Shown here: piece by piece, positions 1-64,000 of the stretch
Position numbering within the stretch: position 1 is the stretch's first letter
Layout: every line of letters starts with the position of its first letter
From: Selaginella tamariscina
Taxonomy: Eukaryota > Streptophyta > Lycopodiopsida > Selaginellales > Selaginellaceae
Direction of reading: 5' to 3'
DNA: 64,000 nt
Assembly: GCA_003024785.1 (NCBI GenBank)
Contig: PUQB01000092.1
Span: 305,001-369,000, forward strand
Translations under genes and position numbers: made by a program
Notes under the pieces: generated by a model
What the model saw: the letters and a program-made list of their open reading frames with translations, nothing else
What the model was told of the DNA's origin: nothing
Database searches by the model: none

Positions 1-234
1 TAAATATAATATAAGGTATAATACAATATCTTTTTTGTATTTATACTTTATTTTTTCATAAATTATTATATTTTATTTAATTTATCATTAACATAAAACT
101 TTTGCACTTCCTTACTAAATAATTAAACAATATTAAAACTTTAAAATTTATTAATGTTGCACTTTTATAAAATTCATTCTGATTCATTATATAAAAAAAT
201 ATTACATGTAATAATATTTTTATTACATTATGAT

Positions 235-945
235 TTAATTATTTTTATATTCATCACTTGTAAATAAATTTAATTTAGTCTTCACAACTAGTTTGTGATT
301 AAATTAGCATTGATTATTTATATTTATTCTTTTTTAAATTTTAAAATTAATTTATTTAAACTAAAGTATGATGATTTATATATAATTCATAATATATATA
401 AAGAAACAAACGTAATAAACTATTAAGGAATTCAATGTTAAAATGAATTTTTTATAGTTTTGTATAATAAATCTTTTATATAGCTTTTAAAAGATGCATA
501 TATAATATTTAATACATTTTTAATCTTTTAAAACAATTTTTAAAATCATTATAAATAAGATTCTTAGATCTTAAAAAATTTATTAAAATTATTAGTTATT
601 AAATTGTAGTTTATTATATTTATTTATATTATAATTAAAGAAAAACTTAGTAAAAGACAATGATTAAGATATGAATTTCAATAATTTTATTAGTAAATAT
701 AAAATATTATCCTTAATTAGAAAAGCAAAAGGATAATAAATTTTAATTGGGTAATGCATGATATATTGATTGATATTATTAAGTATGAACATATTATATG
801 TAACACAAATATATTTGTATTTTAAGTAATAAAACAATAAACTTAATCATATATTATTACAAATGTAGTTAATATATAACATTACTATAATAATATGTAA
901 CTATAATAAATAATTATATATCATATTAATTTTTATATATTAAAA
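235..945. repeat. Copy of an AT-rich dispersed repeat family
   Basis: This AT-rich stretch shares recognisable blocks with 18720-19490: a stretch around AATTCAATG..AAAATGAAT, then TTTTGTATAATAAATC, a TTTTAAAAGAT block, and a later ATCATATATTATT block. Partial relatives lie at 6290-6900 (part direct, part inverted) and 8340-8600. No coding capacity or terminal repeat is visible. It looks like an ancient element that has lost most of its C and G. The remaining AT-rich DNA of 1-1049 shows nothing else. Confidence 0.55.
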
Positions 946-1049
946 ATGATTGTGTTATAATATATAACAATTGTTTTTTATTTGAAGAGAAGATGAGAGA
1001 GATTATAATTAAAAAATTCTTAAACAAATTATTAAGTGCATTAAATTAA

Positions 1050-1549
1050 GGGCCGCGCTAGGACACACCCCCGTTACTGCGCACACACCCCCTATTAGCT
1101 GGAGCTTAGTGGCATGCTTACATGGAATGCTGATTAGATATTGTTTATTCGTAAGATAATAAATGGAGTCGGTTACACAGCTGAGAAGCGGCAAGTGGGT
1201 GTGGAGTTTACAGCGCCTCAATCTCCAGCGCCTCAATCTCCTGAATTTCTAGTTCTAGCTACGGGAGTTTTTTGATGGATCACACTCATGCTTCATTGTC
1301 TGATGCTGAATCACATGTTCAAAGATATGCGATCTCACAAGGTTTCACAGTTTAAAGGCTACGCTCAAAGAAGAGCAAGCAAGGGATCTTGAGAAAAATA
1401 TTTGTGAAACTCGATTCAATCTAGAAAATATCCACTGAGTTCATGTAAGCATGCCACCTAATCGCCAGTTAATAGGGGTGTGTGCCACTAATCGCCAGCT
1501 AATAGGGGGTGTGGCGCAGTAAGGGGGGGGTGTGTCCCTAGCGCGGCCC
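1050..1549. mobile_element. 500-bp foldback MITE with terminal inverted repeats and 8-bp target duplication
   Basis: The ends are inverted: the left starts GGGCCGCGCTAGGACACACC and the right ends with the complement of this plus one extra base (GTGTGTCCCTAGCGCGGCCC). Inversion continues inward: CCCCCTATTAGCTGG.. and GGCATGCTTACATG on the left match CATGTAAGCATGCC and CCAGCTAATAGGGGG on the right. Direct flanks are TAAATTAA at 1042-1049 and again at 1550-1557, an 8-bp target-site duplication as made by hAT-type transposases. The element is GC-richer than its surroundings and has no transposase, so it is non-autonomous. A superfamily other than hAT is possible because the terminal base is ambiguous. 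Confidence 0.85.
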
Positions 1550-1557
1550 TAAATTAA

Positions 1558-2900
1558 ATACATGATAAGTATGTATTTTGTATTACATATATTTATTGTG
1601 TTATGTTGTTTGTTGTTAATGTAAAAACAATTAAAAATAAAAGATTAAAAACTTGTATACACATATGATGATTATTATATAAATAATTTAAAAGGTATTG
1701 AAAGTGAAAATTAATTTAATTTTTAAAAATGTAATAAAGATTTTACAAATGTAAATTTATGTCTACACCTTGAAAAATATAAGACCAAGCTGAAAAATAT
1801 ATGTTCTTAATTAAAATTATATTACTTCAACAATAAAATAATTAATATAAAAGGTATATATATTTAATACAAATGTATTATAATCTTAACATATGTAATA
1901 TATCAAAGTTAATGATGATTGATATTAAAAATTGTGTTTAAATTTATATAATTAAAAGAATAATAAGAAGATATGTCAACTATTAATAAAATTAACATTA
2001 TATTACACAATAAAAGTATTAATTAGAATGATTAAGTTTTATTTTGTTTAATAATTTTATTTAGTTTTTAATTTATTTAGTGTTTAATTTTAATTTACAT
2101 TTAAGAAAAGTTTTATAATTTCTTTTAAGAGTTTTGTTTAAATTTTTTGAAAGCAAATTTATTTTGTTTAGTTTTTTATTTTAAGAGTTAAATTGCCACT
2201 AAATTTATTATAAAAAGGATTTTTTCATTTGAAAAAGTTTTAATTTTATTTTTATAATAATAAAGAATTTTATTATTTATTATGGACAAAATTTATTATT
2301 TAGTTTATAAAAAACTCATCTAACTTATTATAAAAAAAGATTAAGGTTTTAACCATTGTTTAAAATACTTTAATAAGAAACTGTACAAACAATGGATTGA
2401 ACATAACACAACTATCCTAAATAATAATTAAAATATAAATCTAATAAATGTATTGTTGTATTACACTTATTTGAACTGAATTCAAATTAATTAATTTTTT
2501 TAATAAAGGTTAATGTATAATTGCAAATTATAATGAATTTAATTGCATATTTATCTAAAAGAAATAATAAAAATACACTTTACCTTTTATTCAAGGTAAT
2601 GACACATGTTATCCAACTGTGTGTTAACACATATATAATGTGTGCATATATGCAATCGACATACACATGATAATGTGTGTGAATTTATACATATATTATC
2701 ACATGAATTAAAATTTAAAATTACATTTTTTAAAATTTAATAATACATTTTTGTACATTAATACATAAAGAATTATTTATTAAAAACAAATATATATTCT
2801 TATACTTATCAAAAGGGTTAACATGATCATTTAATTTTTAATTATATTCTTTATTCGTTTCGTTTCCATAGTTTTAGTGATTAAATTTATATATATATTG
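1558..2900. other. AT-rich intergenic DNA
   Basis: Very AT-rich sequence with many short A and T runs. I see no open frame with family features, no RNA gene and no clear terminal repeats. A short block near 2830-2900 (ATTATATTCTTTATTCGT..) resembles the AT-rich repeat family seen at 8360 and 18740. Confidence 0.6.
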
Positions 2901-2982
2901 AATTTCTGCCGATCGTGGAGAACAATGTGGTACCCTTATATCCTCTGTTATTAGGGCTGGAATGCCCTTTTTGCCCTTTGTA

Positions 2983-2991
2983 AAACCCTAT
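2983..2991 (+). promoter_or_regulatory. Telo-box-like motif upstream of the hydrolase gene
   Basis: AAACCCTAT lies about 15 bp before the predicted ATG at 3006. AAACCCTA motifs are common close to transcription starts of plant housekeeping genes. Placement in the likely 5' leader is the only support. Confidence 0.4.
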
Positions 2992-3005
2992 ACCCTTGTT
3001 TTCGC

Positions 3006-3175
3006 ATGGAGAGGGAGTCAAAGCGGCCTCGAGTTGAGAAGAAGAGGCCACTATTGATTTTTGCCCATGGAGCTGGTGCGCCTTCGTCTTCAGAATGGAT
3101 GATCAGGTTTATATATGTACACAATAAACTCTCTGGGTCATTTCCAAACGATTGTATACCCTTCTGCCCTTAACA

Positions 3176-3265
<90 letters not shown>

Positions 3266-3983
3266 GCATATACATTTTGCAGATGGAAAAATCTCTTGGA
3301 AACAGCCACAAATGCGGTGGAAGTCATCACTTTCGATTATCCTTGTAAGAACATGTTAAGCGTGTGTGTGTGTGTGTGTATGTGTGTGTGTACAACTTAC
3401 AACAGGGAAATGTCTAAAATTGACATGTTTGAAGTGTAATGATTTACGCATGATGATAAAAAACAATTAAACTAGTTTTGTGGAGCTTTATAATGTGTGT
3501 GTGTGTGTGGTGTTAATATAAATACATCATACAACAGGGAAATGTTTAAACGTCACACTTGTGAAGGTTACTATGTATATTCATATGCAATATAAAGAAT
3601 AATGTAACGGATGTTTACAACAAGTATAACAAGAATGTTTTATGATTTATAATTTAGTCAGTTTTGCAACATTTTGTGGAACTGGATTGAGCTCTTTATG
3701 ATATTGAGTTATATTTTCCAGATGTATGTGTATGTTATCTTCGTTTGTCTTTGTATCTCTTATTTCTAAATCTGTATTATTGATATAAAACACTCAAATT
3801 GTGTTTTCAATTGAGTTTATTTCAGACATTGCTGGGAAAAAGAAGAGTGCACCACCCAAGGCAGAAAAGCTTGTTGATTTCCATATTCAGCAAGTGGAGA
3901 AAGCTACAAAAGAATATCCAGGGCATCCTGTTGTTCTAATAGGAAAATCCATGGGTTCACGGTTAGTTTTAAACTGTATATAT

Positions 3984-4045
<62 letters not shown>

Positions 4046-4519
4046 GTGTACACACAACTACACACTGTTTATGCCTATTTAAACAGGGTCAGCTGCATGG
4101 TTGCTGCAAAAGACACTACTCATCACATAGCTGCAGTTGTCTGTCTTGGATATCCACTGAAGGTTAAGCTCATGCGTATATATGCGTATGTTAAGAAGAG
4201 ACTTACACACACACACACACACACACACGTATGTTTATGATATGTTATCAACGTACAGGGGACCAATGGAGCACTCCGAGACCAGACTTTACTTGATCTT
4301 CAAGTTCCCGTGATGTTTGTCCAGGTAAACTATTAAATTAAGTATATATGTTAATTAACACATCAATATAATATTTATGTCTGCTTTATAGGGGACTAAG
4401 ACACAATGTGTCCACTAGAAAAGCTTGACAGCGTCTTTAACTAAATGTCATCAAAGACTTGTCTTCATATCATCGAAGGAGGAGATCATTCTTTTAAGGT
4501 ATACTCTCCCTCTCTCTCT

Positions 4520-4568
<49 letters not shown>

Positions 4569-4589
4569 ATATATAATATATATATATAT

Positions 4590-4631
<42 letters not shown>

Positions 4632-4798
4632 TATTACTTAATGCATATTATGTTTAATCAGGTTTCAAAGGCATACTTAAGAAGAACAACACGACTTTGG
4701 ATGACGTGGAACTCCACGCAGTGAACGCTGTCCAGCTGTTTCTGTCAGGAGTTCTTGAAGTGAGATATAACTTAAGTTCGATACTATATATTGTTTAA
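3006..4798 (+). CDS. Alpha/beta-hydrolase, KANL3/TEX30-like family
   Basis: Seven exons by GT-AG boundaries: about 3006-3106, 3283-3344, 3826-3961, 4087-4162, 4259-4324, 4392-4498 and 4662-4798. The product starts MERESKRPRVEKKRPLLIFA and runs into an HGAGAPSS oxyanion motif. Exon 3 carries the nucleophile elbow GKSMGSR, so the serine is the likely nucleophile. Exon 6 carries the GGDHSF block with the likely catalytic histidine. This is the TEX30/KANL3-like plant hydrolase family, whose substrates are mostly unknown. Exons 6 and 7 contain three or more single-base indels (near 4400, 4436 and 4678) that break a clearly conserved frame. They sit in A, T or G runs, so sequencing error is likelier than pseudogenisation. 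Introns are full of (CT)n, (TA)n and (CA)n. Confidence 0.85.
3176..3262. repeat. (CT)n(TA)n compound microsatellite in intron 1
   Basis: About 45 bp of CT repeat followed by about 40 bp of TA repeat, inside intron 1 of the hydrolase. Similar runs occur in its other introns at 3983-4042 (CT, TA, GT), 4205-4228 (CA) and 4509-4625 (CT, CA, TA). Confidence 0.9.
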
Positions 4799-4903
4799 TT
4801 GTAAGTAAATCCCTAATTAAAGTTTTAGTGATAATAAATTGACTAATTAAAATCATTTCTGATAGATGGTATTTGAGTAAGGGTTAAGTTAGTCAGGCTG
4901 GAT

Positions 4904-5137
4904 ATGGAGCGTCACATTTTATTAGTAGCAGCATTGTTGTTTTCCTTTGTAAATACAAATGCATCTGATGAAGATCCATTACAAGACTTCTGTGTAAGGG
5001 ACACTAGTAGCACACTATTTGTAAATGGGTTTGTTTGTAAATGTTAATCCCCAGGATTTCAAGTCTTCTTTGTTGAACAAACCAGGTATGTATATATATG
5101 TATGTGCGTGCGTGCGAGTGTGTGTGTGTGTGTGTAT

Positions 5138-5172
<35 letters not shown>

Positions 5173-5371
5173 TGATGTGTGTTAAACTAGGTAATACAAG
5201 CAATATGCTAAAGTCAGCTGTTACACCGGCCAATGTATTAAGTTTTCCTGGGATCAACACTCTGGGGGTTTCATTAAGTCGTCTTGATTTGGCTGTTGGT
5301 GGATTGAACCCACCTCATGTTCATCCCCGTGCTACAGAGCTTCTCTATGTTCAACAAGGTGTGTACTCACT

Positions 5372-5434
<63 letters not shown>

Positions 5435-5925
5435 CTTCTATATAATAAAGAAGCACATGAGTGTGTTTAAAGAAGTTATTTTTATGCTTACGAGAAAGAG
5501 GTGTATATATTCTACTATCTATATCACACATACCTCTCTCTCTCTCACACACACACACACAGATATATATATATATATATAGAGAGAAGAGAGAGAGAGA
5601 GAAGAGAGAGAGAGAATAAGTGGTGTTATTGTTTAGGGACGGTTTACGTTGGGTTTATGACAGGGGATAACAAGCTCTTTTCACAGACAGTACAACCTGG
5701 TGAGATATTTGTATTCCAAGGGGACTTGTTCATTTCCAGCTTAACGTGGGTAAAGAGCCTGTTGTGGGCATAGCTGCATTTAACAGCCAGAATCCAGGGA
5801 CTTCTCAAGTTGCTAAAGCACTGTTTGCATCTAATCCTAGCATCGAGGATGATGTTCTTAATAAGGCCTTCCAGCTCCACCCTCAGCTTCTTGAGCAGCT
5901 TAGACATCTCATTATGAAGACTTAG
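4904..5925 (+). CDS. Germin-like protein (secreted cupin)
   Basis: Three exons: about 4904-5085, 5191-5358 and 5637-5925. Residues 1 to about 24 ([20 protein letters not shown]) form a signal peptide. DPLQDFCV follows, with the first of the two germin cysteines, then NGFVCK. Exon 2 holds cupin box 1 with the metal ligands (HVHPRATE). Exon 3 holds GTVYVGF and box 2, where the [10 protein letters not shown]-like motif is readable only after allowing one missing C near 5716. The C-terminus ends LRHLIMKT. Germin-like proteins are apoplastic Mn-binding oligomers, some with oxalate oxidase or superoxide dismutase activity; which applies here cannot be told. A second indel (A run near 5036) breaks exon 1. 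Both breaks are at homopolymers, so the gene is probably intact in the organism. Confidence 0.9.
5376..5431. repeat. (TA)n microsatellite in germin-like intron 2
   Basis: About 28 TA units. The same intron continues with (CT)n, (CA)n, (TA)n and (GA)n tracts at 5525-5617. Intron 1 holds (GT)n and (GA)n at 5117-5171. Confidence 0.9.
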
Positions 5926-6011
5926 CGTGCGTGCATGTGTGTGTGTGTGTGTGTGAAGACATGAATATTTAGTGCATGTGTATGTATAAGGAAAGCAGAT
6001 TTCGTTGTAAT

Positions 6012-6064
<53 letters not shown>

Positions 6065-8733
6065 ATATATCTGTGTGTGTGGTGTGTGTATTGAAGATTC
6101 CCTTAACGCATGATTAAATCTGAGGCTTTGTAAAAAATAATAATTAAAAAATGTTTAAATAATGAATTATTACCTGTAATACAAAATATATTACTTATAA
6201 TGCATTTAACCTTGAACACTCAACAATTTATTTAAACAACTTCTTAATTACAATCTCCTTCTTAAACAAAATGATTGTTGTATATTATATTTAAGGTAAC
6301 ATAATCATTTTAGATATATATAAATTAATGTAAATACAATTTATATATTTTAAGTACTAAACAATAAAAACCATCATATATATTATAACAAAGGACAATA
6401 TTACATAAATTTTTATAATGATATTAGCTATAATATTTTTATTTAAATATTATATATATAAGTGTCAGTTCTTACTCACCAATTCAAAATAATTGGCTTT
6501 TTGTGATTTTTTTTAGTTAAAAAAGGAAGATATGTAGTAAAATTATTAAAATTTATATCTCGATGGTCTTTTACTATGAGACAAATAAATACAATAAATT
6601 AAAATTTAATAACTAATAAGAATCTTAATTATAATCATTTTTAAATTATTTCAAATGGTTTAAAATGTAATTACTATGTCTATTTTTTAAAGTTTCTTTA
6701 CAAACTATATAAAAGATTTATATAAACATGTAAAGAATTTATTAAATTTTTATTTCTTCATATTTGTTATGATTTTAAAAGTCGAGTAAATCACTATACT
6801 TTAATTTAAATAAATCAAAGACTACATTTCACTTTGAATAATAATTTACTCACTTAAATTTAAACATATAAAATTAATATTAATTTAATTATTAAAAGTA
6901 ATTATGATGACTAAATTAAATTTGTTTATAAGAAATGAATATAGAATATATTAAGATATATACAAACAGAAATAGTTAATAAGTATAAAAATATATTTCT
7001 TACTTTAATATGTATAAATATATATTACTTTTCTTTTATAAATATTTTTAATACTTATTTTTTGAATATGGATGAAACTATAATGTAATGATGTATAAAA
7101 TATATTATTAAATAAAATTAATAAATTATTATTAAAGTTTAATTTATGTAATGTTTATTATAGGATTTTATTAATAAATTTTATTTATACAAGTCTTATG
7201 TGTGTGTTTTAAGAATAAGAGTTTAATTTAAAAACTTTTAATACATTTGATCATGAGTACAAGATTTGATTTTTAATTTTATTTATTTTTTAAAAATGTC
7301 ATATAATTTAACTCATTATATATGTAAATTTTATTTTATTATTATTTAAAACATAACAATTGACTCATGAGAACGTCGTGAGATATTATTGAATATGAAA
7401 TGAAAACAGTGTTATTATATTATTATGGAATATAAATATATTACATTATACTCATAAAGATTAAAGAGATACAATTTTATTATTTTAAGTGTTATTTAAA
7501 TTATTTAAATAAATAATTATTGAAAGTTTTATTATAAGAATTAATTTAATATTGTACAACAACTTATTAATGTGCATCATAAAATTATTGTGTATAAAAA
7601 TCTTTTATAATGGGATAACTTAAGAATAAAAATGATTGACTTTAAATATATATATAATATATATATATATATCCTATTAAGAAGACTCTCATTTATAGTG
7701 GAATTAATAAATATAAAATACGTGTGTGTTCATAGATAATAAACATATAAGTAATGTATTTTTAACCATTTATACTTTAAAATCATTTTAATTAATTAAA
7801 TACGACACAATAACTTTTAAAGAATTAAAGTATAATATAACAAATTATTATATTACTTTTATTTTTAAATTTATTTTGGCAAATGCAAATTAAAACTCTT
7901 TAATAAATGTTAAATATTGGTTAAGGTTCAATTCTCATGAGTTAAATTATATAAAATTAATTGATATATTTACCCAAATAAATAAAGAATACATTTTTTA
8001 TTTATTTAAGTATGTAATGACATATGCATAAATATGTATTACACACATAAAATGAGTGAATTAAAAGAAATTGTCGTAAACACATATGTTATTAAAATTA
8101 ATGATTTGAAGGACACACACAAATAAATATACTTATATATAAACACAAATTAACATGTGTGGACATTTATATCTATATTATTGTATGACCTAAATTTAAT
8201 ATTAATTTTTTCATTTTGTTTAATAGTATATTTTTGTTCCCTCCATGTTCAAATAATAAGTATTAAAATCATATTTAAAAAAAATTAATATTTATTTAAT
8301 ATATATTAAGGTAATAAAAAATTAATTTCTTACACTTTATATTGTAACATCATCATTTACCTTTAATTATATTCTTTATTCATCTCTTATAAATGAATTT
8401 AATTTAGTCTTCACAATTAGTTTTAATAGTTAAATTAATATTAATACTATATGTTCAAATATAAGTGAGTAATTATTATTTAAAGCCAAATTTAGTCTTT
8501 AATTTATTTAAATTAATATATAATAATTTTATGTCTTTTTAGAATAAATATGGAAAACCAAACATAATAAGGTAATTAATTCAACGGTTGAAATGATTCT
8601 ATCTTGACCATCAAATTTAGGGTCTAATGTTAATCCTCCAAGGTAAGTAAAAGAAAGTATTTAAATTTATTGAAAAAAAAGAAAAAGAATATCTAGTAGA
8701 TACTTATGTAAACGTAACCTTAACATAAAAGGC
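5926..8733. other. AT-rich intergenic DNA with old repeats
   Basis: Begins with (GT)n and (CT)n(TA)n tracts in the likely 3' region of the germin-like gene (5936-5955, 6012-6065). The rest is AT-rich. Segments at 6290-6420 and 8340-8600 match the AT-rich repeat family in direct orientation; 6490-6900 matches it inverted. No gene is supported. Confidence 0.6.
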
Positions 8734-8807
8734 CCACTCTCGTGGGACTCGAACCCACAATCCTTTGATTAGAAGTCAAATGCCTTATCCTTTAGGCCAC
8801 GAGAGCC
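8734..8807 (-). tRNA. tRNA-Arg (anticodon TCT)
   Basis: Read on the minus strand the sequence begins GGCTCTCGTGG and folds as a cloverleaf: D-arm GCCT..AGGC, anticodon stem TTTGA/TCAAA around the loop CTTCTAA (anticodon TCT), and T-arm GTGGG TTCGAGT CCCAC. The B-box GGTTCGAGTCC is canonical. There is no intron and no encoded CCA. The acceptor stem is not perfect: GGCTCTC pairs with GAGAGT only with a mismatch or a one-base shift, so one base may be missing. The 5' end lies within 10 bp of the PPR reading frame on the other strand. Confidence 0.85.
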
Positions 8808-8814
8808 AATTGTG

Positions 8815-9690
8815 ATGCATTTTACTCTCTGTTCATATATGGTGTGTAATAGACTATATATTCAACATCCTTATGATTTTTTAAATTCATATGATCATCA
8901 GAAGAAGGCGTCCCACACAGAAGCAACACTCAGAGAACTGCGCTCAAATACATACACAGAAGCTGCAAGTTATCCATCTTCACGGGCTCTTGGAGATGCA
9001 AATCCAAGTAACTACGCTTCACTTCTCAAACAATGCGGTTCACAAAGTCACTGGCAATGCAAAAGTCTACATTCTCGAATTGCCTCAACAGGCAACGCAC
9101 AGGCACATTCATTGGTAACTGCATTGTGGAAATGTATGGGAAGTGCGGGAGTATCCACGATGCCAGACAGGTGCGTGCGTGCGTGTGTGTTTGATTTCTA
9201 TACATTTTTCTTTGTTGGGTATTTCTCAGGCATTCGATCGGATTCCCACAAAGAATGTTTTCTCATGGACCATCATGATCGCAGCAAATGCCCATAATGG
9301 GCATTACACTGAGGCTATTAATCTGCTCGAGAGAATTGGACTTGGAAGGCAAGCATATCTACTGTGTGCGTGTATATATGCTTAAGTGTGGATTAGCAGG
9401 TGTTAAGCCGAATTCAGCCACCTTTGTGAGTCTTATATCTGCATGCACGGTCTTGGGGTGCTTGCAACCGGAAAGAGGATACACAATCGGATAACTGCGA
9501 GCTTAGAAGATATCAATGTTGTTTTAGCGACTGCATTGATTGATATGTATGGCAAATGTGGATGCACAGGCTCTGCCAGGACGCTGTTCGATGAGATGAA
9601 ACACCGAAACACTGTTACATGGAATGCCATGATATCTGCTTACACAAAGAATGCTCAAGGCCCCTGGCGCTTCAGTTATTTGGTATTTAC

Positions 9691-9744
<54 letters not shown>

Positions 9745-9796
9745 CACACACACACACACACTTAAGAGTATACGTATGTGTGGTATTTACTATGTA

Positions 9797-9833
<37 letters not shown>

Positions 9834-9868
9834 TTAAGAGTATACTTATGTGTGGTATTTACTATGTA

Positions 9869-9908
<40 letters not shown>

Positions 9909-9938
9909 AGAGTATACGTATGTGTGATATTTACTTAC

Positions 9939-9978
<40 letters not shown>

Positions 9979-9986
9979 TTAAGTTG

Positions 9987-10022
<36 letters not shown>

Positions 10023-10205
10023 CACACATATCCACACACACTTAAGTTGTTTGGTATTTACTATGTACTCTCTCTCTCTGTCACATACACACACACACAC
10101 GCACACTTAAGAGTATACATATGTGTGGTATTTACTATCTACTCTCTCTCTCTCTCTCACACACACACACTTAAGAGTATACATATGTGTGGTATTTACT
10201 ATGTA

Positions 10206-10242
<37 letters not shown>

Positions 10243-10263
10243 GCTTAAGCTGTTTGGTATTAC

Positions 10264-10332
<69 letters not shown>

Positions 10333-12291
10333 GCACATTCAAGACACACAGACTTAAGAGTATACATATGTGGTATTTACTATGCTCTCTCACACACACA
10401 CGCACACACGCTTAAGAGTAATACATATATGTGTAATATTTGTATGTAAATGCAGCTAAAATGGACATGGAACCGGATGTGAGCACGTTTTCAGCCTTGG
10501 TGAATGCATGTAATAGCGACTCGGAAGTAAAACAACTCCACGCCTTAATTCTGTGTGCCAACTTGGGGTCTAACTTAGTCATTGGTACGGCACTCATAGA
10601 CACGTACGGCAAATGCGGTAGCCTGACGGGCTCAAGACGTGTTTTCGACGGTATGCCGAGCATGAACGTGATAACATGGAACGTCATGATAGCCACGTAT
10701 GTCCGTCACGGATGCAACCGTGAAGCTCTGGATATATACAAGAAAATGGTCTGGGAATGCATCAAGCCGAACAAAGTCACTTACACGACGTTGATCGGTG
10801 CGTGCTGCGTTCCTGAGCTTCTTAACTCTCTCCACGCCCGTGTTGTTCAAGAGAGTCTTGATGAACCAGGGTGAGTTTGTAGAGTTTACCTGAGAGTTTC
10901 TAACAGTTCTCCACTGCAGATAGAGACCCTGGTGAATATGTACGGGAAGTGCGGGATTCTGGATACTGCAAAGGCGATCTTTGACAGGATGGGAAGGAGA
11001 AGCACTGTTTGCTGGACGACAATGATGACGGGATACGTGGAACAAGGGAGAGCCAACGAGGCTTTTGAGCTTTACCACAGGATGGAGCTTGAGGGAGTGA
11101 AGCTGGATGAAGTCACATACGTAAGCGTGCTGGAGGTCTGCTCGTTGCGGGGAGTTTTACCGGATGGTCGAGCAGTACACTTTCGTGTTTTATCCGAGGG
11201 GTTTACTCCAGAGGGTGTTCTGGGTAATGCAGTGATTAAGATGTATATCAAGTGTGGGAGCTTGGATGATGCAAGAGGTGTGTTTATGGGGATGAAGCAG
11301 AAGAATGTGTGCTCATGGAATGCCATCATTGGAGGATGTAACGAGTACGGTAGCCACGAAGAAGCTCTTGTGTTTTACTATAAATGGACGTGGAGCACGA
11401 CGAGGTCACGTTTCTGAACGCTCTCGGTGCGTGTAGAGAGCTCGGCCAGGGACGTACGGTGCATGAACATGCAGTGCGGGAGGATATCCAGTGTCTCTGT
11501 TATGAACTCGCTGATCGACATGTACGGTCGGTGCGGGAGCGTCGGGGAGGCCAGGAGGTCTTTGATGGGGCTGAGAGGGATATCATATCGTGGAACACGA
11601 TGATACGTGTATGTACACCAAGGGTTGTTCTGTGAAGCTCTCGAGCTGTACGGAGAGATGGATGTAGAGGGGAACAAGTCGACTTTCGTTACTGTTCTCG
11701 GGGCGTGCTCGTCTGTGGAGGATGCAGAGAGAATGCATACTTTGATCGAGAAGAGTGGGTTGACGACGGCTCTGGGAAGCAAGCTCGTCGGAGTGTACGG
11801 GAGGTGCGGAGAGATTGACAAGGCAGTTTCGTTGTTTAAGGAGCTTCGAGTTCGCGGGAGCTCTGCTTACACGGCGTTGATCACTACCCTTTCCTTGCAT
11901 GGAGATGCAAATGAGGCGTTTGGGATGCTGCACCAGCAGGAGATTGAAGGTGTTCGAGGTGAGGAGGGAGTGTTCCTCGCACATCTGCCTGTAGTCCGGA
12001 ATGCTTGAGACGGGGATTGCTTGTTTTGCTACGATGGTGTCCGAGTACGGTTTCAGCCCCAGAGAGGAGCATTACAGTTGCCTTGTTGATCTGCTGGGGA
12101 GAGCCGGCTGGCTGGAGAGCGCTGAGCAGGTTATAGAGAAGTGCAGCTCGAGTTATGTTGCATGGGTAGCTCTGCTCTCGGCTTGCCGGACACAGCAGGA
12201 TTCCGTGACTGCTGCTAGAGTTTCTGAGAGAGTTTTGGTGGCTGATCACAAGTCTGTGCCATACATACTTCTAGCTACGTGTTCTCTCTAA
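8815..12291 (+). CDS. PLS-type pentatricopeptide repeat protein (broken frame)
   Basis: PPR proteins bind organellar RNA, one motif per base, in editing, splicing or stability. The reading frame holds many PPR motifs: NYASLLKQCG, KNVFSWTIMIAANAHNG, ALIDMYGKCG, NTVTWNAMISAYTKN, PDVSTFSALVNAC, NVITWNVMIATYVRHG, LVNMYGKCG, VCWTTMMTGYVEQG, NVCSWNAIIGG. It ends with an E1-like segment (HYSCLVDLLGRAGWLESAE..VAWVALLSACR) and stops at PYILLATCSL, where family members usually continue into E2 and often DYW. Introns lie at about 9171-9229, at 9349-9399 (a GC-AG intron) and across the large minisatellite. Further frame breaks occur near 9120, 11390, 11500, 11610 and 11990. The start is uncertain; 8815 is the first ATG in the frame of the first motif. 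The 3' end faces the next gene with about 50 bp between stops. Confidence 0.8.
9688..10432. repeat. Intronic minisatellite, about 10 units of 60-75 bp
   Basis: Each unit runs CTTAAGAGTATACATATGTG, then a GGTATTTACTATGTAC block, then (CT)n, then (CA)n. CTTAAG marks unit starts near 9761, 9831, 9979, 10043, 10107, 10171, 10242, 10351 and 10410. Units differ mainly in microsatellite length. Each unit contains GGTATTTACTATG, the sequence at the apparent splice donor of this intron, so the donor-like site has been duplicated with the unit. Long open frames across it arise from stop-free CT/CA repeats and are not genes. Confidence 0.9.
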
Positions 12292-12343
12292 TAACATAAC
12301 ATTAAGAACTTAATCTTTGAATCAATCACTAAACATAAAAAAC

Positions 12344-13610
12344 TTAGACTCTGAAACTCTCTAAGACAGAGCAAGGACTCTCCATGATCCTAGCTTTACC
12401 ATTACCACCGAGAGAAACCCACCAGACCTTGAGAAACCCATCTAATCCGCCACTGTACACGATACACCCGTCCATGACATCCAGACTCACCATCACACTC
12501 TTCACCGGACACCGGCTATGAAACTCGTTCAACACACAAATGCAAGAGTGTGCACCATCCTCCCTCCTCCAGACCCGAATGGTTCGATCCGCCGATCCAG
12601 TGCACACCACATCCTCAGCAGTTGAAACACACAGCACGGACATGGAATGCCCAGTGAGAGCCGGAAACTCCTCAGTCATCACCTTGTATTCGCCGTCGGA
12701 CTCCAGCTCGAGCTCATCTTCAACACTGAACACCATCCAGACACGGACACGTCCGTCTCCGCATCCGACATACACCCAGTTCCCACTCAGTCCGATGCAG
12801 TTGACAGGGCTACCGGCATTCAAGGAGCCAGACACCCCAGATTGTTAAACTCTCTCCTCCAGATCTTCACTGTGGAATCCGCCGAACAAGAGAACACGAA
12901 CCCATTGGAGACAGCAACGGCATTAATGGCATCAGTATGCGCATCGACAGATTGAATGCATCGGAAGTCCCTCAGCCGCCATGCTTTAAGCGTCCGATCC
13001 CATGAACCCGAGTAGAGAATATCAACCCGATCGTCGACAGCAAGACAGGAGACAGTATCAAAGTGCTGGTTCCAGTGACACCTCTTGTGTCTCCGGACCT
13101 GTCGGTTCCTCTGGAGAACAGCCGAGGCGACATAGTCCCGGACGCCAGGAAGAGTGGCAGAGAGACGGTGGGAAGGCGCCTTCCATGCTCGGACTTTAGT
13201 ATCCTGGTGGGCACTGAAAATGTCTGTCCCTCGAACTACTATGGACTTCACAGAACCGTTACTGTTGGTTCCGAAACGGTCTGTCTCCTTGAGATCGGCA
13301 AGACGGAATGCATATATGAGGCCATCTTCAGAGCCTGTGTAGAGCCTGTCCTCAAAGCCGCCAGGGTGCAAATCCCAGCAGTCTGAACACGAAACGACAG
13401 CAGGCACCTCGAGTCATTCCCAGTTGATGAGATGCTTAAGCTCGGCCTCGAACTGGAGTTCCCACTGCTGCTGTGAATGAAGAGATCCTCATTGCCAGAG
13501 TCCGAAGTCGTGTCCGAGACTGTGTCCGTGAAGATCGAGCTGCCCATGTCTGTATTTTTCACAGAGAAGCAGCTGAAACTCTTCTTCTTCATCATTCCTT
13601 CGTCACCCAT
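12344..13610 (-). CDS. JINGUBANG-like WD40 repeat protein, intronless
   Basis: JINGUBANG is a plant seven-bladed WD40 protein that restrains pollen germination in Arabidopsis; related members have other roles. The start is MGDEGMMKKKSFSCF, followed by a Ser-rich N-terminus of about 75 residues. WD blades then follow: DRLYTGSEDGLIYAF, TDIFSAHQDTKVRAW, DILYSGSWDRTLKAW, GFVFSCSADSTVKIWR, NWVYVGCGDGRVRVW, DVVCTGSADRTIRVWR and CIVYSGGLDGFLKVWW. The family signature LPGVRDYV and the basic RRHKR stretch lie between blades 2 and 3. Two frame breaks (near 12830 and 13390) split the frame into three overlapping segments; both leave conserved sequence on each side. The family is normally intronless, as here. 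Confidence 0.88.
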
Positions 13611-13936
13611 CTTAGAAAACGGTCAGCTCACAACACCGGCGTGATTACCCGTACTCGACACGGACCGATCAACAAGAAATGAACCGACTCACTAACTAAC
13701 CGGAAAGCTCTGTTCAGTATACAACACCACATACAGAGAGTGTGAGCTCCAGGACGACCTTAAAAACGTGATTCGTCTGTTCCGGACGGGATCTTTCGTG
13801 GCAAAGAATCCATAGGTTTCCCCACTGGAGACGGAAACTGACTCAATCTACAAGACCTCGGACGAACACACAGCATACAGCACATTCACAGTGGGGCCAT
13901 AAACCCTAAACCGGAGGCAAACCTAGATCCCACCGC

Positions 13937-13955
13937 GACACGTGTCTCCCACGTG
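13937..13955. promoter_or_regulatory. Paired G-box/ABRE motifs upstream of the JINGUBANG-like gene
   Basis: GACACGTGTC at 13937-13946 is followed by CCCACGTGGC, so two CACGTG cores (13939, 13950) are 11 bp apart, one helical turn. A second exact GACACGTGTC is at 14326-14335. CACGTG cores bind bZIP and bHLH factors, including ABA-response factors. They lie about 330-720 bp upstream of the ATG at 13610. Function is inferred. Confidence 0.55.
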
Positions 13956-13987
13956 GCGAGGGAGCCGTTGGGCGAGGGTATATGCGT

Positions 13988-14027
13988 GGGTTTAGGGTTA
14001 ATTAATGAGATTCCCGCGGGCGCCAAA
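13988..14027. promoter_or_regulatory. Telo-box next to E2F-like sites
   Basis: GGGTTTAGGGTTAATT (13988-14003) contains the plant telo-box. TTCCCGCGGG (14011-14020) and GGCGCCAAA (14019-14027; TTTGGCGCC on the other strand) resemble E2F sites. AAACCCTAAACC near 13900 is a further telo-box. This is the local GC-rich island upstream of the WD40 gene; no other start is evident nearby. Confidence 0.45.
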
Positions 14028-14029
14028 GG

Positions 14030-14878
14030 TGCTTTCGAAAAAAGCGTGCGGACTGGTGACTTGCCTAAAACGCATGGCATATGCCGTTTTCAAATTTCGA
14101 AGTTGCACAATTTTCGTGTGCACGCGTCATCATTGTATACGGTACTAATTAGGGTTAAGATTACTAACCCTCAGGTGGTATCTGGATTATACCAACACAC
14201 ACACATATGTGTGTGTGCGTGTGTGTGGGACTTAATTTGTTTTCTTCGAGATATTTTATAATACAAACAACAATATTTTTTGTGATTGGTCCCATAAGAA
14301 GAAAGGTTTAAAGTGATTGACTATTGACACGTGTCTATAGATTTTTTAATTAATTATAAATGTGGGTTTCATACCTGGCTTGGGTGTATTTGCTAGACTT
14401 GACATGTTTTAGAAGTTTTCGAATACATATCAGATTTTCCTGATGTTATTAAAGTTTAATTTGTTAATTATTATTATGTTGGTCCCATTTTAACTATGTG
14501 TAGTTTATACGTCATTTCTATGTGTGTGTATTAATATATATATAATAATATCTATATATTTTATTTTAATATATGCAAATATCTCACACAAAAAACAAGG
14601 ACGCGAATATGCTTAAAAAAAGGGTCAACGGCTACCTGGATTCCAAAATATTCCCTCGGAGAACAACATGTGTTTGAAATCTAAACTTAAATTTAATATT
14701 AAAAATTATTAATAATTAAATGACCCTGACTTTTTTGACTCGTATGGACTCCTGTTGAACACGCGGTGTGTGTGTGTGTATGCGTACACTATATGTATGT
14801 AGCCCTATACACGTAGTAACCATAATACATTCATACTAATATAACACAACACACGCACAGCACATGTGCATACCTCTA
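14030..14878. other. Intergenic region between two minus-strand genes
   Basis: Apart from the GACACGTGTC at 14326, the short palindrome GGCATATGCC near 14077 and short GT and TA runs, I see no feature. It should contain the 3' end of the DUF1499 gene and distal promoter of the WD40 gene. Confidence 0.5.
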
Positions 14879-16206
14879 CTAGTCTTCAATATAGTCGGAT
14901 CTGTGGGAACCTTGGAATCCAGGAGGCGTCCAACCGAGCTCAGATTCTAGAGAACTTATTCTTCTGTTGCCTTCCAAAGTCTGTCAAAGGAGTGGTGAGA
15001 GGGTAAATGTACTTTACATTCTTGGCCATTGATCTGTATGTCACAGTGTCTCCCTTCACAAGGAACTCCACTAAGTCGCGTCCAAGGAAACCATCCACTT
15101 CTGCTAGTAAGTAATCCCCACCTGCATTCATATACACACACGCACGTACTTATATACACAAATTAGTTTTCATATATCAACTTGGTATAATGATATAGGT
15201 ATGTCTTTTAAGTTGTGTCTTTAATAGAATAGTTTGTTTAACCTGTTAAGTATAAACTGAGTAGTATTCTACAATACATACGAAGATATGGCCTCATTTA
15301 CGCACGCAAAGAGTTGCGTTGTTGAGTAAGTTCTATATATATTGCCTATGTATATACATATGTAAGTATGAAAGAACTACAGCAAGTTTTAACCTTCCAA
15401 ATCGTATTCGATACTTACACTATATGATGCATAAGGATACACACACACACACACACACTGAAGTTTAAGTATGAAGGGTAGTAATCTCTATAATGATTTC
15501 ATGAATTGCACAATATGAAAAACTATACTCTCTCTCTCTCTCTACACACAACACACACAAACTTCCATTGTCTAAATGCTTCTTTTCTAAAACGGTCGGG
15601 TTCTTCTCAGTGGACTTAATCGCTTTTTCAATTCTCTGAGAAGTGAAACTAGAGTTCATGTAAGAAAACACAAGAATATATATATATATATATATATGTT
15701 GTGTGTGTGTGTGTGTGAGTGTGTGTACATTATTTATAACTACTATATAATTATATATATATCAATGTATATATACAGGCAGATCATATACCTCAATTGG
15801 CTTGACATCTTTGTTGGGTATGACCCAAGGAAGAGCAGAAGCAACACCGTACTTCGTAGAAGTAGAGACACAATTGGATTTATATCCAATGGACAGGGCC
15901 GGATTTTCCTTCAAAAATAAAAAAAAATTTAAAAACCAACAAATAAAAAATGCAGGTCGAAATACTGACCCATCAAGCAATCCGACCTCCATAGGCTCTT
16001 GCCCTTTTAAAAAGGGCGTCGATTCAGTAGCTGCCCACGAAGAAAAGGATGAGACAGCACTATTGATGCTGCCATAGCCACGGCTGCCAGATTCTTCTGC
16101 ATTTTGGACCGCCATGTACAGAATCTACAGGAATTATCCCATTCTTCGAATTCTCCACATGAATCCTACGCACAGGTACAGTAGACGTTGCTACCACCGT
16201 CGCCAT
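14879..16206 (-). CDS. DUF1499-family protein, probably plastid-targeted
   Basis: The start MATVVATSTVPVRRIHVENS looks like a chloroplast transit peptide, followed by a hydrophobic NLAAVAMAASIVLSHPF stretch typical of lumen-targeted or membrane-bound plastid proteins. The DUF1499 hallmark NCVSTSTK follows. After introns come an exon with SQRIEKAIKSTEKNP (about 15570-15640) and a last exon with GGDYLLAEVDG, DLVEFLVKGDTVTYRSMAK and a C-terminus ELGWTPPGFQG ending at 14879. DUF1499 proteins are widespread in plants and bacteria; their biochemical role is not established. Frame breaks near 16100, 15990 and 14965 need one-base corrections. The gene diverges from the release-factor gene with about 120 bp between starts. 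Confidence 0.75.
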
Positions 16207-16326
16207 AGCTTATCCACCCTTAATCACTTAATTGCCCTTAATTCAAATTGGTTTCTAGGGTACTCGTGACCGTTAGATGAGTTGAATGAACGGCATCCGG
16301 TATACTTGGAAGAACCAGGTTCTTCA
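16207..16326. promoter_or_regulatory. Short bidirectional promoter between two plastid-protein genes
   Basis: Only about 120 bp separates the predicted ATG of the DUF1499 gene (minus) from that of the release-factor gene (plus). GATAAG (an I-box core, minus strand) lies directly before the DUF1499 ATG. No TATA box is obvious. A shared promoter is inferred from spacing. Confidence 0.5.
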
Positions 16327-17772
16327 ATGGACGCATTGCAGGGGAGTGCGATGCTATAGCGCCTGGTCCTGTTCATCAACGGTGCAATCCGCCAGTTCTG
16401 TAGCGGGATTCTGTCGGCGTGTTTTCCTGGTACGAAATTTCGGTTAAATTTCGATCAGAAAAAATGGGAGCTCGAGTACGTGCAACTACAGATAACACTC
16501 CCACGAAAGAGCTAGGTATCGTAGCGGTTGTATGTTATGATGTATGTATTGAATATTTTTGTGTGTGTGTGTATTTATATTATACATTTATTTATTTATT
16601 TAATTATTTGCAGAGTTTTATGGGTTGAGAAAGGATGTGGAGAATGTGGCAGCTCGTGTTAAACAGTTGCTCGATTCTGCGATATAAATGCCCAACAAGC
16701 AGCTATGTCTGACCTTGAAAACCAAGCAATGATGATCCGGGTTCTGGGACGATCGTCCAAAAGCACAGAAAATCCTCTCCGACCTCAATGAAATCAAGGA
16801 TAATATCAATCTGCTCAAATCTTTTCAGTCCAAGGTATGTTGTGTGTGTGTGAGAGAGAGAGAGAGAGAGTCTGGAAAGGTTAGATACTTCTAATTAACA
16901 GTATGTACCATGCGAGTACTTTAATATTTAGACTAGAGTACTAACTTATCTACTACTGTTCTCTACAATAACACACACACAGATATATATGTATATATGT
17001 GTGTGTGTGTGGCTATATATTTGCGAATATTCACCAGGTTGAGGATGCCCAGTGCATTGTGAACTGTTAGAAGAGATGGACTCTCCAGATGCTGCTTTGC
17101 AACAGGAGGGTTCAGAAACTGTCTCGTGCTTAATGCTTCGCTGGACAAGTTCCAACTCAACAAGCTCCTCTCTGGAACTTATGACAAAGAAGTGTGCGTG
17201 TAATAATCGCTGCTGGAGCTGGTGGAACTGATGCTCAGGTACACACACACGTACACATGTTTGCATGTGTAGATGCTATATAAAGAGAGAGAATGATAAA
17301 TAGATAGCTTGAACAAGTTATATTTACGTATTTATCTATGAGAACTCTCTCTCACTCTTATTATCTTATACTCTGTGTCGTCAGCACAGGATTGGGCTGA
17401 AATGCTGTTACGAATGTACATGAGGTGGCGGCCAGGTCAGGATTTAAAGCTAAAGTGGTGGAAAGTTCTCCTGGGGAAGAAGCTGGGATCAAATCTGCCA
17501 CTCTCGAAATTGAAGGCAGGTATGTATATACTCCATCAACTCTGTATAGATATGTATACACACACAGCATACTTTATAATCATCTGTATATACGTACAAG
17601 TATATATGTCTTTTTTCCTTACCAGGTATGCATATGGCTACATTTCTGGAGAGAAGGGCACGCACAGGCTCGTGAGACAGTCACCTTTTAATTCTAAAGG
17701 CCTACGGCAGGTAAAGCATGTATATAAATATACTTTTTATATGATGTATATTATATACTACATATCTTTATA

Positions 17773-17810
<38 letters not shown>

Positions 17811-18019
17811 TTTATACTGAATTACACAGACAAGTTTTGCGGGGGTGGAAGTTATGCCATTGCTAGAAGAAAGCGAAATAGAAGTAGATATTCCTGAGCA
17901 GACTTGGATATTAGCACTATGAGAGCGGGTGGTAAAGGTGGTCAGAATGTGAACAAAGTCGAGACTGCTGTACGAGTTACTCACATTCCCACTGGCATAG
18001 CTGTTCGGTGTGCAGGTGT

Positions 18020-18070
<51 letters not shown>

Positions 18071-18395
18071 ATCAAGTTTATGTTCTGCAGAGGAGAGAAG
18101 CCAGCTACAAACAAGATAAAAGCAATAGCCTTGTTGAAGTCGAAGCTACTTGTGATTCTGGAGGAGCAACGGGCGGCTGAGATTAAAGAGATAAGAGGGG
18201 ATCGTCAAGGCGGAATGGGGTCAGCAGATACGGAACTACGTATTCCATCCGTATAAGTTGGTTAAAGATCTACGGACGAGCTACGAGACCTCTGATATCT
18301 CAGATGTTATGGACGGTGGATTGGATCCTTTTATGACTGCATATCTCATGGCTAAACAGTCCGGTTCGAGACCAGTAACCACTGTTCCCGTTTAA
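16327..18395 (+). CDS. Plastid peptide chain release factor 2, PrfB1/HCF109-like
   Basis: Class I release factor that ends translation at UGA and UAA in plastids; HCF109 in Arabidopsis also stabilises UGA-containing plastid mRNAs. Recognised parts in order: a Ser-rich transit peptide ([18 protein letters not shown], broken by one indel near 16356), exon [14 protein letters not shown], coiled domain [16 protein letters not shown], core [39 protein letters not shown], codon-recognition tripeptide SPF in [15 protein letters not shown], catalytic [14 protein letters not shown] (GGQ near 17930-17965), and the C-terminal [23 protein letters not shown] is the RF2 (UGA/UAA) tripeptide. The gene has about nine exons. 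Several single-base indels break exons (near 16680, 16730, 17065, 17420, 17900, 18215). Introns carry (GT)n, (GA)n and (TA)n. Confidence 0.88.
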
Positions 18396-18554
18396 ACTTA
18401 ATCTTGCATTGTGAATATGTTTTAATGCAAATACGAACTGTATTTAAAACATTTTTAAATCTATTGTTGTGTTGTATACTTTTAAAAAATATATATTAAT
18501 TTATGCCAATAAACACAATTTTTGTAAACTATATATTATTAATTATTGGCTCAT

Positions 18555-18610
<56 letters not shown>

Positions 18611-18720
18611 TATAGATATATAGTGATAGCTCGGCGATACAGCAAATTTCACAATGTAAGATTAACAACACAAAGCATTGTGTTTTACATAATAAAATAT
18701 ATAATTTAAAATACAATAAA
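18396..18720. other. 3' flank with (TA)n(GA)n microsatellite
   Basis: Follows the release-factor stop. It contains TA repeat then GA repeat at 18556-18621 and is otherwise AT-rich with no gene. Confidence 0.7.
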
Positions 18721-19490
18721 CAAAATATGTAACATCATTATTTATCTTTTAACTATATTTTTAATTCATCTCTTGCAAATAAATTTAATTTAGTTTTCAT
18801 AATTAGTTTTAAATCAGTATTAATATTATCTTTTTAAATATAAGTGAGTAGATTATTAATTTAGAATTAAATTTAGTGCTTAAATTAATTAAATTAAAAC
18901 TAGCAATGTACGGTGATTTTATGTCTTCAAAAAATCAGAGTAAATATGGATAAACAAATGTAATAAGATAATCAGAATTCAATTACTAAAATGAATATTA
19001 TTATAGGTTTGTATAAATCTTTTACAAAGAATTTTAATTATTTTTAAAAGATACACATAATATATTTAGAATTTATTACATTTAAAACAAATTGTAAAAT
19101 GAAGATTCTTATAAGATTTATTAAAATTATTAATTAATAATTTTATATATTTGTATTGCAATTAAAAAAGAATTCAGTGAAAGATAATGATTAAGATGTA
19201 AATTTCGACAATTTAATTATATGTAAGAGTATTATTCTTCTCCCATTCACCGTAGAGAAAGACAAAGCGGTCAAGTGATCTCTTCTGCTTTTAAATTAAA
19301 AAACACGGGCCAATTGGTGTTAACAAGGTGACATGAGATTAATTGACTTGTGTACACTATAGGCTATACTTGAAAATATTATAATATTAGTGTATTTTGA
19401 GTATTGAATTAATAAAATAATCATATATTATTGCAAATGAAGCTATTGTATCATATTAATATAATAATATTTAATTATATATCAAAACAA
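18720..19490. repeat. Copy of the AT-rich dispersed repeat family
   Basis: Best-aligned partner of 235-945, with shared blocks in the same order including AAACAAATGTAATAAG, TTTGTATAAATCTTT, AAGATTCTTATAAG, AAAGATAATGATTAAGAT and ATAATCATATATTATTGCAAATG. No coding content. Confidence 0.6.
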
Positions 19491-20469
19491 TATAAGATAT
19501 TAAGCTAGTGTAAACGAGACTGTCAACGGTTATAAAGAGTTTTTATATTCATCCTTTAACTGTTATATAGTGTTTGATCTCCACCATCAATTTCAAAGTC
19601 AAATTGAATATTTTGAAGGACTTCAACAGGAGTTTTGTGGCAAATAAATTGTTAAAACAATTACGATCGATATAATGTGATATATAATTACCAGGAACGG
19701 TGGTAATAAACCCTATTGGTAATATTGAATATTATGTTAATTTACTTTTATATATCTAAGATTGTTATGCTACCTTAAAATGTAATATTGTAATATACAA
19801 TATTAATAGTCAGTTTTATTTAAAGAGAAGATTGTATTATACAAATTGCTGAGTATTTATATTTGGCTTCTTCAAACTTTAAAAATTAATAACTTACGAT
19901 CTAACCGGTAAAACTAGAAAAAGAATTATGGATTAGTTTGACTTGAGTTTTAAAAAATTATAAAACCAAACATAAATGTTTTTTATTATTTTATGTTTAA
20001 CCTATATTCGATGGTTCAGCTTCATTAACTTCATATTTCAATACATTACTTTCTAATAAACTTGTATGGCAATGCTACGTATATATCCTCATCGAGAATG
20101 TTAATGGTAAAACACTAAAATATTATTTTTTAATTTTTGATTTTTGATTTAAAAATTTCCATGTACATTTTTACTTATTAACATGTTATTTATATTATTA
20201 TTTTTTCAAGGCCAACCTGATTTTCTTTTTGGAGGAACCATATCTTAAAAACCTAACGTCCATGTGCAAAACGACGCAACATTTTGAAACCCTAATTTTA
20301 TTTTTTATTTTTAAAAATTTAATTTAATTTAGGTTAGGGTTTGGTTGACCTAATAATTATTTATTTTTTCACCAGATTTAGTGATTATTTAAGTTAAATT
20401 TCAAAGTTTTTACTTGAATGGTCAACGTGTGATTACTAAGTAGCTATTTAATATCAAAATTTGAGATGA
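19491..20469. other. AT-rich intergenic DNA
   Basis: No open frame with recognisable family features and no terminal repeats. A CCCTAATTTTA../TTAGGTTAGGGTTTGG stretch near 20290-20345 has isolated telomere-like hexamers only. Confidence 0.5.
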
Positions 20470-20895
20470 ATAATGTTAAGTCTTCCAAGATGACTTTGAC
20501 TTAATACCTAAATAGGCACAAGATTTAGAGTCTTACCTTAAATCTTTTAGAGTGATTATTTTTTAAATCCTAGAAAATAATTTAAGTAGACTTTAAGATT
20601 ATACCTTAGGATACATAGACAAACTCATGTCCTAATTGGTGATTTTCCAAGGGGTAAGTGACAATGCCTTAGCTATGTCACGAGAGTATGTATAAGACAA
20701 GTTTCCTTGGTGATTTGTTCGGAGTACAATCCACAAGGTAACTTGAATCACAACTAACCCTTAACGGTTTGAGTGGCTAAGTCATTCCTTAAACTAAAGT
20801 TAATATTAATGAAGAAATGAGTGTGCACCATAAATGAATACAAATATTCTGCTAAGTAAACTCTCTAAGGCTAAGTTTGGATAATTTTAACATTT
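20470..20895. repeat. C-to-T-decayed relic of the repeat at 54.6-55.0 kb
   Basis: 20480-20630 aligns in direct orientation with 54613-54800 (TAAGTCTTCCAAGATGAC versus TAAGTCTTCTAAGATGAC). The middle, about 20640-20715, matches the reverse complement of 54803-54870 (GGGGTAAGTGACAATGCC). 20735-20895 is direct again, ending TAAGTTTGGATAA in both. Most differences replace C with T or G with A, as expected from deamination of methylated cytosine. It is non-coding in this state. Confidence 0.75.
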
Positions 20896-21717
20896 TTGAA
20901 TATTTAATTATCCTTGGTACATTGTGGTTTCAACTGGTGCAAGTGATTTTTAATTGCTGAATAAAGTAAAAATTTCCAACTCTTCAAACACAATTTAAGA
21001 GTCATTATGAGTTTGCACGATTTCATTAGATTTGTTAAACAAATTCATCCAAGAGGGTAAATGGGATTTTTTTTTATCAATTTTGATCGTGGTCATCAAA
21101 GACTAATTTTAAACATTTTGAAAATATAAAATTAAGTCGGTATAAACTTCTTTTGAAATCTTAAACTTGATCATTTAAATTTCAATTCAATTTTATAATA
21201 TATAATTAATCTTATTTAAAATTTTAATTATATTAATAGTTCTATTTAAGAATATAATATCATCAATAGGAATTGGTTGTCTTTTTTGTTGAACATTTTT
21301 ATGCTGTAAATAAGTGGCATATACTGTTAAATCGTTACACCTTTTTTATGAACATGTCATAAGGAAAATGGTATCTTTTGTATGACCTATCAAAGACAAA
21401 TTGGAACCAAGACGTGTCAATAATCTATAGATTCATTAGTTGGTCAACCTTGACCAATGAATGATTAATTTCCAAGTTAGTTAATGTCATAATGATCAAA
21501 ATTAAAATCATCATGAACTTAAAAAAAGTCACACTTATGTCAAATTAAAAACTAAACTTTAATTCATATTAACTTTTATTTACACTAATATGTCACATTA
21601 AAACAACTTAATATATTAAATATATTAAAGTCTTGTATATAACTTTGGTCCTTTGCTTTGAAATTTAATAACTTCTAGAAACTTGTAAGTTATTATTCAA
21701 GTCCTTGAGGCCTTTTC

Positions 21718-21758
<41 letters not shown>

Positions 21759-22291
21759 ACGCAGCACGCAGTGCTGGAAAGTTGGCTATAACCTGTAAGT
21801 CGGCGTCAATTACGTCCGCTTTTTAGCTATTGAAACTTCATATGATGACAATCTGTTGTACATTCATTGGCGCCTGCAGTATCAAATATCAACATAAGTT
21901 TCACATCGAGTTAGGAAAACTCCAAATTTCATGGCGCTGGGACTCTTTTGGGTCAATATCATGTACGTTTACACACGCACGCACGCACACGCAACGTGTG
22001 TATATACATATAAAGGATAGCTATAGCAAAGAATCTATTATGTCATGCACATTCTTATCCATATTATCAGCTATTTAACACAGGTTTAAATCTGATTAAT
22101 CTGAGTTTTACACCAACCTCAATGTGAATATCTGTCCTCCTCTAGGTGTACCAATCTTTGCATATCTATTAAAAAACTTAATAAAAAACTACTATATAAT
22201 GTAAAGAAAAGGTCGTTGTTCATCGTTCTTTCCAATGCGTTTACCATTAAAATGTATTTTAATATTTATTCTAAATAACTATTATGAAAAT
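20896..22291. other. AT-rich intergenic DNA with CA repeat
   Basis: A (CA)n tract with CACG interruptions lies at 21721-21765 and ACGC repeats lie near 21973-21992. No gene is supported. The short open frame at 21830-22078 has no family features. Confidence 0.55.
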
Positions 22292-23531
22292 TTATATACA
22301 TATACACCATGCCTTCAAGTTGCCATCCAAACTCATGCTGAATATCTTACAACAAGAAAGGCATGCAGATACAGCTAGAGACTTAACAGGTGCTTGGTGC
22401 CCTTGAATGAGTGCAGCACAGTAATGCTGTCCGTCTTGTATCCTCTTCCACACCCTCACACTCTTGTCTGCTGATCCACTACACAAAACATCCCTTGTAC
22501 TCCCCACTGCCAAACAGAGAACCGAGTTTGTGTGCCCTCTTAACACCTGGGAAACATACATGTGGTTGGCACTGTCCTCTCTCTCCCATACATTGACCGA
22601 TCTATCCCCCGAAGCCGTGTACAGGAAACCTCGTCTTCACTGAGTACCATTGCGTTGATTCCGGACTTATGCTTGTGAAGGCTTGCCACTAACAGATGCT
22701 TCTTGTTGCTTTCCTCCCACACTTTCACCCTTCCATCTGCCGAAGCCGAGTACAAGTATCCATCTTTGCTTGCAACTGACATGAACATCAGTTATATATT
22801 AAGCTAAACACATATGTAAGCTTACCTAGAGCATTCACTGCATCATCGTGGGCCTTGAAAGACTCCACGCACCGGAACGTGTTCGATGATATACTCCATA
22901 CCTTGATCGTCTTGTCCCACGAGCCGGAGTAGAGTACATCCCCATACGCACCCACAGCAAGCGTGGAGATGACATCGTAGTGTTGTATACGTAGAGCCGT
23001 CTTGTGCCTCCTGACTCTCACATGAGAGTTCGGCAACAGAGAAGTCAGAATCTTATCACGCACACTCGGTAACGTAGCAACGTGTGTGTGAGAGTTCTTC
23101 AGTTCGTCTTGCTGCCATATTCTTATACTCAAATCCCTGTGTGCTGTGAAGACTCTCTCACCGAACACTAGAATGACCTTCACATGTCTTCCGAAGCTGC
23201 TCGACACACACGAGTTCATTACCTTGACACAGTTGCTATCGGAGCCCGTATAGAGGAGTTCCTCGTCTCCTGCCAAAGCAAGAGAGCTCCCTGGCGTTAC
23301 CGACATGTTCATGGTGCACTCGGTGAAGGTTTCATATGCAGATGAAGTATGACCTTCGAATGAAGAGGAACTTCTCGTTGTAAAGCTGCTGCTCTCCAAG
23401 GAGCTCCTCCTTGTGTCAAAGCTGCTCTCTAAGGAGCTCCTCCTCGAAGAAACCTTGCTGCTGGATCTTTTCTCATCATCAAATAGCTCCGCTCGCGGTG
23501 TGAAACACAACAACCATTTCCATATATCCAT
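22292..23531 (-). CDS. JINGUBANG-like WD40 repeat protein with one intron
   Basis: Starts MDIWKWLLCFTPRAELF, then a Ser/Arg-rich segment with repeated SSLESS and RRSS. Blades follow: ELLYTGSDSNCVKVM, ERVFTAHRDLSIRIW, DVLYSGSWDKTIKVW, GYLYSASADGRVKVW, then a damaged SGDRS..VW blade, DVLCSGSADKSVRVW and KIFSMSLDGNLKAW. The family's LPSVRDKI and VRRHK motifs are present. Exon 1 is 23531-22826 and exon 2 is 22775-22292. The intron (22825-22776) has GTAAGC and CAG ends and splits blade 4 (NAL/VASKDGYLY). One or more indels near 22610-22630 break exon 2. The intron is unusual for this generally intronless family and distinguishes it from the paralogue at 12344-13610. Confidence 0.85.
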
Positions 23532-24583
23532 GATTAAACTACACAAGATGGTACACTTCTCCAAATTTGTTGTATATAAAGAAATAAATTTCAAAAATAA
23601 AATTTCTAAATCTTCAGACTGTACTAAAGAATACTGATTTGTAAAGTACAATTTAGATTAAACTACTATAAAGAAAAGATGCTCAGTTCTGGCCCAGCAA
23701 CTTAGAATAAGTTTTATGCATTGTGCATGGGAACGATCCGATCTTATAACAGTAAAGAGATTGAATTCGAATAACATGAAGCTATGTAACAAGTGTATGT
23801 TCAGAAAACATAACACACACAAACTGCTACCAAACAAGTTATATAACTACTTCTGTCATTTATTATGTAATAAGAATTACGTATGTAATTAGCATAACAT
23901 ATGTTGAAAACTGGATAAGGAACAGTTGGATATGGAGCGAGATACTCATCGTGTTTTCATAGTGTGTCCTCTTTTTGTTCAAAAATGCGAGCTAGCTATC
24001 GGAAATGGTGGAGAAATAGGCCCACCAGTGAATATGATAGGTGTAATAGAGAGTCTATGTGGCAAATTTTGTCTCTACAACTTATAGACTATAAGACAAT
24101 TATATATTAATACATTTAATAAGTCCATAGTTTCTAACCGAGAGAGAGAGAGGATGGGCCATAGGAAAAGCGTAATTACATTATAGCTTAATAAGAAAAC
24201 TTAATGAAAAATATATGCACCTCAGTAGATAGTAGCAGGAAAAGCCTGATTATATGTACATTGATCCATTGCATGTCTAGCTGAATATGTCTTGTGTTTC
24301 GATCAAACTATGCTGCCTGCCACAAACCAAAGAAACCATTTAATACTTACTATATACGTATAGTACACTTTATTCCAAGTATATAAGAAAAGTATGTCAA
24401 TGTAAAACCTTCACGAATGAAAGTTTCAACTATGTTTTACTAGTATATATATAGTAACAAACACATATATAGATAGGAACCACGTCTACTATGTTGTTTT
24501 GATCTACACACACATGGTTAGATAATAGTGAAATATAGAACATGCTCGTATGCACTATAGTAATAATATGTGCGTGTGTAGGC
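23532..24583. other. Intergenic region between WD40 and RAD50 genes
   Basis: The part nearest 23531 is the likely 5' leader of the WD40 gene; the part nearest 24584 is the likely RAD50 3' UTR. No other gene is seen. Confidence 0.5.
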
Positions 24584-27500
24584 TTACTTTTCATTTTTGG
24601 ATACACGGTAGTACTTCTCTGCAAGCTGACGCTGTCCAATAAGTTGTGCAAACCTCTCATCATGTGTGATCACAATAAGCTGGAAGTTCTCCTGTCCTCT
24701 CCTGTCTTCCATTATCCTGTTTACATATACAAATTGCAGTCTCTCGTGTTCTGTGTGTGGAGGATTGTAATATAAGATGTACCTTAGAAGAGCAGCAGCA
24801 AAGCTTTCAGAGTTTGCAGCATCCAGGTTCGTCGTTGGTTCATCCAGGGTCAAAATTCCACAATTGAGACAGAACGTCTCTGCCAAGGCTAATCGTATGA
24901 TTAGAGCAGCCAAAACCTGCATAAACAGATCAGTATATTTATACTACATGCCATAGTATATTTCGAAAATGATGGAATATTCATAATACCTCGTTAAGTA
25001 CGCATACGTTTTTGTATATATGTTTGTGTGTGTGTGTCTGTAAGACAAACAAATACTAACCTTCTGACCGGCACTACAGCGGCCACGCATTTCGAGTTCT
25101 GCATCTCCAGATCTCATTATGACCTATAAGAGAAGACTCCAAATAAGAAAATATATCTCATTAATCCTTGTTGTGTATATCCTATATATGCACCTTTGAT
25201 GTAAAATATATAAAAGATACACATATGTTCCAGCATATGTATATATACAAACATATACATGAATATGCACACAGTATACGTACTCTGTAGCTATACGAAC
25301 GGCTGCTTGCTCCTTCAGAATCTGCTCGTATCTCAATGTAGTCAATGTCCTGTCCTCTATAAGTTTGCTGCCAAAGCTCCTTAATTGTCTTGTTAATCTC
25401 CTCCATCTTCATGGTATGAAACCTCATCAAGGCTCTGCAGTAGAAACACAATTCACTCATATATACATTCATGCATATGTATGTGCACATATACAATATA
25501 TACAAGATGATATATAAGGGATACCTATCGAGAGCACCATGGTACTTGTCTAGATCCTTATTCGACATTTCCAACGTCTGCATGAATACACATTCATCCA
25601 TAAACTTATGAAGATAAGAAACATGAATCTGTGTATGTGTGTACCTTCAGTTTTATAAGCTGAGCACGGTAACGTTTATCTATATTCTTGTACTGTGCAT
25701 TTTTGAACTCCGCCTTGTTGTTTCTAATGTTATTTTCATGCACTGCCAGTGTTCCCTTATATCCACTCACCTGAAAATACAATATTAGTGTTATTCCAAT
25801 GTGATAACTATATATATACACACAAGTGCCAGCAGCACATGCACAGATGCATACGTGTGTGTATGCATATATACCTCGCCAATCAGTGACTGTTTCTCTT
25901 TCTGAAGCCTGCTGAGTTTAGACTGCCACTCTTCCACGTTTCCAAATTTCAGCTTTTCCTCCTCGATCAAATTAATCTACAGAATGACCTTCAGTTATAA
26001 AGATATATTACTAGATTGATATTATAAAATATATGAATCTGTATACAAATGTATATTATCCTCTCTGAACTCTGTATGTATCATACAAAGTATATATAGG
26101 TAGCTATTAATGATCGTCAATATACAATCTGATACGACATGATTTTTAGTATATGTATATTAGCTCATGAAAGTCATATAAAGGTAACATATGTATGTAT
26201 GTGTCTATCTATCTATCTACAAATACATACATACATACATCTCTCTCTCTCTCTCTCTCTATACACACACACATATATAGATCAGGATCGTTCTTATAGT
26301 AGCATATGGACCACATACATATAAGCATATATGACATATAAGACATGGTAGTACATCTACATATTTCTATATCTACTGCATATAGGCATACATTACACGG
26401 ATATGTACCTCGTTCACCATATTGTCCAGTGTAGAGAGGGTCTTGCGATAACCAATGTTATCGAGAAGGTTTCTCTCAAACTCTTTCTGACTTGCAATAA
26501 CCTTCTGAATTTTGCCCAGCTCTTCAAGGTAAAAAGCTCTCTTTCTTTCTTCTTCGTCCTTCCTCGCCTGTAGCTCACTCAGCTTCCTCTTTGCATTCTC
26601 CAGGTTCTCCGTCTTCCGAAGCTCCACATACCTGCACAAGTATATACATATATTATACATGTGCACGCTTGTGTGTGCAGATGAGTGTATACACGTATGC
26701 ATATGCATATATCATACGAATACCATAGAGACATACACACCCATAAACATCTCATACACATGTATAGGTGGAAATGATCATATACATTATATATGAACAA
26801 ATGCCAGTCTAAAGTTTGCATTAAAGTACTTGTCTAAAGCTCTCCCTCTCTCCTCTCTCCTCTCTCTCTCTCTCGCACACGCACACGCACACGCACACAA
26901 ATAATGGAAGCGTACGTTTTAATTTTTCTACGGAGTTGCAATAATGAGTGAATTTCCTTGTCGAGTTCCCCACAGCATGAGAACTAACCTCCTGCTCTTC
27001 TCTAAACTTCTTCTTAAGCTGTTCTAAATCTCTCATTTGCATTTCTCTCTCTTCAGCAATGGAGCAAGCCGCTCTGAGTCAAGCTGCAAAACAAAACAGT
27101 ATTATGTCCAACAATAACTGAAAGATACACGATTATGTATGGCCACACAGATTAAATATACACGCACACACACGCTCACAATCACACAGACAACACACCT
27201 GGATGTTGTAATCCAGGTGGTCGATCTCCTTAAGGTGGTTTTCAGCTTCCTCCTTGTTTGCTCTGCTTCTTTCAAGTTGCGTCAGGAGTTGCGCTTTCCT
27301 CGCTTCTTCAACGAGTTTTCTTTTCGTGCATGTGTTCAAGTCAATCTTTCATATAATCCTGCTCCTCTCTTAGCTTGTCAATCTTCCTGTTAACCTCCTC
27401 CCTGCACACAATAGAGAGCTTTATATATTTATCCTTACTGTACGCTACATTGTTAAAATTTACAATAATAATCTTCGATATACATTAGATACTATCTTAG

Positions 27501-29186
27501 AGAGAGAGAGGAGAGAAGAGAGTGTGAGTGTGAGTGTGTGCGTGCACGCGTGGGAGCTTACAGTTGTTTTTCGTGTCTCTGAAGCTCGAGTCCAACATCA
27601 TCAGGAGAACGGAGAGATGAAGAGAAAAGATTAAGCTGTTCTTCCAGAGATCTCACTTCGTTTTCCAGATTTTGAATATTCTGGCATGTGGTGTCTATAC
27701 TCTGAACAACAAACCGAAGGTCTTGTGCTATCTTAAGTTCAGCTTTAGACTGGGCCCATAGACAAGAAACCTGTAAAATACAAAACGCAAAGTTGTATAT
27801 AACTCTAATATGCACGTTGTGTACATCTCTTAGTAAATATCATAAATGAACACACATACATATAGACACTTACATCGTCCTGGGTTTCTGTGCTTTTCTG
27901 AAACTCCTGTGTCAGTTCGGGAAGGAGTTTTTCAGTATCAGGGATAAGCTCGTTAACCAGCTTTTGGTATTCTTCATACACCGGCCGAAGCTTCTCCAAT
28001 TGTTGATATGTATTCTCGGCAAGGTTAAACTGCGAAGCCAATGCTTGTAGCCGCTCCGAAGTGTTTGAGCTCTTTGTTCTTTGCTGTAAAGACCAAGTAT
28101 CAGATAGTATATGTTATATTAATCTATATAAGCACAAACACTCAGATGTACATACATAAATTTATACATTATATATCTCTATATGGACATGTATGCTGTA
28201 TATACAAACCTTCCTAACGAAGTCATCTTCTTCCTCAGGTGTGAAAGACCGTTCACAACAAGGACAGATATGGTTTTCCTAGCCACTTGTATAAACGGAT
28301 CGAACATTCTTCTCATCCCATCAGCCATGTCATGTTGGCTGCAAAACGTATATCAGACAAAGGAAATGTGTATACAATAAAAGTATATTACGCTATATAT
28401 ATACAAACCTTTTCTTATTATCTTTTAAATCCAATGCACTTCGTAGACGGGTAGGATATGCCTCGAGATCCAGACTTTCTTGCAAAAGGCTAGAGAGCCT
28501 ATTCAACAAAAGCCTTTTCTTGGCTGAAACAAATAATTAAGCATATAGCAGCCATGATTAGAGATCGTGTATAGTGCTATGAGAGTATAATTCGTATTAC
28601 CGTCTCTCTCCGCTTGTTGCTTGGAAAGCTTGGCTTTTGCATCCTCAAGCATAGCTCGTGCATGTGCAACTTGCATATCAGCGTCCCTTGATTTATTAGA
28701 CAGCTCATCGTGTGCTTTGATGATATTACTGGACAAAAGAATCATTACTTCCATATACATATGCTACATACTTACATCCTAATATGATATGCATGCCCTC
28801 CGCCCACCCTCTCTATGTGACACACACACGCTACCATACTTGTACACATTATCAACATCTGTCTTGACACTCCTCGGATCTCTTGGCTGAGATTTCAATA
28901 ATTGCCTGAACTTGTCTTTGTTATCGTCCATTCTGCGCATGGAGAGACAGGCCAATAAGTTATATATATGTTTGATTTTATAAACATGATATATCAATTA
29001 ATATACTTACAGTCTCTTTAAATTTCTCTGTTGTGAATCGAGCTCGTCTTTTTCAGCCTTAAACTCCTTCGTTCATCAGCCTCCCTGTCGAGACTTCCCT
29101 GATAAATATTAGTGTTAGATTTTAAATATGGTATACGTATATGAATGTATATCTAAAAAAGAAGTTAGGAGAGAGAGAGAGAGAGA

Positions 29187-29246
<60 letters not shown>

Positions 29247-29617
29247 TTACTTATTATTATATTGAATTATAACTTTCTTGCCTTTTCCATGCGTAAGCTT
29301 TGGATTTTGTTCTCTATTGCAGTTTTCGTCATTCTCTCCTGGTTAATATCCTCTTCATAATGCATCTCCTCCATTCTCCTGGTAATCTTCTTCACTTCGT
29401 TCTCCTGTGTATATCATTTGATACCAATACTATTATATAATAGTTAGAAGTATATCATATTCATAAGACAAATATGCGTTATACGTACACAACTGCATAT
29501 TACAATGAAGTGTAAATTATTTATATTTGAAAAATCTAATCATACTGATCGATATACCGTAACAGTATAAATGATAATACCGCTATAACACAAGTTTCTA
29601 CGGTATATTACAGTACT

Positions 29618-29690
<73 letters not shown>

Positions 29691-30392
29691 AGAACTGCTT
29701 TAGTAAATACCATTGATGCAAGCCGCTCTTCGGACTTCTTTAGATCAGCTTCGACGGATGACATGTCTCCCATATCCCTGTTAAGTTTTTCAAGACGACC
29801 CTCTATAGCGCTCTGCAAAATGAAACTGAATTTATAAACACAAGTGTAATTATAACTACGTTTAGTTGATGTAGGTAGCTGCATACACCAGTTAGATACT
29901 GGACGTAAATTTGATTAGCTACAAAAGAGTAGAAACGTTTAAGGAGGAGGCTAAGCCATATGGAATATATATAAACACACGTAGATGCATATATGCATGC
30001 ATGGATATATATACCTTGTGGGCAATCTTTGCATCCCTACTTCCCCTTGCATCGCTGTAGCTTTTATTAATCTCGTCCAGCTTAGCTGATGATTTAGAAA
30101 GCTCCTTTTCGTGAAATGCCTGCAGAAGCATAATGGTGAACGCTATATATACACACACAAAATGCAGACGTCTCTCTCTCTCTCTCCCTCTACCATTAGC
30201 TGAGCCTGGTCCTCCTTCAAGTCCTCCAAACGCTTTGTAATTTTAGCAATGCATATCTCTGTGCTTTGTTCATCAAGTGGTGGAACAATGCTCCCAAGCT
30301 TATACCGTCCAAATAGCTGTTGAATAAATGCCTCAGACTGCTTTCTTTCCTGTTTGTGTGCCTGTTTAACAAAATAACGATGTGATATTGAT

Positions 30393-30441
<49 letters not shown>

Positions 30442-32876
30442 TAGTATATATCTATATGAAATATATCTGGTAAGTACACTTAAGAATGTATTATACACAT
30501 GCACACGTACATAAACAACATAAGCCTGTGTGTCTATATATGCTACATCAACAAATATAGTACTGACATAAGTTTTCAGTGAATCTCATATCAAAGTGTA
30601 TATTTTCAAAACTAAAAAAGTCTCTCTCTCTCTATATATATAGCACTTCAAAATATCCTACAATGATTGAGAAACAAGAAAAATATTATAATATATTGTA
30701 TATTAATGATATATATTTATATATGTTTAATTTTTTTTTCCATTTTAACGGAAATGTGTACTATATACTTCTGCCTGCGTATACGGAATATAAAATCTAC
30801 ACACAAAAAACACGTCTATGTAGTCAGTACGTACATTTTCTTCGCTTTCAAATTTGCCAACTTCAGAAGACGCTCGTGTAATAAGCTCAGACAGTGTCTC
30901 ATACTGCGTGTTAGCCGTATTAAGGCTGTGTTCAAATTCCACACGCTCCCTATTCGAGTTTTCAATCTTCTCTTGGAACTTAGCATGAAACTCTGCCAGC
31001 ATCTCATCACTATCTGCAACATAAAACAGTCACTGTTAATGCAAATATTAAATACATGAATTGCATATAGACATCAATCATATATATGAAGATTGAAGCT
31101 TTTTCCATATAAACGATATATAGTACATATATATTAATACCTTCAATTTCCTCCTCCAAAGCAGAAAACTGTATTTCCTTTAGTTCTACAAGTTTAACTT
31201 TTTGTCCCTCCTTATAAGCAATGTCATTATCACACTGCCTTATTTGTCTCAGTACTTCCTCGACTTCAGATATCTTCTTCTGCATATCTTCAATTTGGGG
31301 CTCCATTACGGCTATCTTAGACTGTAAGTTTTCTGCTAATTGCTGATCATTCCTAATGCTCCCTTGCAACTGCATATATAACACACTTCCATATTTATAA
31401 TGTAATAGTTGATTAATGAGCACACCTTAGATGCTTGATCCTTGATAGTCTGCAGATTCTCAAGCTGTAGCTTCTGAAGCTTGATTTCTTGAGCTTGTTC
31501 CTTGTGAAGCTTTTTAATAACTTCCAAGGCCTTTGTGTACCTGCAGAACATAATAAAAGTTAAGTCATGATATACATAATGTTGTTATTAAACTAAATGC
31601 ATAATATATGAAACGTGAATAGAAGTGTGTTATGTATCTCACTTGGTATATGAATGTGTGTGTGTGTGTGTGTGTGTAATGTATATATACATATATCTTA
31701 TAAGCAAGTTATACTTGGTAGCGGAGAAGATATCGTCGAACTTCTTCTTCAACACAGATGCTTCGGACAATGGCCAGTTTGCCTCATCTTGATGCACAAA
31801 TATCACATTTTCCAGTATTGCTTTTGACACTCCCATTAGGGCGGGTACCTCTCTGTCCATATCCGCACATCGATAACTAAGGCAAACTTTCTGTATAGTA
31901 TATCATTATGTTACTGTATGTATGTATGCATTTAATACATATGTACCTCGCCAGTCTGTGAGTTGATGGTCTGCAAAACACTCTCAATGGCTTTGTATTC
32001 CATCTTCGTAGCCTTTTGTGTGAGCTGGAAAGATCGAATACAAACCACGTCTTTCCCAGCGGCTGTTTTAAAGCGAAGTTTAATTTGCCCTTTCGTCTCC
32101 GTTTGCCCTTCAATCTAGACAAAATGGTAAACATTGCAATACGTCTATATTAAGTCCGGGATCGTGCTTATTTAAAACACAGGAAACTAATGTACTAACC
32201 TTTGGATCGTGTATGAAGCTTTGCCCAGACCTGGCATTTGGCGGCAGCTCGCCGGTGCAAGCGTTCTTCAGGCATTCAATGATAGTCTGAAAAATCAATT
32301 ATTAACGAGTCATATATACCGAGTTAGAACTATATAGAAACTTATACAAATACACACATACATCTATATGTATGTTTATATACTTTTTATGTACATTTGT
32401 ATCGACACCTATAAATGCCCATCTGCATTGAAACTTACACGTACGTATGGTTCATTCTATATAAGCTGTGTCCCGGTATTTTTTCCATAATAATTGTGAT
32501 GTATATGGTACGTATACTTATAAAACTTTCAGCATGCAACAAATCTATATATCTACCATCATTTATATAAATGGGATTTGGTTGTGTGTGTGATGATTAT
32601 TCTAATGTCTGTTAACAAAAGATAAAGCTAATTATTTCATCATATTTCCAGCTCCAAAAATGGAGTTTTTTATATGATATGCCCGGGTTTCTTTAATTAG
32701 ATTAATCATTAAAAAGCAGATTTGTGTTCCAATGCAGATGAGAGAGAGCTTACTGTTTTGCCGGCACCATTCGAGCCAACGACGAGCGTGAGAGGGCGAT
32801 AAAAGGTGATCACATGTGTATTGTCGGGGCTGAAGCTGCGGATGCCCTTGATAAGCATCTTATCGAGCGTACTCAT
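24584..32876 (-). CDS. RAD50: DNA double-strand-break repair ATPase RAD50
   Basis: RAD50 is the SMC-like ATPase of the MRE11-RAD50-NBS1 complex, which tethers and processes DNA ends in repair, meiosis and telomere upkeep. The gene has about 25 small exons. Exon 1 begins [20 protein letters not shown] and contains the Walker A motif GSNGAGKT. Next come [17 protein letters not shown], an exon with IRSFQLTQK, and the conserved [15 protein letters not shown] (about 31800). Long coiled-coil exons follow. The zinc hook CPCCERSFT is at about 28240-28260, then the second coiled coil. The C-terminal lobe has the signature [19 protein letters not shown] and Walker [14 protein letters not shown] (about 24800-24900), ending VSKNEK. 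Exon order and completeness fit the usual length of about 1,300 residues. A few exons show single-base breaks (for example near 24915 and 27070). Introns contain many short microsatellites. Confidence 0.95.
29170..29250. repeat. (GA)n microsatellite in a RAD50 intron
   Basis: About 80 bp of GA repeats with scattered AA interruptions. Other long runs in RAD50 introns are (TA)n at 29621-29690 and (GT)n(GA)n at 30392-30442. Confidence 0.9.
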
Positions 32877-32885
32877 GCCTCCTTC

Positions 32886-32945
32886 CCCGCCAAAAGCCCT
32901 AGCCCTAGTTTTGCTTAAACCCTAGCCCTAGTTTTGCTTAAACCC
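32886..32945 (-). promoter_or_regulatory. E2F site and duplicated telo-box unit just upstream of RAD50
   Basis: On the RAD50 strand TTTGGCGGG, a consensus E2F site, lies at 32886-32894, ten bases before the ATG. Immediately upstream a 23-bp unit containing CCCTAGCCCTAG and TTTTGCTTAAA is repeated twice in tandem (about 32897-32943), creating AAACCCTA telo-boxes; another AAACCCTAA is near 33000. E2F plus telo-box is a typical combination in plant S-phase genes, which suits RAD50. Confidence 0.65.
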
Positions 32946-33294
32946 AAAAATTAAAAATAAAATTAGGGTTCTAAATATATCATTAGTCCCTTAAAAACGA
33001 AAACCCTAAAAAAATAGTAAAGAATTTAAACTGCAAGAATATTCTACAGAACGTGTACTCCAAATTATATACAATGCGTAAAGAATCAGACGGAGTAGAA
33101 AGAGGAAAACACCAACAAAAGCATCCACAAAAACTGTAAAAATTACAAAGCTTACCAATGTTAATTTAAACTCATTAAGTAATGTATAATATAATATAAA
33201 ATTTATCAGAACCAACTTAAATAAATAACTCACTTTTGTATATCATCCAGCAAACTCCAGCCGCGGTAAAAATTATCTATGTAACAAATGTACC

Positions 33295-33912
33295 ATGTCG
33301 TCCACCTCTGCAGTAAAACCAAGATATGTATGTATAGATATGCGTATGTATAATAGACTGTATTTATATATAATGTATAATATGCTATCTACCTATACAA
33401 TACAGATACATTATATTACAATACAAATACCATCCCATACTGTACCTTTTATAGGACACATGCATCTCTCTCTCTCCACGCACACACACTGTTGTCTAAA
33501 TATCTACACAAACATATACCTGTCGTTAACGTATGATAGTTATTGATAGTGTAATCTACTGTATAATGTAGAGAACTAAGTGTACAGTGTATTTATATAA
33601 TGTATAATATCCCTACCTATACAATAACAAATACAATATGTATATATGTAAATATATATGTATTGCATGACACTGTATGTTTGTGACATCTTAAAGTTGC
33701 TATAAGCATGTGTGTGTGTGTGTGTACGTACGTACGTACGTATGTATATATTGTACACATACAACCACAATACGTAAGGGTTACTGATTGAGATTTTCTG
33801 CAGATTTGGAAAAGCAGATAGTGTACCTTTTATAGGACACATGCATCTCTCTCTCTCTCTCCCACACACACACACACTGCTGTCTAAATATCTACACAAA
33901 CATATACCTGTC
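33295..33912. repeat. Tandem duplication of about 380 bp at the 3' end of the XLG gene
   Basis: The block at 33443-33525 (CCTTTTATAGGACACATGCA, CT run, CA run, GTCTAAATATCTACACAAAC) recurs at 33828-33907 with only small changes. The preceding TATTTATATAATGTATAATA and CTACCTATACAAT blocks recur too. The right copy runs into the last XLG exon; the left copy is a truncated duplicate. (GT)n and ACGT repeats at 33709-33740 lie between. Confidence 0.8.
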
Positions 33913-36900
33913 AAAAGAATTCCCATTTTCTTGTCTCGTAGAATGCATAGAGTACGAGCTCACGTCCGTATAAGAAGAGTCTTCCGGGAGCATCATCCAG
34001 CCTGCAGCCTTGCTCTCTTCGTGCTTGAGAATATGCTTCACATATTGAAAAGCAGATGCCACCAGATTACGCTCAAGAGCATTGAGCTGGAATGTATACA
34101 GCTTGCGGTCTCCAACGAGCCTCTTGAACTTGTGTACTACGTATGTGTATGCTTGTTGTGCTTGTGTAGAGTGTGGAACACCAACCGGACTGAAATACAA
34201 GGTGCACAAGATACTTTCAATATGTTATACATGTTATTTATACACATGGCTTTCTCATGATAGACCAAACAATATGGCAATACACCTGTAAGTTTAGAAA
34301 TGCCTGATATACATATACATATATCCATACAAACAGATCTATATGTGAATGTTGCTCGGAAATTTGTGTATATGATTAGTTCTGTTAAGTAGGTGTACTG
34401 TCATTATTAATACATAGGTATTAATACATAGGTATCCATCATATAACATATATGTATGTATACAATACAAGAACGTATACATATGCCTAGTCTAACTTAT
34501 AAGTACAAGGCATTTTTATAATACATGCATATGCGAGTGTATAAGTATCGACACACCAATACACACCTGAAATCGGAAAACCAGTCGCAGGTTGTAAGAG
34601 GAACACCCTTCATAATCTTCTCCTCAAACTTGTCATACTTGTTTAGAAAGAGGATAAACGGGATGCCTTGAAATAGGGACGGGAAACGATGTCTTGAAAA
34701 AGCTCCTTACTCAGTAGCAGCTTGTTTTGTAGTACTCCATCGCTGTCCATCCACATTTGATCGAATTCACTCAGTGCCACACAGAATATCAGTGCCTTCA
34801 CGTCCTCAAACATGCCTAGCCATTTCCTCCCTCATTGAGCCCTATACCACCCACTCTTATCAGCTGGTACCTGCATGAAACTGTGTAAGAAATGTATACC
34901 TACACATACATGCACATGTACGTACATGCACGGCCCAGTAACACACACACACACACACATTCTACTACTGACCTGCAAATTGGAGAATAATCCACAGTAT
35001 CATTCATGGCACCCGATGTTTGATCTCTATCCGGCAGGGAAAATTCAATGTCCGCAAGTCCTGACCCCTGTGTCAATCCTTCAACATACAATATATCATG
35101 ATCCGCAGGCTCGTATTCATTGCTTGATAACTCCACCGCCTGAGAACCATAGTAAAATTAATATGTTTACGTTTGCACACCCACACGCACGCACACATTT
35201 CATCACATCACATCACAGGTATCAGTAAAAACATAGAATCACATCCTCATACCCATAACTCAATCAAATATATGACCAATCCTTTAAGTGCACACAGATA
35301 CAGACGCATAGCGTATATACACGTACACTCGTACTATTTAACTGTCTACACGCTTACTTTCTAGGAATTCCCCGGTAACATCTGGAAGCATATGAAGTTC
35401 ATCTTTCCTCTTGAATGTAGCTTGAATAGCAGGATCATGCCAAAGCTCCTCGACAGATGCACATATTCCGTGTAGCAGCAGGGAAGTATCTTTCGAGAGA
35501 TCCATCAGCTGTAATCTCCAGAAACCAATCTGCCAAGTTCTTCAGCCGTGTGTCCAGCGAAAAATTTCTTGGGGTTCCAAATTATGTCAAGAGTTTTAGC
35601 ATTGCTAAACGACCACACAAATAAAAGATGCATACTCAATGCTATGTACACTACACAAATAGTTATACATACCAGGTGTGTCCTTGTCATTTGAGGCCTT
35701 TCAGCTTCTCTTCTTCAAAGCGCTCACGGCCTTCTAAAGACGAACAAGACTTGTACATGTACGTTTGGATCATTTCTTTGTATCTGTCAAGTTCCTTCTG
35801 CTCAAAACCATTTTTGTACAAAAACTTGGCCTACATGTCAAAGCCATATCCATGGTGTCACAAAAGCGAAATTTACTATGAATCACTTACTGCTTGAAGA
35901 TAGTACTTCTGCCAGACCTTTCGTGACCAAGTGAAGTAGCTTGCTGACACTCTTCTGCTCCAAAATGCCAGGACCATATCGAAGTGACATTCACGAGCGT
36001 CTGCTCGATTAAACGACTACCAGCGCGGGGTGTAGGCAACGAAAATAGCGAGTACAATAATCTTATCGAAGCCTGCAAATAATAATGCTGTGTGTGTATT
36101 TTTGTTGTATGTGTGACTCCGAATTCGACGAGCCCCACCAAGGAAGGGTCCAGAAAAAAAGTGTGTGTATCTACACACACATTAACAGGGACTTACTTTT
36201 TCCCAAATGTTTCCTTGAATTGTTTTGTCCTTCCTCCATATAAGATCCATCCGGACAAGAAAGGTAAGTGCTAGGGGGGCACTGCACTCCTGCAAGCTTT
36301 TATAAAAAATAAAACACCATTACATCAACATAATCAACTGAAAGTTTATACCTTCAACACCTTTAACTCCGACTTTGTAATTTGAACGACAGTTTATAAA
36401 CACCTGTGTTGTTCCATTGCTTGCCTCTGGTTTAAGTTGCCCACCAACCTTCAGCTCTGCAGTAATAATGCTGCTCGGCTTCTCACCTTCCTGTTCAAAG
36501 ATTTAAAACTTCAGTGTGAGCATATGCTACTGATCCATAGATGTTTCTCTCTATACGTACACACGTATGAATGTATTATGTATGATAGATGAAGCTGCTA
36601 AATAATGATAATTACCTTGCCCCAGAATCCAGAAGTTTTATCATACCAGTATCTACCAGGCTTGAGTTTTGGAGGAGGAATACTGCAGCCTAGAAGCTCA
36701 GACATCTCTTGTACAGAGAGAGCTCTCCCATTAACGAACAGTTGCTCAGCACGAAGCTGGTTAGCTAGACAATCCTTCTCTGTCCGCATGATCTGCTGAA
36801 CTTCCAAAGGACTAAGAATGCCCCTCAAAAGCCTTGATGATTTTCCCAGGTAAGGCCGCCTCGACTCGTGTATAGCCTGTCCGATGCATTTCAAGCATTT

Positions 36901-37952
36901 CCTCCCCTCTGGCATTGACCCCATGACGACCAAAACACAATTCTTGCAGTACTTGGCCATGCATACCAAACACGTCTCTTTCTCCTGTAGAATGCGCCCC
37001 TTTTGACACCTATGACATTCACGTCTCCCTCGCACAGGCACCATAGAAGTCTTAGCAGTTCTCTGCACGATGAAAAGATGACATAATGTAATGTGTTGAA
37101 CATGCTGAGGAATATATGCACTTCAATACGTAGTATATTAAGCTTTGTCGTGTGTGTATATGCAAGTTATCACTATACCTCGTTAGGTGAAAAAACTCCT
37201 GGAGTTCTATCCTTCTCTGGCATAGACAGGGACCGTGGGGTGGAATGAAGATCCGAATTGTCCATGCTACTGTTGTTGTGATTCTCACCAAGTGAGACTG
37301 ATCTAAATGCCGCTGAAGGAGACTGCAATGCAGAAGCTGCAGCAGAGACCGCTGCGGAGAATTGCACGTTGAGTTCTTCGATCTCCGATGAAGAAGATTT
37401 ACGTGACAAAGTGTTGGACTCCGAGCCCGCATCCTTTTCCCTGAATCGCCCTTGAGAAGATGAAGTCTCAAAGTTGGCCATCTCTACCAGGCCTGTAACA
37501 GGAGAATCTGCAACCCGAAGCTCACGTATCAGGCTCTCTGTGCGTTTCCTGCTGTCTACTACCAACACAGCTGGCTTTGGTCTTGTGGGTTTTGATTCCT
37601 GGCTGTTAGATCCTACATTCCTTTCCCTGTTCCTGGGTCCGACTAACCTGTTGTCTAAAGGCTCGACTTTTGGCAGCGGATGCTCTATCGGGGGCCCCTT
37701 GTACTCGAGTGCGATCGAATAGTCTAGCTGCTCCAAATCCGGCATCGGCGCTCCTGGAGGAAGCATCGGACGCAAGAGATTCTCTAGCGACATGTTCTTT
37801 GAGGGATTATCCATTGCCGCCTTGATAGTCATCCTGAAAATCCCGCATTTTCAATGTATTTTCGAGTTCTGAAGTCTAGGACTAACCTTCCCTCACGAGC
37901 CGGGAAGATCTGCATCGCAAACTCCACATTCCGCTATTTGTGAAGACGCCAT
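33892..37952 (-). CDS. Extra-large guanine nucleotide-binding protein (XLG)
   Basis: XLGs are plant G-alpha proteins with an added N-terminal half that join G-beta-gamma in hormone, defence and growth signalling. Recognised in order: [13 protein letters not shown] (XLG N-terminal motif), low-complexity Ser region, the Cys-rich block with CHRC, CLVC, CKNC and CLKC (about 37010-36890), [47 protein letters not shown], a P-loop-like [38 protein letters not shown], a segment with [20 protein letters not shown] (switch I region), [30 protein letters not shown] (NKxD) and the C-terminus [18 protein letters not shown]. The start is uncertain. The first coding ATG after an AG is 37832 ([13 protein letters not shown]); an upstream exon from 37952 ([19 protein letters not shown]) could splice to it but needs one corrected base. 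The stop at 33892 could instead be a splice site. Confidence 0.88.
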
Positions 37953-38245
37953 GGCACTGTATAGCGAATGCGCCGCCGTCAAAACCTTCAAAAAGACCGC
38001 ATTTTGAATGGATTTTCGATCGGACAAAGTTCTACAGGTTTTAGGACTGACCTTCTTTCACGAGCCGGGACGAACCACCTCGATACAAGGGACTGTTTGC
38101 GAAGAGACCATGGCGCGCTCAAAAATTTCAATGGATTTTCGATCGGCAAACACCTCTACGGGTTCTAAGACCAGGGAAGATCCGAATCAGAAACAACACA
38201 TTTGATGCAAAGGTGTACGATTTATGAAGACGCCACGGCGATTGA
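37832..38245 (-). repeat. Tandem triplication of the XLG first-exon region
   Basis: Three diverged units of about 125-160 bp share, on the minus strand, GTCTTC(A/G)CAAA near the ATG, a CCCGGCTCGTGA block and a GTTAGTCCTA/GGTCAGTCCTAA splice-donor-like block, then CGATCGAAAATCCATT. Unit ATGs are at 37952 and 38111; the third has GTG at 38235. Only the unit next to the gene keeps the CGVC coding motif. Confidence 0.7.
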
Positions 38246-38983
38246 ATGTGCTTACCGGAGAGCACCGCCATGCTGCCGCCATAGCTCCGTGCTTCAACCG
38301 CTCGCTTGCAAGAACCCTAGACCTAGAGTGCCAGTACGTTCATCGATTCGGGCAGCAGAAATTTCTTCGATCTGTGCAGAGAAATGAGCTTGCGCGTTAT
38401 GGCCACGCCATATGGCCCATTCTTCTGTACGGTAGGTCATTTGACGAACAGAGGGACTAAATATGATTTAATTAATTTGACTTTGAAGTAGTGTCGTAGT
38501 TGGGATTTCTTTTGTCTTAACGTAGTTATTTAAAAAATTAAATTATAACATTGTCCAGTTCAATTAATTTTAATTTGATAGAAGAATATTTTGTTAATGT
38601 TTAAATATAGTGGTTAATATTTCGATTTACTAAAACTTATTAAACATTGTTAAAAGTATTATATTATTTTTATTTATAAATGCTGTCAATGAATGGACAG
38701 TTTTGTCCAATAGTGTCTCATATCCAAATATAATAATTTGTATGGGTTCATATGAAATGTACATATAGAATTAACTTTCAGATTATTTATAAAAATACTA
38801 ATTATTTATTTATAATTAAATGTCTTTAAATTTTATACTTTATATTATTAATTACAATTAGTTTTTCTTATTCAAAATTTAAGGTTAAAATTAAATTAAA
38901 TTAAATTAAATTAAATTTAAATCATAAATGTGCATCTTAACCATTTTACAAGTACATTAGTATTAAAACAAAAATATCTGAAA
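38246..38983. other. Intergenic, upstream of XLG and downstream of MATE gene
   Basis: 38246-38460 is GC-rich, with an unconfirmed 78-residue open frame on the plus strand (38224-38460) lacking family features; it is probably XLG promoter or 5' leader. 38461-38983 is AT-rich and carries a TTAAA pentamer run near 38892-38920. Confidence 0.45.
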
Positions 38984-39318
38984 CTAAACACTCACAGTTA
39001 ATACTTCTTTATAGTCATTCTTCAGAAATCTCCAAGGTCCAGTAGCGCTTCCAAGCCTGGATAGATACTATATACTTTAGAAATTTATTTGAAAGTTTAA
39101 CATTTATGTATAAAGTTATCATTAAGTATATAACATTAATATACTTATACACATGTTTATAATTTATCATACAAACCTCAGAAAGCCAAGAGCTACTCGG
39201 AGACACATAAACAGGGACAAGCCAACCCATATTCCTCGTAGTCGCAACCATAATGATCCCAAATAGTACAACCGACGATACTGCTCCTATGCTAACCTGT
39301 AAAATCGTCAGTAGACTT

Positions 39319-39397
<79 letters not shown>

Positions 39398-40814
39398 GAA
39401 CACACTTTTAGGCAAGTGTATACACATGTCCTCAAGTGTGTCTGTGTGTAATTGATACGAACACAGCAATGTATACATGTATGTGTACATCTGTACATAT
39501 ATTTGTGTACGAGAGCATATGTATTATAAACAGGCATGCACACACACACACACACACTTATAATCATAAAGACTTACTGTAGACAACGCAGAAAATTGAA
39601 AATCTGATCCTCCATAAAATATACCATCCAACACGAACGCCAATGAGTTGATAGCTTGTGTCCCAACTACAAACTGTAGAATCCATATTAAGATTAGATT
39701 AATTAAATAGACATAGTTAATAAATCACTCACAGGCATGAGCGTGGTCATTTCCTGGATAACTTGGTTATCATGTGTGAAAAGCCTCAACAGCCATTTGA
39801 AGCTAATCAAAAGAAGTAAGGTTATCAAAACACCAAAACCCAGGCCTATCTGCACAACATCGGTCTAAGCAACTTGAGAGAGAAAGAAAGAGAGAACCTG
39901 TACAACCCGATAAGCCGCAAGTTTAACCCGGTTGTAATCTGTTTTTACCAAAGCTTCCGCTATTATTGCCTTCAAACATATGGGTTAAAACATACATGTA
40001 CACGCACACACACATAGGGACATGTACACAGCATATATAAACACAGACACAGACAAAGTATCAACCTGTGCAGCAAGTGCCAATGAGTCAGAAAGGAGTG
40101 AAGCAGCTAACCAAATCTGAACGCATATTTGATGTGCAGCCATTGGAATTGTCCCAAGTCGAGCAGCAACTGATGTTGCAAGTGTCGTAGTTAACAATGT
40201 CCCCAATGTTCTAAGAAGCAGCAAACCTCCTGTATAATATCAACTATATAATGAATACTTTACATGGTATTCTACTGCCAAATACGGGACAGTATACAAT
40301 ATACAAGTAAATAGTACATATATAAGTGCTTACCGGATTTTAGAAAGCGGCCGAGAGCGAGGTCCTTCCTCCGGATGGGTAACAAAACAACAAATTTCTT
40401 GAGTTTGTACAAGAGAATCAAAAGCATAATATACCTACAATATTCACACATGAGGTTAAGTGGAATAAAACACGTATATAATTATGTACTTACTCTGATA
40501 TTACGGTGGCAGCAGCGGCTCCAAGAACACCGAGTTTGAGAAAGAACATGAGTAGAGGGTCCAAGACAATATGAACTACGTTCCCAATAGCTGTTTAAGT
40601 AAACAAATCCAATGCAATTTAATTACCACAGCAAATGTAATACCTTACCGGTGGCATACAGAGGAGTTTTGTGTCTTTAAACCCACGGAAAGCTCCCTGT
40701 ACAGCTAGAGAGACAACAACCGCAGGTGCTGCAAGGGAACGCAACACCAGGTATTGTCGAGCCGGTACACGCATAACAGAGTGCTGTTAAGTACTTGTTA
40801 AGATCTCTCTCTCA

Positions 40815-40853
<39 letters not shown>

Positions 40854-41407
40854 GTCTGTATTAACAGAAACTTACAAAAGGAATGCCCATGATATCCAGA
40901 ATAATGGAGGACGCAGAAATCAACAGTGTTGTCTCTAGTACACCGAGAACCGTCCCCAAGGCGAGAGAAGACGAAACTGCGGGAAGCACTAGTCTGGATT
41001 GTGGTAATAAACCCTCTTCAACTGCGTGAAGGGAAAATAAAATAAAGCTTAGTGAGATAGTATTACCTAGTTAACCACCTTCTGAACCGGAGTTTTCTAC
41101 TAATTGGTGTTCTTGGGCATTAACATTCTCCTCAGCTACGAATGAGGTTGTTATATTCAGCAATGGTATATTTAAAATCTTCGAAACCAGGTTGAAGACG
41201 GAGATAGAAACACCAACCGCTGCCACTTCCACCGCACCTTTTACAAGTGCATGTCAACGCACACGCGCACACACACACACACACACACGTGTACATACCC
41301 AGTCTCCCAATGAACATGGTGTCCACTAACGATGCTAATGGATCGGCTGCAAGACCAACTGCGGCGGGAAGTGCGATTTTCACAATCTCAGAGAGGAGCC
41401 CATCCAT
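38984..41407 (-). CDS. MATE efflux transporter, FRD3/DTX42-45 clade
   Basis: MATE proteins are 12-helix antiporters; this clade includes citrate exporters such as FRD3 and plastid members. The start MDGLLSEIVKIALPAAVGLA leads into DPLASLVDTMFIGRLG, the family signature. Later exons encode VSISVFNLVSKILN, TTSFVAEENV, QYLVLRSLAAPAVVVSLA, GAFRGFKDTKTPLYATG, GNVVHIVLDPLLMFF, LGTIPMAAHQICVQIWLA, ALAAQAIIAEALVK, GGSDFQFSALS and a C-terminus RLGSATGPWRFL ending at 38984. The last exon reads correctly only after a frame correction near its acceptor (about 39056). About 12 exons with short introns. An alternative upstream ATG at 41458 would add 17 residues. Substrate cannot be told from sequence. Confidence 0.88.
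39321..39393. repeat. (GT)n(GA)n microsatellite in a MATE intron
   Basis: About 40 bp of GT repeat followed by about 33 bp of GA repeat. Confidence 0.9.
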
Positions 41408-42317
41408 CGAATTGTGTAGGAGATATGAAAAAACACTATGAAATTCAATGTGAAACATATATATATCTAACTTTATTTCTTTTTAACTACGGCTACAATA
41501 AATCTCCTACTCTTCTACTCCACTCTATTGGGTCTCGCTACATGTGTGCGTATTATTATTAGATTAACAGATAAAACCTCTAGAGGTAGAATCAACAGAT
41601 GCACCTCGATCTATATTAAACTTTTATATAAAATATTCACCTAGTCCCACCGCTAAAGAATATATACCTGATTATGATTTTATATATTCGAAGTTTGACA
41701 TTTAAAAGTAAAAATAAGACCTCAACCGACTTTAATTTATTAAATAACACAGGAACAATGACAAGTATATACTGTATTGTCCTATATACTAATTTACGTT
41801 TATTGTAGCTCTAATCACTAATTCCCTTCCTGGTTTCATTTTTATAGCGACAGCAAACTTATAATATATATATATATTACCGGGGCGTTCCGTCGAGCGG
41901 GCTCACGATCCGTTCGCACACTCGTTCCTACTTGCTAACCGCGTTGCCAAAGAAACCCTACACAATGCCAAGAGAGGAGCCCTAGAGATATATATACATA
42001 GAGCAACCCTAATCTCACGTGTATACGTGATGCTCCACGTACTCATAAACCCCAGCATTCTTCATTTATCACCCTCGACTTCCTCTTGCATCGTCTTAAC
42101 TGCATTTTAATCAGTCTTCCCATTCACTTTCCACTATTTACTTCCAATACTTGTAACCATGTTTTTATTTTATTTTACTTGTTTTATGTTTACTAAAAGA
42201 AGCTCGCTCCTCTCGATTTGAAAGAAATTCAATGTGCTCTAGTAGCATAAACTAGTTAAATCAACACTGGTATAACAATCTCTAAACTTGACTTCATTTT
42301 CATAAGTTAGATGCACC
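41408..42317. other. Intergenic, MATE promoter side
   Basis: The stretch at 41880-42120 is GC-richer (CCGGGGCGTTCCGTCGAGCG, ACACGTGTATACGTG-like motifs) and could be a promoter or an unrecognised 5' exon. I see no conserved coding sequence. The rest is AT-rich. Confidence 0.45.
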
Positions 42318-42697
42318 TTGTAACTAAAATGGGCATGTTTATAAAGTTATTTAATTAGTAGTTTTTAATATTAAAAGAATATTTTTTAAAATAATATATG
42401 TTTAAAAAAAGAGTATTCTTTAAAATGTATGTTTAAAAATTGATAATATTATAGAATAGAAGGTATTAAGTTATATAATATATTATATTTAAGATTGTAC
42501 AAGCCTAATATAAAAGTTATTAAAAAGCATGAGAGGTACATTATATAAATATTTATGTTGTTATTAAAATACCAATATTTAATTATAACATTAATTAAAA
42601 ATTTGCAATAATAATAATATATATATATACAAAATCCTATATGGTCAATCTTCCATATCTTTTTATAAATTTATATAGTTAAGGAAACAATTTGGTA

Positions 42698-45603
42698 CTA
42701 TTTTAAAGAATTAATTATAATTATGAATATTAAATATACTATATTTTGTAATTGCTTTAAACTTAAAAGAAGATCATGTTTTATAAATATTAAATCCATT
42801 CGATATAGGTGAATGTCAAGAAGTGTTAATAAAGTAATAATTAACAAAATTGTAAAAGAATATATATTGTTTTTTCTAGGCATTCATTATACCTTTCGCT
42901 TTTTTTCTCATGTCGCCTTTTTTGCGATTTGAACCATACAACCTTTATTATTGTTTTTTTGTGATTACTTCAACTATAATTTAACATATCTAAATAAGTT
43001 GGTTATATGACACATATGAAATAATAAGGACAATCATCAGTTGTTGAAAATCCTTGCAACAATCAAAGTGTGAGGTTTGCATTTCTACATCACTATTGGC
43101 TTATATGTTACACACTCATTGATGTGGTTTCAATCTCCTTCGGGCAGGCCAAAAAGGATGTTGTAATTTTGTACTTGTGACAATAGGCTTTTTTAACTCT
43201 CGAACAACAATCTCCTAATAATTAACCACATGTTTATATAATAACCACATGAATAAGGTTTGGTTGTCCTTCTGGGAAAAGTGGCTTTTCATTCTCTCAA
43301 CTTTTGAAGAGTATTAAATCTTCTTTGGGTAATCACTCCATTTTGATGGTCGTAACTTATATTGCATAATAGATATACCATCTCTTATGAAAAAGAATTG
43401 TAATGGCATAAATGACTAGTTAAAGAATTGTTCCCCTTTTTAATATACTCTTTGAAAAACTTTTTGAAGTTTGACACTTCAATCACAAGTAACACAACTT
43501 TTTTTAAGATGTAATTTTTTAAAAGATTATCATATATGGTAAGTAAGTGCACTTGTCCATTTTATAAAGTTAACCTTAGTGAAGAATGCATCAATATCTT
43601 CATGAGTGTGACCAACCATAAGAAAACTAAGCATGATTATCTCAAACACACCTTTGGCAACAAGCATTAACAAGTATGCTAATATGTATCTAAAAAATAC
43701 AAGTAAGTATGAGCTTAAAAAACCCTTAACTAAAATGATTTACCTATTTTTGTTCTCGCATACACAATTGTCCATTTGTAAGAAAGCTTATTTGATGTTG
43801 ATGACATTTGTACCTTATCTGAGCTAGATCCCTCCACTGAACTAGAACTCTCAATAGGCCATCTGTTTTTTGTGTAGGCTATTGACATTGCCTTCCATAT
43901 TCCCAAGTAGCCTCAAGTGCAAACATGTTCATGAGAGCATTGTAAAAACTAGAGGTGTTGTTTCTTCACTTTGAGATCACCCATAGGACTTGTTTGTGAG
44001 TGGGCTTCAAGGTTTTTAACAATGACCCAACAATGACTAAGTTGCTAGACTAGTGTGGAAGTGAAAAATGTCCATATGATTCACAATTGTGTCCATGTGT
44101 TAGCACATTTGTTAATAAAATCGGAAGTTTCATGATATTTTCAAGTACTTTGGTGTTGCAACTAGCTTTGGAATGTTGGTCTTTAAATAATTCATCTTGT
44201 TATGGATCAAGCATAAGTATTCTGATGGATATAACACAAAAAACATGCGGTGTGCATAGTAATGAAATCGGCAAGTTTTTTGTGCAATTATGTGGGCCTC
44301 CATCTTCTTTGAATGGCAATGATCTTCACTAAGGTTTTTGCATAAGCCTTTGCAGCCTTCAACGATGTAGGAAAGCTAGAGTGTTTTGCAATCTCCACAT
44401 TTTAAACTGAGTATTTCATATGTTGTTGAAGGTACCAATGCAGATTATTTGAGCCCCATCAAACTAAGGCACTTGTTCACATGTTCACAATACCTTAATT
44501 GAGTAAAACCTTGAGATTTTCCTTGACTCCTGCATCTGTGGTATGGCATTTGTGAGGTATCCTATTTGCATTTGCCTTCACAAAAGCCTTGAGTATCTCT
44601 ATGATTGCCATAATGTGAGAGCAGGTTTTGACCAAGTGAGTGTTCCTATGTACTGAGGTGTGCACTCCATTTGCCACTCATCTCTCTAGTGGTAGAACGT
44701 GGTCTTTGGGATCTCGTATATAATGTACCAAATTTTGAAGTAGATGGTCACCTTATTAAATACCATGGATGTACTCTAATAACATGTGTTCAATGCCATT
44801 CCATCAATACACCCAGTTAGTGCAGCATATACAAACTCATGCCTTTGCTTTTGGGTGAGCTTACGAAAGGCATGTTTACTTTGGGTAATTTCATTCTAGT
44901 TCACCATCTGACAACACTTTTTCTTGCAGTAGTCAATCATGAAAATGTTAGCAACACTTGCTAAAGATGTGAGATTCATTTTGACCCTCTTGCCAAAACT
45001 TGCTGGAGTTGATTTGCAGCCCATGAATCTCCTTTTCCTTACTATAGGAGGGTTGTTACTATTATAATCCAACCCGAAATATGTTGAACTATTTGGCCAT
45101 TTTAGTTCAAATGTTCACCACCTCACGAGAGATCTAGGATGAAATGTGCCATTTGGTGAAACCTTTATCACAACTACACCCATGAAGTAAGCCCCTAATT
45201 CCTCTTTTGATACAACTTCCATTGGATTGATAGTTGAGATAATGCCCCTCCCAACTTCAATCTCATGAAAAAAGAGAATCACCTCATCCCTTACAACAGG
45301 CAAGCCATCATCTTGTGAACTTGTACTAATATTTATTTATAACTTTGCATTCTTTGTGTCAGCCTTAACTTCATCCACATTTCACAATATAGAAGTACCC
45401 TCTTCAAATTCTATTCCAAGAATCTTAACGTGCTTGTAAATAGTGTTCACCCAAACGTACACACACAACCCTTGGGCAATGTTATGATATGACGCATTAT
45501 CATCTTGAATTTCCATAGTTCCAATGCTAACTATCTCGTTGTTCTGAAGAATACATACTTTATCTTTAATATTAAACATATTGCACATAAATATTTGTGT
45601 CAT
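42698..45603 (-). pseudogene. Degenerate DUF7869-like gene
   Basis: Remnants of the protein intact at 60027-63145. The N-terminal VCILQNNEIVSIGTMEIQDD (45540-45480) and DEVILFFHEIEVGRGII (45290-45240) survive. So do the FYRR-type helix region, the HKCHTTDAGVKENLKVL block (about 44520) and parts of the SHGHTHEDID region (43600, now TLVMKILMHSSL-like with shifts). Multiple stops and frameshifts, including loss of sequence in the middle of the gene. Not functional. Confidence 0.8.
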
Positions 45604-45713
45604 TTATGATTTTTGTTTATGCAATATGCAATAAAATCTAAATTGAGGCTTAATATAGCAATGACATATAATTATATAAGAATAAATTCTCATGCTTAAT
45701 TAATACAAGTGGT

Positions 45714-45858
45714 GGCGGGATTAATCCCGTCCACAACTCTCTCTGACGGGAGGAGGTGGCGAGATTAATCCCGTGAATACTTCCCGTCTCCTAAAATTAT
45801 GAACAAAATTAATCTTGCCCACCATTTTAAGAAAAAGCATTAGCGGGATTAATCCACC
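45714..45858. repeat. Four palindrome relics upstream of the decayed element gene
   Basis: GGCGGGATTAATCCCGTC (45714-45731), GGCGAGATTAATCCCGTG (45758-45775), a GAACAAAATTAATCTTGCCC block (45801-45820) and GCGGGATTAATCCACC (about 45843-45858) are degenerate versions of the palindrome GGCGGGATTAATCCCGCC. Spacing of about 40-45 bp matches the intact array. Confidence 0.85.
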
Positions 45859-46136
45859 TCCTAAAATGGTGAGTGTAATTACACATTGACTTATTGCGAT
45901 GTGCCAATTGGTAAAATTACTTTTAGGATTTAAGAATCTATTAGAATTGCACTAAAATCCATTAAGAATTTATTTCGTTTACACATCCCTTTACTTAGAA
46001 TTCTCAGTTAGCCAAGATTTCATAAAGTTCTCGCTAGGATGGCTTCCATGCCTCCTAGAATGGTGGGCAAGATAAATCCTGGCTCGGGAATAGCACACAA
46101 CACACGCGTTAAAAACATCCAATTGTGAGCCTTAGT

Positions 46137-46173
46137 GTTTAGGGTTTAAACCCTAAACTTGTTTAGGGTTTAG
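46137..46173. repeat. Interstitial telomere-like repeats, partly inverted
   Basis: GTTTAGGGTTTAAACCCTAAAC is a head-to-head pair of plant telomere units (TTTAGGG/CCCTAAA), followed at once by TTGTTTAGGGTTTAG. Isolated TTTAGGG units also occur near 47151 and 47180. Confidence 0.7.
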
Positions 46174-46849
46174 AGTAAATGTATATTAAATTCATATAAA
46201 CGTGCATGGTTTTAATTTCTATGTCTTAAAGATTATACACTATATATTATATATATTATGTGCTATAGTTTTAATATGTTTTAATATCACTCTGTCATTT
46301 TAAATTACAATAGAGTAAAATTCAAATATATGTATACGATTTTAATGTAGGGCAAATTATAATTTGTATTTTTAAAAATAATTTATAAATCACTAGAATG
46401 ATTTATGATATTAATAGCTATTTGACTATAAAAATTCTTTATGCGTATTTTCTTATGCATTTTTATATGAATAATATACTTTTTATACAAATATTAAAAT
46501 TCAATAATAAAATACTTGCATTGGGTTTAAACCTTAAATATATATAAGGGTTTAAGCATTTATTGGGGTGTAGGGCTTAGTGTATAGGGTCAAGGGACTG
46601 CAATAAAGGATTTAAATCATAAATCAAACAATTAATAATATGTAACAATGATCATATGTCTAATGCTTAGAAAGAGGGGAGGAAGAGCCTCATCTAGAAG
46701 GCCCTTGTAAAGAGGGGCAACGATTACCAACAATGATCATTCTCAATTAATCATTTATCTCGGTAAATAAGCCAATATTAAAATTATGTGAACACTAGGC
46801 CCAGTTCGGGGGATTTGTTGCTTTTTTTTCAAAAGCGTCATGTTAAATG

Positions 46850-46939
46850 CATGTATGATTCATATGTACTATGTGTATATGACACATTCACACATGTATG
46901 ATTCATATGTACTATGTGTATGTGACACATTCACACATG
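46850..46939. repeat. Tandem duplication of a 43-bp unit
   Basis: The unit CATGTATGATTCATATGTAC..TGTGTAT(A/G)TGACACATTCACA occurs twice in succession with one difference. The region 46940-47170 continues with shorter TGTGTATGTATAT-like repeats. No coding potential. Confidence 0.85.
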
Positions 46940-47394
46940 CAATACATGTGTGTATGTATATATGTGTACTAATGTATGTAATGTGTGTGAAATTAATATT
47001 TCATATATACATGTGTATGTATGTATTGTGAGTATGTGAAAACTTAACACTCTCACAAACACACATATGTTAAACCCCTGCATGATTCATATTTTTTTTG
47101 TGTATGTGATACACCCACACCCATATGATAATATAACAAAAGAATATTTATTTAGGGTTAATATATATTTTATTGATTTTAGGGTTTAATTAATATATAT
47201 TTTATTAATAATATTTTATTGATGGTAGAAGAGTAGAATGGTGGTGGAAGATTTGAGAGCAGCGCATTATCACACCATAGATCCACTCTCACAAAAAGGC
47301 AAGAAGGTGTGGTTATGCAAGAAGGCATGGCGGTGCAAATAGGGTTTGAAGGTGGCAGTGCAGCAAGGGTTTGAAGGCGGGATTCACACAAGTA

Positions 47395-49525
47395 AAATCT
47401 TCTCTTTCAAACACACACCTGTATGTGAATGGACATGTGTATTGATATATATAAGTTATTTATCTCTCTCTCACACACGCACACTCTTGTATATACATAT
47501 ACATATATATATGTGTATTTGTATATTATAATTTATTTATTTATCTCTCTCTCTCACGCACACACACACACCTATATATTAATATACATATATATGTGTG
47601 TGTGTCTGTATATTATATTTTATTTATCTATCTCTCGCATGCATAGACTCTACGGTAACACGCTGGTGACTGCTTACTGGATGTTGTTGTATGATATTCT
47701 TAATTTGACATTGGAGACATGCCTTACACACACATGTATATACATATACATGTGTATGTATTTGTATAATTTAATTTATTTATCTATCTCTCGCACACAC
47801 ATGCACACTTCTGTATATACAAATATATATATGTGTATATCTAATTTAATTTATTTATCTCTCTCTCTCACACACACACTATATGTGTATATACCTGTGT
47901 ATTTATAATATAATACATATATATAATTACTTTATCTCTCTCTCAACACACACTCTTGAATGTATATGTATGTGTGTATTTGTATATATGTAATTTTTTA
48001 TCTCACACACACACCTATATATATACGTACATGTGCATTTGTATATATATAAGTTCTTTATTTCTCTATCTATCACACACACACAACTGTATGTATATGT
48101 ACATGTATATTTGTATTTTATAAGTTCTTTATCTCTCTTTATCACACACACACAATTGTATGTATATGTACGTATGTATTTGTAAATTATAATTTCATAT
48201 ATTTCTTTCCCACACACACACATGCTTGAGACAGGGAAGTGATGGTGAAATTAATCCCGCCCACCATTCTAGGAGGCGGGGAAGCATTGACAAAATTAAT
48301 CTTGCCACCCTTTTCTGTTTCAGAGAGTATGGGCGGGATTAATACCGCCAACCAATTTAAGAGGCGAGAAAGCTTTAGTAGAATTAAACACACACATATA
48401 TGTGAATATACCTATATATATAGTTCTTTATTTCTCTTTCACACACACACATATGTATTTATATATACATGTGTATTTATATATTATAATTCCTTAATCT
48501 CTTTCTCTCACACACCTCTCTAAAACAGAGAAGGGTGATGGGATTAATCCCGTTAATGCTTCCTTGCCTTCTAGAATGGTTGGTGGGATTAATCCTGCCA
48601 ACCATTTTAAGAGGTGGGGAATTTTGACGGGATTAAATACACACCTGTATGTGAATGTACATGTGTATTAGTATATATAAGTTTTTTATATATCTCTCTC
48701 ACACATATATATTATAATTTTTTTATCTTTCTTTCATACATACATGTATTTATATGTACGTGTGTATTTGTCTATTATAATTTCTATATATCTATCTCTC
48801 ACACACACATTCTAGGAGGTAGGGAAGTGGTGACGGAATTAATCCCACCACCCCTCCCTGCCTCCTAGAATGGTGGGCAAGATTAATCTTGTCCACAACT
48901 CTTTGAGACGGAGAAGGGTGGCAGGATTAATCCCTGTGTATAAGTATATAAGTTTTTATCGCTTTTGTATTTATATGTACATGTGTATATTATAATTTCT
49001 ATATTTCTCTCTCTCCCACACACACACACCTGTATATACGTATATAAATGTGTATCTCTATATTATAATTAATTTATCTCTCTTTCACACACACACACAC
49101 ACTCTTGAATGTATATGTATGTGTGTATTTGTAAATATGTAATTTCTTTATCTCTCTCACACACACCCATATGTATATTTACATGTATATTTGTATAAAA
49201 AACAATTCTCTACTCTTAAGCCAGCAGGATTAATCTCGCCAAGACGATTCCTTCCCTCTTTAAGCCTTTGTAATTACACACCACACTTGTATGTATATGT
49301 ATGCGTGTATCTTTATCTTTACTCTCTCTCTCTCTCTCACACCTGTATTTATATGTACGTGTGTATCTTTATTATAGACCTGCTAAAGACGATTCATAGC
49401 TTCCTTAGGGTTGGTAGGATTAATTTCCTCTTCGAGCCATAAGCATTAATCCCATGAAACAGTTCCTCCTCTTTTCGGGCCTAACAAAATTAATCCTGCC
49501 AAGACGATTACTCTTCTAGTGGAAT
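47395..49525. repeat. Composite satellite: 70-bp microsatellite units interrupted by decayed palindromes
   Basis: About 20 units of roughly 65-75 bp follow the scheme (CT)n, (CA)n, TGTATATGTACATGTGTAT-type sequence, TATTATAATTT, TTTAT. Embedded in the array are at least ten degenerate copies of GGCGGGATTAATCCCGCC, near 48246, 48286, 48332, 48540, 48583, 48833, 48880, 48917, 49223, 49415 and 49485. Apparent open frames (for example 47429-47908) come from the repeats. Confidence 0.8.
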
Positions 49526-52500
49526 TAATCTTGCAATCTAATTAGTTTATGCACTTCAAAGATAAATATTTATAAACCTTGTAAAGGTTTAATTGTGTAT
49601 TTGTATATTTGGGTTTGTATAAGTGTGTGCATCTTAATAAAATTGTATTCATAGTGTAATATTGTGCAGACTTAATCAAACAAAGTGATTTTGATTATTA
49701 GTACGGAGTCGTCTTCAGATTTTAAGTAAGAAATAAAACAAATTATGTTATACTTGCACATGTGTTTGAAGAACTTATGATTTTTGCATTCATTTATGTG
49801 ACATTAAAGACAAGAAGAGGAGATGGGATTATAGAATTAACTTGGTCATATTTTAAAATAAACGGGAAGCGCATTAGATCAATCATAGTTGTTGGGTGCT
49901 TGATTATTAAATCTACTTTTTATTGTTTTGTTTATCCACGTGATGTGACAAAGATTAATTTGATGAGGGTAGGCTGCAAACCGAGATTGGACGATGCTCA
50001 AAATATATACCTCGTTTCATCCAATGTAACGTTCTTAAATTCGGAGGAGGCCAGATATGACTCAAACCTCTGTCGACTTGCAAATTACAACGTTCACGTG
50101 TTCACTAATGATGTCAACCATGGAGTTTTTCTTTAACTAAACAAAAACCATATATAAAGGGGATCCGATATTATTCTTCGAGGATCTCAATACTCATCAA
50201 GTAGGTGTATTCACAGTATATATTGCTTCATAATATAAAAGATCCATAAAATAAGCAATCGTCCCAACTATCATTGAAGTAGAACACAATAATATTATTA
50301 GGGAGATTGAGAAGGTAGCTCAATCCCAAGTTTTTTACAATTATTTTCAATTTGCTTGGGAATCTTCAAAAGTTAGAAAAGTGTGCCAAGAACACTAGAA
50401 CAATTGTAGTTGGGACTCACACATATTGATTCTGATTATAAGAGAAAGTCTTTTGTCGTTCTATCAATTACACTAGTGGCATCCCATATTGCAATAAGTC
50501 ATAAGGAAATGATGTTGAATGACAGGATTTATAAGTGTAAAGTTAAGTATTGTAGCGTTAACCCTAACTTCAACTATAGACCACTCAACTAGAAACATGT
50601 AACTGATCTCATAAAGAAGATAAAGGACGACAATTGTACATAGTCCCATATAATGCCGTTTTGTGCCCATATTATAAAAGAAAAAAAGGCACTAAGATAA
50701 TGTGGGTGACAACACCAGACCAAATTATGAAGATTCAGACAAAGGGTAAAAAATAAATAAGGTATTACATTATTAACAGCCAACACACGATAATGGCAGC
50801 CTAAGAACTCCTCAATGAACACATGGTAACAAAACTTCTTCTAGCATACCTGTGTGAAGCTAAAAACAATGTTCTCAGGAAGACCATGGTGTCAGAATAC
50901 TTTGCAGATCACCAACTTAGCAGTTGTTTGGTCTGTAGCAAGATCGGCTTTTTTAGCTAAGCTTAATCTCATAACCAAGCAAATATCATAAGCTATCTAC
51001 GGTATGGGATGGTGCTGACACCAACCATTACAATAGCAAAATATAAAAGAAGTTCAAACACACACAATCCATGTGGGTAACTCTTGGGCGGTCGTAAAGA
51101 GCTATTGCAAGGAGAGAACAAAGTGCAAAATACCGGGTAAGAAAATTCTTGGCAGGATTTATCTTGCCAGCATAATAATCTTTAATTAATCCATTTGTAA
51201 AAAGCTAAGGAAATTACTTCAGTTAATTTTGCTTAGGTGGGCAGGAAGGAAACATCCTTCTTGATGATGCTAATTTCTTGTCCCAAGGATAAGGTCTTTA
51301 TCAAATGAGTGGGGATCATGGAATCGCTTGCGAAAAGAACACTAAAAAAAAAGCAAACGAGTGAAGGAAAGAACCCTCAAAGAAGTCTACAAAGAAACCC
51401 AGTAAGATGCTAAAGGTTAAGTTTGTCCAACTTGTGAAGGATGTAGATAACGACTTCAAACTCACATGGTTTAAGCTTATAAATGAACAACAATGGATCA
51501 GATGGATGTGTTAGCTGATTTGGTGGTTAATGGCAAACTACAAATTAATAACAACATTCCCACCTCTCCTTTTCATCTTAAGGCAATGGAGCTAAAGACG
51601 ATTGAACACTTTAAAGAATGGTTGGGAATACACTACCATAAATTGGGTTGAACCTCGGCTCTAGCATACGAGGAGGTTAGCAAATATTTGAAGGTGACAG
51701 ACAATGATATGTTTGTCTAATGGGTAAACCAATTGGAAGATCTGGGCAAGAATCTATTACATATTAATTCTAGAAAGGAGAACATCACGATGACATCTTC
51801 TCTTATGGCAGTCCTTCAGTAAGTGAGAACCGAGTTGAACCTGATAAAAGAGGATGTTACGAATCATTACAAGCCTTACAAATGTTTATTGTCAGATTCA
51901 AGACTTTATGAGGTAACATCACTACTTGTAGAAAATCTTTTCAAATGTTCGTAATGGATCTGTGAGTATCAAAAAATCCATCTTTAGATAGGGCACTAGA
52001 AGATTTAATGGAGAAGCTTAACCGTGCAAGCATGTATAGAAAAGTATTCCTTATTTAATTTTTGCACACTTACATGATACATACATCTTTAGGTATTTAT
52101 TTCTTGATTTTTACTCATGTTATTAATACCTTCACATTTGACTTCGCCAAGAAGAATAAACATCATTGAACTGGATTTTACATGAATGATATTAATCTCA
52201 GATGTATTGATACGTTTATTCACTTGGTTGTTTGGAATGCGCTAAACAATTTCAAACTTCCAATCGATTGGCCAAGCACACAATTTGATTTCAACAAGCA
52301 TTGTAGTGTTGTAGAAGAAGTAATTCATAAAGATTGAATTTTTGACCAACGATTTTGTTATAAACCTCTCAAATATTACGATGTGAGAAAGTAAAGCAAG
52401 TCATACTTCTTCAAGAATGAAAGAATAATTGGGCTTTATTGTGAGATCAATCAATTAAGGATAATGAAGAATGCACATATCTTAGTGGAAAATGACTCTC

Positions 52501-53220
52501 CTTAAAAGGTTTGTTGATCCATCCAATATTTTTGACCCATATTCTGATATTAATACCATGGATGAGCTAGTGAACTATTTAGACACATGCCAGAATCTTA
52601 AATTCTTTTGCAAGCAATATCCACCATATAAAGTATATCCTGGCGCTTTTCTTTCTCATGATTTTGCGTTTTATAAATTAAAAAAAACAACCGGGTGCTC
52701 TATAATGTTATTATCAAGGAACTTCGTTTTTTAAATAGGCCTTTATGCACTCTTGGTCTTATCACAAATGCAACTTCTAACTGCATTCGTGAGAGTATTA
52801 AGTAGTGGCAATAACATAAAGATATCGATCAGAATGATTTCATCAATTTAAAGGGTGATAACTTAGACAAGATGAAGAGATTCCTTTATATGGTTAAGAA
52901 AAAAGTAATTATAAAGGTTGATAAAAAATGATTTCATTTGTAATTATGTTTAAATAATTATTTTTAATTATAGTAATCATTTTTTAACACTCAAAAATAA
53001 TATGAATATTCTAAGATATTTTAAGAATATTCTTTCTTTATGAATATCTTGTTAGAATATAATAATTGTTTTATTATATAAATATTCTTTGTGTATTTCA
53101 GGTTGTAATGTTTATTAAGTATATATTAATATGAAGATTATATTTTTTTGTTGCATATTAGTGTAAAAAGAATAAAGATATATTTTCTAGTAATGATAAA
53201 ATTGATTTTATTAACACTAA
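49526..53220. other. Ruined coding-like DNA, probably old transposon remains
   Basis: Short open stretches occur at 49762-50136 (124 residues), 50410-50592, 51400-51500 and 52492-52734 (starting MTLLKRFVDPSNIFDPYSDI). They are separated by stops and frameshifts, as expected of decayed element genes. I recognise no catalytic motifs. Base composition is less AT-rich than true intergenic DNA here. A lone palindrome relic is at 51151-51168 (GGCAGGATTTATCTTGCC). Confidence 0.45.
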
Positions 53221-53614
53221 GTAAGGTTAATTAAGGATTAATTAATTAATTAATTAATAATTAAGACTTAAATACATTTATTAAAATAATTAAAGCTTAA
53301 GTATTAATTAATAATTTATTTTATATTCCCATTTTCATGTATCATACACAATTTAGTTACAACGTGCATTCATTATACTAAATAACCAACTAGATATCTT
53401 GTCATAGCCTGATCCATGTCTTTCACACCATTAGATTAAAACAAGAACTTGCTTTTGCATCCCAAGTGTCACAACCTTTCCCTTTCTTCTTAAGCCAACA
53501 AATGGTGTTTATGAAAGGGCCCCAGGTCACTAAATGGTGTGCGCTAAACAATTGTTTAGCGCATTCCAAACAACCAAGTGAATAAACGTATCAATACATC
53601 TGAGATTAAAAATT
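52195..53614. repeat. Pair of inverted 55-60-bp repeats 1.3 kb apart
   Basis: 52195-52252 (ATCTCAGATGTATTGATACG.. to ..GGAATGCGCTAAACAATTT) is the near-exact reverse complement of 53556-53614. A further partial copy (TTTGGAATGTGCTAAACAAT) is at 53650. Directly beside the right copy is the palindrome GCGCTAAACAATTGTTTAGCGC (about 53547-53568). This may mark element ends; target duplications were not found. Confidence 0.75.
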
Positions 53615-54536
53615 ATCTAAGGATTAAAAATTATCCAAATTATCCACACCATTTGGAATGTGCTAAACAATTTAAAGAAGGCTTTTTACAATAAATAAAG
53701 CTATTATATCAGTACATCCATGAATTAATGACTTAACCCAATCCAATCTCCCAATATCTTCCAATAAAAGATCAAAAAAACTACATGCATAACATGCAAT
53801 AAACAATTTTGTAAACTCTTCAGTTAACTTCTCTCATCAAAACACAATTGCTAGCATTATTAGTATAACTTGTACAACATTTTGTTTGCCACTTTCTCAA
53901 TCTAGTTCTTAACAAGAGACCATATATAATCTCGTGTTTTCCTTGTAGCACTAGCATCCACAAACCCCAAGATCACAATCCCTTGCATGTTACTTGTCAG
54001 AAAATTAATCATGCCTCCGAAATTTTAATTTGGCCATCCATCTATCACTATCCATACTTTGTTCATCTAACTTTGATATAAGGGAGTCTTACTTCCACAC
54101 TTTAATATTTAGCATCAAGATGTTTCACTTGCATAGACTCATATTTTGAACACACATAAACCTGATTAGGGCCTAACAATAGATATAAACTTCTTATAAT
54201 ATGGCAATCTCAAAGCATTGAAACAACATACATGCATTGTCTAAGAGCTAGATTTGCATCCTTGTATCTTGCATTTACTTAACATTTTTGGAATGTCTTG
54301 ATTTTCCATCCTTCACTTTGAGATTTTAGATGCTAATGAAGAAGATTGTGTGTGCTAGGACTCCTCTCTAGTAGAGGCTTGGGCATTTGATGTATGCACT
54401 TAACCCTCCAACATCTGCTACTTGTACTTGCCCTCAACATTTACTTCATCATGCACAACTATAATAGCAGTAATCACATCTTGATTCATACAAGGGAATG
54501 TCAAACACCACTTAAGCTTTGTATTATCATCCATGT
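53221..54536. other. Intergenic DNA with an inverted match to 57.95-58.03 kb
   Basis: About 53463-53536 (AAGGGCCCCAGG and GGTGTTTATGAAAGGG) is the reverse complement of 57955-58030 (GGGCCCTCTCATAAACACCA). No gene is recognised in the rest. Confidence 0.5.
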
Positions 54537-55084
54537 CAGAGTTTTAACTCGGAGGGCTAACATGTGGCAACACTTGACCGCCAAGTGGCCTTTTAACGTC
54601 AATTCTCTGTGTAAGCAACGCTAAGTCTTCTAAGATGACCCCAAGAGTCTAACACAGATGCCTAATTAAACAAAAGACTTAGAGTCCTACCCTAAGTCCC
54701 CTAGAATGACCATCCCTCGAACCCTAGAGGATATCCTGAGTAGACTTTAAGATCCTATCCCAATAGACCTAGACATGCTCATGCCCTAACCTCATCAAGG
54801 AGATGTGCCTTACATATACCCCCGTGACAAAGCTAAGGCATTGCCACTTACCCCTTAAGAAATCACCCTCATTTGGGCATACAAAACCCTTTAGAGAGAC
54901 AAGGGGTACCCTGAACCACGACTAACACCATAGGCAGACACGAGTGTTCTGCTAAGCAAAACTCCCTAAGATTAAGTTTGGATAACCCTAAGTATATGAC
55001 CTTGCGAGTGCCTCACGAAAGTGCTCTTGCTAACAAGCTTAGGTTGTTCAACCCTGGATTCCAAGGAGAACACTTCCCTAGCCA
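54537..55084. repeat. Repeat shared with 20.5 kb, left flank of the foldback
   Basis: Homologous to 20470-20895 (see that entry). It is GC-richer and less decayed here. It joins directly to the left arm of the inverted repeat, so it may be part of the same larger element. Confidence 0.65.
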
Positions 55085-57870
55085 AGTGTGCCAAAGTACA
55101 CCTAGTTACGAGACCTAACCTCCCTTGAGTCGATGCCCAAGGCTTAGCACCCTAGTGCGAGCACCAACATGCCTTTTTACTAGAGTATCCAACCCCTTGG
55201 CAACAAACTCATGACACAACCCCAAAGGGCATGCCTCAGACATTGTATCGTGTAACGTATAACCCAATGTCATATTTCCATGTGACACTACCTTTCACAG
55301 TGAGGGCTATCATGCCATAGCCCTTAGATTCAAGAGTTGCACCAAGTGCCACAAACATGGCTCTTAAATGCCAACTCTAGAACCCCTTAATGAACCCTCA
55401 GGAACTAGGTAATGTGAACCTGTCAAACAAGATCCTACACCCATAGTTCAACAAGGACATAAATGTGCCTTGCTTGACCATGAGTGCTACACCTAGCTTC
55501 ACATGGAGGAGGAGGCTGGAGACAAGCCTCAACCTCTACCTCTTGGAACGTGCATTTTGACAAGACTTTCCAGGCATGGATTCGCCAACGTTAAAGGTGA
55601 GCTACCCCAAAGGTGGGACGTACCCCTACCATTTGAAAGTACCTTAACGACATAAGATGAAGCTTGCACCGACAGAAGAGCAACGAACTCAGTCATGAAC
55701 CCAGAAGCTCTCCTACATGTACTACTTAATATATGTGACAAAGCCCCCCCCCCCTCCCCCCCTCGTTTTTCGGGCTGGAATAGAATCTCATTCCTAAAGG
55801 GAATATACTTGGTGAGTTAATTAATGACCCATTAACCCCTAAACCCTAACCTGAAGGGTTTAGGGCATGGGTTAGGGCAACCTTAGGGTTAGGTCAACCC
55901 TAAGGGTGTTTCTACCATATCCGACATGCCGAACTTATCGGAACCACCCAAAAACCTAACTAGGACACAAAAAATCAGGGTAAGAGTTTTTTAGAAGGTA
56001 AGTGCTATTTTCGCTTAGAGTTTCTCGCGGTATCAGCCGAACTACCCCTAAACACCTAAGTGCACTAAACGGGGTTGTTTCTCACTACATCTAGGGCTTA
56101 TCAACATAGTTCGGTAGGTAACAACAGACAACATCCAAAGTAAAGAGGAGTCATAGTAAAAACTATGACAATCCACATTAGAACAGCTTATGCATCCGTT
56201 GCCAAAAACATGTCCCAAATGAGCTCTCAATCTTTCTCCTTCCCCATTCTTATAACCACAATGTTTGCATTCCCATTTTTTCTTTCATCTACCCTTGTTG
56301 TATAAGCTTAGTATTATTACCTCAATTTTAGTCTCTTGAATTTGCATTATTTACTTACAATTTTTGGATACTTGTGCTAGGTGTGTCTTAATCACTGTTG
56401 TGTGCTTGATGTGTCTTATTCATTGTTGTAGGTTGCAAACATTTATTAATATTGTGTACATTCTAATATCTTTAGTTGAGTCCGCATTTACAAAATATAA
56501 TAATAGTTTAAATAATGTATGCCTTGAGTCCTTGTACTCAATGTAGAGGTTAGTAGTATTCACAAAGGAGTTAAAATCTTTTTAACAACAAATCAATGCT
56601 TAAGGCTAAGGTTTTGCATAAATTGACATGCCTTGAAGAATATTGCACTCAAATCTAAATGACTAGTACTAGCTATATACATTAAATAACATATCATATT
56701 CCATTACAACTTACCCCTCATTGTCCCTTGGAGTGTGGTTGGTTTGCAGAATTTGTCAAAAACACCCAAGTGTCATAGTTTTTACTATGACTTCTCTATA
56801 ATTTGGATGTTGACTATTGTTACTACTGTATTATATTAATGGATCTTAGATGTAGTAGAAAACATGCCCATTTAGTGCACTTTAGTAGGTCTGGTTGGTA
56901 TCATTAGGTATTTGCAAGAAACTTTATGCGAAGCAAAACGTACATTCTAGAAAACCCACCTTTTAATTTGATGTCCCAGTTAGATTGATTGATTAATGTA
57001 AATGAGTTTGCCATGTTAAATAGGGTAAAAACACCCCTAGGGTTTACCTAACCCTAAGGTTGCCCTACCCTTGGGTGGTAGGAGTTAGATTAAAGGTAAG
57101 CTCATCTAATTGACTAAGGGATTGACATTCTATGCCAGCCCACTTATACATATAAGAAAAGAGGGAGGAGGCTCCATCACATAAATAAGGTAGAGTATGT
57201 AATATAAGAGTTCATGGGTTCCTAATAGAGCTCATTAGTCTTCTACCAGTGCAAGCTTTAGCTTGTCGTCGTTAAGGCACAACCCTCTGTTGTGCCGCCT
57301 CAACTTCCAAACAATAGGGGTACATCCCACCTTTGGGGTAGCCTATCCTTAATGTTTGGTGAATCCATGCCTGGAAAGTCTTATTGGACTGTTCCAAGGG
57401 TCAGAGGTTGGGCTTATCTTCAGTCTCTTTCTCCACGTCAAGCTAAGAGCAGCACTCACAACTAAGCAAGGCACATTCATGTCCTTGTTCAACTATGGGC
57501 GTGGATATTAGCTAACATGGTTTCCTTATCGAGTTCCTGAGGGTTCATAAAGGAGTTCTAGAGTTGGCATTTAAGAGTCACATTCGTGACACTTGGTGTA
57601 ACTATTGAATTTAAGGGGCAATGGCATGATAGCCCACATCGTAGGAGACAATGTCACATGAAGATGTGACACTAGACTTGACGAAACACGGTACAACACT
57701 CAAGGCACACCCTTTGGGATTGTGTCATGGGTTTGTCACCAAGGGGTTGGATACTCTACCAAACAAACATGCTTGTACTCGCACCATGGTGTTAAGCCTT
57801 AGGCATCAGCTCAAAGGAGGTTAGGTCTCATAACTAGGTTTGCTTTTAGCACACTTTGTGTCATAGTTCT
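55085..57870. mobile_element. Large foldback structure: about 1.1-kb inverted arms around a 0.6-kb centre
   Basis: The left arm 55085-56170 is the diverged reverse complement of the right arm 56770-57870. Matching landmarks: GTGCGAGCACCAACATG / CATGCTTGTACTCGCAC; GCAAGGCACATTCATGTCC / GGACATAAATGTGCCTTGC; CCATGCCTGGAAAGTCTT / AAGACTTTCCAGGCATGG; CAACCTTAGGGTTAGG / CCTAACCCTAAGGTTG; GTCATAGTAAAAACTATGAC / GTCATAGTTTTTACTATGAC. No protein is encoded in the arms or centre. The arms are about 75-85% alike by eye. A poly-C run lies at 55745-55763. Confidence 0.8.
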
Positions 57871-58086
57871 AACCTGGTGGTTTGACACTGCCTCGGTAAA
57901 GATTGTGAGATATGTGGGCAAAAGACTCAAGTGTAACTATGTCATTATGACCATGGGCCCTCTCATAAACACCAATTGGCCCTTTGCCTAATTGGCTTAA
58001 GGGGAGAGGGAAAGGCCCTGCCATTTAGTATTAGGGATGAACTTTGAGTAAAGCTCACACCACTAAGGTTGGCGCACTTGTCCAGC
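57871..58086. other. Right flank of the foldback
   Basis: Contains 57955-58030, the inverted partner of 53463-53536. No gene. Confidence 0.5.
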
Positions 58087-58205
58087 CAAGTGGTCACACA
58101 ATGTGGGATCGCCTCTAGGATGGGTGCGAGTCAAGCATAGCATCTCTGGACCACAATGTGAGGATCGCCTCTAAGCTGGGTGTGAGCCAAGCATAGCATC
58201 TTTGG
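58087..58205. repeat. Tandem duplication of a 56-bp unit
   Basis: CACAATGTGGGATCGCCTCT.. and ..CAAGCATAGCATCTCTGGAC recur immediately as CACAATGTGAGGATCGCCTC.. and ..CAAGCATAGCATCTTTGGAA. Confidence 0.85.
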
Positions 58206-58774
58206 AACCACCTTTAAGTTGGACCTTCTAGAGGAAGGCATAGTAGCAACCCTTAGTCTGTGAATGAGGGCATCCACTTTCTCAAATGGGTGGAGAGTGT
58301 CATAAAAACTTAATTACATTCTATTGTGTGCAAGTGAATGGATCAAAAGGCTGAGTACAAAGGATTTGTTATTATGCAAGAAGCCATGGAATTACAAGTA
58401 TGCATTATAAGGGACCCAAATCTTCCTCCCAACTAGGAACATAAAGCAATTGACACAAACAATGTATGTGGCTGCCATGCATATACTCATGATGCCTAAA
58501 ATTATGCAGAAGATGATATAATTGATGTTTTAACATATAATCAACATTTGAGTCCAATTCAATAGGTAAGGAGAAAAAGGACATGGCCACTATGATGAGA
58601 AGTGTTACAAATATTACATTTGTATTGACAAAGACTTTAGAGTCCGAACAATGCAAATAAATGATAAAAATGTCATTTTCACTAAACTTTCTTAAATGCA
58701 ACTTGTTCTCCTTGAAGCTTTAAGAACTTTTTCCTTTGTTTACTTTGTGAAACAAATCTTACTTTGCAGGAATA
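58206..58774. other. Intergenic DNA, no gene recognised
   Basis: The short open frame at 58405-58701 (minus) has no family features and low complexity in part. Confidence 0.5.
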
Positions 58775-59010
58775 GACTATCACTTGATGGGCCTAAGTCT
58801 CAGTTTATGGTTTTAAGTCGCTTCGTGGGCTTGGAGCTTCACTTTCTGGGGCTTTGTGAGGCATGACCCTCACTTCATAGGCATAAAGTCTTAATTTGAT
58901 AGGCTTAAAGGCTCACTTTATAGGGAAAGAGACTTATTTTGTAAAATAAGAGTCTCACTTTATAGGGTAAAAGTCTCAACTTCATGAGAGTGGATAAAGC
59001 TTCACTTCAT
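58775..59010. repeat. Degenerate minisatellite of 20-28-bp units
   Basis: Irregular repetition of a unit close to AGTCTCACTTTATAGGGTAA: successive variants include AAGTCTCAGTTTATGG, GCTCACTTTATAGGGAAAG, GAGTCTCACTTTATAGGG and AAGTCTCAACTTCATGAG, about nine units in all. Confidence 0.7.
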
Positions 59011-59530
59011 TTGAATAACGATTGTTGATTTCTTAGATTTAATGACTGATAATGAAAATACTTAAAATTGTCTTTCCTTATTTAATAATGTAAGGCTCTA
59101 ATAAATTTTTTTTTTATGTGTTATCTGCATTAGTGACCCAAATGCCACAATGTGTTACAACTTAAAGCAAATGAACATTTAAAATAATTTAAACTTATTT
59201 AATTTTTACATAGTAATATGAATTATTCATTCATAATATTTTTTTTCAAAAAAAAATTCAAACTAATGAAAATTTATTCATTTATAAGGGAAAAATGTTC
59301 CTATATATTTAATTATGCAAGTTAAATTATGTATTTACAAAGTGAATTTTAAATTTAACAAACTTCACCATTGAATCCAATAAAATCCAATGATAAACAT
59401 GACAATTAAAAAGTTTCACTTAGTGAAATATGAGTTATTCATTCATTTAAATTTAACAATCAAATACTTTAGCTATATTATTAAATAACACATGAAATTA
59501 CCTTAGGTTGAACTACAAAGATATTGCAAG
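59011..59530. other. AT-rich spacer
   Basis: AT-rich DNA between the minisatellite and the inferred left edge of the DUF7869 element. Nothing recognised. Confidence 0.5.
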
Positions 59531-60026
59531 TTGTAACTAAAATGGGCATGGCTATAGTCCCATTTCCTAATAATTAGCAATTTTAGCTATTTAATTAGCA
59601 TTTTCTAATATTAAAGGAATATTCTTTAGAATATATGTTTGAAAAAGAATATTCTTTAGAATATTCTATTTTGTATTCTACCCTTTAATAAATTATAGCA
59701 TTCATTGAACAAAAATTAATAACATTATAAAAGTAGAATGTATTAAATTATATAATATATTGCCTAATATAACAATTAAGGAAGAGCATAAGAGGTACAT
59801 TATATAAATATTGATGTTGTTATTAAAATATTAATATTTAAATATAACATTATTAATTAAAAATTTGTAGTAATAATATATATATAAAATCCTATAATAA
59901 TATAGTCAATCTTCCATATCATTTTTTAAATTTATATAGTTAAGTATACAATTTGGTACTATTATTAAAGAGTTTATAATAATTATGAATATTAAATATA
60001 TGATATTTTATAATTTTGTAATTGCT

Positions 60027-63000
60027 TTAAGCTTCAGAAAACATACATTCCCTTGCAGTTTTGTTAATCGTGACTTTATCAACGCTTCTTGACATCCACC
60101 CATATCGAATGGATTTAACATTTATAAAACATGCTGGGTCTTTTTGATTGGGAGACCATGTTTTCTCTAGGCATCCATTATATCTTTCGCTCTCCTTCTC
60201 GTGTCGCCTTTTTTGTGGTTTGAACCATGCAACCTTAACAATACTATTTTTTGTGATTACTTCAGGTGTGTCGATAATTTGACCCATCCAAATAGGCTGA
60301 TTATATGACGCATCTGGAGTAATGAGAACCATCATTAGTTTTTGAAGATCCTTGCAGCAATCAAAGTATGCTTTAGGTTTTTGGTTCCTTTGTCCAACAA
60401 AGTGTGGGGTTTGCACTTCCACATCACTACTGGCTTCTATGTCGTCTGTGCTCAGTGATGTCATTTCAATCTCCTCTCGCCACCTTGTTTTAGGCCAGAA
60501 AGGGTGTTGCAATTCTGTACTTGTGACAGTAGGCCCTTCCAACTCTCGAACAACAGTCTCCCAATAGTTGACCACATGCTTATATAGTTCTGAGTAACCA
60601 GTTGCCTTATCAGAATTCTTTGGCATCGATTTTTGAACCCATGCCACATATTTTTTGATGCCATCAATAATAACCTCTTGTTCCTTGAGCTGGGCACTCA
60701 ATGGAATAGGGTCTGGTTGTCCTTCTGGGAGAAGTGGCTTTCCATCCTCTCCACTTTTGAAGAGCATTAAGCCCTCTTTCGGTAACCACTCCTGCTCTGA
60801 TGGCCGTAACTTGTACTGCATAATAGGTATACCATCTCGTATGGAGAAAAAGAATTGTAGCGGCACAAGGTGACCAACTAAAGAATCACTCCCTTCTTTT
60901 ATATACTCCTTGAGAAATTTTTTGAAGTCTGGCACCTCAGTCACAAGCAAAGCACAACTTTTTTTGGAGATGCAATTTTCAAAAAGATTCATCATATGCG
61001 GTAAGGTAAGTGCACTTGTCCTTTTTGTAGAGTTGGAGACCTTGCTGAAGAACGCATCAATATCTTCATGAGTGTGACCAACCATAAGGAAACTGAGCGT
61101 GATTGTTTCAAAACACACCTTTGGCAACAAGCATTGACAAGTATGCTAGCACATATCTAGAAAATAAAAGTAAGTATGAGCTTGAGAAACCCTTAAGTAA
61201 AATGATTTACCTATTTTTGTTCTCGCCTGCACAATTATCCATCTGTAAAAGCAAATGACGAGGAAGCTTATTTGATGTTGAGGACACATGTACACTATTT
61301 GAGCTAGATCCCTCCACTGAACCTGAACTCTCAACAGGGCCATCTGTTTTTTGTGCAGGTTGCTGACAATGCCTCTCATATTCCCAAGTAGCCTCAAGTG
61401 CAGACGTGTTCATGAGAGCATTATGTAAAGGTTGAAGGTGTTGTTTCTTCACTTTGAGATCACTGATAGGACTTGTCTGTGAGTGGGCTTCAAGGTTTCT
61501 GAAACACATGGCTAACGACCCAATAGTGAAATTGGAGTCGCTAGACCAATGTGGAAGTGAAAAGTGTCCATATGACTCACAACCGTGTCCATGTGTTAGC
61601 ACACCTGTCAATGAAATCGGAAGTTTCATGACATTTCCAAGGCACTTTGGTGTTGCAAAGAGCTTTGGAATGCTGGTCTTTGAATGATCCATCTTGTCAT
61701 GGATCAAGCACAGGTACTCTGATGGGCGTGACACAGAAAGCATGCGGTGTGCATAGTACTGAGACCGGCAAGTTTGTTGTGCAATCATGTGGGCCTCCAT
61801 CTTCCTTTGAATGGTAGTGATCTCCACCAAGGTTTTTGCACAAGCCTCTGCAGCCTTCAATGATGTACAAGTGTCACACTTAGAAAAGCTAGAGTGTTTT
61901 GCAATCTCCACATCCTTAAAATGAGTATTCCATATGTTGTTGAAGGTACCAGTGCAGATTGCTTGGAGCCCCATCAAACTGAGGCACTTGTTCACATGTT
62001 CACACAGTTTCAATTGAGTGTAGATTGAAGGTAAAACCTTGAGATTTTCCCTGACCCCTGCATTTGTGGTTCGGCATTTGTGAGGCATCCTGTCTGCATT
62101 TGCTTCCACAAAAGCCTTGAGTATCTCTATGGCTGCCATGATGTGAGAGCGGGTTTTGACCAAGCCAGTGTTCCCATGAACTGAGGTTCGCGCTCCATCT
62201 AGCCACTCATCCCTCCGACGGTAGAACGTGGTCTTTGGGATCCCGTATATACTGTACCAAGCTTTGAAGCAGATGGCCACCTTATTAAATACCATGGATG
62301 TACTCTGATAACCTGTGTCCGAGGCCATTCCATCAATACACCCAGTTAGTGCAGCATATACAAACTCATGCCTTTGCTTTTGGGTGAGCATACGAAAGAC
62401 ATGTCTACATTGGGTAATTTCATTCCGGTCTGCCATCTGACAACACTTCTTCTTGCAACAGTCAATCGTGGAAATGCTCGTAACACTTTCGGAAGATGTA
62501 GGATCCATCTTTACCCTCTTGCTGAAACTTGCAGGGGAAGATCTACAACCCATGAATCGCCTTTTTCTTACAATAGGACCAATGCAAGGAACCTCTTCAA
62601 ATATGAGTTGTTCTTCCGGGTTGTTATTATTGAAATCCAACCCAGAATATGTTGAACCATCTTGCCGTCTTAATTCAGATGTTCGCCACCTCACGAGGGA
62701 TCCAGGATACAATGTGCCATTAGGTGAAACCTCTGTCACAACTACACCCACGAAGTCGGACCCTAGTTTCTCTTCTGACACTGCTTCCATTGGATTTATA
62801 GCTGTGATGATGCCTCTTCCGACTTCAATCTCACGAAGAAAGAGAATCACCTCATCCATCAGCAGGCAAGCCATCATCTGGTAAACTCGTGCTACTATTT
62901 GTTTGTGACTCTGCATATTTTGTGTCAGCCTTGACTTCATCCAAATTCCACAATACAGGAGAACCCTCCTCAAATTCCATTCCCAGAACCTCAACATGCT

Positions 63001-63145
63001 TGTAAATGGTGTTCACCCATACGTACACACAAGATCCTTGGGAAATATTGTGACATGATGCATTATTATCTCGAACTTCCACAGTTCCAGTGCCAACTAT
63101 CTCGTTGTTCCGAAGAAGACATACTTTATCTCCAGTATTAAACAT
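60027..63145 (-). CDS. DUF7869-like transposon protein, about 1,000 residues
   Basis: Starts MFNTGDKVCLLRNNEIVGTG, an N-terminal domain reminiscent of small domains in plant transposon proteins, then DEVILFLREIEVGRGIITAI. The middle has CCKKKCCQ, IPKTTFYRRRDEWLDG (helix-turn-helix-like), a CDTC pair near 61890 and IHDKMDHSK. Exon 1 ends LLLQMDNCAGENKNR; an intron of about 67 bp (61207-61140, GTAAAT..CTAG) joins YVLAYLSMLVAKGVF and FLMVGHTHEDIDAFFSKVSN. MDNCxxENKN, then GHTHEDID, is the DUF7869 hallmark. The acidic residues in DKMD, MDN and EDID suggest an RNase H-fold nuclease or transposase, which is inference. Two frame breaks (near 62870 and an extra T near 61110) otherwise interrupt a clean frame. 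The C-terminus ends ARECMFSEA. Not viral; host range and mechanism unknown. Confidence 0.8.
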
Positions 63146-63298
63146 ATTGTCCTGCACATAAATAATTGTATTATTTATGATATCTGTTTATGCAATATTT
63201 TTAAGAAATCTGAATTACGGTTACTTAATAATATGCATATGCAATAATACATAATTATGTTTAGAGATAATATCTCATGTTTGATTAATACAACTGAT

Positions 63299-63991
63299 GG
63301 GCGGGATTAATCCCGCCCACGAATCCCTCCGACGAGGAACGGTCGGCGGGATTAATCCCGCCGCCGACTCAACCCCTTCGGAGAGAGTCGGCGGGATTAA
63401 TCCCGCCTTGGACTCCCTCCGACAAGGAAGAGCCGGCGGGATTAATCCCGCCGCCTCTTCCTCCTCGGGGGAGTCCGGCGGGATTAATCCCGCCGACTCT
63501 CTCCGACGAGGAAGGGAGTCCGGCGGGATTAATCCCGCCGCCGACTCAACCCCTTCGGAGAGAGTCGGCGGGATTAATCCCGCCTTGGACTCCCTCCGAC
63601 AAGGAAGAGCCGGCGGGATTAATCCCGCCGCCTCTTCCTCCTCGGGGGGTCCGGCGGGATTAATCCCGCCGACTCTCTCCGACGAGGAAGGGAGTCCGGC
63701 GGGATTAATCCCGCCGACTCATCCTCGCCGGAGAGAGTCGGCGGGATTAATCCCGCCGGACTCCCTTCCTCGTCGGAGGAAGAGGCGGCGGGATTAATCC
63801 CGCCGGCTCTTCCTTGTCGGAGGGAGTCCAAGGCGGGATTAATCCCGCCCACAATTCTTACGACGGGGAATGGGTGGCGGGATTAAACCCGCACATAACT
63901 CTCTCCAAAACTATGATTTCAAAGAGATCTCGGGATAAATCCTGTCCCCAAATCTTTAAAACAGGGAAGTGGTGGCGAGATTAATCCCGCC
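63299..63991. repeat. Higher-order array of the palindrome GGCGGGATTAATCCCGCC
   Basis: Thirteen perfect 18-bp palindromes start at 63300 (core of a 20-bp version), 63345, 63390, 63435, 63477, 63522, 63567, 63612, 63653, 63698, 63740, 63787 and 63832, then decayed ones at 63876, about 63930 and 63974. Linkers of 23-29 bp fall into four types (ACTCAACCCCTTCGG; TTGGACTCCCTCCGACAAGG; CTCTTCCTCCTCGG; ACTCTCTCCGACGAGGAAGG) arranged A-B-C-D-A-B-C-D, so the period is 176-177 bp. After 63715 linkers appear as reverse complements of the earlier types (the 63805-63831 linker is exactly inverted B). GC content is far above the surroundings. Open frames here are by-products. Confidence 0.95.
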
Positions 63992-64000
63992 ACCCCTTCC

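Follow-up and report, generated by a model that had tools for sequence, protein, structure and literature searches.

The closest described systems are the CACTA (En/Spm) transposons of plants, the Drosophila foldback elements Galileo and Tetris and, at the protein level, the DUF7869 family (PF25273). In CACTA elements, TNPA recognises the subterminal repeats, is required for transposition together with TNPD and regulates element activity; according to excerpts of the two papers, the repeats vary widely by family and all those compared seemed to consist of a GC-rich part and an AT-rich part (PMC2613891, PMC8195511). In Galileo and Tetris, internal tandem repeats expand and rearrange; the excerpts of these papers place such repeats, of ~140 and 220 bp, within long terminal inverted repeats and do not present them as short palindromes (PMC4168063, PMC4079207). 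DUF7869 is unmentioned in the literature searched, which offers no DUF7869 element for comparison. Titles and abstract starts of literature on subterminal or palindromic repeats and transposases, on Spm methylation and on plant transposon superfamilies describe no array like the one reported here; in the literature search the 18-mer that forms it and its 16-mer were absent, and the 12-mer appeared only in one unrelated paper.

The window, i.e. the whole stretch of 64,000 nucleotides analysed, holds two copies of an element with a DUF7869 gene, a young copy B and a decayed copy A, each of which carries an array of the 18-bp palindrome GGCGGGATTAATCCCGCC. Like CACTA elements as portrayed in the excerpts, this is a plant DNA transposon with many short GC-rich/AT-rich repeats in direct and inverted orientation, and like Galileo and Tetris, to the extent that the excerpts describe them, it is a transposon with internal tandem repeats. 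Unlike the CACTA repeats, however, the repeat here is a perfect palindrome, seen on a single side and possibly internal, and the copy B gene, which matches DUF7869 in both exons, matches no other Pfam family. Indeed, the element is not a CACTA element. Both copies open at the left with TTGTAACTAAAATGGGCATG, and no CACTA is present within the 60 bases examined; the candidate ends of copy A show no 3-bp duplication, the right ends being uncertain; the Pfam scan of both exons returned no TNP2-type transposase domain and no family besides DUF7869 at E up to 0.01; and the repeats are not two-sided, the left ends showing no excess of palindromes. Five matches to a TNPA motif, at up to three mismatches in 63201-64000, come from an uncontrolled comparison and were judged to be chance in GC-rich sequence.

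The core array of copy B (63,300-63,849) is made of 13 perfect palindromes, starting at 63300, 63345, 63390, 63435, 63477, 63522, 63567, 63612, 63653, 63698, 63740, 63787 and 63832, and of 12 linkers of 23-29 bp. The successive spacings are 45, 45, 45, 42, 45, 45, 45, 41, 45, 42, 47 and 45 bp, in full agreement with an earlier, sequence-only reading of this DNA that had reported 13 perfect copies 41-47 bp apart, and 100 dinucleotide shuffles gave no match to the 18-mer at up to three mismatches. The same reading described the spacing as about four helical turns, which is true only loosely: 45 bp corresponds to 4.29 turns of 10.5 bp and the palindromes are not aligned in phase at that period (R 0.21), the best phasing among the four periods tried being R = 0.75 at 11.0 bp. 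Three degenerate palindromes continue the array outwards (63876..63991), at 63876 (two mismatches), 63929 and 63974 (one mismatch), and 8 of the 54 positions of these edge palindromes are altered. The end of the window cuts the array, and its full length exceeds the visible part. On the gene side, the array starts ~155 bp from the first ATG of the DUF7869 gene, in the upstream direction. The core array is 65% GC and its CpG o/e ratio is 1.15, compared to 0.40 in the gene and 0.65 in the window, a value compatible with recent homogenisation or with protection from methylation.

The linkers of copy B are organised at a higher level. A four-linker repeat of 177 bp present twice, as the sequence-only reading had it, is found at 63345..63697, the second copy measuring 176 bp: comparison of the linkers shows L2 and L6, L3 and L7, and L5 and L9 to be identical, while L4 differs from L8 by one base. 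The inversion said to follow these repeats was recovered in part, since L12 matches the reverse complement of L3 exactly, but L11 is a hybrid and L10 is L2-like. By eye, L11 starts as the reverse complement of L5 and ends as that of L4; exchange within linkers has hence probably removed one unit. When orientations are scored against a linker consensus (alpha) that we wrote ourselves, they flip in 10 of 12 neighbouring pairs from L1 to L13 in copy B, L8 being a weak call, and in 8 of 9 pairs in copy A, where the linkers are of the alpha type and of a second type, beta; the copy A figure includes three assignable cluster flanks, the fourth being unassignable, and linker pairs are not independent of each other, given the duplicated unit. 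In copy B, linker 13 fits alpha, and the next assignable outer linker scores about equally for beta (18.1) and alpha (17.4). As linkers mostly alternate in orientation, the palindromes sit within larger mirrored flanks, and mirrored flanks outscore tandem ones at 10 of the 11 inner palindromes of copy B. As to the symmetry of each linker with itself, fewer than 50 of 500 shuffles did as well as linkers 5, 9, 10 and 11 (4/12), and the other eight are ordinary.

Self-comparison of the window revealed copy A at 42.3-45.8 kb, in the same orientation as copy B. The two are 81% identical over a block of 2661 columns and 71% over one of 1019 columns (84% of 3427 positions when ungapped). The decayed DUF7869 gene region of copy A (42316..45590, minus strand) shows C-to-T rich decay, and the array beside it (45714..49535), at a position corresponding to 63,300 in copy B, contains 19 decayed palindromes: four clusters hold 14 of them, and five are isolated (46066, 49223, 49413, 49483 and 49518). 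Spacings inside clusters are 43-45 bp in nine of ten cases and 40 in one. The consensus of the 19 is exactly GGCGGGATTAATCCCGCC, a result that is partly circular given that they were collected by similarity; when the ATTAAT sites in 45.6-49.6 kb are listed regardless of their flanks, 16 of 26 are copy A palindromes. Matches to the 18-mer at up to three mismatches number 22 in the whole window, and all 22 lie within the two arrays, 7 in copy A and 15 in copy B. The proposed link between palindrome and DUF7869 element is thus borne out in the window, with an array beside both gene copies, and since the array stands at a matching place in each, it is a resident part of the transposon and belongs to the element. 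Between the clusters of copy A runs a minisatellite rich in CT, AC and TA dinucleotides, with units of 73-85 bp built of CT, CA and TATG blocks at 47400-49380, and a telomere-like TTTAGGG/CCCTAAA stretch lies inside copy A at 46130-46175.

The left end of copy B (59525..59544, plus strand) reads TGCA, two further bases and TTGTAACTAAAATG, and the same motif forms the left end of copy A (42312..42331, plus strand). For copy A, a candidate right terminal inverted repeat was located at 53349..53368 on the minus strand, which would give the element TGCA on both sides; this inverted match agrees in 17 of 20 letters, which was equalled in 4 of 1000 Markov simulations. TGCA stands two bases outside all three ends. 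The motif TGCANNTTGTAACTAAAWTG occurs free of mismatches at 42312 (plus), 53349 (minus) and 59525 (plus) and a fourth time, with three mismatches, within the gene at 45098 (minus); the expectation is 0.32, but the pattern was written after the sites had been seen. Candidate element termini would take the form TTGTAACT...AGTTACAA with TGCA. If 53,349-53,368 is the right end, copy A measures ~11.05 kb and has an internal array, with 3.4 kb to the left end and 3.8 kb to the right one. A 60-bp, 100% inverted repeat (52,192-52,251 / 53,550-53,609), with ~1.4 kb between its arms, encloses this site, and for that reason the right end of copy A is only a candidate; the repeat may belong to another, younger element that overlaps the candidate end. 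For copy B, the right end falls beyond the window. Palindrome-like hits near the left ends amount to none in 59500-60030 (0.7 expected) and two weak ones in 42300-45600 (4.5 expected). The subterminal position suggested earlier is thus doubtful, the left ends being without palindromes and the candidate right end of copy A lying well past the array. One isolated palindrome-like site (51151..51168; score 14.2, more than three mismatches) falls within the candidate bounds of copy A, the highest score in 1-41,000 being 11.8.

Having a young and a decayed copy in one window provides a natural test of how a transposon maintains its own putative binding sites. In copy B, 62 of 288 aligned linker cells differ from the consensus, counted over nine distinct linkers with gaps scored as differences, versus 0 of 234 in the core palindromes and 8 of 288 once the three edge palindromes are added. 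This supports the claim of diverged linkers beside perfect palindromes. The corresponding Fisher values (4e-18, or 8e-14 with one palindrome counted per distinct linker) refer to a palindrome that was picked for its invariance, which makes a run test important: none of 20,000 column permutations reached an invariant run of 18 columns. The palindromes of copy A are altered at 83 of 342 positions, 67 of the changes being C-to-T or G-to-A, and by context 25/76 CG, 13/38 CHG and 29/114 other C/G positions have changed. In the copy A gene the rates are 0.30 for CG, 0.35 for CHG and 0.19 for CHH. The palindrome, perfect in the core of copy B, hence decays in the dead copy A roughly near the rate of the gene, and this decay is if anything underestimated by the similarity-based finding of the sites. 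Between 42301-45760 and 59521-63345, 303 of 556 differences are C-to-T or G-to-A in copy A, compared to 90 in the reverse direction, and the decay of the copy A gene, highest in CHG and CG, looks like methylation decay as judged from its sequence.

Arm covariation is absent from the copy A palindromes, with 14 co-changed pairs against 14.1 expected (p 0.59) and 59 of 114 arm pairs that have stayed complementary, where 57.9 were expected; no compensatory change or conversion between arms was seen. As the arms change independently and the palindromes decay at about the rate of the gene, ongoing arm-to-arm repair is unsupported. The data support palindromes that were maintained by selection, or homogenised, while the element was active, and decay without arm covariation fits upkeep only during the life of the element.

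The copy B gene lies on the minus strand. Its first part (61210..63145), for which start codon and frame break were read by eye, has SH3/Tudor-like, HTH-like and winged-helix-like N-terminal regions and the motifs HDKMD and LQMDN...ENKN, and its frame is interrupted near 62.87 kb. The second exon (60027..61157; splice junction by eye) carries DUF7869 and the motif GHTHEDID. Searched separately, the two exons match PF25273 with 77.6 and 48 bits (E 1.2e-21 and 1.4e-12), both above the curated cut-off of 26 bits. Relatives of the protein number 41 at E up to 0.001, with identity up to 42%, and in a 37-row alignment the HDKMD columns are invariant and LQLDN and GHTHxDID belong to the consensus. 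Modelling gives DUF7869 proteins an RNase H-like domain with conserved acidic residues, as in DDE/D enzymes, and on this basis they look like DDE-type transposases. One relative, P0006, gave a sub-threshold TNP1/EN/SPM match (Transposase_23, E 0.2, 11.9 bits versus a cut-off of 21). Sequence searches of solved structures returned none for exon 2 or the family profile and one at E 0.49 for exon 1, and the only NCBIfam match (E 0.075) was far under its cut-off. Among viral contigs, seven stretches fit the DUF7869 pattern and none was confirmed, and the 18-mer was present at one site in one contig, which by rough estimate is about chance for a collection of that size. A second, divergent gene was considered at 49726-50136, a decayed ORF of 136 codons in the right part of copy A; it has no relative and no Pfam match, and a model with two genes and a bidirectional promoter is therefore unsupported.

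With two element copies in one window as the evidence base, we give about an even chance to the reading in which the array serves as a cis-control region resident in a DDE-type DNA transposon that encodes a DUF7869 transposase, its palindromes being putative homodimer sites. Each 18-bp palindrome would offer a dyad site to a homodimeric DNA-binding protein, most likely one made by the element itself, be it the transposase, through its N-terminal HTH/winged-helix part, or another product. The dimeric binder that the sequence-only reading had called for is plausible in this respect, as winged-helix-like and HTH-like regions are predicted in the copy B product, with weak scores. The many sites upstream of the gene could load a cooperative complex that would regulate transcription of the transposase and help to assemble the transposition complex, like TNPA-type repeats of CACTA elements. 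We infer the identity of the binder, its dimeric binding and the control function. A bolder version, which is speculative and which we doubt, would make DUF7869 elements an undescribed superfamily in which identical dyads set in mirrored linkers form an internal operator array on one side, in place of terminal binding sites, which stays intact only while the element is alive and is recognised by its own transposase with SH3/Tudor-like and winged-helix parts. Apart from that version, the array points to DUF7869 as a group of plant transposases unnamed in the literature searched, for which a candidate binding site is at hand.

The array might instead be a minisatellite that the transposon carries and that lacks any sequence-specific role. 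Its copies would have spread through unequal exchange and through inversions between palindromes, and the palindrome would seem conserved as the block shared in recombination. We regard this as a possible but rather improbable account. The duplicated 177-bp unit, the origin of L11 from exchange inside linkers, the perfect central copies with degenerate ones at the edge and the further minisatellites among the copy A palindromes all fit it; exchange should nevertheless homogenise palindromes and linkers alike, yet within the 177-bp unit the linkers differ strongly and the palindromes do not, and both elements share the 18-mer even though a second type of linker is present in copy A. An array of promoter sites for a host factor, e.g. 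of the E2F type or another cell-cycle factor, with the element expressed in S phase, is unlikely. Its place shortly before the first ATG, its presence on just one side of the gene and its richness in GC and CpG would suit a promoter, and the half site GGCGGGAT resembles an E2F site. In its AT part, however, the half site departs from the plant E2F consensus TTTCCCGCC; E2F does not require a palindrome, and the literature searched on E2F sites, by title and abstract start, had nothing to the point.

Folding of the array was considered as well. RNA read through it could form long double strands that feed small-RNA silencing, and the core array as single-stranded DNA folds at -303 kcal/mol (z -39); the decay of the copy A gene looks methylation-driven. 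The alternating orientation of the linkers is not needed for this, however, as random orientation gives -305, a single orientation -244 and shuffled linkers -208; the arms in copy A lack covariation and the copy B array shows no CpG depletion, and we consider a hairpin source very unlikely. Most improbable is that the transposon carries the array as a replication or chromatin boundary element, in favour of which stand the SH3/Tudor-like domain of the protein and the 177-bp period, nucleosome repeat length being near this value.

Between the two copies the window also contains an inverted duplication of 1.1 kb, 71% identical (55084-56170 / 56771-57856), and its ORFs include, by eye, PPR-like, WD40-like and XLG-like ones.
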